From contig JACDOI010000016.1 in assembly GCA_017656145.1 (NCBI GenBank), forward strand, positions 1 through 47,156: a stretch of DNA of 47,156 nt, read 5' to 3'. This document shows positions 1 through 47,156 of this stretch, piece after piece. The position numbers and the translations under genes are program-made. This DNA is from Bacillota bacterium (GTDB taxonomy: Bacteria > Bacillota > Limnochordia > Limnochordales > ZCTH02-B6). The notes below the pieces were generated by a model. The model saw only the letters and a program-made list of their open reading frames with translations. It did not search any database and was not told where the DNA came from. How positions within the stretch are numbered: position 1 is the first letter of the stretch; each line of letters starts with the position of its first letter.

Positions 1-250
1 GGTCGGTGTCGACCCGGACCCGCGGCGCGGCCGGCGTCGGGTCGTCTACCGACACCGCGACCTCGACCCGTCCCCGCCGGATGCGGTCCTGCACGACCTG
101 CCGCACCCGATGCTCAACGGGCGCGAACCCGCGCGGCAACCGCACCGCCAGGTCCAGAAACCGGTGGTTGACGGTGCGCACCTCGACGACGGCCGCCCGG
201 CCGCCGGCAGAGGCCACGGCTTTGCCGTAGCCCGTCATGCTGCGCAGCAC
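1..250 (-). CDS. yicC: YicC/YloC family endoribonuclease, N-terminal part (cut by window edge)
   Basis: The minus strand encodes about 83 residues beginning MLRSMTGYGKAV and continuing with VRTVNHRFLDLAVRLPRGF and a later RRGRVEV segment. These are the N-terminal hallmarks of the YicC family (YloC in Bacillus subtilis), whose E. coli member is an endoribonuclease. The rest lies beyond base 1. The start is taken as the GTG at 248-250, which gives the usual family beginning; an in-frame ATG at 284-286 would add 12 residues. It follows the Ca2+ ATPase by a short gap in the same direction, as yloC follows yloB in B. subtilis. Family assignment is firm; the exact start is inferred. Confidence 0.85.
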   Translation of the reverse strand, partial: MLRSMTGYGKAVASAGGRAAVVEVRTVNHRFLDLAVRLPRGFAPVEHRVRQVVQDRIRRGRVEVAVSVDDPTPAAPRVRVDTD

Positions 251-314
251 GAACGGAGCAAACCCCCCGGGCGCGTTTGAACCCATTTTAACCCAAGGCC
301 ACCGGGATTGTAAA

Positions 315-3023
315 CTACACCCGCAGAGCAGCCAGCCGCCGGACGATCGCTTGCCAGGCAGCAACCAACACCCATTCGAGGACGACGTACCAGCCCGAAA
401 AGAAAGCCACCAGCAACCAATCCCGGCTGCTGGGCGGGACGGTGCCGAACACTCGCTGCAGCGGCGGCCAGTAGAGCACGACAAGCTGCATGGCCAACGA
501 CAACGCCACCGCCGCTGTCAGGTGGGGATTGCGGCGCACACCCACGCGCCACGGGCTCCGGCTGTCGGCCTGGCACTGGAATGCGTATACCAGTTGCGCC
601 GCGACAAGCGTCGTGAACGCGAGGGTCCTCGCCCGGTCCTCGCCGGCGTCCAGATGAAACAGCGCGATGGCGAACACCGCTAGCGTGCACGCGGCGATCA
701 AAACGCCCCGGAAGGCGATCTGAAGACCGAGCCCTTGGCTGAACAGCCCTTCCCGGGGCGACCGGGGCCGCCGCTTCATCGTGCCCGGATCCGGGCGAAT
801 CAGCCCGAAGGAGATGGCCGGCAGCCCGTCGGTGACCAGATTCGTCCAAAGGATTTGAAGCGGCAAAAGCGGCATGGGCATGGCGGCCAAGGCCGCCGCC
901 AGCATGGTCAGCACCTCGCCCGCGTTGCAGCCGAGCAAGTACCGGATGAGCCGGCGGATGTTCTCGTAGATGCCCCTGCCCTCTTCCACCGCCGCGACGA
1001 TAGTGGCGTAGTTGTCGTCGGTCAAGATCATGTCCGCGGTGTCCCTGGTCACATCGGTGCCCGTGCGGCCCATGGCCACGCCGATGTCCGCCTCCCGGAT
1101 GGCCGGCGCGTCATTGACGCCGTCCCCGGTCATGGCCACCACGTGGCCCTGACTTCGGAGCGCCCGGACGATGCGGAGCTTGTGGGCGGGGGAAACCCGC
1201 GCGAACACATGGGCCCGGCGAAGCCGTTCGGAAAGCTCCTCGTCAGACCAGCGGTCCAAGTCGGCGCCGGTCGCAACCTCATCGTTCCGGCCGATGAGCC
1301 CAAGCTGCCGGGCGACCGCCGCCGCCGTCGCCCGGTGGTCACCGGTGACGATGATGGTGCGAATGCCGGCCCCTTCGGCAATTCGGAGGGCCTCCCGGGC
1401 TTCCTCCCGGGGCGGATCCATCATGCCGACCAATCCCGCGAACACAAGCCCTTCTTCCCACTTGTCATCCAGTTCCCGGGGCGGCGGCCCGGGCAACCGA
1501 TCGGCATACGCCAGCGCCAGCACCCGAAGAGCCTGCCCGGCCATGCGGTCCGCCTCCCGCAAGATCCGGAGGCGTTCGTCGTTCCGGAGCGATTCGATCC
1601 TCCCGGCCCGCCGGATCCGGGTGCAGCGGGGCACCACGACATCGGGCGCCCCCTTGCACAAGAGCATAAGACCCGAACGGTCCCGGACGAGGACGCTCAT
1701 TCGCTTGCGAATCGAATCGAACGGCAACTCGGCCACTACTGGTCCCGGCGAGCCGGGAGCAATCCCCGCCTTGGCCGCGGCCACAAGAAGAGCCGCTTCA
1801 GTCGGATCGCCAAGAACCGTGAACCCCCGGGGACCTTGCTGCACCCGGGCGTGATTGCACCCCGCACCGATCCGGAGCGCCAGGCTCAAGTCCGGATCCT
1901 GCCGGGGATCCACGGGGCGGCCGGCCTCAAGAAACCGGCCCCGGGGAGCGTATCCTTCGCCTGTCACTTCGACTTCGCGTCCCGGAAACCAAAGGCGGGT
2001 AACCGTCATCTCGTTGCGGGTGAGCGTTCCGGTCTTGTCGGAACAGATGACCGTAGCGCAGCCTAGCGTCTCCACCGCCGGGAGGTGGCGGACGATGCAA
2101 TTGCGCCGCAACATGCGCTGGACGCCCAATGCCAGCGCGATAGTTACCACTGCCGGCAGTCCTTCCGGAATGGCGGCCACCGCCAAGCTCACCGCCGTGA
2201 GGAACATCCGGTAGACGGGGAAACCTCGCCAGACCCCGGCGGCGAACACCACCGCCACGATAACCAGACACCCGGTCACAAGCCAGCGGCCCAAGTGATT
2301 CAAGCGGCGCTGCAGCGGCGTCGGTTCCGGTTCCGCCTCCTGGATCATGCCCGCGATCCGACCGATCTCGGTATCCATTCCGGTAGCCGTCACGAGGCAG
2401 CGAGCCCGTCCCCGGGTGACCGCGGTGCCCATATACACCATGTTCGTGCGGTCCCCAAGCCCCGTTTCGGCCGGATGAACGGCCAGAGCGTCCTTCGCGA
2501 CCGGCACAGACTCTCCGGTCAGCGGGGATTCGTCGACCTCCAAGGCATGTTCGTCGAGAATCCGCCCGTCCGCGGGCACCCGATCACCGTCGAACAAGAG
2601 CATCACGTCGCCGGGCACAAGCTCCGCGGCGGGTATGACCTCTTCATTGCCCGCCCGCAACACCCGCGCCTTGGGTGCGGTAAGCTCCTTCAAGGCCGCG
2701 AGCGACCGCTCGGCCCGGTATTCCTGCACAAACCCGAGTGCGCCGTTGAGAAGCACGATCGCGGCGATGGCCGCCGCGTCCCACAGCTCCCCCAAGAGGC
2801 CTGAGACGACGGCAGCACCCATGAGGACCATGACCATGAGATCCTGAAACTGCTTGACAAACAGGGCAACAAGGGAAACCTCCCGGCCGCCGGCCAGGAG
2901 GTTAGGTCCGTGGCGAAGCAACCGCCGGCGGGCTTCGTCGGGCGCGAGCCCCTGGAGGGGGTCGGTCCCCATCGCCCGCACCGCGTCGGCCGCCGACATC
3001 GCGTACCACCGGCTTGCTCGCAC
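315..3023 (-). CDS. SERCA-like P-type calcium-transporting ATPase (YloB type)
   Basis: About 902 residues, the usual length for bacterial type II P-ATPases. Visible in order: N-terminal cation-ATPase domain, actuator motif LTGES, M4 motif [12 protein letters not shown], phosphorylation motif SDKTGTLT with the acceptor Asp near residue 329, GDGVNDAP hinge, and the M6 motif NLVTDGLPA. The PEGLPA and NLVTDG motifs carry the calcium ligands of SERCA pumps, so export of Ca2+ across the cytoplasmic membrane is the likely role. The start is set at the GTG at 3021-3023 because a GAGGTGG ribosome site lies 8 bases upstream; a GTG at 3033-3035 is possible. B. subtilis has the same neighbours (rqcH/yloA, yloB, yloC). 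Confidence 0.93.
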
Positions 3024-3106
3024 CGGTCGAACCACCTCACCGGCAAGGACTGTCCCTCCTTGGAGGAAGACAGTTCATCCTTATGGCTGCCGCCGGTTGG
3101 CCATGA

Positions 3107-3853
3107 TTAACAGAATTCCTCGCGCAGCCGGCAAAGACCCTCGCGGGCTTCCAGGCGGCCCGGATCGAGCTCGAGGACGGTCCGGTACTCATGCTCGGCT
3201 TCCGCCGCCCGCCCGAGAGATTCGTAGATCATGGCCAATTGGAGCCGGATCTCGGGGACGTAGCCGTTGACCTGGGTCGCGTGCAGCAAGTGTTCCAGGG
3301 CTGCCTCCAGATCGCCTGTGTCCCTGAGCAGCAAAGCCAGGCGAAAGCGGGCGTCCACCAAATCCGGCGCTCGTTCCACAGCCGCCTCGTACATCTCCAG
3401 CGCGCCCGGTTCCCCCCGGGCCTGAAGGACGCGCCCCACGCCGTAGTACGCCCATCCCAAATCCGGTTCGGCCGCCAGAGCGCTCCGGTATTCAGCCTCC
3501 GCTTCGGCCAAACGCCCTTGGGACATTCGGATGTCGCCGACGAGCACCTGCAGCCCGGACAAGCTCGGGTCCGCGGCCTGGGCCATTCGGTAATGACCGA
3601 CGGCCCGCTCCAGTTCCCCCTCGGCATGGTAGCTCAAGCCCAGGAGCACGTGCCCCTCCGCAAGCGCCGGCGACAAGCGCACGGCCTGTTCCAGATGTTC
3701 CCGAGCTTCGGCGATCCATCCGTGGGCCATGTAGCGCAGGCCGACAGCAAGCCGCAGCGCCACGGTGTCCGCCCGGCCGAACCCAGTGCTTCCGAGGGCC
3801 AATCCTGCAAACAACACAAGTGCGGTCGCCAGCACCGTCCTGAGCGGCTTCAT
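3107..3853 (-). CDS. Exported tetratricopeptide-repeat protein
   Basis: A 248-residue protein. Residues 1-28 form a signal peptide (MKPLR, then a hydrophobic stretch ending near ALGSTGFGRAD), so it probably acts outside the membrane. The rest is about six TPR units with the typical AEAREHLEQAVRLSP, AVGHYRMAQAADP, AEAEYRSALAAEP and AEHEYRTVLELDP pattern, which usually bind other proteins or peptides. The ATG follows a strong AAGGAGGG ribosome site 5 bases away. It lies between the Ca2+ ATPase (same strand) and divergent rqcH. No catalytic domain is visible and the partner is unknown. Confidence 0.82.
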   Translation of the reverse strand: MKPLRTVLATALVLFAGLALGSTGFGRADTVALRLAVGLRYMAHGWIAEAREHLEQAVRLSPALAEGHVLLGLSYHAEGELERAVGHYRMAQAADPSLSGLQVLVGDIRMSQGRLAEAEAEYRSALAAEPDLGWAYYGVGRVLQARGEPGALEMYEAAVERAPDLVDARFRLALLLRDTGDLEAALEHLLHATQVNGYVPEIRLQLAMIYESLGRAAEAEHEYRTVLELDPGRLEAREGLCRLREEFC

Positions 3854-3930
3854 CCGCGCCCTCCTTCCAATTCAACAACCCCTTCGCCGCCGGTCTTTCG
3901 GGTCCTCCCGGTGCTACAGGTCCCGGCTTT

Positions 3931-3939
3931 TGATACAAT
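3931..3939 (+). promoter_or_regulatory. Extended -10 promoter for rqcH
   Basis: TGATACAAT is a TG-N-TACAAT extended -10 element, 55 bases upstream of the rqcH start in the gap from the divergent TPR gene. No good -35 hexamer is visible, as is common for extended -10 promoters. Confidence 0.5.
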
Positions 3940-3993
3940 GGGCCCGAACGATGTCGAGAGGTGTTTTGCGGATGGACGGGAGGCTTTCGAGCC

Positions 3994-5772
3994 GTGCCCT
4001 ATGACGGATTGTTCGCGGCCGCCGCCCGGGCTGAGCTTCACAAGGAGCTGTCCGGCGCGCGCATTCACAAAATTCATCAGCCCGACGGCCATACAATAGT
4101 CCTCCAGTGCCGCCAGCCTGGTCGCATGCATCAGCTGCTTATCAGCTGCGATCCGCAGCATCCCCGGGCCTATTTAACCGGATCGGCCCCGCCCCATCCG
4201 GTGCGGCCGCCGGCCTTTTGCATGTTGCTGCGCAAGCACCTTGAGCCGGCCCGGATCGCGGCGGTGGAACAGGCCGGTTTGGACCGGGTGCTGCGCATCG
4301 TCTGTGAGGCGGTGCAAGGACCGCAGGCCCGGGTGCGGCGGGTACTGGTGGCCGAGCTGACCGGCCGCCACGGCAACATCGTCCTGGTCGACGGCGAGTC
4401 CGGGCGGGTGCTGGACGCGATCCGTCGCCGTTCTGCGGGAGAGATGCGGGGAGCCCTGGCGCCGGGAGAGCCGTACGAACCCCCGCCGGCCAAACCGAAA
4501 GCAGATCCCCGGAGCGCGTCGCCTCAGGACATTCAGCTTGCGCTCTTGCGGGCGCCGGCTGCTTGGCCGGTGGAACGGGCGCTGATGGAATTGTACGACG
4601 GGCTCGGGCCCTTCGCCGCCCGGGAGGTGGCAGCCCGGGCCGGGGTCCCGGTCCGGGCGCAGCTGGATGCTTTGTCCGCTGACGACTTAGACCAGATCTC
4701 CCGGGCTCTGGCGAGCCTGGGAGACGCGGTGCGGTCGGAGCGGTTTTCGCCGGTTGTTCTCCGGGACGAAGCCGGCCGGGCGCAGGAATTCTGGGCTTTC
4801 GAGCCGTTTGGGGCCCAAGAGGCCACAATGGAGCGGTGCACCGGTCCAAGCGAGGCTGCCGACGCGTACTACCGGGAACGGCTTGACAGGCTTGCCCGGG
4901 AACAGTGGCAAAAGCGGCTTCAACGGGTGGTGTCCGACGCCCGGGAGCGGCTTGTGCGCAAGGCGGCCGCCCTCGAACAGGACATGGCCCAGGCCCAGCG
5001 GGCCGGCGAGTTCCGGCTGTACGGCGAGCTGCTTCTAGCCAACTTGCACCGGATCGAACGGGGATCCCAGGCTACGGTGCCCAACTACCACGCGGGAGGC
5101 GCCCCGGTGACGATACCGCTGGATCCGGCCCTCAGCGTGGCGGAGAACGCCCACCGGTACTACAAGCGATACGCCAAGGCCCGAACGGCCAAGGCCAAGC
5201 TGGAATCCCAGCTGGCTGCCGTTCGAGCGGACATCGCGTATCTGGACCAGACCGCGGTGCATCTTGAGATGGCGGAAGGGCGCGAGGATTTGCAGGCGAT
5301 CGAAGCGGAGCTCATCGCCGCGGGCTTTTTGTCTCCGGCGTCCGAGGAACATGCGAAACGGCGGCCTTCGGAAGCCCCGGTCTCCCTCGGTCCCCTGGAG
5401 GCCCGCACCAGCGACGGATCCCGGGTGCTCATCGGCCGCAACAACCGCCAAAACGACCGGCTAACCCTCAAGGAGGCCCGGCCCGACGACATCTGGCTGC
5501 ACGTCAAGGACGCTCCCGGCGCGCATGTCATCCTCAAGCCCGCCTCCCCCGAGCCGTCGCCGGAAGCCCTTCTGGAAGCCGCCCGGGCTGCCGCCTACTT
5601 CAGCAAAGCCCGAGGCGCCAGCAACGTGCCCGTCGACTGGACCCGGGCCCGTTATGTCCGCAAGCCCCGCGGGGCCCGGCCGGGAATGGTGATCTACGAT
5701 CATCATCGAACGTTGTACGTCACGCCCGATGAAGCGGCCGTTCAGGCGTGGCTGGCGATGTCCCGCCGGTAG
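3994..5772 (+). CDS. rqcH: Ribosome-associated quality control protein RqcH (NFACT family)
   Basis: About 592 residues. The N-terminus MPYDGLFAAAARAELHKEL followed by GARIHKIHQPDGH matches RqcH/FbpA (NFACT-N); a long charged helical middle spans roughly residues 270-430; the C-terminal NFACT-R domain has SRVLIGRNNRQNDRLT and DIWLHVKDAPGAHVIL. RqcH binds stalled 50S subunits and recruits tRNA-Ala to add alanine tails to the nascent chain. The GTG at 3994 is chosen because GGGAGG lies 10 bases upstream and the protein then begins as the family does; a GTG at 3961 would add 11 non-conserved residues. The 3' end overlaps convergent purD by 31 bases. Confidence 0.93.
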   Translation: MPYDGLFAAAARAELHKELSGARIHKIHQPDGHTIVLQCRQPGRMHQLLISCDPQHPRAYLTGSAPPHPVRPPAFCMLLRKHLEPARIAAVEQAGLDRVLRIVCEAVQGPQARVRRVLVAELTGRHGNIVLVDGESGRVLDAIRRRSAGEMRGALAPGEPYEPPPAKPKADPRSASPQDIQLALLRAPAAWPVERALMELYDGLGPFAAREVAARAGVPVRAQLDALSADDLDQISRALASLGDAVRSERFSPVVLRDEAGRAQEFWAFEPFGAQEATMERCTGPSEAADAYYRERLDRLAREQWQKRLQRVVSDARERLVRKAAALEQDMAQAQRAGEFRLYGELLLANLHRIERGSQATVPNYHAGGAPVTIPLDPALSVAENAHRYYKRYAKARTAKAKLESQLAAVRADIAYLDQTAVHLEMAEGREDLQAIEAELIAAGFLSPASEEHAKRRPSEAPVSLGPLEARTSDGSRVLIGRNNRQNDRLTLKEARPDDIWLHVKDAPGAHVILKPASPEPSPEALLEAARAAAYFSKARGASNVPVDWTRARYVRKPRGARPGMVIYDHHRTLYVTPDEAAVQAWLAMSRR

Positions 5773-7001
5773 CGCATGCCCGCAAACCGGATGCGGGCAG
5801 CGGCCCGGTACGCCTGGTCCCGGGCCGCTGCCAGTGTTTCGCCTAAGGCGGTGACCGCCAGCACCCGGCCGCCCGCCGTCACCAGCTGTCCGGCTTCCTC
5901 CCGAGTACCGGAATGAAAGATCAGGGCTCCTTCCGCCTGAGCCTCCTTGAGGCCGCGGATGGGCCGGCCGGTGGCCGCAGCACCAGGATAGCCTTCTGAG
6001 GCAAGCACCACGGTCACCGCGGCCTCCGGCCGCCACTTCAAGGTGACCTCATCGAGCCTCCTACGGGCCAGTGCCTCCAATGCCTCCAGCAAGTCGCTCT
6101 CAAGGCGCGGCAAGATCGACTGGGCCTCGGGATCGCCCATGCGGCAGTTGAACTCCACCACCTTGGGCCCATCGGGGGTGAGCATGAGCCCCGCGTACAA
6201 GATTCCTGTGTACGGCCGGCCTTCTTGCTCAAGCGCCCGGACGACAGGACGGAGAATTTCATTCTCGATGCGATCCAAACAGTCCGGGCCTACGTCGGGT
6301 ACCGGGGAAAACGCCCCCATGCCGCCTGTATTCGGGCCTTGGTCGCCGTCTTCAAGCCGCTTATGGTCCCGGGCCGGCGCCATCGGGAGCACCGTCCGGC
6401 CGTCGGTCAATGCCAGGACGCTGACTTCCCGGCCTGGCAAAAATTCCTCAACAACGATCCGCCGGCCCGCTTCCCCGAACACCCTTTCCCCCATGAGAGC
6501 CCGGACGGCCTCTTCTGCTTCTTCCACCCGGCGGGCCACCGTGACCCCCTTGCCGCCCGCCAGGCCGTCGGCTTTGATGACCACCGGCATGTCTCGGGAG
6601 CGAACATATGCCAGAGCTTCGCCCGGATCGGTAAAGACCTCGTACTCGGCTGTAGGAATGCCCCAACGGCGCATCAGTTCTTTGGCGAACACCTTGCTGC
6701 CTTCGATCTCCGCCGCTTTCCGGGAAGGCCCGACCAGCGGCAAGCCCCGGGCTGCGAACTCGTCGGCGATGCCGGTCACAAGCGGCGCCTCAGGGCCCAC
6801 GACCGTTAGGTCGATGCGGTTCGCCAAAGCCCATTCGGCCAGCTCGGACCCGCCGCCCAGGCCTATCCGGACGCACCGGGCCACCTGAGCGATCCCTGGG
6901 TTTCCCGGAGCGCAGTACAGCCCGGTCAACCTCGGGCTTTTGGCCAGGGCCCAGGCCAGGGCATGTTCCCGCCCGCCTTGCCCGACGATCAGCACCCGCA
7001 A
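5742..7001 (-). CDS. purD: Phosphoribosylamine-glycine ligase (GAR synthetase)
   Basis: A 419-residue ATP-grasp enzyme of purine synthesis step 2, joining glycine to phosphoribosylamine. It begins MRVLIVGQGGREHALAWAL, with GPEAPLVTGIADEF, the ATP-grasp core VIKADGLAGGKGV, DHKRLEDGDQGPNTGGMGAFSP and VEFNCRMGDPEAQ, all diagnostic for PurD. The start is TTG at 6999-7001, preceded by GGGAGGGG 6 bases upstream. It is the last gene of the pur cluster, separated from purH by 151 bases that are almost entirely long G tracts on the coding strand. Its 3' end overlaps the end of convergent rqcH by 31 bases, leaving no room for a conventional terminator. Confidence 0.96.
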   Translation of the reverse strand: MRVLIVGQGGREHALAWALAKSPRLTGLYCAPGNPGIAQVARCVRIGLGGGSELAEWALANRIDLTVVGPEAPLVTGIADEFAARGLPLVGPSRKAAEIEGSKVFAKELMRRWGIPTAEYEVFTDPGEALAYVRSRDMPVVIKADGLAGGKGVTVARRVEEAEEAVRALMGERVFGEAGRRIVVEEFLPGREVSVLALTDGRTVLPMAPARDHKRLEDGDQGPNTGGMGAFSPVPDVGPDCLDRIENEILRPVVRALEQEGRPYTGILYAGLMLTPDGPKVVEFNCRMGDPEAQSILPRLESDLLEALEALARRRLDEVTLKWRPEAAVTVVLASEGYPGAAATGRPIRGLKEAQAEGALIFHSGTREEAGQLVTAGGRVLAVTALGETLAAARDQAYRAAARIRFAGMRYRRDIASHA

Positions 7002-7020
7002 ATCGATCCCCTCCCGGTCC

Positions 7021-7116
7021 CGGGGCCCCCCCGGCCCCCCCCCGCCCCCCCCCCCCCCACCCCCCCAAAAGCGCCCCCCCCCGGGCCCGGGGCGGGCGGG
7101 CCCACGGCGGGGGGGC
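7021..7116. repeat. Extreme homopolymeric C/G tracts between purH and purD
   Basis: On the plus strand C runs of 7 (7026-7032), 9 (7035-7043), 14 (7045-7058), 7 (7060-7066) and 9 (7074-7082) are followed by G-rich sequence with a G run of 7 at 7109-7115. On the coding (minus) strand these are consecutive G tracts lying between the purH stop and the purD ribosome site. They could form G-quadruplexes or stable G:C stems in the pur mRNA, or may reflect an unreliable assembly. The sequence explains why purD is not coupled directly to purH. Confidence 0.85.
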
Positions 7117-7152
7117 CGGCCCGCTTCCGCCCGATTGCGTGCCTTCTTTCAG

Positions 7153-8733
7153 TCAGTGGCGAAAATGGCGCCGCCCGGTGAACACCATCGCGATGCCTGC
7201 CCGGTCGGCGGCTGCGATAGAATCCGCATCCCTGCGGGAGCCGCCCGGTTGCACGATGGCGGTGATTCCGGATTGGGCCGCGGCCTCCACGACGTCGGGA
7301 AACGGGAAAAACGCCTCAGAGGCCAGGACTGAACCCCGGGCCCGCTCCCCGGCCTGCTCGATGGCCAGCCGCGCCGCGGTTATCCGGTTCATCTGTCCCG
7401 CTCCGATTCCCACGGTCGCCAGGTCCCGGGCGAGGACGATGGCGTTGGACTTGACGTGCTTGACCACCTTCCAGGCGAAGGACAGCTGTTCCCATTCTTC
7501 CGGCGACGGCGCCCGGCGAGTCACCACCCGCTCCCGCGCCGGCTCAAGACCCTCGGGTCGCCAGTCCGCCTCCTGCACGAGCCATCCTCCGCCCACCCGT
7601 TTCCAGTCCGCGTACGGCGCCGGCGGTCGCCAGTCCGGTATCCGAAGCAGGCGGATATTCGGCTTGGCTGTCAGTATATCAAGGGCTTCCGGTTCGAAGC
7701 CGGGGGCGAGGACGACTTCGAGGAACAAGTCGGCCATGGATCGGGCCGCCTCAGCGTCAACGGGCCGGTTGGCCGCGACGATGCCGCCGAAAATCGATAC
7801 CGGATCGCTATCCCGGGCCTTGCGGAACGCCTCGGCCACCGTCGCGCCCACCGCGAGCCCGCACGGATTCGCGTGCTTCACCGCCGCCACCGCTGGCGGG
7901 TCGAACTCCCGGACCATCTCCAGGGCCGCGTGGGCGTCATGAATATTATTGAAAGAAAGTTCTTTGCCGTGCAGCTGCTCGGCGGAGGCGACGGTGCCCG
8001 GAGGCACCGGCGATTCGGTGTACAATGCAGCCTTCTGGTGCGGGTTTTCGCCGTAGCGCAGCGTCCGGGACCGGACCAGCACAAGGGCCGACCGCTCCGG
8101 CCACGCCCCGAGCCCTTCGACCGTCTCCTCTTCCGCCAGGCCCGCCAAGTACTGGGCGATGCTTGCGTCGTACGCGGCGGTGTGGGCAAACGCCTCCCTC
8201 GCCAGCTCGAGGCGAAGGCGGGCGCCCCCGTCGGGTCCCCCGCCGCTGGACAAGGCTTCGAGCACCTGGCGGTACCGGTCCGGATTGACGATCACCCACA
8301 CGCCGGGATGGTTCTTGGCGGCGGCCCGCACCATGGCCGGGCCGCCGATGTCGATCTGTTCCAGCGCCTCCTCCACGGTGCACTCCGGCCGGGCAACGGT
8401 CTGGGAAAACGGGTACAGATTGACCGCCACGACGTCAAACGGCGCCGCACCTATCCGGTTGAGCGCCTCCATATGTTCCGGCCGGTCCCGCCGGGCCAAA
8501 ATGCCGGCGTGGACCATCGGATGGAGCGTCTTGACCCGTCCGTCGAGAATTTCCGGAAAGCCGGTGACCTCCGAGACCGGGACGACCGGAACGTGGGGCT
8601 TGAGCGCCGCCAGCGTCCCCCCGGTCGACACGATGGTATAGCCCAAAGCCGCCAGGCCCCGGGCGAAATCGACCACACCTCGCTTGTCCGAAACGCTGAT
8701 CAGGGCTCGCTTGCCGCCCATGCCGCCGTTCAT
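7153..8733 (-). CDS. purH: Bifunctional AICAR transformylase / IMP cyclohydrolase
   Basis: About 526 residues, normal for PurH. The N-terminal IMP cyclohydrolase (MGS-like) domain has KRALISVSDKRGVVDFA and STGGT; the C-terminal transformylase has LRYGENPHQKAALY, the catalytic-site KHANPCG, SNAIVLARD and FFPFPD. It performs the last two steps to IMP. The start is the ATG at 8731-8733, with AAGGAGGAG just upstream, rather than a longer in-frame reading toward purN. It lies 68 bases after purN and is followed by the G-tract spacer before purD. Confidence 0.96.
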   Translation of the reverse strand: MNGGMGGKRALISVSDKRGVVDFARGLAALGYTIVSTGGTLAALKPHVPVVPVSEVTGFPEILDGRVKTLHPMVHAGILARRDRPEHMEALNRIGAAPFDVVAVNLYPFSQTVARPECTVEEALEQIDIGGPAMVRAAAKNHPGVWVIVNPDRYRQVLEALSSGGGPDGGARLRLELAREAFAHTAAYDASIAQYLAGLAEEETVEGLGAWPERSALVLVRSRTLRYGENPHQKAALYTESPVPPGTVASAEQLHGKELSFNNIHDAHAALEMVREFDPPAVAAVKHANPCGLAVGATVAEAFRKARDSDPVSIFGGIVAANRPVDAEAARSMADLFLEVVLAPGFEPEALDILTAKPNIRLLRIPDWRPPAPYADWKRVGGGWLVQEADWRPEGLEPARERVVTRRAPSPEEWEQLSFAWKVVKHVKSNAIVLARDLATVGIGAGQMNRITAARLAIEQAGERARGSVLASEAFFPFPDVVEAAAQSGITAIVQPGGSRRDADSIAAADRAGIAMVFTGRRHFRH

Positions 8734-8801
8734 CGCGCTCCTCCTTGCTTTGCGGCCGAAACGGCACGGCCAAACCCGTCCGGCCGGCGTCAACAATCGA
8801 G

Positions 8802-9422
8802 TCAGATGTCCTTTTGCCCGGGGAGAATCCGCACCCGCCGCCCTTCGATGCGCAGACGCCCCGCAGCAAACAACCGGATGGCCTCGGGGTACAACCGGTG
8901 CTCCTCTTTCCGGATTCTGGCCGCGAGCGTTCCAGGGGTGTCGTCGGGCAGCACCGGCACCGCGGCCTGAAGAACGATGGGACCCGTGTCCATTCCCTCG
9001 TCCACGAAGTGCACGGTGCAGCCGCTGATGCGCACCCCGTGCTCCACCGCCTGCCGCGGGGCGTCCAGTCCCGGGAAGGCCGGCAACAAGGACGGGTGAA
9101 TGTTGAGGATGCGCCAGCGAAACCGTTGCACCATCCCGGCCGGCAACAGCCGCATGAACCCCGCGAGGGCGATGAGCTCGGCGCCGGATTCGACCAGCTC
9201 CCGCTCAGCCCAGGCAAAAAACGCCCGGCGGCCGCCGGGCCCCGCGACGTCCCGCGCCGCGGTTCGGACGCCGTAGGTTTGGGCTACGGACAGCGCCCGC
9301 GCGTCCGGCCGGTCCGAGAGAACCAGAACGGGTCGCACCCCCAGCCGTCCCTCCCGGGCGGCCTCGAGGATGGCCGCCAAATTGGTTCCCCGGCCTGAAA
9401 CGAGCACCGCGAGTTTGATCAC
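8802..9422 (-). CDS. purN: Phosphoribosylglycinamide formyltransferase (PurN)
   Basis: About 206 residues, typical for PurN. It begins MIKLAVLVSGRGTNLAAIL, then GFMRLLPAGMVQRF and ILNIHPSLLPAFPGLDA, the formyltransferase active-site region with the conserved N-x-H and later GCTVHFVDEGMDTGPIV (catalytic Asp). It transfers formyl from 10-formyl-THF to GAR. The start is GTG at 9420-9422, overlapping the purM stop as GTGA, so the two genes are probably translationally coupled. Confidence 0.95.
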   Translation of the reverse strand: MIKLAVLVSGRGTNLAAILEAAREGRLGVRPVLVLSDRPDARALSVAQTYGVRTAARDVAGPGGRRAFFAWAERELVESGAELIALAGFMRLLPAGMVQRFRWRILNIHPSLLPAFPGLDAPRQAVEHGVRISGCTVHFVDEGMDTGPIVLQAAVPVLPDDTPGTLAARIRKEEHRLYPEAIRLFAAGRLRIEGRRVRILPGQKDI

Positions 9423-10519
9423 CGGCTGACTCCCCTTCCGGCTTCGAAGCCGGAAGCGGCTTCGTTCCGGCCGGCAAGTCGCGGATACCCGACCACGTCC
9501 ACCCCCGGATCGCCTTCTTCGACGCGGCCTACAACCCATGCCTTCTGGCCGTGCAAGGCCAGGCACTCCAGAGCGGATTTCTCCTGGTCCCGGGGAACGA
9601 TGACCGCCATGCCCAATCCCAGGTTAAACGTGCGCAGCATCTCGTCCGGAGTTACATTGCCGGCCTCCCGGATGAGTTCAAATACGGCCGGGACCGGCCA
9701 CGCGCCCCACTCCAGGCGGGCCCTGGTACCCGGCGCCATAGCCCGGGGGAGATTTTCCGGAACCCCCCCGCCGGTGATGTTCGCGATTCCCCGCACCTCC
9801 AGCCGCCGGCAAAGCTCCAGCACCGGCCGGACGTAGATGGCAGTCGGCTCCAAGAGCTCATCGGCCAAAGTCCGCCCAAGCTTGGGGACAAACGCCCCAA
9901 GGTCCATCCGGGCCCGCTCCAGCAGCGCCCGTCGGGCCAGAGAATACCCGCTGCTGTGCAGGCCTGAAGAAGCCAGCCCGATGATGCAATCGCCCGGGCG
10001 CACCCGGCTTCCGTCAATCAACCGGTTTCGCGGCACTATCCCCACCGCAAATCCGGCAATATCGTACTCCCCGGCCGGGTAAAATCCGGGCATCTCCGCG
10101 GTCTCCCCGCCGAGCAGGGCGCACCCCGCCTGCCGGCATCCGTCCGCGACCCCCCGGACAATGGCTTCCACCTGCTCCGGATCCATTTTGCCGACCGCGA
10201 CGTAATCCAGAAAGAACAGCGGGCGGGCGCCGTGGCACAAAATGTCGTTGACGCAGTAGGCGACCGCGTCGATGCCGATGGTGTCGTGCCGCCCGGTCAT
10301 GAACGCTACTCGGAGCTTGGTGCCGACGCCGTCGCAGCCCGCGACCAGCACCGGCGCTTCAGCGCCGTCGCCCAAAGCATAAGCCCCGCCGAATCCGCCG
10401 ACGGACAGAAGCGCTTCCGGTCCCAGCGTCGCTTGGGCCAGAGCCTTGATCCGCTGGACGGCTCGGTAGCCCGCCTCGATGTCGACTCCGCTCGATTTGT
10501 ACGTCAGCCCTTCATCCAC
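9419..10519 (-). CDS. purM: Phosphoribosylformylglycinamidine cyclo-ligase (AIR synthetase)
   Basis: A 366-residue PurM. Motifs: YKSSGVDIEAGYRAV, GGFGGAYALGDG, LVAGCDGVGTKLRVAF, DTIGIDAVAYCVNDILCHGA, LLGGETAEMPGFY, GLASSGLHSSGYSLAR and NITGGGVPENLPR. It closes the imidazole ring of AIR using ATP. The GTG start at 10517-10519 lies inside the last 8 bases of purF, with GGAGGAG about 10 bases upstream within purF; an ATG at 10515 is out of frame. The 4-base overlap with purN continues the tightly packed operon. Confidence 0.96.
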   Translation of the reverse strand: MDEGLTYKSSGVDIEAGYRAVQRIKALAQATLGPEALLSVGGFGGAYALGDGAEAPVLVAGCDGVGTKLRVAFMTGRHDTIGIDAVAYCVNDILCHGARPLFFLDYVAVGKMDPEQVEAIVRGVADGCRQAGCALLGGETAEMPGFYPAGEYDIAGFAVGIVPRNRLIDGSRVRPGDCIIGLASSGLHSSGYSLARRALLERARMDLGAFVPKLGRTLADELLEPTAIYVRPVLELCRRLEVRGIANITGGGVPENLPRAMAPGTRARLEWGAWPVPAVFELIREAGNVTPDEMLRTFNLGLGMAVIVPRDQEKSALECLALHGQKAWVVGRVEEGDPGVDVVGYPRLAGRNEAASGFEAGRGVSR

Positions 10520-11912
10520 CGGCGCTCATCTCCTCCAGCGCTGCTTTCCGGCCCGGTTCGGTTTCCGGCACGGGTTCGGGATAGTCGCCGGTCATGCACG
10601 CCAGGCACATCCGCTGCCGGTCCACGCCGACCGCTTCGCACAGCCCCTCGATGCTCAAAAAGTACAACGAATCCGCGCCGATGTGGCGCCGGATTTGCTC
10701 GATGCTTTGCTGGGCCGCGATGAGCTCATCCCGGGAGGAGATGTCGATGCCGTAGTGGCATGGGTACACAAAGGGCGGTGCCGCCACGTACATGTGCACT
10801 TCCCGGGCACCTGCCTCCCGCACCAGCGCCACTGTGCGCCGGGATGTCGTCCCCCGCACGATGGAGTCGTCGAGCACCACGACCCGCTTTCCCGCCAGCA
10901 CCCGCCGGTTGGGATTGAGCTTGACCTTCACCGCCAGGTGACGCCCGGCGCTGTCTGGGCGGATGAAGGTGCGGCCGATGTAGCGGTTTTTGACCAACCC
11001 GATCTCAAACGGAATGCCCGCCTCCTCCGCGAACCCCATGGCCGCGGACGTCCCTGAGTCGGGCGCGGCGATGACCACATCGGCTTCCACCGGCTTTTCC
11101 CGGTAAAGCCTCCGCCCGATGGCCTTGCGCACCAGGTGGACGTTGCGGCCGCCCAGGTCCGAATCGGGCCGGGAGAAGTAGATGTACTCAAAGGCGCAAG
11201 GCGCGCGCCCGTCCCGGCCGCCCTCAAGCCGCCGCCGCCGGACACCCGCCTGGTCCACCGACAACAGTTCGCCCGGCTTGACCTCCTCCACCGCGTCCAC
11301 GCCCACGGCGGCCAGGGCGCAGCTCTCCGAGGCCACCGCGACCATTCCATCGGACATCCCCCAAAAAAGCGGCCGGATTCCGTACGGGTCCCGAAAGGCC
11401 AGCAGCCGATTTTTCGTCAGCAGGACCACCGCGTAACCGCCCCTGATGGCCTGCATCGTGCGCAAGGCCGCCTGCTCGTCGTCGTCACCGGAAAACCGGG
11501 CAAACAAGTTCAGGATGACCTCCGAATCGGTAGTCGTCTGAAACACCGATCCGAGCCGCTGAAGCTCCGCGCGCAAGGTTCGGGCGTTGGTCAGGTCGCC
11601 GTTGTGGGCGACCGCCACCGGGCCCCGGCTCGTGTGGGCCACAATGGGCTGGGCGTTGGCCAGTTCGGTAGAACCGGTGGTGGAATACCGGACGTGACCG
11701 ATGCCGAGGGGCCCTGCGAGGTCCGCGGGAGCACCGTGGGCGAACACTTCCGGCACCAGCCCCATTCCCCGGGACACGCGCAGCCGGTTGCCGTCGGACA
11801 CCGCCATTCCGCAGCTTTCCTCGCCCCGGTGCTGCAACTGGTACAATCCCAGATAGATTCGATCCGCGGCCCGCAAGCCGTTCGGACCAGCGATGCCGAT
11901 GACGCCGCACAC
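10512..11912 (-). CDS. purF: Amidophosphoribosyltransferase, Fe-S type without propeptide
   Basis: A 466-residue PurF, the first committed enzyme of purine synthesis. The start GTG is followed directly by TGC, so the catalytic Cys is residue 2 (MCGVIGIAG); the B. subtilis and vertebrate enzymes carry a short propeptide that this one lacks. Glutaminase: LQHRGEESCGMAV. PRPP site: VVLDDSIVRGTTSR. Cysteines at CAFEYIYFSRPDS, VYPCHYGID and MCLACMTGDYP match the four 4Fe-4S ligands of B. subtilis PurF, suggesting an oxygen-sensitive cluster. GGAGGAGG lies 9 bases upstream. It starts 4 bases after the purL stop. Confidence 0.96.
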   Translation of the reverse strand: MCGVIGIAGPNGLRAADRIYLGLYQLQHRGEESCGMAVSDGNRLRVSRGMGLVPEVFAHGAPADLAGPLGIGHVRYSTTGSTELANAQPIVAHTSRGPVAVAHNGDLTNARTLRAELQRLGSVFQTTTDSEVILNLFARFSGDDDEQAALRTMQAIRGGYAVVLLTKNRLLAFRDPYGIRPLFWGMSDGMVAVASESCALAAVGVDAVEEVKPGELLSVDQAGVRRRRLEGGRDGRAPCAFEYIYFSRPDSDLGGRNVHLVRKAIGRRLYREKPVEADVVIAAPDSGTSAAMGFAEEAGIPFEIGLVKNRYIGRTFIRPDSAGRHLAVKVKLNPNRRVLAGKRVVVLDDSIVRGTTSRRTVALVREAGAREVHMYVAAPPFVYPCHYGIDISSRDELIAAQQSIEQIRRHIGADSLYFLSIEGLCEAVGVDRQRMCLACMTGDYPEPVPETEPGRKAALEEMSAGG

Positions 11913-11916
11913 GAGG

Positions 11917-14145
11917 CTACGCCTCCTCCGGTCCGGTCATCAAAGATTCGATGGCGCCCCGCCACACCCGATTCAGCTCATCCACCGGCACGACCAAGGC
12001 CCATCGGCCGTTGACGTTCACCGCCAGTTCCCGGCCGCCGGTACGCCCGATGACGGCCGCGGGCACGCCGCGTTCTTGGGCCAGTTCCCGCACCGCCGGC
12101 CAGTCTTCCTCTCGTACCGACAGCACCACCCGGGACTGGGACTCGCCAAAGAGCAGCGCGTCCGCTCGCATCTCCCCGGACAGCTCAAGGCGGGCTCCGA
12201 CGCCGCCGGCCAGGCAGCATTCGGCCACCGTCACCGCCAGTCCCCCGTCGCTGACGTCGTGGGCCGAGCGGACAAGTCTTTTCCGGGCCGCATCCGCGCA
12301 CACTGCCTGCAATCGCCGTTCCAAGTCCAAGTCCAGGCTGGGCGGTGCGCCCCGAACCTGACCGTGCACCGCGGCCAAATACTCGCTGCCACCCAATTCT
12401 TCCCGGGTTTCGCCGAGCAACACGATCAAGTCGCCTTCGCCCTGGAAGCCCATCCCCACCGCATCGTCCAACCGCTCGAGCACCCCCACCATTCCGACGA
12501 CGGGCGTGGGCGGAATGGGCGTTCCCTCATGCTCGTTGTACAGGCTGACGTTTCCGCCGGTGACCGGAGTTCCCAAAGCCTCGCAGGCCCGGCTCATGCC
12601 CTCGACGGCTTCCCGCATCGTCCAAAACACGTCTGGCTTTTCAGGGCTGCCAAAATTGAGACAGTTGGTGACGGCCAGCGGGCGGGCCCCGGTGCATGCG
12701 ATGTTGCGGGCCGCCTCGGCGACCGCGATCATGCCGCCTGTGAACGGGTCAAGCCGCACGTAGCGGGAATTGCCGTCCATCGCCAGGGCCACCGCCCGTT
12801 CGGTGCCCGGTATGCGGACCACGGCCGCGTCGGCCCGGCCGGGCCCCATCACGGTGGCGCCGCCCACCTCGTAGTCGTACTGGGTGTAGACCCACGATTT
12901 GTCCGCCACCGTCGGGCTCCCGAGAAGTTTGAGGAGCACTTGCCCCAGGTCGCCCGGCTGCGGCAGCCGGTCCAAGTCCAACGCTTGCCGCTCCTTGAGA
13001 TCGGCCGGGGGTATCGCCGGCGGATCGTAGACCGGGGCCTCGTCGGTGAGCGCCCGGACTGGCACCTCGGCCGCTATCTCCCCTCGGTGGCGCACCCGGA
13101 GGACCGGTTCGCCGATGACGACGCCGATAGAGGCGCTGGCCAGCCCGTGGCGCCGGCAGATCTCGTGCACTTCGTCCTCATAGCCCTGCTGGACGATGAC
13201 CAGCATTCGCTCCTGGGACTCCGAGAGCATGATCTCGTACGCGTCCATTCCAGGCTCCCGCTGGGGAACCCGGTCCAGGTCGATCTCGATGCCGCACCCG
13301 CCCCGGGCTGCGGTTTCCGCGCACGATGAGGTCAATCCCGCGGCCCCCATGTCCTGGATGCCCACCACGTGCCCGTGATCCACAAGTTCCAGGCACGCCT
13401 CGATGAGTCGCTTCTCCGCAAACGGATCGCCGATCTGCACCGCCGGGCGGCGAGATTCGGACTTGCTGCCCAGCTCATCGGAGGCAAAGGTCGCCCCGTG
13501 GATGCCGTCCCGGCCTGTTGCCGAGCCGACGTAGACGACTGCGTTGCCCGGTCCCGCGGCCACGGCTCGGGTCAGCCGGCGCCGCGGCAACAAGCCGACG
13601 CACATGACGTTGACCAGCGGGTTGTGCCGGTAGCCCGCATCAAACTGGATCTCGCCGCCGACCGTTGGCACACCGACGCTGTTGCCGTAACCGCTGATCC
13701 CGGCCACCACGCCGCTCAGCAGATACCGGACCCGCTCCTCCCGCAACTCACCGAACCGGAGGGAATCGAGCAGCGCCACCGGCCGGGCGCCCATGGCCAA
13801 TACGTCCCGCAAGATGCCTCCGACGCCCGTGGCCGCCCCTTGATACGGCTCGACGGCCGACGGCCGGTTGTGGGATTCGCACCGGAACGCGACCAGTGTT
13901 TCCCCCGCGCCCACGTCGATGACGCCCGCGTTTTCGCCGGGGCCCACCACCACCGCGCCCCCTGAGGTCGGAAACCGCTTCAGCAGCCGGCGGGAGTGCT
14001 TGTACGCGCAATGCTCCGACCAAAGGACCGCGAACATACCCAGCTCCACCCGGTTGGGCGCGCGGCCAAGGAGCCGGCAAATCCGAGCGTATTCATCGTC
14101 GTTAAGCCCCATGCCCCGCCAGGACGCCTGCCCGTTGTCCATCAC
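11917..14145 (-). CDS. purL: FGAM synthase large subunit (small-type PurL)
   Basis: A 742-residue PurL of the short type that works with separate PurS and PurQ. Motifs: [51 protein letters not shown] and [13 protein letters not shown]. It makes FGAM from FGAR with ATP and ammonia delivered by PurQ. Either GTG at 14145 (overlapping the purQ stop as GTGA) or ATG at 14142 (TGATG) is the start; the GTG is used. The companion subunits lie immediately upstream: purQ and a PurS domain fused to PurC. Confidence 0.96.
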
Positions 14146-14903
14146 GCCGTCGGCCTCCCGTCCACGGCCGTCGCCGGCTGCCGGGCGTCCCCGGTCACGG
14201 CTTTGGCCCGCGAAGACATTAGCCAGTCCCGCACCGACCGGAAAAGCTCCAAGCCGTCGGTGCTCGTCATGTACCGTTCAACGGCCCGTTCCGGATGAGG
14301 CATTAAACCCAGGACATTGCCCCGGCGGTTGCAGATGCCGGCAATGGACCGGACCGAGCCGTTGGGGTTGGCGCCCGAGGTCACGTTGCCCCGCTCGTCG
14401 CAATAGCGGAACACGATCCGGCCCTCGCGCTCAAGCTCTTCCAGCACCTCGACCGGAGCGAAATAGTTTCCCTGGCCGTGAGCGATGGGCAGCCGGATCA
14501 CCTGGCCCGGGCGGAAGCGACCGGTGAACGGCGTTCCCGCGTTTTCCACCCGCAGGTGAACCGGCCGGCACACAAACCGTTGCGCGGCGTTGGGCCGCAG
14601 TACACCGGGCAAAAGTCCCACCTCGCAAAGGATTTGAAAGCCGTTGCAGATGCCCAGCACCGGACCGCCTTCACCGGCGAATGCGGCCACCGCCTCCATG
14701 ACAGGAGCAAACCGGGCGATGGCGCCGGGTCTCAGGTAGTCGCCGTAGGAGAACCCGCCGGGCAAGATCACCATGTCGACGTCCCCGAGATCATTCGCGT
14801 CGTGCCGGACGCAAACCGCTTGTTCGCCCAGCCCGTCCACGACAGCCCGGTGCGCGTCCCGGTCGCAGTTCGACCCCGGAAAGACGACCACGGCGCACTT
14901 CAT
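14142..14903 (-). CDS. purQ: FGAM synthase glutaminase subunit PurQ
   Basis: A 253-residue class I amidotransferase. It begins [18 protein letters not shown], has the nucleophile in [11 protein letters not shown] and the His-Glu dyad in [12 protein letters not shown] near residue 225, and the [14 protein letters not shown] substrate region. It produces ammonia for PurL. The ATG overlaps the purC::purS stop by 4 bases (ATGA), and its own stop overlaps purL, so PurS domain, PurQ and PurL should be made together. The C-terminus runs about 25 residues past the usual end of PurQ, with no recognisable domain. Confidence 0.96.
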
Positions 14904-15985
14904 GAACGCCCCTCCATGCGGGAGACGGATGAGATCTCAAACTCTTCAACGACGGGATTGGCCAAAAGGCGGCGGCACATTTCCTCCGTCCGTTGACGGG
15001 CAAAGGCCGGGTCCGCCAGTTTCAGGGCCAGTGCCATGGACTTGCCCACTCGAACGTCCTCCACTTCGCCGTAGCCCATGGCCCGCAGCCCTTCCCCAAC
15101 CGCCTTGCCCTGCGGATCAAGCATCCCCTCCTTGGGCATGATCCGCACCTCCACCGCCCAACGGGCGGGCAACCGGTCTTCTTCGCTGTCGCGGGCCGCC
15201 TTTTGAGCCTTGCCGCCCGCGTTTTCTGCCTGCTGCCCGCCAGCACCCGGACCGCCCGCATCGCTCCCGGCTTCCAGCCGGCTCAATATCGTCTCGTACC
15301 CTTCCAGCACTGGCCCGAGATCCCGGCGAAAGCGGTCTTTGTCGAGCCGCTCGCCGCTGGCCGCGTCCCACGCCCGCAACGTGTCCGGTGAAAGCTCGTC
15401 GGCCACCACGAGCTGCCCGCCGACCAGGCCGAACTCCAGTTTCAGATCGACAAGCTCTATCCCCGCGCGGGCGAACCGGGACAAGAGCGCTTGATTGGCG
15501 CGGCGGGCCAGCTCTTCCATCTCGTCGACCACCGAATCCGCGGCCAACCCCAAGACCCGGATGTGGTCCCGATTCAGAATCGGATCCCCTAAGTCATCCC
15601 GCTTGTAGTAGTGCTCGATCACCGGTTGCGGCAGCGGCCGCCCCTCGGGCAACCCCAGCCGGCGGCTGAGGCTGCCGGCCACCTGATTGCGCACGACGAT
15701 CTCCAGCGGAACGATCTCCGCCCTCCGGGCCAGGATGAGCCCGGGCCCCAGCTCCTGAACGAAGTGGGTCGGAACGCCGGAGCGCTCCAGCTCCAAAAAC
15801 AGCAGGGCGGAGATGCGGCTGTTCAACGTCCCTTTGCCGCGCACCTCCGCCCGCTTGCGCCCGTTGAACGCCGTCAGGTCGTCCCGAAACTGGACGATCA
15901 CCTGATCGGGCCTGCTCGTTGCGTATATGGACTTGGCCTTTCCCCGGCGGATCAGCTCGCCCCGCTCCGGCACCGGATCGGACAC
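14900..15985 (-). CDS. purC: SAICAR synthetase fused to FGAM synthase subunit PurS (PurC::PurS)
   Basis: About 361 residues holding two enzymes. Residues 1-240 are PurC: IRRGKAKSIYAT, DLTAFNGRKR, PLEIVVRNQVAGSL, VELVDLKLEFG-type and DELSPDTLRAWD. A flexible Gly/Ala/Gln-rich linker (about residues 240-270) leads to a complete PurS domain of about 80 residues: VEVRIMPKEGMLDPQGKAV, GYGEVEDVRVGKSMAL and NPVVEEFEI. In B. subtilis purC and purS are separate adjacent genes. No stop or frameshift separates the parts here. The GTG at 15983-15985 is the chosen start, 7 bases after GGAGGGG. An internal promoter with PurBox-like sites lies just upstream. Confidence 0.93.
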   Translation of the reverse strand: MSDPVPERGELIRRGKAKSIYATSRPDQVIVQFRDDLTAFNGRKRAEVRGKGTLNSRISALLFLELERSGVPTHFVQELGPGLILARRAEIVPLEIVVRNQVAGSLSRRLGLPEGRPLPQPVIEHYYKRDDLGDPILNRDHIRVLGLAADSVVDEMEELARRANQALLSRFARAGIELVDLKLEFGLVGGQLVVADELSPDTLRAWDAASGERLDKDRFRRDLGPVLEGYETILSRLEAGSDAGGPGAGGQQAENAGGKAQKAARDSEEDRLPARWAVEVRIMPKEGMLDPQGKAVGEGLRAMGYGEVEDVRVGKSMALALKLADPAFARQRTEEMCRRLLANPVVEEFEISSVSRMEGRS

Positions 15986-16011
15986 CGGACATCCCCTCCG
16001 CCCTTCCCGAG

Positions 16012-16024
16012 ATTGTTCGGTTAT
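16012..16024. promoter_or_regulatory. PurBox (PurR binding site), perfect match
   Basis: ATTGTTCGGTTAT on the plus strand, read on the minus strand as ATAACCGAACAAT, fits the B. subtilis PurBox consensus AWWWCCGAACWWT at all 13 positions. It lies just downstream of the predicted start of transcription of the purC::purS promoter. Confidence 0.6.
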
Positions 16025-16042
16025 TGCACAACTCACACCCCC

Positions 16043-16071
16043 ATGTTACCAGAGAAACGCGGCCTTATCAA
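16043..16071 (-). promoter_or_regulatory. Internal sigma-A promoter for purC::purS-purQLFMNHD
   Basis: On the minus strand -35 TTGATA (16066-16071), 17-base spacer and -10 TAACAT (16043-16048). It sits in the 118-base gap between purB and purC::purS and is bracketed by two PurBox-like sites, pointing to PurR repression. Confidence 0.65.
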
Positions 16072-16075
16072 CCAG

Positions 16076-16088
16076 TTTTCCGAACGAT
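16076..16088. promoter_or_regulatory. Second PurBox-like site (11 of 13)
   Basis: TTTTCCGAACGAT on the plus strand matches AWWWCCGAACWWT except at the first base and one W position. It lies immediately upstream of the -35 element. The orientation and 51-base separation from the other box differ from the 16-17 base spacing known in B. subtilis. Confidence 0.4.
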
Positions 16089-16103
16089 TAAAGACACAAG
16101 AAC

Positions 16104-17498
16104 TTATTCGTTCGAGATCAAGGCGGAAAGCCGTTGCTCCCAGCGGTCGCAAATGTCCAACGCCTTTTGTGCGGCTATACCCGCATACCGCTCCGGCCGG
16201 GCCAGGACATCCCTTTGTTCCGGCAAGAGGCGATCCAAATACGTTTTCAGAGCCGGATCCTCCCGCACCAGCTCGCCCAAGGGCCGGCGCACCCGCTCGG
16301 CTTCCAGGGTGAGCCGGCGAACCGCTTCGTGGGCATCGGGATGGCCGGCGCTGGCCAGCAGGATGTACAGCGGCTCCGCGATGATCATGTCCCGGGACAG
16401 GGCGAAATTGCGGGCCATGGCGTCCCGGTCCACCACAAGCCGTTCCGACTCCCGTTCAAGGCGGGCGGCGGCCAGGGCGAGCCCCGCGAGCACTTCCACA
16501 ATGAACCGGCTCGACGCGGAGTTGGTCAAGTCCCGCTGGTGCTCGGAGATCTGGTCCATGTAGACGGTGATCATCCGTGGCATAAACGTTTTCCAGAGGC
16601 TCTTGACGTGCTCGAAGTTCCATGGGTTGCGCTTGTGGGGCATGGTGGACGAACCGACCTGCAGCGGGTCGAAGGCTTCACCGGTTTCCCCGATCTCCGT
16701 CCTTTGCAGGTGGCGCATGTCGTCGGCGAAGTTGGCCAAGACGCCAAGACAGCTCACGGCCGCGTGGACAAAGTCGGTCGCGTATTCGGGCGGGACGATC
16801 TGGGTGGCGTGTCCTGCAGGCTCAAGCCCCAGGCGGGCCAACACCTCCCGTTCGAACGACTCAGGATCGGAAAAAAACAGCGCGGCCGCGTTGTAGGCGC
16901 CGACCGCTCCGGCCATCTTGCCCCGCAAGTTGGCGGCAGACAAAGACAGAACCTCCATCCGGCCTCCGAGCCGCTCCACGTACCCCGCCACCGCGAACCC
17001 GAACGTGATGGGCACCGCATGCTGCCCGTGGGTGCGGCCGATCTGGAGTGTGTTCGCCTCCCGGCGGGCGATCCGGATCCAAACCTCAAGCAGGCGGCCC
17101 AACCGGGGCAGCAGCACCCGCTGGGTAACCCGACGGTACTGGAGCGCCCGGGCGGTGTCCAGGATGTCCATCGACGTCGCGGTGAAATGGACGTATGGGC
17201 GGGCGTCCTCGGGCACCCGGTCCCGGATGGCGTTGACCAGCGCCCGCACGTTGTGGCGGGTAGTCCGCTCCCGCTCGTAGATTTCCGCGGGCGTCACGTC
17301 GCGAGCAGCCCGGCGGACCGCTTCCGCGGCTTCTGGACGGCAAAGCCCCCGGGCGGCCAGCGTTTCGGTGAGCGCGGCCTCCACCTCTAGCTGGCAGCGG
17401 ACGAACGCATCCTCCGACAAATGTTCCCGCAATTGCGCGGCCAGTTCGGGATCGCTGGCCCGGTAGCGATGATCGAGGGGACTGATGTTTTGAAACAT
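16104..17498 (-). CDS. purB: Adenylosuccinate lyase
   Basis: About 464 residues of the fumarase/aspartase superfamily. It begins MFQNISPLDHRYRASDPELA, has RTHGQHAVPITFG and the signature GSSTMPHKRNPWNFEHVKSL with the mobile catalytic loop. PurB cleaves SAICAR and adenylosuccinate to release fumarate. It is somewhat longer than B. subtilis PurB, and the residues after KRNP (WNFEH) differ from the common PurB pattern, so a divergent PurB subfamily is likely. The ATG at 17496-17498 follows GGAG by 5 bases. It is the first purine gene here; purE and purK, its usual upstream partners, are absent. Confidence 0.9.
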   Translation of the reverse strand: MFQNISPLDHRYRASDPELAAQLREHLSEDAFVRCQLEVEAALTETLAARGLCRPEAAEAVRRAARDVTPAEIYERERTTRHNVRALVNAIRDRVPEDARPYVHFTATSMDILDTARALQYRRVTQRVLLPRLGRLLEVWIRIARREANTLQIGRTHGQHAVPITFGFAVAGYVERLGGRMEVLSLSAANLRGKMAGAVGAYNAAALFFSDPESFEREVLARLGLEPAGHATQIVPPEYATDFVHAAVSCLGVLANFADDMRHLQRTEIGETGEAFDPLQVGSSTMPHKRNPWNFEHVKSLWKTFMPRMITVYMDQISEHQRDLTNSASSRFIVEVLAGLALAAARLERESERLVVDRDAMARNFALSRDMIIAEPLYILLASAGHPDAHEAVRRLTLEAERVRRPLGELVREDPALKTYLDRLLPEQRDVLARPERYAGIAAQKALDICDRWEQRLSALISNE

Positions 17499-17559
17499 GT
17501 CGCTCTCCACTCTGCGTACCTCCCTGGCCCCTGTGTTCCCGAAGGACAGCCGAATCCCT

Positions 17560-17588
17560 TTGCACACCCGGCACGCGGTGCATATTGT
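17560..17588 (+). promoter_or_regulatory. Promoter for the spore-coat amidoligase cluster
   Basis: TTGCAC (17560-17565), 17-base spacer, TATTGT (17583-17588) fits a sigma-A promoter. The same bases include CATATTGT (17581-17588), which partly resembles the mother-cell sigma-E -10 (CATACANT). Given the coat genes downstream, sigma-E or sigma-K use is plausible. Confidence 0.5.
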
Positions 17589-17625
17589 GTAGGAACGACC
17601 ACGCCGGACCGGGGAGGTACCCCCC

Positions 17626-18981
17626 TTGCGCTGCCTCCTGCTCGTCGGGGACCGCCCGCCCCACCCTGCTCTTGTCAAGCATCTGCGCCATTTTACCGTT
17701 TCTGAGGATTTCCCGCCGGGCGACTGGACGTGCGTCGTCCGCTGGGGAAGCGTGGCCGGCGACGACGGCCGGCATTGGGTCGTCAATTCCCGGGCGGCCA
17801 TCCAGAACGCCAACACCGCGGACGGCATGACCATCTTGAGGTGCAACCGGATTCCTGCCGCTCCTTTCGCGGAACTCCGCTACCGGGTGCTCACGTTCGA
17901 CTTGCGGACCGTCGCCGTGCACCAGTGGACGGGCCGGCGGCTTCGGCCTGTCAGCGCGCGGGGGTTGGGCCGAGCGGCGAGCATCCGCCACCTGGCCCGC
18001 CGGGCGTGTTACGCCTTGGGACTGCATTTCGCCGCGGTGGACATCGGCTTTCTCGCCTCCGGTCAGCCCGCCGTGGTCCGGGTGTTGCCCGCTCCGGTCC
18101 TGGACACCCGGACAGCCCGGCGGCTGGCCCAGGCCATGGAAACGTACGCCGCCTCGGTAGAGGAGGCGCAGCAAGCCGCCGCGGGCCGGGCGACCGCTCC
18201 GGAGGTCGTCCTCGGGGCGGACCCCGAGTTCATTCTGCGCAGCCGCAGAACAGGCAGGACGGTCAGCGCTTCCCGGTTTTTCACCCGTTTCGGCACGGTG
18301 GGTCTGGATCGAGCGTGTTTCGCGCGCCACGGAGTCCTCGTGTATCCGTTGGCCGAAGTCCGTCCCGCGCCCAGCGCGGACCCGCTGGAGCTGGTGGAAA
18401 ACTTGCGCCGGGCCATCGCCCGCGCGGCCAGCACCGTCCGGGGGTACCGGATCAATTTCGAGGCGGGAGGCACATCGTTGCGCCGGTTCACCATCGGCGG
18501 GCACGTGCACTTCAGCAACGTCCGGCTGTCTACGGACATTCTGCAGGCTTTGGACAACTATCTCGCCCTGCCTGTGCTCCTTTTGGAAAATCCCCGCAGC
18601 TCCCGGTTGCGCCGGCCCCGCTACGGGTTTCTCGGCGACTGGCGAGCCCAACCCCACGGCGGGTTCGAATACCGGACGCCGGGCAGCTGGCTGATCGCGC
18701 CCCAGTATGCCAAGGCCGTCCTGTGCCTCGCGAAGGTGGTGGCCACCGACTACCCGTTGCTTCGTCGCAACGTGTTCGTGTCGGCCGAGATCCAGCGCGC
18801 GTTTTACCAGGCTGACAAAGCGCTGCTGCGGCCCCACTTCACCCAACTGTGGCGGGATCTGCAATCGGCGCCCACGTTTGCCGAGTTCCAGGAGCACATC
18901 GACATCATCCGGCACATGGTGGTCGAGGAGCGCCGCTGGAACGAACGGGTCGACCTGAAGCGCCGGTGGCTGGCGGGCTAG
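17626..18981 (+). CDS. Phage phiEco32-type COOH-NH2 ligase (glutamine synthetase fold) with ATP-grasp-like N-terminal region
   Basis: A 451-residue protein. Residues about 200-440 carry the conserved pattern of COOH-NH2 ligase type 2: GADPEFIL, PLAEVRPAPS, TIGGHVHFS and GGFEYRTPGSW, supplying the metal and nucleotide residues of the glutamine-synthetase-like fold. Enzymes of this family are predicted to form amide bonds on peptides or proteins. The N-terminal 180 residues end with LGLHFAAVDIGFLASGQ and VVRVLPAP, resembling the last lobe of ATP-grasp proteins but without the usual Glu-x-Asn metal ligands. The start is TTG at 17626, 7 bases after GGGGAGGT. It leads a cluster with cotE and two YheC/D ATP-grasp genes, so a role in the spore coat is inferred. 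Confidence 0.8.
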   Translation: MRCLLLVGDRPPHPALVKHLRHFTVSEDFPPGDWTCVVRWGSVAGDDGRHWVVNSRAAIQNANTADGMTILRCNRIPAAPFAELRYRVLTFDLRTVAVHQWTGRRLRPVSARGLGRAASIRHLARRACYALGLHFAAVDIGFLASGQPAVVRVLPAPVLDTRTARRLAQAMETYAASVEEAQQAAAGRATAPEVVLGADPEFILRSRRTGRTVSASRFFTRFGTVGLDRACFARHGVLVYPLAEVRPAPSADPLELVENLRRAIARAASTVRGYRINFEAGGTSLRRFTIGGHVHFSNVRLSTDILQALDNYLALPVLLLENPRSSRLRRPRYGFLGDWRAQPHGGFEYRTPGSWLIAPQYAKAVLCLAKVVATDYPLLRRNVFVSAEIQRAFYQADKALLRPHFTQLWRDLQSAPTFAEFQEHIDIIRHMVVEERRWNERVDLKRRWLAG

Positions 18982-18987
18982 GGCGTA

Positions 18988-19015
18988 ACACCGCCGCGCC
19001 CGGCCCCATAACATA
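18988..19015 (+). promoter_or_regulatory. Sigma-K-like promoter before cotE
   Basis: CATAACATA (19007-19015) fits the mother-cell sigma-K -10 consensus CATANNNTA exactly, with an AC dinucleotide (18988-18989) 17 bases upstream as the short -35. An overlapping CATACAAC resembles the sigma-E -10. B. subtilis cotE is known to use both sigma factors. Confidence 0.5.
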
Positions 19016-19052
19016 CAACAAGGTTCAGCCAGGAGGAGGAGAGTGATTTCGT

Positions 19053-19682
19053 ATGAGCGCCTTGCGCGAGATTTTCGTCAAGGCCGTCTGCGCCCGGGGC
19101 AAACGGGGGTTCGCCCGCACTCACCGTTTCCGGACCAAATACCACCCCGATGATCTTCTGGGCTGCCGGGTCACCAACCACCGCTACGGGGCGGTATTGA
19201 CCGGCAGCGGCGTCACACTGCAGGGCTCCTACGACATCCACGTGTGGTATGCCTACAGTGGCGTGGGTGACGGGGCAGACGGCAGCCGGGGCAAAGTCCA
19301 CACCGGGGTGTCCGTTCAGACCGTGGAGTTTCAAGAACACCTGCCGGTTCAGTACTTGACCGGCGGACCGGGCGCAGTGATCAATCCGGAGTGCCGGGTG
19401 GCAGCTACCCGCCAACCCCGGGCCCGGGAGATCGCACTCGACGCCGACGGCGTGGTGCAGGTGACGGTGGAGGACGGCTACGCCGCCGAGGTCATCGGCG
19501 AGACGACGTTGTGGGTACCGGTATACGGCGGCGTTGGGACCGGCGGCGACGAAAAGAAGGCGCTGGAGCTTTGGGAGTCGATGGATAGCGAGCTGGACGA
19601 CGAGTTTGACGACGATCTGGACGACGACGAGTTTGAGGTCACAAACGGCGAGGAGCTGGAGGAGCAAAACGTCAGCCATTGA
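19053..19682 (+). CDS. cotE: Outer spore coat morphogenetic protein CotE
   Basis: A 209-residue protein aligning with B. subtilis CotE over its body: REIFVKAVCARGKRG, LGCRVTNHRYGAV, GSYDIHVWYAYSG and YAAEVIGETTLWVPV. CotE forms the scaffold between inner and outer coat and recruits most outer coat proteins. The last 36 residues are extremely acidic (LDDEFDDDLDDDEFEV, then EELEEQN), longer than the acidic tail of B. subtilis CotE. The ATG follows AGGAGGAGGAG and a sigma-K-like promoter. In B. subtilis cotE sits next to mutS; here it lies between an amidoligase and two ATP-grasp enzymes, which makes it a candidate substrate for them. Confidence 0.9.
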   Translation: MSALREIFVKAVCARGKRGFARTHRFRTKYHPDDLLGCRVTNHRYGAVLTGSGVTLQGSYDIHVWYAYSGVGDGADGSRGKVHTGVSVQTVEFQEHLPVQYLTGGPGAVINPECRVAATRQPRAREIALDADGVVQVTVEDGYAAEVIGETTLWVPVYGGVGTGGDEKKALELWESMDSELDDEFDDDLDDDEFEVTNGEELEEQNVSH

Positions 19683-19698
19683 CCGGTCCCGCGCTACC

Positions 19699-19724
19699 GG
19701 CGAGCCCCCTCCTGGGGGCTCGCC
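19699..19724 (+). terminator. Hairpin after cotE
   Basis: A perfect 11-base inverted repeat (GGCGAGCCCCC and its complement) with a 4-base loop lies 16 bases after the cotE stop. No real U tract follows (only GGCTTT), so it may attenuate or stabilise the cotE mRNA 3' end rather than fully terminate. Confidence 0.55.
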
Positions 19725-19748
19725 GCGGCTTTGGGAAAGGGGACTCCC

Positions 19749-21176
19749 ATGAGTATGCCCGTTGTCCATCCCGTCGTCATCGGCACCGCACCCCACGTCC
19801 GCCGGGCGGAGGTGCATGTCCCTGCGCCCGTGGCCTCGGCGCTATCGCTGGACGGCGGAAGAATTGAGGTGGCCGCCGGCCCTCTGCGGGAAACGGGCAC
19901 CGCGGTCATCCGGCCCCAGGCGGCGCCCGAGCGCGGCGCGTCGCTGGTCGTGCATCCCCAGCTGCTGAACCGCCTGCACGTACCTCCGGGAACGAGGCTG
20001 CACGTCCGGTACGACCCGAAAAGCCGCGTCCTCTCCCTGGGCCCCTTTGTCGGCATCTTGGCGTTGCGTTCCCGGCGCGGCCCGGTGTTCGGCGATCACG
20101 ATCCGTTTTTTCGCGCACTCACCCGCTTTGGCCAGAGGCTGGCCATCGCCGCATACTTGTTCTCCCCGCGGGATGTGGACTGGCAACAGCACTGCGTCCG
20201 GGGATACACCTACACAGGCATCTGGCCGTTGGGCCGCTGGCGCCAGAGCGCGTATCCATTCCCGGATGTGGTGTACGACCGAATTCAGACCCGCCGCACC
20301 GAATGGAGTCCCGGATTTCTCCGGTTCCGGGAACGCCTGGCCGGCCATGTGCGGATCTGGTTCAACCAGACCGGTTTCTTCGACAAGTGGCGCATGCATC
20401 AGGAGTTGTCGAAAAACCCGGGTCTGGCCCGCCTGTTGCCGGAAACCGAGCGGTACAGCGGCCGGAGGGATCTCGAACGGTTTCTGAAAGCGTACCGAAC
20501 CGTGTACTTGAAACCCATCGGCGGCAGCCTGGGATTGGGCATCGTGCGCATTCGCCGCACGGGATCCGGCTACACGTGTGCCGTCCAGCGTCGGGACCGG
20601 GCCGTGGTCCTGTCGGCTCCGACGTTGTCCCGGCTTTCGTCCGTCGTGAGCGGCATCGTCCGGGAACGACCGTACATCATCCAGCAAGGATTACCCCTGG
20701 CCACCTGGCGGGGGCGCCCGTTCGACGTCCGCATCCTCATGCAGCGCACGGCCGGAGGCCGCTGGGCGCTGACCAAGATGTACTCGCGGGTAGCAGCCCC
20801 GGGGAGTTTCACGTCCAACCTCAGCCGCGGCGGCCAGGGGTGCCGGGCGGGACCGCTGTTGCGGCGGGTATTCGGTCGCCGGTCAGCCGCCTTGTTGGCA
20901 CAACTGAGGGCCACGGGGATTGAATGCGCCCGCCAAATCGAACGCACCTTGACGGGCACCGTGGGAGAGCTTGGTCTTGACTTAGGGATCGACCGGCGGG
21001 GACGCACCTGGCTCATCGAGGTCAATTCGAAGCCGTTTCTGCAAATGACCCGGGAGGCCGGATCCCCCCAGACGCTGTCGTTGTCCGTGCAGCGACCGCT
21101 CCGGTTCGCCAAGTACATGGCCGGCTTCGAAAACGGGTCGCCCGAAACCCTCATCGAGGAAAAGGAGCGATCGTGA
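19749..21176 (+). CDS. YheC/YheD-type ATP-grasp spore coat protein (long form)
   Basis: A 475-residue protein. Residues 1-105 form the beta-rich N-terminal domain of the longer YheC/D members (VHPQLLNRLHVPPGTRLHV, GPFVGIL). The ATP-grasp follows: FFDKWRMHQELSKNPGLARL, YLKPIGGSLGLGIVRI (nucleotide lobe), GRPFDVRILMQR and the metal-binding end LDLGIDRRGRTWLIEVNSKP. In B. subtilis YheC and YheD are spore-associated and YheD is a mother-cell protein encircling the forespore. ATP-grasp enzymes join a carboxylate to an amine or thiol; the substrate is unknown. The ATG at 19749 follows AAAGGGG. The stop overlaps the next gene by 4 bases (GTGA). Confidence 0.88.
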   Translation: MSMPVVHPVVIGTAPHVRRAEVHVPAPVASALSLDGGRIEVAAGPLRETGTAVIRPQAAPERGASLVVHPQLLNRLHVPPGTRLHVRYDPKSRVLSLGPFVGILALRSRRGPVFGDHDPFFRALTRFGQRLAIAAYLFSPRDVDWQQHCVRGYTYTGIWPLGRWRQSAYPFPDVVYDRIQTRRTEWSPGFLRFRERLAGHVRIWFNQTGFFDKWRMHQELSKNPGLARLLPETERYSGRRDLERFLKAYRTVYLKPIGGSLGLGIVRIRRTGSGYTCAVQRRDRAVVLSAPTLSRLSSVVSGIVRERPYIIQQGLPLATWRGRPFDVRILMQRTAGGRWALTKMYSRVAAPGSFTSNLSRGGQGCRAGPLLRRVFGRRSAALLAQLRATGIECARQIERTLTGTVGELGLDLGIDRRGRTWLIEVNSKPFLQMTREAGSPQTLSLSVQRPLRFAKYMAGFENGSPETLIEEKERS

Positions 21177-22408
21177 GCATGCCCCGGGCAGTATTGGGCA
21201 TCTTGACCACATATCCGGACGGCTCGTCGGTTCGGGGACCCCGATGGCCCCAATGGCGGTCGTTTGCGGAAATCATCCGTCACGGCCGGAAGCAGGACGT
21301 CCTGGTCTACGTCTTCTCTCCCGGAGGCGTCGACTGGCGGCGCCGTCAGGTCCTGGGATGGCGCAGCTTTGGGCAAGGTGCGCGCCGCTGGGCGCTCGGC
21401 TGGTTTCCCATGCCCGACGTCGTCTACAACCGGGTGCCGAGCCGCACCGCTGAGCGCCATCCGTCGGTGCGCGCCTGCCTGCGCCGGTTCCTGGCGCTCC
21501 ACGGGCGGGTGTTCAACCCCCATTACCTGAACAAGTCCGCCCTGCAGCGAGCGCTGGGCCGCCATCCGAAGCTTTCGCGCCATCTACCCGACACGATCCC
21601 CCTCACCGGGCCCGCCGTGCTCCGCCGGTTCGCGGATACGCATCGCCGAGTCTATCTCAAGGCCGTAGGCGGGAGTTTGGGCAACGGGACGATGGAGCTG
21701 GCCCGGACCGCGAGCGGGTGGCGGCTCCGCTACAACCCGGGGCCCGGCCGGACTCGCACGGCGTCGTTTCACACCTGGCCCGGAGCCTGGACCGCCATCC
21801 AGCGGATCACCCGGGGCCGGCCGTACCTCGCGCAGCGGGCCATCGCCCTCGCCCGGGCCGACGGCCGACCGTTCGACTTGCGGCTGCTTGTGCAAAAACA
21901 CCCCGACGGCCGGTGGCGGTTCACCGGCGGGGCGGCCCGGGTGGCCGGGCTTGGGCAGATCACCACCCACGTTCCCAGGGGCGGGCGGCGCATGGCCATG
22001 GAAGAGGCGCTGGCAAAAGCCTTCGGACCGGAATATACTGCGGAAATCGGTCGCCAGGTGGCGGATTTGGCCGAGCGCGCGGCAGCAGCGATGGAAGCGG
22101 CCACAAAGCGCCGGTTCATCGAAATGTCGATGGACCTCGGGATCGATGACCGGGGCAGGATGTGGATTTTCGAATTGAATGCCAAGCCCCTGCGCTTTGA
22201 CGAGCCCGACATCCAGCAAACCCGGATCGCCTATCTCCTCGACTACGTCGTGTGGGCCGCGCGAGAGATGTCGCCCATCAGCGTACCGCCGCCCGGGGCG
22301 AACGCTCCGGTCAGAAATGACGAAATCCCGTTGCTGAAAGCGGCCGGAGCTCCCCGTCCGGTAGCCGCAGTCGGATCCCTTCCCGGGCGTCCACGATTTC
22401 CCCGATGA
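21173..22408 (+). CDS. YheC/YheD-type ATP-grasp spore coat protein (short form)
   Basis: A 411-residue paralogue of the preceding gene, starting at GTG within its stop. It lacks the N-terminal beta domain and begins directly at VLGILTTYPDG. ATP-grasp motifs: FNPHYLNKSALQRALGRHP, YLKAVGGSLGNGTMEL, GRPFDLRLLVQKHPDGRW and MDLGIDDRGRMWIFELNAKP. The two ligases probably act in one pathway or modify different sites. The last 98 bases overlap the 3' end of convergent thiL, so its final 32 residues (Pro/Ala/Arg rich) are antisense to thiL and are unlikely to be a conserved domain. Confidence 0.87.
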   Translation: MSMPRAVLGILTTYPDGSSVRGPRWPQWRSFAEIIRHGRKQDVLVYVFSPGGVDWRRRQVLGWRSFGQGARRWALGWFPMPDVVYNRVPSRTAERHPSVRACLRRFLALHGRVFNPHYLNKSALQRALGRHPKLSRHLPDTIPLTGPAVLRRFADTHRRVYLKAVGGSLGNGTMELARTASGWRLRYNPGPGRTRTASFHTWPGAWTAIQRITRGRPYLAQRAIALARADGRPFDLRLLVQKHPDGRWRFTGGAARVAGLGQITTHVPRGGRRMAMEEALAKAFGPEYTAEIGRQVADLAERAAAAMEAATKRRFIEMSMDLGIDDRGRMWIFELNAKPLRFDEPDIQQTRIAYLLDYVVWAAREMSPISVPPPGANAPVRNDEIPLLKAAGAPRPVAAVGSLPGRPRFPR

Positions 22409-23297
22409 CCGTATACGAGGTGCCGGAGCCAGGAAGGACGTGGGTGCCTTGGCGGTAGCTTGGGACGGTGAACAGCAACTCGTAATCTTCCCCACCGCTG
22501 ATGGCAAGCGACACAGGATCAAGACCGGCCGCTTGGGCGACCGCGCGCACGTCGTCGGAGATCGGAAGATTGGCGGCGTCGATGACCGCCCCTACCCCGC
22601 TGGCGCGGCAAATGTGCATCAAATCGCCAGCCAGCCCGTCACTCAAGTCGATGGCCGCGGTGGCGATGCCCCTGGCCAGCTCCCGGCCGGCTTCGACGCG
22701 AGGCGACGGACAAAGGTGTTTCAAGACGAGCCGTTCCCGGACGCCGTCGGGAACGGCGAGCTCCGGTCGCTCTAGCAGAATGAGCCCGGCCGCTGCGTCG
22801 CCGATGTGGTTGGTGACGCAGATCCGATCTCCGACCAGCGCTCCGCTGCGCAAGAGGACTTCTCCCTCTTGGGCCTCGCCGAGCAGGGCCACGTTCAGCA
22901 CGAGCGCCGGCGCGCGGACCGTGTCGCCGCCGACGATGGCCGCCTGCCACCGGGCCGCCTCGTCATACAGTCCTTGATAAATCTTGTCCACTCGGCTCAC
23001 CGGCGTATCCGGCGGAACGCCCAGCGACACCGCGGCGAAGGTGGGCGTTCCGCCCATGGCTGCGATATCGCTGACGTTGACGGCCATGGCTTTGCGTCCC
23101 AGCCGGTATGGGTCTGTGCCGGGGAGAAAGTGCACACCTTCCACCAGCATATCGGCGGTGAACAAGGTGCGCCAGCCGGCCCGCCCTGCGACGACCGCCG
23201 CGTCGTCGCCGATCCCGGTGTGGATCCCGGGACGGGATCCTTCATAGCGCCGGAGCCGGTCGATGAGCCCGAACTCCCCCAACTCTTCCAGCCGCAA
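22311..23297 (-). CDS. thiL: Thiamine-monophosphate kinase
   Basis: About 328 residues, the family length. Motifs: LGEFGLIDRLRR, GIGDDAAVV, MLVEGVHFLPG, AVNVSDIAAMGGTP, IVGGDTVRAP, AAIDLSDGLAGDL and SGGEDYELLF. It phosphorylates thiamine phosphate to the active cofactor thiamine diphosphate. The start is taken as TTG at 23295-23297, 24 bases after pyrE; earlier in-frame reading would run inside pyrE. It is the last gene of the pyrimidine transcript, an unusual place for thiL. It overlaps the end of the convergent ATP-grasp gene by 98 bases. Confidence 0.93.
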   Translation of the reverse strand: MRLEELGEFGLIDRLRRYEGSRPGIHTGIGDDAAVVAGRAGWRTLFTADMLVEGVHFLPGTDPYRLGRKAMAVNVSDIAAMGGTPTFAAVSLGVPPDTPVSRVDKIYQGLYDEAARWQAAIVGGDTVRAPALVLNVALLGEAQEGEVLLRSGALVGDRICVTNHIGDAAAGLILLERPELAVPDGVRERLVLKHLCPSPRVEAGRELARGIATAAIDLSDGLAGDLMHICRASGVGAVIDAANLPISDDVRAVAQAAGLDPVSLAISGGEDYELLFTVPSYRQGTHVLPGSGTSYTVIGEIVDAREGIRLRLPDGELRPLSATGFRHF

Positions 23298-23320
23298 GCT
23301 ACAGTCCCCCCGGCCACGTT

Positions 23321-23902
23321 TCAGAGCAAATCCCGACTTCCCCGGTGCTCCAGCGGAACACCCTGCCGGCAAAGGGGGCACTCTGCCGGGTCCCAGCTGG
23401 GGGCTTCAAACGCGACCAGGTATTCCACAGGCACACCCAGGTTCAAGGCGCGGCCGCCGCTGCGGTCGACCAGGAGCGCGACGCCTGCGACGTCGCCTCC
23501 GGCCCGCTGGGCCACCGCCACGGCTTCCCGCACGGACCCGCCGGTGGTGACGACATCTTCCACCACCAGGCACCGCTCCCCGGGCCGCAGCCGGAAGCCC
23601 CGCCGCAGCGTCAGGCGCCCGCCTTCCCGTTCGGCAAAGACGGCCCGCACCCCAAGCTGGCGCGCCATTTCGTAGGCGACGATAATGCCGCCCACCGCGG
23701 GGCCTAGGACGACCTCGACGTTCATGGAGCGGAACCGCCGCGCGAGATCCGAAAGGAGCCGCTCCGTCAAATCCGGCCGTTCCAAGAGCCGGAACTTCTC
23801 CACATATTGGTTGCTGTGGCGGCCGGAAGTGAGCAGGAAATGGCCGGTCAAGACCGCCCCGCTCTCCACCAGCGTCTGCATGGCCGCCTCCGTCGTCAGC
23901 AT
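23321..23902 (-). CDS. pyrE: Orotate phosphoribosyltransferase
   Basis: A 193-residue PyrE. It has SGRHSNQYVEKF, LGPAVGGIIVAYEMAR, FAEREGGRLTLRRGF and the PRPP-binding VVEDVVTTGGS. It joins orotate to PRPP to make OMP. The tail CPLCRQGVPLEHRGSR is found in a subset of PyrE proteins and may bind a metal. The ATG follows carA by 18 bases in the same operon. Confidence 0.95.
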   Translation of the reverse strand: MLTTEAAMQTLVESGAVLTGHFLLTSGRHSNQYVEKFRLLERPDLTERLLSDLARRFRSMNVEVVLGPAVGGIIVAYEMARQLGVRAVFAEREGGRLTLRRGFRLRPGERCLVVEDVVTTGGSVREAVAVAQRAGGDVAGVALLVDRSGGRALNLGVPVEYLVAFEAPSWDPAECPLCRQGVPLEHRGSRDLL

Positions 23903-23920
23903 GCCTCAACCTCCCTGAGT

Positions 23921-25021
23921 TTAGCCTGGTCCCGGGGCCCCGGCCACCTGAGCCAAAAACGCTTCGAACAGGAACGATGAGTCCTTCGGGCCGGGACTCG
24001 CCTCGGGATGGTATTGCACCGACATCACCGGGGCGCCGGTGTGCCGCAGCCCCTCCACCGTCCCGTCGTTGACGTTGCGCTGGGTCACCACGAGTGGCAG
24101 CCCCGAAAGGCTCTCCTCGCGCACCGCGTACCCGTGGTTTTGGGACGTGATGTACACCTTGCCGCTTTCGAGGTCCTTGACCGGGTGGTTGGCTCCCCGG
24201 TGCCCGTACTTGAGCTTGTACGTGTCCGCACCGCACGCCAGCGCCAACACTTGATGGCCCAGGCAAATGCCGAACACCGGCACCTTGCCGATGAGCTCCC
24301 GGGCCGCAGCGATGGCCGGCTGAGCTTGCTTGGGGTCGCCCGGGCCATTGGAGAACAAGACGCCGTCAGGCTGCAAATCCAAAATCTCGGCCGCCGTTGC
24401 CTTGGCCGGCAATACCGTCACCCGGCAATCTCGCTCAACCAACGAATCGAGAATGTTGCGCTTGCAGCCCAGGTCCACCACCGCGATGTGTCGCCGGCCT
24501 TCGCCGAGCTGGTACGGTGCATCCGTGCTTACCCGCCCGATCAAGTCCTGCCGAGACAAATCCGGAACCGCCCGGGCCATCTCCGCCAGCTCCTCCACCG
24601 GCCGCGGGCGGGTGGACAACACGCCCCGCATCGTGCCTTTCTCCCGCAGGCGGCGCACCAGCGCCCGGGTGTCCAAGCCTTCCACTGCCGGGATCCCGTG
24701 CCGGTCCAGATAGTCCTGCAGCGTCTCCTCCATGCGCCAGCTGGACGGATGAGGGCTCAACTCCCGGGCCACAAGGCCAAGCGCCCACGGGCGGCTCGCC
24801 TGCTGGTCGATCGAATTCGCGCCGTAGTTTCCGATGAGGGGATATGTCAAGACGACGATTTGTCCCGCGTAGGACGGATCCGTCAGGATCTCCTGATACC
24901 CGGTCATGCTGGTGCTGAAGACGACTTCGCCGGCCACTTCCGCCGGGGCACCGGCCGCCCGTCCCGAAAACGCCGTACCGTCCTCTAAGACAAGCCACGC
25001 TTCTCGCGCTCCGCGCGCCAA
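23921..25021 (-). CDS. carA: Carbamoyl phosphate synthase small (glutaminase) subunit
   Basis: About 366 residues. The N-terminal domain has SMTGYQEILTDPSYAGQ and GNYGANSID; the C-terminal glutaminase has GPGDP, the nucleophile in FGICLGHQVLALACG and the catalytic YHPEASPGPKDS. It supplies ammonia to CarB. The start is set at TTG 25019-25021 because AAGGAG lies 10 bases upstream across the pyrF stop; an upstream TTG at 25046-25048 would overlap pyrF. carB, expected directly downstream, is not present: the next gene is pyrE. Confidence 0.94.
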   Translation of the reverse strand: MARGAREAWLVLEDGTAFSGRAAGAPAEVAGEVVFSTSMTGYQEILTDPSYAGQIVVLTYPLIGNYGANSIDQQASRPWALGLVARELSPHPSSWRMEETLQDYLDRHGIPAVEGLDTRALVRRLREKGTMRGVLSTRPRPVEELAEMARAVPDLSRQDLIGRVSTDAPYQLGEGRRHIAVVDLGCKRNILDSLVERDCRVTVLPAKATAAEILDLQPDGVLFSNGPGDPKQAQPAIAAARELIGKVPVFGICLGHQVLALACGADTYKLKYGHRGANHPVKDLESGKVYITSQNHGYAVREESLSGLPLVVTQRNVNDGTVEGLRHTGAPVMSVQYHPEASPGPKDSSFLFEAFLAQVAGAPGPG

Positions 25022-25028
25022 TCCGGCC

Positions 25029-26021
25029 TCACTCCTTGCTTGCAGCAAATTTCAACGTTGATTCGCTGTCGAGGCGAGCGTTCCTGCCGCAAGCCGCGGC
25101 TGCCGCGAGCGCGTCTCGCATGCGCAGCGCCGCACCCCGGGCTGCCTGGGCGAAGTCGTCGGCTGTACCCGGCTCACCAGGGTGCTCCCGCTCCCATGCG
25201 TACAGAATGTCGCGCGAGGAGTTGACTAGGGCGCCGCCTCCTTTGACAAAAGCGTTGGCCGCCTCGGCGGCTCCGGCCCCTTGGGCGCCGTAGCCGGGAA
25301 CGAGGAAGAGGACGCCCGGCAGCTCGCGGCGCAAGCGCGCCGCGTGTTCCGGGGTGGTCGCGCCGACGACCGCACCGACGGGCCCGAACCCGCCCGCGGC
25401 GGGCAAACCTTCGTTCAATCGGAGCACCATCCGGGCCACTCGCTGGGCCACGGTTTCGGCGCCCGGGGAATCCGCCGGGTAATCCTGGAGTTCCGCTCCG
25501 GACGGGTTCGACGTCCGCACCAGGACGAATACGCCCTTGCCCCGCCGGCACGCGGGAAGGAACGGTTCGATGCTGTCGGTGCCCAAATACGGATTGACCG
25601 TCAGCGCGTCGGCCACCAGGCCCGACTCCTCTCCGCCCACACCCAAATACGCCCGGGCGTAGGCGACCGCGGTCGAGCCGATGTCGTTCCGCTTGCCATC
25701 GGCGATGACCAGCAGGCCCTTGCGCCGGGCGTAGGACATCGTCTCCTCCAAGATCTGAATGCCGGGCCAGCCCAGCTGCTCGTAAAAGGCCAGCTGGGGC
25801 TTGACGGCGACCGCAACATCGTGCACCGCGTCGATGATCAGCCGGTCAAAGGCGCCCACCGCGGCCGCGGTCGCCCGGCGCGTATCCGGATGGCGTTGCC
25901 TTCCCCACTCGATCAGATCCCGGGGCAGCCGCTCTGGCCGGGGATCGAGGCCCACAACCACCGGCCCCCGTTTTGCCGCCACCGCCGCCAAAACCCGGGC
26001 CGGAAACGGCGTTTCGTCCAT
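25029..26021 (-). CDS. pyrF: Orotidine-5'-phosphate decarboxylase, type 2
   Basis: About 330 residues, longer than the short bacterial form and typical of the type 2 subfamily. Motifs: VVVGLDPRPERLPRDL, VAVKPQLAFYEQLGWPG, the catalytic LLVIADGKRNDIGSTA and TVNPYLGTDSIEPFL. It converts OMP to UMP. The ATG overlaps the stop of the pyrC-like gene by one base (TAATG), so translation is coupled. In B. subtilis pyrF lies after carB, pyrK and pyrD; here it precedes carA. Confidence 0.94.
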   Translation of the reverse strand: MDETPFPARVLAAVAAKRGPVVVGLDPRPERLPRDLIEWGRQRHPDTRRATAAAVGAFDRLIIDAVHDVAVAVKPQLAFYEQLGWPGIQILEETMSYARRKGLLVIADGKRNDIGSTAVAYARAYLGVGGEESGLVADALTVNPYLGTDSIEPFLPACRRGKGVFVLVRTSNPSGAELQDYPADSPGAETVAQRVARMVLRLNEGLPAAGGFGPVGAVVGATTPEHAARLRRELPGVLFLVPGYGAQGAGAAEAANAFVKGGGALVNSSRDILYAWEREHPGEPGTADDFAQAARGAALRMRDALAAAAACGRNARLDSESTLKFAASKE

Positions 26022-27307
26022 TACCCGATCACCCGTCCTTCCTGCACGACCCATCTGCCAGCCACCATGGTGGCCACCGGCCAGCCGCGGAGCGCCCAAC
26101 CGGCAAACGGGGTGTTGCGGCTGCGGGAGTAACCCTCCGCGGGGTCGTAGACCCGCTCGGCTTCCGGATCGATTACGGCGATATCGGCCGGAGCGCCCAG
26201 CTCAAGCGTGCCCCCGGGCGCTCCCAGCAGCCGGGCGGGATTGGTGCTCATGGCCCTCACCGCTGCTTTGAGTGACAATGCGCCCGTTCCCACAAGCCGG
26301 TCCAAAACGATGGGCAAAGCGGTCTCAAGCCCGATGATCCCCCACGGCGCTTGATCGAACTCCAGTTCGGTTCCGGCCGGTGGGTGCGGCATGTGATCCG
26401 TGGCGATGCAGTCGATAGTCCCGTCCCGCAATCCTTCCCGCAAGGCCTCCACATCGGACCAAGGGCGTAAAGGCGGGCGGATTTTCCAGCGGGCATCGTC
26501 TGGTTGCACATCTTCGTCGGTCAAGATCAAATGGTGCGGGGTGACGTCGGCGGTGACCCGGATCCCCCTTCGCTTGGCTTCCCGGATGAGCGCGACGCTG
26601 CGGGCGGTCGTCACATGGCTGATGTGGACCCTGGCGCCGGTCAATTCTGCGAGGATGAGGTCGCGGGCGACCAGCACCTCCTCGGCCGCCCCCGGGATGC
26701 CCCGCAGCCCGTGAATGGTGGAATGGAACCCCTCGTGCATGACGCCTTCGCCGGCCAAATCCGGGTCCTCGCAATGGACCATGATCGGCACGTCGAACAT
26801 GCTCGCGTACTCCATCGCGCGCCGAAGCACCCCGGCGTTGGTTACAGGCCGGTCGTCATCGGAAAACGCCGCCGCGCCCGCATCCCGGAGGGCCCCCATC
26901 TCCGTGAGCTCGATGCCGGCCCTGCCCTTGGTCAACGCGGCCAGAGGGTACACCCGCACCGCAGCGGACCGCCGCGCCCGGTCTTGAACGAAGGCCACCA
27001 GGGCTGGATCGTCGATGGTCGGATCAGTGGCGGTGCGGGCGCCTAGGGCCGTGAACCCGCCGGCGGCCGCCGCCCGGGTAGCCGAGGCGACGGTCTCCGC
27101 TTCCTCCCGCCCGGGTTCTCCCAAGTGAGCCCGGAGGTCCACAAGGCCCGGGACGACCAGCTTGCCCCGGCAGTCCAGCTCCTGGGCCGGCCCGGCCAGG
27201 TCCGGACCGATCGCTGCGATGCGATCGCCTTCTACGAGCACGTCCAGCACCGCGTCGACGTCCCGGGACGGATCGATCACCCGGCCTCCTTTAAGCAACC
27301 ATCGCAT
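26021..27307 (-). CDS. Dihydroorotase-like protein with degenerate active site
   Basis: A 428-residue protein of the PyrC amidohydrolase fold, in the operon slot of pyrC. Active dihydroorotases have the metal motif D-x-H-x-H-x-R-E-P-G; here it reads DLRAHLGEPG (residues 57-66), so the first His is Arg59 and the substrate Arg is Gly63. The substrate-binding M-P-N-T motif is RTAT (residues 91-94). Other ligands are kept: SDDDRPV (about 150), HCED (His178), HISHV (His231) and ATDHMPH. It is full length with no frameshift, so it was probably kept for another role, such as a scaffold for PyrB as with the inactive PyrC' proteins of Pseudomonas. Overlaps pyrB by 17 bases. Confidence 0.85.
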   Translation of the reverse strand: MRWLLKGGRVIDPSRDVDAVLDVLVEGDRIAAIGPDLAGPAQELDCRGKLVVPGLVDLRAHLGEPGREEAETVASATRAAAAGGFTALGARTATDPTIDDPALVAFVQDRARRSAAVRVYPLAALTKGRAGIELTEMGALRDAGAAAFSDDDRPVTNAGVLRRAMEYASMFDVPIMVHCEDPDLAGEGVMHEGFHSTIHGLRGIPGAAEEVLVARDLILAELTGARVHISHVTTARSVALIREAKRRGIRVTADVTPHHLILTDEDVQPDDARWKIRPPLRPWSDVEALREGLRDGTIDCIATDHMPHPPAGTELEFDQAPWGIIGLETALPIVLDRLVGTGALSLKAAVRAMSTNPARLLGAPGGTLELGAPADIAVIDPEAERVYDPAEGYSRSRNTPFAGWALRGWPVATMVAGRWVVQEGRVIG

Positions 27308-28229
27308 CCTGGCGGCCTCCCATCAACAGGTACAAGACGGCCATTCGCACCGCGACGCCGTTGGTCACCTGCTCCTCTATCCGCGCGCGGGGATCGTCCA
27401 TGACTTCCCGGTCGATTTCCACGCCTACGTTGGCCGGACCGGGATGGAGGATGAGCGCATCAGGCTTGAGAAGCTGCAGCCGCTCCCGGGTCAAGCCGAA
27501 CAGGCGCGTATACTCCCTCAAGCTCGGAAACAGACCGCTCGTTTGGCGCTCCCGTTGAATGCGCAAGACGTTTACCACATCCGCCCTGGGCAACACCCGG
27601 TCCAAATCGTGCGAAACCCCTACTCCAAGCCGCTCCAGGCCTGAAGGGATCAGGGTGGGCGGACCGGCCACGGTGACCCGGGCCCCCAGTCTCTTAAGAC
27701 CCCAGATGTTCGACCGGGCCACCCGGCTGTGGAGGATGTCGCCGACGATGAGGACGTGGAGACCGGCCAGCGTCCCGCGGCATTCCCGGATCGTGAATAT
27801 GTCCAAAAGTGCCTGGGTCGGGTGCTCGTGCATGCCGTCCCCGGCGTTGATCACTGCTGCGCCGACGGACCGGGCGAGCATCGCCGGAACCCCGGCGGCG
27901 GGGTGGCGGATGACGACGATGTCGGCGCCCAGGGCGGCCAGCGTCCTGGCGGTGTCGGTCACGCTCTCCCCCTTGACGACGCTGGATGAGGGAACAGCGA
28001 TGTTGACCACATCCGCGCTCATCCACTTGCCCGCGAGCTCAAACGACGTCCGGGTGCGGGTGCTCGGCTCGTAAAACAGATTGACCATGACTTGCCCCCG
28101 CAAGGTGGGCAGCTTCTTGACCGCCCGGCGGAAAATGTCCTTGCAGGCGGCGGCCGTATCCAGAATTCGGACGATGTCCTCCGCGGTCAGATCCCGCATC
28201 CGGATCAAGCTGCGGTGCGCCCAGCCCAC
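27291..28229 (-). CDS. pyrB: Aspartate carbamoyltransferase catalytic chain
   Basis: About 312 residues. Carbamoyl phosphate motif FYEPSTRTRTSFELA, GDGMHEHPTQALLDIF, LILHPGPANVGVEID and the C-terminal EQVTNGVAVRMAVLY identify the catalytic chain. It makes carbamoyl aspartate. The GTG at 28227-28229 gives MGWAHRSLIRMRDLTAED and follows GGGGAGGGAG, whereas further upstream in-frame sequence is Arg-rich and non-conserved. No pyrI regulatory chain is present. Confidence 0.95.
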   Translation of the reverse strand: MGWAHRSLIRMRDLTAEDIVRILDTAAACKDIFRRAVKKLPTLRGQVMVNLFYEPSTRTRTSFELAGKWMSADVVNIAVPSSSVVKGESVTDTARTLAALGADIVVIRHPAAGVPAMLARSVGAAVINAGDGMHEHPTQALLDIFTIRECRGTLAGLHVLIVGDILHSRVARSNIWGLKRLGARVTVAGPPTLIPSGLERLGVGVSHDLDRVLPRADVVNVLRIQRERQTSGLFPSLREYTRLFGLTRERLQLLKPDALILHPGPANVGVEIDREVMDDPRARIEEQVTNGVAVRMAVLYLLMGGRQDAMVA

Positions 28230-28299
28230 GTCTCTCCCTCCCCTGATGCGTACCCTCCGGCGGCGAGCGGTGCCGGCCCCTTGCTCGCGAGGCCGGACC

Positions 28300-30251
<1,952 letters not shown>

Positions 30252-30316
30252 TCACAATGCGCCCCGCCGCGGCCATGGGCCGTGCGGTGCGGGCTTTGCA
30301 CTTGTGACGGCTCCTT

Positions 30317-30336
30317 ACCGGCCTCACGGGACCGAT
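30317..30336 (-). promoter_or_regulatory. PyrR-binding anti-antiterminator hairpin
   Basis: The RNA reads AUCGG UCCCGUGAGG CCGGU: a 5-base stem whose loop matches the PyrR recognition consensus UCCNGNGAGG exactly. It lies between the promoter and the terminator of the pyr leader. Confidence 0.9.
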
Positions 30337-30363
30337 TTAAAGGCGCCCCATACGTTTGGTTCC

Positions 30364-30392
30364 AGTCTAGTCGATCATCGAGCCGGTGTCAA
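30364..30392 (-). promoter_or_regulatory. pyr operon sigma-A promoter
   Basis: Minus-strand TTGACA (30387-30392, perfect -35), 17-base spacer and TAGACT (30364-30369). It starts the attenuated leader of pyrR-pyrP-pyrB-pyrC-like-pyrF-carA-pyrE-thiL. Confidence 0.85.
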
Positions 30393-30460
30393 CCGGCCGC
30401 TCATCCTCAAGGCGGGCTTGCCCGGCCCAGGACCCGGGTGCGACAGGCGTCTTTCGACGC

Positions 30461-31390
30461 TTACCCGCGCGCTTCCCGGCGCAGCGCGTCCAGCACCTGC
30501 TCGATATGGCCGGGCAGCGGCGCCTCAAACGTCATCCACTCTCCCGTCCGGGGATGTCGAAACGACAAGCGGCGGGCATGGAGGCACTGGCCGGCCAAGT
30601 TCCAAGGGCACCGGCGGCGGCTGTACGTTGGGTCGCCAACGACGGGATGGCCAATATAGGCCATGTGCACCCGGATCTGGTGGGTTCGCCCCGTCTCAAG
30701 CGCGGCCTGGACGTACGTATACTCGGGAAACCGCTCCAACACGGCATAGTGCGTCACCGCAGGCCGGCCGCCGGGAACGACCGCCATGCGCTTGCGGTCT
30801 GCCGGGTGCCGCCCGATGGGGGCGTCGATTCGGCCCCGGTCCGCCTGCACCCGGCCGTGGACGACGGCCACGTATTCCCTCCGGGCTTCTTTCGCCGACA
30901 GCTGCCGGGTCAATGAGAGGTGGGCTGCGTCGTTTTTCGCGACCACCAATAGCCCGGAGGTCCCCTTGTCCAGGCGGTGAACAATTCCCGGCCGCTCCTG
31001 ACCCCCTATGCCGGAAAGCTTCTCGGCGTGGAACAACAGCGCGTTGACCAGCGTCCCTTCCCGGTTTCCCGCGGCCGGATGCACAACCATTCCCTGGGGC
31101 TTGTTGATCACGATGACGTCATCGTCTTCGTAGACGACGTCCAGAGGAATGGGCTGCGGCCGGGCGGCTGCGGGTTCGGGCGGGGGGACTTCCACCTCGA
31201 CGCTTTGGCCGGGCCGGATCTTGAGACTGGCCGCAGCGGGCCGGCCGTCCACTCGCACGCGGCCGTCCGCGATGAGGCGCTGGACAAACGACCGGGATGG
31301 AACCACCCCTTGGGTGGCCAACCACCGATCGAGCCGGACCGTCGGGGCGTGCTCCGGGACGACGAGCCGGACATGTCTGGCCTCAAGCAT
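30461..31390 (-). CDS. RluD-family 23S rRNA pseudouridine synthase (YlyB)
   Basis: About 309 residues. An N-terminal S4 RNA-binding domain (RLDRWLATQG, SFVQRLIADGRVRVDG) precedes the pseudouridine synthase domain with VINKPQGMVVHPAAGN, the catalytic-Asp motif GIVHRLDKGTSGLLVVAK and ETGRTHQIRVHMAYIGHPVVGD. It probably modifies large-subunit rRNA. The ATG at 31388-31390 lies within the last 8 bases of lspA. The order lspA-rluD-pyrR is that of B. subtilis lspA-ylyB-pyrR. Confidence 0.94.
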   Translation of the reverse strand: MLEARHVRLVVPEHAPTVRLDRWLATQGVVPSRSFVQRLIADGRVRVDGRPAAASLKIRPGQSVEVEVPPPEPAAARPQPIPLDVVYEDDDVIVINKPQGMVVHPAAGNREGTLVNALLFHAEKLSGIGGQERPGIVHRLDKGTSGLLVVAKNDAAHLSLTRQLSAKEARREYVAVVHGRVQADRGRIDAPIGRHPADRKRMAVVPGGRPAVTHYAVLERFPEYTYVQAALETGRTHQIRVHMAYIGHPVVGDPTYSRRRCPWNLAGQCLHARRLSFRHPRTGEWMTFEAPLPGHIEQVLDALRREARG

Positions 31391-31838
31391 CCTGCACCCC
31401 GGCGCCGCCCCGCCGGAACACAATGAACCAGGACAAGATGGCCGCCCCGGACACGATGCACGCGTCCGCGAGGTTGAACACCGGCCAAATCAGGGGGTCG
31501 ATGAAATCGACCACCGCTCCCCGAAAGAGCCGATCGATCAAGTTGCCCGACGCCCCGCCGAGTCCGAGGGCGATGCCGATCCGGGCCCCGACCGGTTGCC
31601 GGCGGATGAACTGCCGGTTCCTCCAGGCGAGCCAAAGCAAAAACAGCGCCACGCCGCTCAGCAAAGCCGGCTGGTGCGTAAAGAATCCAAACGCCGCCCC
31701 CGGGTTGTGGATCCGGGTGAGGTACACAAATCCAGGTACCACGGCCACCGATTCGCCCGGGGCGAGGCGTTCTAGAACCCACCATTTGGTCGCCTGGTCC
31801 GCGGCCACCACTGCCAGGCCGACCCAAGCCGCGCGCAC
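31383..31838 (-). CDS. lspA: Lipoprotein signal peptidase II
   Basis: About 151 residues with four membrane segments. LspA signatures: AADQATKWWVLE, HNPGAAFGFF, GASGNLIDRLFRGAVVDFID and VFNLADACI, including both catalytic aspartates (VVDF and NLAD). It cleaves signal peptides from lipid-modified prolipoproteins. The GTG at 31836-31838 is chosen because the better-looking promoter would start transcription after a more distal GTG (31881-31883), which would also add a non-conserved Arg-rich leader. Confidence 0.93.
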   Translation of the reverse strand: MRAAWVGLAVVAADQATKWWVLERLAPGESVAVVPGFVYLTRIHNPGAAFGFFTHQPALLSGVALFLLWLAWRNRQFIRRQPVGARIGIALGLGGASGNLIDRLFRGAVVDFIDPLIWPVFNLADACIVSGAAILSWFIVFRRGGAGVQDA

Positions 31839-31873
31839 CCGCCGTTCGGGCCTCCCTTCCCGTTGTCGGACCC

Positions 31874-31902
31874 ATTCTAGCACAGGCCGCCACCGACAAC
31901 AA
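31874..31902 (-). promoter_or_regulatory. Promoter for lspA-rluD
   Basis: Minus-strand TTGTTG (31897-31902), 17-base spacer and TAGAAT (31874-31879, 5 of 6). It lies between ylyA and lspA and supports the internal lspA start. Confidence 0.6.
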
Positions 31903-31934
31903 CGGGCCCGCGGTGCGGCGGATAGACCCGAGAG

Positions 31935-32525
31935 TCAGCGCTCCGGGGCTTCATCGCCAGCCTCGTCCTGGAGTGTGTTGGACGTCCCGTGACGGGCTAC
32001 ATCGTTCCAGGCGTCCTCCCCGTCGTAGCCGGCTCCTCCCCGGAAGCTGCGCCCGAAAGGCGGCGACAGCACCGCCTCTTCCGCCGGGCGGTTCATGTGG
32101 ACGCCGGGATGCGGCCCATGGCCTGTCACCGGCACCCGGTCGGTCCCCTGCGGCTCGTCCTGAGCCTGGCAGCCCGCGCACTCGCTGGCCCACGGGACCG
32201 CGAACAGCCGATCCAAAGGAATGGGCCTGCCGCAACGGCGGCAGACGCCGTACGTCCCTGACTCAAAACGGTTCAGCGCCTCTTCGACTTGGCCCAACAG
32301 CCGGCGGGTGTTGGATGCCATGCCGAGGTCGGTCTGGCGCGCCGCCAGTTCGCTGCCGAGATCAGCCGGGTGCTGGTCGTACAATGACAGCTCCCCGACC
32401 CCGCCCGTCTCCGCGTCGGAAAACCCCCAGCGCCGCAAAACGCCCAGCGATGCCCGCAGCCGGCGCCGTTCCCGCAACAGCCGGCTGCGCAACCGTTGCT
32501 TGAGGTCCTCGGTAAGCGGGGCCAA
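31935..32525 (-). CDS. DksA/TraR-type zinc finger protein (YlyA-like)
   Basis: A 196-residue protein. An N-terminal coiled helix (LKQRLRSRLLRERRRLRASL) is followed by DLGSELAARQTDLGMASN and the DksA/TraR zinc finger CRRCGRPIPLDRLFAVPWASECAGC near residues 95-120. Such proteins bind RNA polymerase through the secondary channel. In B. subtilis the gene between ileS and lspA is ylyA, linked to forespore gene expression, and the context here is the same. The start is TTG at 32523-32525, 7 bases after GGAGGGG. The C-terminal 75 residues are disordered and not conserved as far as I can see. Confidence 0.88.
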   Translation of the reverse strand: MAPLTEDLKQRLRSRLLRERRRLRASLGVLRRWGFSDAETGGVGELSLYDQHPADLGSELAARQTDLGMASNTRRLLGQVEEALNRFESGTYGVCRRCGRPIPLDRLFAVPWASECAGCQAQDEPQGTDRVPVTGHGPHPGVHMNRPAEEAVLSPPFGRSFRGGAGYDGEDAWNDVARHGTSNTLQDEAGDEAPER

Positions 32526-32558
32526 TGGCCCTCCCCTCCCCCAGCGCGCGAGGGCTGC

Positions 32559-32912
32559 TTACGGGCTCAGTTCGCCCTGGACGATGCGGGCGATATCGGC
32601 CACAAACTCGCCGATGATGGGCAAGTTGAGCATCGCCAGCCGGCCGAGCACGTAAAGGAACACAGCGCCAATGAGGGTAAAGCCGACCGCGACGCCGAAT
32701 CCCCGGGCCACCCCCGACGTGAAGCTGAGAACGATCATTCGCCGGGGAGAACGGTACAGCTCGATCAGTTCGGCCAGACTGTGCCGCTCCATCAACGTCA
32801 GGAGGCTCTCGACCCGGACGAGGAATTTCTCCACCAGCTTCCGGTTGACTCCCTCCCGCATCGCCGCCGCCCCGATCGCCGCGGATTGCGGCGCGTGCCG
32901 CTTCCGTAGCAT
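32559..32912 (-). CDS. DUF5665-like small membrane protein
   Basis: About 117 residues (100 if the ATG at 32861 is used). A helical N-terminus (LVEKFLVRVESLLTLMERHS, split here for length) leads to AELIELYRSPRRM, then VARGFGVAVGFTLIGAVFLYVLG as one membrane segment and NLPIIGEFVADIARIVQ. This pattern matches the uncharacterised DUF5665 family of Bacillota. It sits 38 bases after ileS and before ylyA. No function is known. Start choice is uncertain; upstream in-frame sequence inside ileS was excluded. Confidence 0.75.
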   Translation of the reverse strand: MLRKRHAPQSAAIGAAAMREGVNRKLVEKFLVRVESLLTLMERHSLAELIELYRSPRRMIVLSFTSGVARGFGVAVGFTLIGAVFLYVLGRLAMLNLPIIGEFVADIARIVQGELSP

Positions 32913-32950
32913 TCCCCCCGGGGCCGGAGCCTCATGCCACTGCCTTGGGC

Positions 32951-35764
32951 TCAAGCGCCGGGGCCGTAATGGACGCGAACGACCGACGCACACCGCCGGC
33001 ACAAATGCGGATGCTCCGCGTCGGATCCAACGGTTTCCGAATAACGCCAGCACCGCACGCATTTTTCTCCCGGCGCCCGGCTCACCGCCACCGCCAGCGC
33101 CTCATCGCGCACCGCTCCCCCGGGAGCCGGAGTGCCCGGATCGTGGATCCGCACGTGCGATACAATGAACGCCTCAGCCAGCTGCTCCGGCGTAAAACCG
33201 GCCAGTTGATCCGCTCCGACAGCCGACGGATACAGGTCGATCGCCGCCTCGGTCGAGGCGCCGATGAGCCGGGATGTGCGGGCTTGTTCCAACGCCTTCG
33301 CCACCAGCCGCCGCGCGTCGAGAAGTTTTTCCCAGCGGGCTAAAAGCTCCGCTTCCTCGCGGGTCTCCTCCCGAAATTCCGGCCAAGTGGTCAGGTGAAC
33401 GCTCTCTTGGGCCCGCGCGTGCGCCGGCAAGTGTTGCCAGATCTCGTCCGCGGTGAAGGCCAGAACCGGAGCGATGAGCTGCGTCAGGGTCACCAGAATC
33501 TCCCAAAGGGCCGTTTGCGCCGACCTTCTTTCCTGGGATCGGGGACCCTCGCAATACAGCCGGTCCTTGAGGGCGTCCAGATAAAATCCGCCCATGTCGA
33601 CCGCGCAGAAGTGGTGCACCTGGTGGTAGACGACGTGGTACTCGTAATCCCGGTACGCCTTGATCGCCCGGCGGGCCAGGCGGCGCACCCTGAGCAGCGC
33701 CCACCGGTCGATCTCTTCCATCTCTTCAACGGGCACTCGATCCCGGACCGGATCGAAGCCGGCGGTGTTGCCCAGCAGGAAGCGGGCCGTGTTTCGGATG
33801 CGCCGGTACCCGTCAGCCAGCTGGGCCAAAATCCCCTCGGAGATGCGAACGTCGCTGCGATAGTCGACGGACGCGGTCCACAGGCGCAAGATGTCGGCTC
33901 CGTATCGCTGAACCACCGCTTGCGGCTCCACTACGTTGCCCAGAGACTTGGACATCTTCCGTCCTTCGTCGTCCACCACGTACCCGTGGGTCAACACGGA
34001 TCGATACGGCGCGCGGCCCCGGGTGGCCACTGCAGTGAGCAGGGAGGACTGGAACCAGCCCCGGTGTTGGTCGCTGCCTTCCAGGTACATATCGGCCGGC
34101 CAGCCGAGCTCCGGCCGCTCTTCCAGCACCGCGGCGTGGGACGAGCCGGAGTCGAACCACACGTCCATGATGTCGGTTTCCTTATCGAACTCGCGGCCGC
34201 CGCACCCCGGACACGTCTTGCCTTCGGGCAAAATGTCCCGCGCATCCCGCAGGAACCATCCGTCGGATCCTTCCCGCCGCACCATGGCCGCTACAGCTTT
34301 GATGGTCTCATCGTCGATGAGGTGCCGGCCGCACGCCCGGCACGTGAAGATGGGGATAGGCACGCCCCACACCCGCTGGCGGGAGATGCACCAATCGACC
34401 CGGTCTCGCACCATGCTCGCGATGCGCTCCTCGCCCCACGATGGGATCCAGCGCACATCAGCGATGGCCGCCAGCGCGTTGTCCCGGAACCCGTTGACCG
34501 ATGCGAACCATTGCTCCGTGGCTCGGAAGATGACCGGATTGCGGCAGCGCCAGCAGTGGGGGTACTGGTGATCGACCGACAGATTGCGCAAAAGCCGCCC
34601 CGCCCGGTCGAGATCCTCCACGATGGGGCCGTTGGCATCGCTCACGCTCATCCCGGCGTACGGGCCGGCCTCCCCGGTAAACCGCCCCCTGGCGTCGACG
34701 GGCGCGAAAACGGGAAGGCCGTACCGCTGGCCTACGACGTAGTCTTCCAGCCCGTGGCCCGGCGCGGTGTGGACGCAGCCGGTTCCTTGTTCGAGGGTGA
34801 CGTGCTCGCCCAGGATGATGGGGCTGTCCCGCTCCATGAGCGGATGGCGGGTCACCACCCCTTCCAGTTCGCGGCCGTTCCACCGGCCCAGGATGCCCCG
34901 GACCGTGAGCCCGATCGCCGCCGCCGCCTGCTCCAGCAAGCCTTCGGCCAAAAGCAGCCGGCCCCGGTCCGTGTCGGCCAGGCAGTAGCGAAAGTCGGGA
35001 TGAACGGCAATGGCCATGTTGGCCGGGATCGTCCACGGCGTGGTGGTCCAGATGGCCACCGCTGCACCTTCGGGGAGGACGCCCTTGCCGTCGATGACAG
35101 GAAAGGTAACGTAAATCGAAGGAGATCGGTGTTCGTGGTACTCGATCTCCGCTTCGGCCAGGGCCGTCTCGCAGTGAGGGCACCAGTAAACGGGCTTTTT
35201 GCCCTTGTAAATGTAACCTCGCCGGGCCATCTCACCGAACACTTCCACCTGCCGGGCTTCGTAGGCCGGGTCGAGGGTTAGGTAGGGGTTGTCCCAGTCA
35301 CCCCAAACGCCTAGGCGGCGGAATTGCTGCCGGTGGATGTCCACGTAGCGGAGCGCGTACTCCCGGCAGCGCCGGCGAAAGTCCACAGGGTCGACCGAAT
35401 GGCGGTCGATGCCTTCTGCCGTAATAATCGCGTGTTCGATAGGCAGGCCGTGGGTATCCCACCCCGGCACGTACGGGCAATGGTACCCGTCCATGCTGTG
35501 CGACCGGATGACGATATCCTTGAGGATCTTGTTGAACGCCGTGCCGATGTGGATGTCCCCGTTCGCATAAGGAGGCCCGTCATGCAGGATGAACACCGGC
35601 CGTCCCTGCTCGCGGCCAAGTTCCTGCAGGCGCTCATACAGCCGGCTCTCCTCCCAGCGGCGCAACAGCTCCGGCTCCCGCCGGCTCAAGTTCGCCCGCA
35701 TCGGAAACCCGGTCTTGGGCAACTGCAGCGTCTGCTGGTAATCGACATCGCTGGCTTTATCCAT
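32951..35764 (-). CDS. ileS: Isoleucyl-tRNA synthetase
   Basis: About 937 residues, class I synthetase of the bacterial type. HIGH-type motif [10 protein letters not shown] after [17 protein letters not shown], an editing domain ([16 protein letters not shown]), the KMSKS loop [10 protein letters not shown], an anticodon-binding domain and a C-terminal zinc finger ([12 protein letters not shown] then CRRC). The start is the ATG at 35762-35764, 8 bases after AGGAGGT. Upstream is a full T-box leader with an AUC (Ile) specifier, so expression should rise when uncharged tRNA-Ile accumulates. Confidence 0.97.
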
Positions 35765-35782
35765 CGACAACGACCTCCTAAG

Positions 35783-35811
35783 AAAAAAACCCGTCCCGGA
35801 AAGGGACGGGT
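35783..35811 (-). terminator. T-box terminator
   Basis: RNA stem ACCCGUCCC/GGGACGGGU with a 5-base loop followed by seven U residues, directly after the T-box sequence and 20 bases before the ileS start region. Confidence 0.93.
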
Positions 35812-36044
35812 CAATTCCCGCGGTACCACCCTTGTTGAACCCCGGTCTACCCCGGGCGTTCCACTCGTTGGCCGATAACGGCGGCTTCCGGCCCAGTCTA
35901 CTCGCCGAAACGCTTCGCGCCCCGGCTTTCGGTGGGCAGCTCCGGGGTGATCTTCAGCGGGCGGCAGCCGCCGGGCTTCCACCGGCCCCCGGCTCGCTTT
36001 GGCGGCCGTCTCCGCCTACTGTCCCCTTCATCGCCTTTGTCGAT
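35783..36044 (-). promoter_or_regulatory. T-box riboswitch controlling ileS (AUC specifier)
   Basis: The leader RNA contains the Stem I element GAUGAAGGGGACAGUAGGC (about 36015-36033), the distal GUGGAAGCC region, a specifier AUC at 36-strand positions 35949-35951, GAGUGGAACGC and the T-box AAGGGUGGUACCGCGGG (about 35817-35833) that pairs with the tRNA acceptor end. A terminator follows. All elements are in canonical order and the AUC codon matches ileS. The 5' limit is approximate. Confidence 0.95.
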
Positions 36045-36066
36045 CCCGGCTGTGGAACGGGCGGCG

Positions 36067-36600
36067 TCATTCCGCCCGGTTGCCCTCATCCTCCTGCTCT
36101 TCGCTGTCGCCTTCGCCCTCACTCGCCGCCAACGCCTCCTCCGGTTCGCCGGCCCCGGATTCATCCGACGCCGGCGGGGCGGCGGTGAGGTGGACGAGCA
36201 CGTACAGCGCTCCGGCCGTAAGCAAGGCGGCACAGACGATCTTGCCTACCGGCGACGCCGGAATGATGATCAGGCACCATGCAAACATCAGATACCCCAG
36301 GATCAGCCCGACGACGGTGATCAAGAACGACAAGTCGAGCCGCTCCAAAAAGCTCGGCGCGGCAGCGGCGGCGCCGCTCGGGCCGGCTTCCACCGCCCAG
36401 CGGAAACCGCGCATGCGGCCCTCGGGGTCCAGAGACGCCTGGCTGTAATCGTACGTCGTCGTGGCACAACCTTGCGGGCATTCGAATCGCCAGACGTTGT
36501 AGTACAGCACCGGCCGACCTTCCGCGTTCACCGTCCGGTGGGTCGTCCGGGTGCCCTCCATGCGGCTGCCGCAGGCCGGGCAGTACTTCTTGCGGGACAA
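36067..36600 (-). CDS. Zinc-ribbon membrane protein of unknown function
   Basis: A 177-residue protein beginning MSRKKYCPACGSRM with a second CPQGC, giving a likely four-Cys zinc ribbon over residues 7-45. Two hydrophobic segments follow (about residues 93-115 and 121-142: FLITVVGLILGYLMFAW and IVCAALLTAGALYVLVHLT), then a 35-residue acidic tail rich in Glu. I do not recognise the family. The start is TTG at 36598-36600, close to GGAGG. It lies upstream of the ileS T-box in the same direction and has its own promoter. Confidence 0.65.
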   Translation of the reverse strand: MSRKKYCPACGSRMEGTRTTHRTVNAEGRPVLYYNVWRFECPQGCATTTYDYSQASLDPEGRMRGFRWAVEAGPSGAAAAAPSFLERLDLSFLITVVGLILGYLMFAWCLIIIPASPVGKIVCAALLTAGALYVLVHLTAAPPASDESGAGEPEEALAASEGEGDSEEQEDEGNRAE

Positions 36601-36649
36601 CGGCCTCCACCTCGCCTGTGACAGAGCGTCGGCACATCCTGTTAGAGCA

Positions 36650-36679
36650 CTATTACTACATCGGCACGGACTTTGTCAA
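36650..36679 (-). promoter_or_regulatory. Promoter upstream of the zinc-ribbon gene
   Basis: Minus-strand TTGACA (36674-36679) is a perfect -35; an AT-rich TAGTAATAG stretch 15-18 bases downstream can serve as -10. It lies about 50 bases before the gene start. Confidence 0.5.
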
Positions 36680-36803
36680 CGGGAAGCAACCGCCGGTCCG
36701 GACGGCCCCGGTGCGGCGATGAAACGGCGCCCGGGTTCGGGCGCATCAACGGCTTATCCTCCGATCCGTTGCGGCCGCGGACCGGCGCTCGCTCGGTCCT
36801 GGC

Positions 36804-36977
36804 TTACCGTCCGGCAAGCGGCGTCCCTTCAGCCCGTACCAGCTCGGCCAGGGCGGCGTCGACCTCTCGGTACAGGCGCTCAAACTCGGCCGACGTCCGG
36901 TCGGTATCGAGCAGACGGAAAAACTTTTCCTTCACCTTCTCCATCTCCATCCGCTCGGCGACGAGCACTGCGCCCAC
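36804..36977 (-). CDS. Small charged protein, unknown
   Basis: A 57-residue reading frame starting at GTG 36975-36977, with AAAGGGGTGG 6 bases upstream. The sequence MGAVLVAERMEMEKVKEKFF continues as a predicted amphipathic helix with RLLDTDRTSAEFERLYREVD. The strong ribosome site and helical, low-Cys composition support a real gene, but I recognise no family. It lies between the zinc-ribbon gene and the phosphosulfolactate synthase on the same strand. Confidence 0.5.
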   Translation of the reverse strand: MGAVLVAERMEMEKVKEKFFRLLDTDRTSAEFERLYREVDAALAELVRAEGTPLAGR

Positions 36978-37098
36978 GGTCGACCACCCCTTTCTAAACG
37001 AACGCGGCAACCGGGGCGTGTTGCGCGCCCGGCCTTGGACAACCGATAGAATGTACCGTACGCCGTGGAAGTTCGAGGTGTTCCGAGAGATTCCTCCG

Positions 37099-39070
<1,972 letters not shown>

Positions 39071-39116
39071 GGCACCCCGCTGGGTCCAGGGCGGGACTCG
39101 CCGGAGAACAATCGCA

Positions 39117-39148
39117 CAGCCGGGCGGGACAGACCCGCCCGGCTGTTT
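39117..39148 (+). terminator. mdh terminator
   Basis: A perfect 12-base stem (CAGCCGGGCGGG and complement) with loop ACAGA, followed by TTT and, a few bases on, TTTT. It lies between convergent mdh and the purine permease. Confidence 0.75.
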
Positions 39149-39199
39149 CGCGGTTTTGTCGCAAAATGGGCGCCGCGCTTGCCCGCCATCCGGTTTGCT

Positions 39200-40549
39200 T
39201 CACTCGGTCAAAAGGGCGAACCGCAGGGCGAACAGTACCGCCAGAACATAGACGAGCCAGTGCACCTGCTTGCCCTTGCCGGCGATGATCTTGACCACCG
39301 GGTAGCTGATAAACCCCAAAGCGATGCCTGTCGCGATGCTGTACGTGAGCGGCATGCCGAGCACCGTCATAAACGCCGGCAACGCCTCGGAAAAGTCGTC
39401 CCACTCGATCCGGGTCACCGACTGCATCATGAGGGCGCCGACCACGATGAGGGCCGGAGCGGTGGCCGCCGGCACGTCGGCGACCATGCGGACGACCGGC
39501 GCAAAGAATAAGGAAAGCAAAAACGCGCCGGCCACCACGACGCCCACCAGGCCCGTCCGGCCTCCGGCGGAGACACCGCTGGCCGACTCGATGTACGTCG
39601 TCACCGTGGGCGTTCCCGCGACCGCGCCGGCCATGGTCCCCAGCGCGTCGGCCAACAGGGCTTTCTGCGCCCGAGGCAGGCGGCCTTGCGGGTCCAAGAA
39701 TCCGGCCCGGGTGGACACGCCCACCAAGGTGCCCAGGGTGTCGAACAAGTCGACGAACAAAAAGGCGACGACGATCTCCAAAAGCCCCAACTGCAGGGCC
39801 GCCATCACGTCCAGTTTCCCGAACACCGACTGCCAGACGGCAAAGCGCGGCAGTTCCACAACGCTGCCGGGCGGCGGGGCCATCCCTAGCGCGACCGCGG
39901 CCGCGGCGGTGGCCAAGATCCCCCAAAGAATCGCGCCCTTGACCTGCAAGGCAAAGAGACCCGCGGTCAGCACCGTCCCGGCCAAGGCCAACAGCGGTCC
40001 CGGCTGGGTCAGATCGCCCAGGCCGACGAGGGTCGCAGGGTTGTCGACGATCAATCCGGCGTTTTGCATGCCGATAAAGGCGATAAACAGTCCGATGCCA
40101 GCGCTGATGGCCACTTTCAGGCCTGCGGGGACCGCCGCAATCAACGTCTCCCTCACCCGCGTCAACGTCAGGAGAACGAACACTATCCCTGAGATGAACA
40201 CCGCACCCAGGGCGGTCTCCCACGGGATGCCGCGGTCCAAGACGATGGAGAACGCGAAGTACGCGTTGAGGCCCATGCCCGGCGCCAGCGCGAACGGATA
40301 GTTGGCCAAAAAGGCCATGAGAAGCGTCGCTACCGCTGATGCGATCACCGTTGCGACCAGCACCCCGTCGAAAGGCATTCCGGCATTGGACACGATGGCA
40401 GGATTGACGAAAATGATATAGGCCATCGTCATAAACGTCGTCAGGCCCGCAATGACCTCGGTGCGGACCGTCGTCCCGTTCTCCCGCAACCGGAACCAGC
40501 GTTCAAGGACGCCTCGCTCCTCGGCGGGCGTCGGGCCTGCCGTGCTCAT
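39200..40549 (-). CDS. AzgA/PbuG-type purine (guanine/hypoxanthine) permease
   Basis: About 449 residues with 12 or more membrane segments. AzgA-subfamily NCS2 motifs: TEVIAGLTTFMTMAYIIFVN, APGMGLNAYFAF, VAFLFVDLFDTLGTLVGV, PTVTTYIESASGVSAGGRTG and FISYPVVKIIAGKG. Family members import guanine, hypoxanthine or adenine with protons. The ATG at 40547-40549 follows AGGAGGGG by 7 bases. No purine riboswitch is recognisable in the 190 bases upstream, so control is not evident. Divergent from groES. Confidence 0.9.
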   Translation of the reverse strand: MSTAGPTPAEERGVLERWFRLRENGTTVRTEVIAGLTTFMTMAYIIFVNPAIVSNAGMPFDGVLVATVIASAVATLLMAFLANYPFALAPGMGLNAYFAFSIVLDRGIPWETALGAVFISGIVFVLLTLTRVRETLIAAVPAGLKVAISAGIGLFIAFIGMQNAGLIVDNPATLVGLGDLTQPGPLLALAGTVLTAGLFALQVKGAILWGILATAAAAVALGMAPPPGSVVELPRFAVWQSVFGKLDVMAALQLGLLEIVVAFLFVDLFDTLGTLVGVSTRAGFLDPQGRLPRAQKALLADALGTMAGAVAGTPTVTTYIESASGVSAGGRTGLVGVVVAGAFLLSLFFAPVVRMVADVPAATAPALIVVGALMMQSVTRIEWDDFSEALPAFMTVLGMPLTYSIATGIALGFISYPVVKIIAGKGKQVHWLVYVLAVLFALRFALLTE

Positions 40550-40741
40550 TCGACAACCCCTCCTGATCCGAAAACGCCTCCATTTCTCGGGCCAAATCAT
40601 TCGACCATAAACCCGTATTTTCCTTCCGCATGACACGTAGATCGTCCGGGAAAATCGCCCTTCCGCCCGCCGTATTCCGTGCACGGGCGGTCGAGCCGAT
40701 CTTCCCGCCCCGAATCCATGGTCTATTTTGTGCGGAAGCTA

Positions 40742-40769
40742 TTGACAGTCCCCGGATGCCCGGTATATT
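40742..40769 (+). promoter_or_regulatory. groESL sigma-A promoter
   Basis: TTGACA (40742-40747), 16-base spacer, TATATT (40764-40769), immediately before the CIRCE element. Confidence 0.88.
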
Positions 40770-40777
40770 AGATCCTG

Positions 40778-40804
40778 GTAGCACTCGGGGTTCGCGAGTG
40801 CTAA
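40778..40804 (+). promoter_or_regulatory. CIRCE element (HrcA operator)
   Basis: GTAGCACTC, 9-base spacer, GAGTGCTAA. It matches the CIRCE consensus TTAGCACTC-N9-GAGTGCTAA at 17 of 18 arm positions and lies at the transcription start of groES-groEL. Confidence 0.96.
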
Positions 40805-40845
40805 TCGACCTCGCCCATTCACCCACAAAAAGGAGGGAAATATTT

Positions 40846-41139
40846 GTGAAGCTCGTTCCGCTGGGGGACCGGGTCGTCGTGAAAGCCATCGAGCAGGAGG
40901 AGAAGACCAAAGGCGGCATTGTGCTGCCCGACACGGCCAAAGAGAAGCCCCAGGAGGGCGAAGTTTTGGCTGTCGGCTCCGGGCGGCTCCTGGACAACGG
41001 CGAGCGGGTGCCGCTCGAGGTCAAAGTCGGCGACCGGGTCGTGTTTGCCAAGTACGGCGGGACCGAGGTCAAGCTGAACGGCGAGACCTACATCATCCTG
41101 CGCGAGTCCGACATTCTGGCGATTTCCAAGGCCGACTAA
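40846..41139 (+). CDS. groES: Co-chaperonin GroES
   Basis: A 97-residue Gro[21 protein letters not shown], the mobile loop [19 protein letters not shown] and [20 protein letters not shown]. It caps GroEL. The start is GTG at 40846-40848, 8 bases after AGGAGGG. It is controlled by a CIRCE site and precedes groEL by 39 bases. Confidence 0.97.
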
Positions 41140-42798
<1,659 letters not shown>

Positions 42799-42833
42799 TC
42801 CGCAGCCGTTGTCCGGTTGGCGGCCAAGACAAG

Positions 42834-42860
42834 AGGGGAAGGCCGATGCGCCTTCCCCTT
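42834..42860. terminator. Hairpin between convergent groEL and SDR gene
   Basis: A perfect 10-base stem (AGGGGAAGGC and complement) with a 6-base loop, 35 bases after groEL. The U tract is poor on both strands, so it is a weak or bidirectional terminator. Confidence 0.6.
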
Positions 42861-42890
42861 CGCGCGCCCGGCATCCAGGCTGACCCTTTC

Positions 42891-43694
42891 CTAGTACATG
42901 AACATGCCGCCGTTGACAAACAAGAGCTGGCCGGTGATGTAGTCCGAACCCGGACCTGCCAAAAATACGGCCGCCGCGCCGACATCGTCGAAGTTGGCAA
43001 GGCGGCCCATGGGAATCTGATCCAGCATCCGCCGCACGGCCGCCGGATCGTCAAGGCCGAAGCGATCGACCACATCCTTGGTGGGCACGAATCCAGGGCA
43101 CAGGGCGTTCACCGTTACTGCCGGCGCCAAGTCGTGGGCCATGGCCTTAGTCAAAGCCAAAACGCCCCCCTTGGCGGCGCAGTAGTTGGCCCCGTTGCGC
43201 CGGCCCCGGATGCCGGTAGACGCCCCGATGTTGATGATCTTTCCCCTGCCCTGCCGCAACATGATCCGGGCCGCAGCCTGGGAGCAAACGAATGTCCCCG
43301 TGAGGTTGGCCCGCAGCACGTCGTCCCACATGTTCCGGGTCATCTCCAAAAACGGCGCGTCCAGGGCCAAGCCGGCGTTGTTCACCAGGACGTCGAGGCG
43401 GCTGTACCGCTCCAACGTCCGGTCCATCATCCGGGCCACCGCCTGTTCATCGGTCACATCGGCCTCCACCGCCATCGCCTCGCAGCCTTCCTCAGCAAGC
43501 CGATCCACGACCCCCTCCGCCTCCCGCCGGGACGAGCGGTAGTTGACCACCACCCGGGCGCCGGCCCGGGCCAGCGCTGAAGCGATCCCGGCCCCGATGC
43601 CCCGCCCGGCTCCCGTCACAAGTGCCACTTGCCCGTCCAGGGTTCCCACTGTCGTCCGATGCCTCCCTTCTTGAACAGCGCTTTCGTCCCGCAT
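42891..43694 (-). CDS. FabG-like short-chain dehydrogenase/reductase
   Basis: About 267 residues (252 if the GTG at 43649 is used). NAD(P) motif VTGAGRGIGAGIA, NNAGLALDAPF, and the catalytic Ser-Tyr-Lys in GASTGIRGRRNGANYCAAKGG; the C-terminus YITGQLLFVNGGMFMY is typical of FabG-like enzymes. The substrate cannot be told from the sequence. It starts 7 bases after the ABC permease and is likely the last gene of that operon, suggesting it acts on or with the imported compound, though a stand-alone ketoreductase is equally possible. Confidence 0.85.
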   Translation of the reverse strand: MRDESAVQEGRHRTTVGTLDGQVALVTGAGRGIGAGIASALARAGARVVVNYRSSRREAEGVVDRLAEEGCEAMAVEADVTDEQAVARMMDRTLERYSRLDVLVNNAGLALDAPFLEMTRNMWDDVLRANLTGTFVCSQAAARIMLRQGRGKIINIGASTGIRGRRNGANYCAAKGGVLALTKAMAHDLAPAVTVNALCPGFVPTKDVVDRFGLDDPAAVRRMLDQIPMGRLANFDDVGAAAVFLAGPGSDYITGQLLFVNGGMFMY

Positions 43695-43701
43695 TGCCAC
43701 C

Positions 43702-44550
43702 TCACAGGCCGCGGCGGCGGAACAGCCTGCGCTCCGCCCAATCCACAAGGCAATAGGTCGCCGTCGACACCGCGAGCAATAGAACGATGCTGCTCATCAC
43801 CAGCGTCATGTTGAACACTTGCCCGCCGTAGATGATGAGGTACCCAAGCCCCGTGCCGGAAACGAGAAACTCGCCCATGATCGTCCCCACCCACGCCAGG
43901 CCGATGTTGACCTTCACCGCCGCCACCAGGGCCGGCACCGCGCCGGGGAGCACGACCTTGGCGAACACCTGCCACCGCGTCGCGCCGAACGACCGCAGAA
44001 GCCGGACTTTATCCGGGTCCGTTTCCCGGAAAGCGGTGTGCAGCATGACGATGGTGACGACTACCGCCACAGCAATCGCCATGGCCACTACAGCCTGGGC
44101 GTTGGTGCCGAGCCATACGATGAACACCGGTCCCAGGCTCACCTTAGGCACGCTGTTGAGGACGACCAGGTACGGGTCGAACACCCGAGCCCAGAAAGGA
44201 AACCACCACATGACCGAGGCGACGAGCAGCCCCAGCACCGTCGCGGCGCCAAACCCTAACAGCGTGCGCGACACGGTGGCACCCAGGTGCACCCAAAGCT
44301 CGCCGCCTGTGGCCATGCGGGCGATCTCCTGCCACACCTTGCTCGGCTGGCTGACGATGAACGGGTTGAGCCACCCGCTCCGCGCGCCGAGCTCCCAGGC
44401 GGCCACCAGCGCGACGAGCAACACCACCTGGGTAGCCGTCACCGCCGCCGCCTGCCGCCGCCGGCGGCGCAAATACGCCCGGTGGGCCGGCGAAACGGCG
44501 GATGCCGCCATCCTCCCATCTTGCGGCGACGGCCTGTCAAATCTGGACAT
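43702..44550 (-). CDS. ABC transporter permease (SsuC/TauC/ThiX-like)
   Basis: A 282-residue membrane protein with about six membrane segments after a basic N-terminus. The EAA loop FRETDPDKVRLLRSFGATRW continues with QVFAKVVLPGAVPAL, the site that contacts the ATPase, and GLAWVGTIMGEFLVSGTGLG is typical of importers for sulfonates, nitrate or thiamine precursors. The ATG follows GGAGGG and overlaps the ATPase gene by 14 bases. Confidence 0.92.
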   Translation of the reverse strand: MSRFDRPSPQDGRMAASAVSPAHRAYLRRRRRQAAAVTATQVVLLVALVAAWELGARSGWLNPFIVSQPSKVWQEIARMATGGELWVHLGATVSRTLLGFGAATVLGLLVASVMWWFPFWARVFDPYLVVLNSVPKVSLGPVFIVWLGTNAQAVVAMAIAVAVVVTIVMLHTAFRETDPDKVRLLRSFGATRWQVFAKVVLPGAVPALVAAVKVNIGLAWVGTIMGEFLVSGTGLGYLIIYGGQVFNMTLVMSSIVLLLAVSTATYCLVDWAERRLFRRRGL

Positions 44551-45298
44551 CGAGGTCCCTCCAGATGTCCCGAAAGTAGCGGCTGAAGCCGGGAAGCTCC
44601 CGAACTTCTACCGGGGACCGGCGGGGCGAAAGTTCGATGGCGTATTCTCGCTTAATCCGGGCGGGCCGGCGAGTCAGCACCACGACCCGATCCGCCATCG
44701 AGACAGCCTCGGCGATGTCATGGGTGACCAAAATGGCCGTCCTTCGTTGCTCCCGCAAGATCTGGCTGACCTCCTGTTCCAGCTGCAGTCGCGTCTGGTA
44801 GTCGAGAGCGGAAAACGGCTCATCCAAAAGCAATACCTGGGGATCCAGGGCCAGCGTCCGCACAAGGGCAGCCCTCTGCCGCATGCCGCCCGAAAGATGC
44901 GCCGGAAACCGGTCGACAAATTCCGCCAGACCGTAGGCGGCAAGAAGCCCCCGAACCCGCTCGACATTGGCCGGCGTCCGCCGCCCCTGGACCTCAAGCC
45001 CCAGCAGGCAATTGTCCAGCACCGTGCGCCAGCCCAAGAGGTGATCGTGCTGCATCATGTAGCCCACCAGCCGGTTGGGGCCCCGCACGGGGACGCCGCC
45101 CACCACCACTTCCCCCTCGTCGGGCCGGACCAGCCCGGCGATCAAGGAGAGGAGGGTCGTCTTCCCGCACCCGCTGGGCCCCACCAAGCTCACGAACTCG
45201 CCTTCTTCCACGTCAAGGGACAAGTCTTGCACGGCTCGGGCCTCTCCGCTTTGGGTGTGGTATGTGACGGTGACCCGGCGCAGCTCGACCACGGGCAC
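44537..45298 (-). CDS. ABC transporter ATP-binding protein (SsuB/TauB/ThiZ-like)
   Basis: A 253-residue ATPase: Walker A VGPSGCGKTTLLSLIAGL, Q-loop MMQHDHLLGWRTV, signature HLSGGMRQRAALVRTLA, Walker B VLLLDEPFSALD and switch His VTHDIAEAVS. It powers import with the adjacent permease and binding protein. The GTG start at 45296-45298 follows GGAGGTG by 7 bases. Confidence 0.95.
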   Translation of the reverse strand: MPVVELRRVTVTYHTQSGEARAVQDLSLDVEEGEFVSLVGPSGCGKTTLLSLIAGLVRPDEGEVVVGGVPVRGPNRLVGYMMQHDHLLGWRTVLDNCLLGLEVQGRRTPANVERVRGLLAAYGLAEFVDRFPAHLSGGMRQRAALVRTLALDPQVLLLDEPFSALDYQTRLQLEQEVSQILREQRRTAILVTHDIAEAVSMADRVVVLTRRPARIKREYAIELSPRRSPVEVRELPGFSRYFRDIWRDLDVQI

Positions 45299-45387
45299 CC
45301 GGTTTCACCTCCGCTGGTGCCGACGTGCAGGTTGGCTTTGCCGCCTGGCGAAAGGATGCGCCGGACGGCAAAGCCGGGTTTGTCGCA

Positions 45388-46413
45388 CTACTCCTCCCCG
45401 TTCACCACCCGCTCGGCGAACGTGTTCGTCATGACCTCATCGAAAGGAACCGGATGCGGCAACTCTCCCGCGGCCGCCATGATCTCCTGCAGGTGAGCAA
45501 ACCCTTCACGGCTTACGGCCGGCGTCAGGGTCCACGCGTCGATGGACCGGTAACGCTCAAGGGCTGTGACCAATATGTCGAAGTCCATTCCGGGGAAGAA
45601 CGGCGCGACGACCCCGGCGATTTCCTCGGACGAATGAGCGTGAACCCACTGCTGGCCCCGGTAGATAGCCCGCACGAACCGTTCAATGACGCCGGGGTTT
45701 TGCTCAAGGTAGCTCCGGCGGGCGTGGTAGACCGTGTAGGTGACGTCTCCGGCCTCCGCTCCCAGCGACGCGACGATGGTCCCGACCCCTGCCCGTTCCA
45801 TAGACGTCATGGCCGGCTCGAACTGGGCCACGTAGTCGCCCAATCCCCCTTGAAAAGCGCCCGCCGCGGCCTCAAAGGCCAGGTGGGTAATGATGCCGAC
45901 ATCTCGAAACGGCTCAATGCCGTGCTGCCGCAACACCCACTCCAACACCATCTGGGGCACGCCGCCCTTGCGGGCTCCGACGATGAGCCGCCCACGCACG
46001 TCGTCCCAGGAAAACGTGTCGACCGAGCCCCGGGCCATGAAGAACGACCCGTCCCGCTGAGTGAGCTGCGCAAAACCGACCGCGGGATCGGGCGCGCCCT
46101 GGGCGTACACGTAAATGGTGGCCTCAGGGCCGAAGAAGCCGACGTCCACGCTACCGGAAATCAACGCGGCCATGCCGTTGTGTGCGCCCCAGGCGGTGCT
46201 CAGCTCGATGTCCAAGTTTTCATCCGCGAAGAACCCAAGCTCCAGCGCCACGTACTGCGGAGCGTAAAACACCGACCGGACGACTTCGGACAAGCGCACC
46301 CGGTCCTTTGACGGAGCCGCCGCCCCAAGTGAGCTCGCCCCGGCCGCCAGGCACATTGCCAGCGCGATGACCGCCAGGCGCCGGAGCGGTGCGCCGACAT
46401 GCCAGCGTACCAT
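45388..46413 (-). CDS. ABC transporter substrate-binding protein (SsuA/THI5-like)
   Basis: A 341-residue exported protein. Residues 1-32 are a signal peptide; the LAMC stretch is a poor lipobox (Met at -1), so anchoring as a lipoprotein is uncertain. The mature part has VFYAPQYVALELGFFADENL and SGSVDVGFFGPEA, the NMT1/THI5 and SsuA pattern. Relatives bind aliphatic sulfonates, nitrate or thiamine pyrimidine precursors. No TPP or other riboswitch is visible upstream. ATG follows GGAGGAGG by 7 bases. First gene of a four-gene operon. Confidence 0.9.
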   Translation of the reverse strand: MVRWHVGAPLRRLAVIALAMCLAAGASSLGAAAPSKDRVRLSEVVRSVFYAPQYVALELGFFADENLDIELSTAWGAHNGMAALISGSVDVGFFGPEATIYVYAQGAPDPAVGFAQLTQRDGSFFMARGSVDTFSWDDVRGRLIVGARKGGVPQMVLEWVLRQHGIEPFRDVGIITHLAFEAAAGAFQGGLGDYVAQFEPAMTSMERAGVGTIVASLGAEAGDVTYTVYHARRSYLEQNPGVIERFVRAIYRGQQWVHAHSSEEIAGVVAPFFPGMDFDILVTALERYRSIDAWTLTPAVSREGFAHLQEIMAAAGELPHPVPFDEVMTNTFAERVVNGEE

Positions 46414-46488
46414 TCCCCATCCTCCTCCCCCGGCACAGCCCGGGAAATCTTCCTCCAGGCTATGCGGGCCAGTGCGGCGGGGTGATGG

Positions 46489-46518
46489 TTGACGGCCTTG
46501 CAGTCGAGGTGGTAGAAT
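46489..46518 (+). promoter_or_regulatory. tRNA-Leu promoter
   Basis: TTGACG (46489-46494), 18-base spacer, TAGAAT (46513-46518), 22 bases before the mature tRNA 5' end. Confidence 0.75.
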
Positions 46519-46540
46519 GGCAAAGGCAGTCGGTTAACAT

Positions 46541-46625
46541 GCCCGGGTGGCGGAATAGGCAGACGCGCACGTTTGAGGGGCGTGTGGGGCAACCCGTATC
46601 GGTTCGAGTCCGATCCCGGGCACCA
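46541..46625 (+). tRNA. tRNA-Leu(GAG)
   Basis: An 85-base tRNA with a GCCCGGG/CCCGGGC acceptor stem, D arm, anticodon stem CACGU/GCGUG with loop UUGAGGG (anticodon GAG, reading CUC/CUU), a long class II variable arm, T arm CGGTTCGAGTCCG and encoded CCA. The long variable arm and anticodon agree on leucine. Confidence 0.96.
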
Positions 46626-46636
46626 GCCTTGCAAAG

Positions 46637-46668
46637 GGCGTTTCGGGGCACAGCCGAAACGCCTTTTT
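46637..46668 (+). terminator. tRNA-Leu terminator
   Basis: Stem GGCGTTTCGG/CCGAAACGCC with a 7-base loop, followed by TTTTT, 12 bases after the tRNA. It may also stop the convergent YvrJ-like transcript. Confidence 0.9.
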
Positions 46669-46711
46669 CGCGCCACGGGTCTTCTGACCACCCGACGTAC
46701 AGTCTAACCGT

Positions 46712-46912
46712 TTACCGCTTCCCGTTGCCGAATTGCCGTTCGATCTCCTCAACGGTGGTACCCTGCTGCCTTGCGACGAGGATCATGAGCAGACGGACCG
46801 ATTTGTTGAGATTGTGGATAGCCGGTTCCAAGCGCATGAGCACATAGGTGGCCACGAACACTGGGAATCCGACCCGCTGGATGAGCTCCGCAATCTCCTG
46901 CACCGATATCAC
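46712..46912 (-). CDS. YvrJ-like small membrane protein
   Basis: A 66-residue protein: MISVQEIAELIQRVGFPVFV followed by ATYVLMRLEPAIHNLNKSVR and a polar tail. One membrane segment near residues 14-28 and the IQRVGFP-x4-YVLMRLE pattern resemble the YvrJ family, small proteins often found with phage or competence-like genes and possibly holin-like. The start may be GTG 46912 or GTG 46903. It stands alone, convergent with tRNA-Leu. Confidence 0.65.
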   Translation of the reverse strand: MISVQEIAELIQRVGFPVFVATYVLMRLEPAIHNLNKSVRLLMILVARQQGTTVEEIERQFGNGKR

Positions 46913-46937
46913 CCGCCCGAATCAAGGTACGCGCGAC

Positions 46938-46960
46938 GACGCCCCGCGTCGCGGGGCGTC
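46938..46960. repeat. GC-rich inverted repeat
   Basis: GACGCCCCGCG, one base, then its exact complement. No U tract follows on either strand. The 240-base end of the window (46913-47156) otherwise holds only this repeat and a possible promoter; no gene is visible there. Confidence 0.6.
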
Positions 46961-47071
46961 CGTTCCCTATTCGGTCCCGGAATGGTCTAGCACCTTCGCA
47001 CCCGCTGACCCGGGGAGCGGTTCAGCGCCTCCTCACGGCAGGGTCGCTCCACCAGGATGGCACCATTTCCG

Positions 47072-47101
47072 TTGACAACCGCCCAGCACGCGGATTACCA
47101 T
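47072..47101 (+). promoter_or_regulatory. Possible promoter leading out of the window
   Basis: TTGACA (47072-47077), 18-base spacer, TACCAT (47096-47101). The downstream gene would lie beyond the window, so its target is unknown. Confidence 0.35.
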
Positions 47102-47156
47102 ATCCACTAGATTAGGACAACCTTAATGGCCCCATACGGCAATCGCGACGACAACG

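Follow-up and report, generated by a model that had tools for sequence, protein, structure and literature searches.

On Illumina instruments, sequence-specific errors have been described after GGC motifs and inverted repeats and attributed to dephasing (PMC3622629, citing an earlier study; the comparison here extends to the accessible part of that paper). The errors found in the present genome resemble them in affecting GC-rich DNA prone to fold back, in running along the reading direction and in calling the lagging neighbour; however, the accessible part of PMC3622629 concerns error rates at single sites, whereas here tens of consensus bases are overwritten. As to the cause, the available portion of PMC4787001 favours the polymerase together with the nucleotide over folding and names motifs ending in GG. 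A coverage dip at the CCNGCC motif on Illumina MiSeq, with no excess of predicted secondary structure, is described in the accessible text of PMC4872057; there, as here, short-read sequencing is harmed by a GC-rich motif, but the damage reported in that text is a loss of coverage, while in our case the consensus is rewritten. Since these two sources, in the parts considered, do not favour folding, the case for folding as the cause is weakened. A further relevant system is the two-colour Illumina T-to-G artefact, a low-rate, read-level error in which T>G and A>C calls are over-represented according to the available part of PMC13218037. Among 422 errors counted at contig ends of the present genome, 70 were A>C and 61 T>G, the latter being the third commonest class, which agrees with that account; unlike it, G>C leads here (140 of 422, the commonest error) and lag accounts for many of the calls. 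Finally, RNA and DNA G-quadruplex regulators share with our locus the closely spaced G runs, as the record is written, but among the relatives compared the runs studied here are not conserved, and the second copy of the DNA at sister tracts elsewhere in the genome mostly disagrees with them.

The locus lies between purH and purD in a window of 47,156 bases, the whole stretch of DNA that was analysed, which is contig C16 of a draft genome of 2,571,400 bases in 116 contigs. Its features are as follows.

5742 to 7001, minus strand: purD, with a TTG start at 7001
7020 to 7116, minus strand: smeared stretch of G/C homopolymer runs, probably miscalls covering a GC-rich spacer of about equal length, delimited from the record and by analogy with overlapping contig ends
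7026 to 7082, minus strand: five long runs of G on the coding strand, in the part of the smeared stretch nearer purD, from the run listing
7026 to 7032, plus strand: C run of 7 (G run on the coding minus strand)
7035 to 7043, plus strand: C run of 9 (G run on the coding minus strand)
7045 to 7058, plus strand: C run of 14 (G run on the coding minus strand)
7060 to 7066, plus strand: C run of 7 (G run on the coding minus strand)
7074 to 7082, plus strand: C run of 9 (G run on the coding minus strand)
7109 to 7115, plus strand: G run of 7 (C on the coding strand)
7153 to 8733, minus strand: purH, an ordinary frame through to its stop, with the start placed by eye at the first Met of P0001

The original prediction singled out G runs of 9, 7, 14, 9 and 7 on the coding strand of the purH-purD spacer, and these are present in the record, spanning 57 bases. 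It also described them as far beyond anything else in the window, which is borne out by a longest G/C run of 7 elsewhere. The 97 bases from 7020 to 7116 are 94% G+C, against at most 81% in all other 97-mers (n = 9370, taken every 5 bases), and identical neighbouring bases occur at 72% of steps, compared with a maximum of 45% and a mean of 29% elsewhere in the window. A first-order Markov estimate for the entire window gives 0.015 runs of at least 14; the same rough model predicts about 3 runs of at least 9, of which none was found outside the tract, so a lone run of 9 would carry little weight, and it is the clustering that is remarkable. The tract is confined to the spacer, which extends from the purH stop at 7153 to the purD start at 7001, and it leaves purH, purD and the apparent purD ribosome site (GGAGGGG, plausible by eye) all intact. 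The purH gene is single copy in the genome and 76-77% identical to that of the family relative G002.

The placement of similar runs across the genome points to their origin. A pattern search of all contigs returned 74 runs of at least 9 G, 71 of them outside the window, and for 67 of the 74 a contig end is no more than 150 bases away, 38 ends being involved. By chance about 2% would be expected there, given that 1.8% of the genome falls within 200 bases of one of its 232 contig ends, and because the search pattern misses runs flush with a contig end, the count at ends is, if anything, too low. Clustering at assembly breaks, as expected of an artefact, is thus seen genome-wide, with the window tract itself among the exceptions. 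Seven of the 74 runs lie away from ends: three in the window, two in similar clusters (C9:21844 and C15:43051) and two in C5 and C8, which fall in apparent coding frames by eye and look real. The clusters on C9 (L019) and C15 (L026) are likewise smeared stretches internal to contigs and intergenic by eye, and the one on C9 includes a run of 26 G.

Contig ends were also read directly. A G/C run of at least 7 occurred in the last 170 bases of 48 of the 116 ends read (from a total of 232), a fraction that is biased as a rate because 38 of these ends were selected for carrying a tract; in one subset of the ends read, 7 of 60 had such a run. Further in, the count fell to 1 of 116 at 330-500 bases and 0 of 116 at 530-700 bases inside the contig. 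In some terminal sequences A and T are doubled or tripled too, e.g. at the end of C42, and some contig-end sequences begin mid-gene by eye (C31, C65). Two other draft genomes, both of relatives, show the same preference. Runs of at least 12 G were matched in 14 of 72 genomes of the class, with the highest number in the present genome (26), followed by G001 (12) and G008 (7), and they lay within 200 bases of a contig end in 10 of 12 cases in G001 and in all 7 in G008.

Overlapping contig ends supply a second reading of the same DNA. A blastn search among the 116 ends gave 33 pairs, 24 of them with end-to-end overlap geometry, of which 16 were kept and 8 were dropped before counting as their longest identical core was shorter than 14 bases or missed one of the four bases (C11e/C55e, C13e/C4s, C20s/C52s, C23e/C2e, C31e/C76e, C52e/C73s, C55s/C56s and C75s/C78e). 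Among the dropped pairs, tract was matched to tract in C20s/C52s and C55s/C56s, a CRISPR-like repeat was common to both members of C23e/C2e, and C11e/C55e and C75s/C78e look like true overlaps that behave alike. The sixteen kept pairs, with their miscalled bases, look like neighbours left unjoined by the assembler.

The kept overlaps comprise 98-196 columns each. The two copies match in a core, and outward from it each contig diverges from its neighbour, whose inner side is mostly ordinary. Over 2189 columns there were 436 differences, of which just 14 were gap columns; length is kept and letters are changed. When the longest identical block was used to divide inner from outer (our choice) and sides of at least 15 bases were compared, the longest G/C run was longer in the outer copy on 16 of 23 sides, equal on 7 and shorter on none, and runs of at least 9 occurred on 8 outer sides versus 1 inner side. 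Where the outer run reached 7 or more (10 sides), the inner copy had a maximum of 5 or less on 8, of 7 in C1s/C62s and of 11 in C39e/C49e. The dropped pairs C11e/C55e and C75s/C78e, which are further examples of a smeared against an ordinary copy, had inner-side runs of 7 and 8. Two alternative tallies, a looser one with the border at the overlap midpoint and one with other filters (runs of at least 9 on 12 outer versus 4 inner of 31 sides), went in the same direction with more noise. Mean G+C rose from 0.717 in inner to 0.796 in outer copies, and with the inner copy taken as true, A/T was changed to G/C at 173 of 441 positions and G/C to A/T at 38 of 1106. Individual pairs illustrate the pattern: a hairpin-like stretch in C75 appears on C56 as a G run followed by a C run (C56s/C75e), C20s/C6s contains a palindrome up to which each contig is ordinary and beyond which it is smeared, and in C30s/C34e the inner copy is an open frame by eye while the other carries a run of ten C.

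The errors carry a directional signature, which was assessed on these sister contig ends only. The miscalled letter equalled the preceding true base in the reading direction in 207 of 350 informative errors, compared with 169 on average under permutation (sd 6; none of 2000 permutations as high), and the base two before in 192 of 347 (mean 162; 0 of 2000). No such excess was found for the following base (144 of 301, with 140 on average under permutation; as high in 604 of 2000) or the base two after (149 of 305; mean 144; 422 of 2000). An excess of the preceding without the following base indicates strand lag. The overlapped stretches had a G+C of 0.708 versus 0.657 in inner stretches, and they folded more strongly than the latter and also than 79 controls of G+C at least 0.68, matched on G+C by that cut-off alone (-0.240 versus -0.217 kcal/mol per base for these controls, p 0.0065); the case for a role of folding in the smear is weak. 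The platform was presumably sequencing by synthesis of the Illumina type.

We consider it very probable that the G tracts of the spacer are a product of sequencing and assembly, a reading that overlaps in part with two of the alternatives below, those of a genuine core and of a poly-G tail. The original prediction had already offered a basecalling or assembly error as one possibility, and this is strongly supported by the clustering at contig ends and by ordinary and smeared copies of the same DNA. The window tract is known from a single reading inside a contig, so the verdict on it is by analogy: it has the same make-up as the contig-end smears but is internal to its contig and without a second reading in the genome, and it would share their cause. 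A search of the genome for a second copy of the spacer returned, apart from the window, a single weak match, to another smeared tract on C51. As a mechanism, we propose that reads entering GC-rich, structure-prone stretches may fall out of synchrony, such that the signal of lagging strands would make each base resemble its predecessor and A or T would be called as G or C. The consensus would then hold G or C runs in place of the true bases at nearly unchanged length. Assembly would usually break at such a smear, leaving most tracts at contig ends, and the smear in the purH-purD spacer may have been bridged by chance, which would leave the tract internal to the contig. The real spacer is probably GC-rich, without such runs and, since smearing barely alters length in the overlaps, roughly 150 bases long; perhaps it forms a hairpin. 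Its actual sequence is not recoverable from the record. Clustered G/C homopolymers in draft genomes, chiefly near contig ends, should therefore not be taken for quadruplexes, phase-variable tracts or repeats without recourse to the reads, and overlapping contig ends offer a way of testing such tracts with the assembly alone.

Signal loss rather than lag could produce similar runs if a two-colour poly-G read tail, in which lost signal is called G, had been joined into the contig. The terminus of C65, which in the reading direction consists of 17 uninterrupted G, is what such a tail would look like, and the rank of T to G among the errors fits as well. However, miscalls to C in the outward direction outnumber those to G (234 versus 126 of 422), and the kept length and the lagging base agree better with phasing than with pure signal loss. 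We regard a poly-G tail as unlikely to be the explanation by itself, and phasing and signal loss may both contribute.

It is very unlikely that a genuine long G/C homopolymer core exists at the tract and was only exaggerated by the smear. Runs of 15-27 G/C, one or two per genome and mostly solitary, do occur inside long contigs of four relatives (G005, G006, G007 and G011), where they may be genuine or errors of another kind, but the tract in the window resembles the smeared contig ends in consisting of clustered, interrupted runs, and the inner copies of the overlaps had a run of at least 9 on a single side among the 23 compared. Most of the relatives' runs are isolated in ordinary sequence, and as proof of real tracts they were counted neither way. 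The longest of them, a run of 27 G at 535-561 of locus L189 in G006, sits within a CRISPR-like array of CTCCCCACGCGTGTGGGGGTGGACCG repeats in a one-contig genome, and could itself be a related kind of error.

The regulatory reading can be set against the spacers of relatives. Relatives with a PurH match numbered 36, and the loci of 29 of them (L160-L188) were scanned, 30 places including the window's own; a motif scan found purD adjoining purH in 11 of the 29 (G002 and ten others) and did not find it there in 18. A further 80 PurH loci, 46-57% identical, were kept, judged too distant for spacer comparison and left unused. The purH-purD spacers of the 11 relatives, with gaps of 25-91 bases, contained no G/C run longer than 5, and G002, the closest relative in which the two genes adjoin, has a 61-base gap and no tract. 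The spacer comparison recommended at the outset thus gave a uniform result in 11 genomes, all from outside the genus. The idea that real G tracts form quadruplexes in the purH-purD mRNA and tune purD expression draws on more than four closely spaced runs of at least 3 G on the coding strand, as the record is written, and on the undamaged state of purH, of purD and of the sequence that looks like the ribosome site of purD. Against it stand the absence of conservation in all 11 spacers and the second readings, which contradict like tracts at contig ends on 8 of the 10 sides whose outer run reached 7 or more; we consider it extremely unlikely. The slippage proposed along with it is likewise unsupported, given the same spacers. 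As a single DNA strand, the spacer folds no better than its shuffles (z -0.18), which says little because the DNA folding energy model used is not known to include quadruplexes. A genuine species-specific, quadruplex-forming G-rich insertion of about 97 bases that separates purH and purD expression is likewise extremely unlikely.

Two further features were met. Across the window, Rfam at gathering scores matched a single family, the T-box leader RF00230, at 35799-36040 on the minus strand (99.9 bits, gathering score 93), far from the tract, where there was no match. At the ends of C2 (L211) and C23 (L225) of genome G000, a repeat unit like GGCTCTACCTATAAGGGATTGAAAC occurs in opposite directions, and this looks like a CRISPR array severed by the contig ends.

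Follow-up and report, generated by a model that had tools for sequence, protein, structure and literature searches.

Four adjacent genes on the plus strand of the window (the whole stretch of 47,156 nucleotides that was analysed) encode a COOH-NH2 ligase, the coat protein CotE and two YheC/D-like ATP-grasp enzymes, and this neighbourhood recurs widely in Bacillota. We hold, with moderate confidence, that the genes make up a mother-cell amide-ligase set which modifies spore-coat proteins, CotE being encoded along with it as the scaffold for its action.

The gene cluster and its putative promoters

Open reading frames and profile matches confirm the initial annotation: the four genes are present at positions 17626-22408, intact, in the order just given and all on the plus strand; the annotation had set the beginning of the cluster at 17560, 66 bp upstream of the first codon of the ligase gene. 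The COOH-NH2 ligase gene (17626-18981, +; 451 aa, TTG start) matches PF14395 at residues 196-448 (E 1.6e-90; 303 bits against the curated cut-off of 25), and cotE (19053-19682, +; 209 aa) matches PF10628 (E 7.9e-29; 100.9 bits, cut-off 25). Both ATP-grasp genes match PF14398 (cut-off 26.8 bits): a long form, ATP-grasp ligase 1 (19731-21176, +; 481 aa; E 3.6e-77; 259.5 bits), carries the motif LIEVNSKP, and a short form, ATP-grasp ligase 2 (21173-22408, +; 411 aa; E 1.3e-62; 211.8 bits), carries IFELNAKP. These two motifs, as well as GADPEFIL, GGHVHFS and GGFEYRTPGSW, had been noticed earlier and are all present in the translations; the short gaps and overlap reported with them measure 71 bp, 48 bp and a 4-bp overlap in gene order. 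No NCBIfam model scored above its cut-off for any of the four proteins.

The cluster is flanked by purB upstream (minus strand) and by a convergent thiL-like gene (minus strand, AIRS domains), in a region of purine and pyrimidine genes. The same region holds a fusion of PurC (SAICAR synthetase) with PurS (14900-16036, −; 378 aa; PF01259 and PF02700). The source genome has one gene for CotE, one for the COOH-NH2 ligase and four for YheC/D; it also has SpoIVA and thus possesses coat-assembly genes. The other two YheC/D genes lie away from the cluster (G000:C34:23398-24177 and G000:C66:7296-8054).

CATAnnnT is the −10 element of mother-cell sigma-E/sigma-K promoters. A candidate element, CATATTGT, is situated at 17581..17588 (+), 37 bp before the start codon of the ligase gene, and a second one, CATAACAT, at 19007..19014 (+), 38 bp before cotE. 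The pattern is kept 36-40 bp before the ligase gene in four out of four sequences (the window and three relatives), and upstream of cotE in all five family sequences compared. We also counted CATAnnnT at 20-80 bp upstream of automatically picked start codons, scoring the −10 element alone and taking the expectation from the same stretches after mononucleotide shuffling. The element preceded 31 of 56 CotE genes (3.3 expected), 46 of 159 YheC/D genes (9.4 expected) and 9 of 31 leading ligase genes, i.e. those not abutting CotE or YheC/D (1.3 expected); for unit-internal ligase genes the count was 5 of 62, with 4.2 expected. As far as a −10 signature can tell, this pattern fits expression of the cluster in the mother cell during sporulation. 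The sigma-E regulon of Bacillus subtilis includes yheC and yheD, both of which SpoIIID stimulates (PMC517825).

Recurrence of the neighbourhood

The initial annotation had named a lack of recurrent linkage among the results that would refute its reading; this was not what the survey showed, for the linkage of the ligase, YheC/D and CotE does recur across Bacillota. All four other genomes of the family have the order ligase - CotE - YheC/D - YheC/D within the limits of their contigs, which places the grouping far beyond chance. Within the class (41 genomes, source included) the ligase was found in 11 genomes, each of them with YheC/D; in a class member outside the family (G024) the ligase and CotE genes adjoin, while in five others (G015, G020, G027, G030 and G033) the ligase gene adjoins YheC/D and there is no CotE match.

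An even sample of 199 genomes of the phylum contained the ligase in 26 genomes, YheC/D in 66, CotE above cut-off in 28 and SpoIVA in 173. Every ligase genome had SpoIVA, and every one had YheC/D (26/26; Fisher p 6e-15, genomes treated as independent); CotE was present in 18 of the 26, as compared with 10 of 173 ligase-free genomes (p 8e-13, on the same assumption). Since the genomes share kinship, these p-values make the evidence look stronger than it is; the adjacency stands independently of them. CotE was located at most 7 kb from the ligase in 18 of 18 genomes having both, and in all eight ligase genomes without CotE a YheC/D gene stood directly beside a copy of the ligase.

Scanning 84,980 species genomes, we obtained 356 ligase relatives. 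The best 80 of the 356 loci, with CotE in 34 and YheC/D in 65, include relatives of Paenibacillus, Tumebacillus, Kyrpidia, Alicyclobacillus, Kroppenstedtia and Caldalkalibacillus, as well as of Thermincola, Symbiobacterium and Syntrophomonas. The presence of CotE together with the ligase in the Thermincola and Symbiobacterium relatives is to be compared with the report of Galperin et al. 2012, who saw no CotE in clostridia (PMC3533761). For the 102 ligase copies in all fetched loci (some genomes are in twice) the median gap to YheC/D was 8 bp and that to CotE 211 bp; the only two copies with neither gene in the fetched stretch were extra paralogues (L110 and L115). At one locus (L108; 7564-10338, −) a single protein of 924 aa joins PF14395 (residues 212-464) to PF14398 (residues 657-918); this fusion directly supports joint action of the ligase and YheC/D.

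Loci from Paenibacillus, Ammoniphilus, Kroppenstedtia, Tepidibacillus and Caldalkalibacillus have the ligase gene exactly between cotE and mutS; in the last four, where the stretch was long enough, the order reads miaB - ymcA-like - cotE - ligase - mutS - mutL. Two loci from Kyrpidia and Alicyclobacillus (L058 and L080) have CotE - YheC/D - YheC/D - ligase - YheC/D (one or more), followed by miaB and mutS. Three ligase-free genomes (L128, L129 and L135) keep the order miaB - ymcA-like - cotE - mutS - mutL, minus the ligase. The cotE locus of B. subtilis reads miaB-ymcA-cotE-mutS-mutL, and a control profile search of this species gave no PF14395 match. B. subtilis shares the CotE and YheC/D families with the cluster, but its yheC and yheD are elsewhere in the genome. 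By the simplest reading of this synteny, the ligase cluster was reduced to give the B. subtilis-type cotE locus; alternatively, the clusters may have been assembled independently.

Domain architecture of the ligases

The AlphaFold model of the COOH-NH2 ligase (mean pLDDT 89.9) has two domains. The N-terminal one (residues 1-181; 17626..18168, +) resembles the ATP-grasp fold of RimK minus its central nucleotide-binding subdomain: it aligns with RimK (7qys_B) from end to end, over RimK residues 1-292, with Z 16.5 and rmsd 2.7 Å, but with just ~174 of 281 residues matched, so that the nucleotide-binding middle appears to be missing. Sequence matches of this domain to RimK-type families are weak, and the ATP-grasp metal motif E-x-N is unconserved in it among the aligned ligases. 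The domain is probably non-catalytic, and we infer that it is a binding domain of RimK-like descent.

The C-terminal catalytic domain (residues 190-451; 18193..18978, +) has the glutamine-synthetase/GCS fold; its matches were YbdK (1tt4_A, Z 17.1), GCL (2gwc_B, 16.2), PafA (4bjr_A, 16.1) and Dop (4b0r, 16.1). Eight of its residues, D199, E201, E244, R246, H293, H295, E348 and R350, do not vary among the 101 aligned sequences and are expected to be catalytic. The fold is shared with PafA/Dop and GCS/YbdK (Z 14-17); unlike in those enzymes, the catalytic domain of the ligase sits behind a truncated RimK-like domain. The cluster showed no Pup-like gene, and the neighbourhood lists (ORFs of at least 60 aa) no recurrent group of small proteins. 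The ligase protein had weak matches to phage-type families and no match in phage records.

RimK, ArgX/LysX and the tubulin polyglutamylase TTLL6 add glutamate or a related residue to protein tails. The model of ATP-grasp ligase 1 (mean pLDDT 89.9) matched all of them over residues 105-466: ArgX with Z 22.7, RimK with 22.5, LysX with 22.1 and TTLL6 with 19.6, scores within 1 of one another being regarded as tied. The fold is therefore the same (Z 19.6-22.7) at an identity of 14-21 percent, while the long YheC form, unlike these enzymes, bears an additional N-terminal domain. Small-molecule ligases matched nearly as well (glutathione synthetase, Z 22.2; D-Ala-D-Ala ligase, 19.4), and for this reason the ATP-grasp fold does not fix a protein as the substrate. 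The additional domain (residues ~11-104; 19761..20042, +) is a candidate double-psi barrel like the N domain of p97/Cdc48, residues ~11-84 having weak profile matches to p97 N domains (E 0.01-0.03), and is possibly a binding module. It is absent from ATP-grasp ligase 2, where PF14398 begins at residue 112 rather than at residue 210 as in ligase 1. The E-x-N metal motif was found in 154 of 179 YheC/D sequences, fragments included.

Proposed coat modification and alternative roles

The view of the initial annotation that no described system encodes CotE within such a set does not stand in the light of earlier work. The Pfam entry for PF14395 is said to place this family near genes for YheC/D-like ATP-grasp enzymes and CotE in firmicutes and to suggest that it may act in spore coat biosynthesis; the COOH-NH2 ligase/YheC-D/CotE neighbourhood was reportedly noted by Iyer, Abhiman, Burroughs and Aravind in 2009, with the same three families and the same predicted role in coat modification as in the cluster described here. 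The group has since cited Iyer et al. 2009 as a source for the operonic linkage of ATP-grasp with COOH-NH2 ligases (PMC4431377). As the neighbourhood had already been predicted, the cluster in the window is a further member of it and its novelty is modest. What may be new beside the earlier description are the counts in a phylum sample, the evidence on promoters, the fusion of ligase and YheC/D, the truncation of the RimK-like domain and the synteny with miaB, cotE and mutS. Among the papers searched there was no functional study of these families together.

CotE of B. subtilis is the morphogenetic scaffold of the outer coat. According to the explanation that we prefer, the genes for the COOH-NH2 ligase, CotE and the two YheC/D enzymes would constitute a set that the mother cell expresses during sporulation. 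One ligase of the GS/GCS type and two RimK-like ATP-grasp ligases would activate carboxyl groups at the expense of ATP, and amino acids or short peptides would thereby be joined to coat proteins; in the COOH-NH2 ligase, the truncated RimK-like domain would probably serve for docking or acceptor binding rather than as a second active site. CotE would be co-encoded because it is the scaffold on which the ligases act, either by accepting the additions on its acidic tail or by anchoring the ligases at the coat. Which reaction takes place, which amino acid is donated, in what order the ligases work and what they modify are all inferred. The proposal draws on the families to which the proteins belong, the intact catalytic residues, the recurrent linkage, the single fusion, the promoter signature and the kinship of fold with tail ligases; it is also favoured by the sigma-E/SpoIIID control of yheC and yheD in B. 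subtilis, by the SpoIVA-dependent deposition of YheD on the spore (PMC7911427) and by the presence of SpoIVA in all 26 ligase genomes. Counted against it are the 8 of 26 ligase genomes without CotE, the 10 sampled CotE genomes without the ligase, and the scores of glutathione synthetase and D-Ala-D-Ala ligase with the YheC fold. The coat-ligase reading in the initial annotation is partly supported: the assignment to amide-bond-forming families (with catalytic residues kept in 101/101) and the linkage are upheld, and the mother-cell promoter signature agrees with it, while CotE as a substrate is no more than plausible.

As eight of the 26 ligase genomes have no CotE, this protein cannot be the sole target or acceptor. 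The candidate acceptor is the acidic C-terminal tail, the last 40 aa (19560..19679, +). Tails of CotE with a linked ligase have a median of 16 D/E in 40, versus 9.5 for those without (p 0.035, kinship uncorrected); the CotE tails at two ligase-free loci of the B. subtilis type (L128 and L129) are equally acidic, which makes the evidence from tail acidity weak. We therefore rejected the acidic tail as a marker of ligase genomes. No solved relative of CotE was detectable by sequence. A bolder version of the preferred explanation, in which a non-ribosomal relay of the three ligases extends the acidic tail of CotE covalently and the cotE locus of B. subtilis is a reduced remnant of such a system, seems to us tentative and rather unlikely.

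The same enzymes could instead make a small soluble peptide or polymer (e.g. glutamate-rich or mixed) that is laid into the coat, with CotE localising the enzymes or their product. YheC is about as near to glutathione synthetase as to RimK, the COOH-NH2 ligase is near to GCS and YbdK, some loci with four YheC/D copies in a row resemble stepwise peptide synthesis, and CotE is absent from some ligase genomes. What points to a protein acceptor, however, is the truncated RimK-like domain together with the PafA-like fold, and neither an exporter nor a carrier-protein gene was noticed among the recurrent neighbours in the neighbourhood lists; we regard this alternative as doubtful, though it is the likeliest of the three rival readings.

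It is a little less probable that CotE neighbours the ligases through shared regulation only, the four mother-cell genes acting on different parts of the spore. The candidate promoter of cotE is its own, separate from that of the ligase gene, and CotE and the ligase each occur without the other; but the adjacency spans distant lineages and contexts, miaB-cotE-ligase-mutS in many Bacilli among them, and so exceeds what shared regulation needs. Quite improbable is the idea that in some lineages the enzymes serve the coat chiefly as structural proteins, their catalysis being secondary or lost: the invariance of the ligase's catalytic residues and the retention of E-x-N in most YheC/D sequences speak against it, even though YheD of B. 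subtilis, for which no activity is known, interacts with itself and builds a shell around the spore that depends on SpoIVA (PMC7911427).

Returning to coat modification by the amide-ligase set, the recurrent set, the fold kinship with tail ligases and the mother-cell signature make the role of the coat-associated YheC/D proteins directly testable. If ligase-dependent mass additions were found on coat proteins, coat assembly would include a further layer, covalent decoration by non-ribosomal ligases; B. subtilis, which apparently lacks the COOH-NH2 ligase, may have this layer only in part.

Some individual loci had further peculiarities. Two adjoining CotE paralogues with unlike tail acidity, then four YheC/D genes and then the ligase gene were seen at L037, L046, L059 and L072. 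Three genomes (G091, G129 and G161) have YheC/D-matching open frames of 931-946 aa; in G129 and G161, a pair of ATP-grasp domains lies close together within the frame. At a locus from a close relative the first YheC/D gene is broken by an in-frame TAG (L029:10142-11563, +). In many Syntrophomonas-type loci a gene for an AstE/aspartoacylase-like hydrolase comes right after the ligase gene on the opposite strand (e.g. L085:9444-10295, −), a placement that may perhaps be meaningful.
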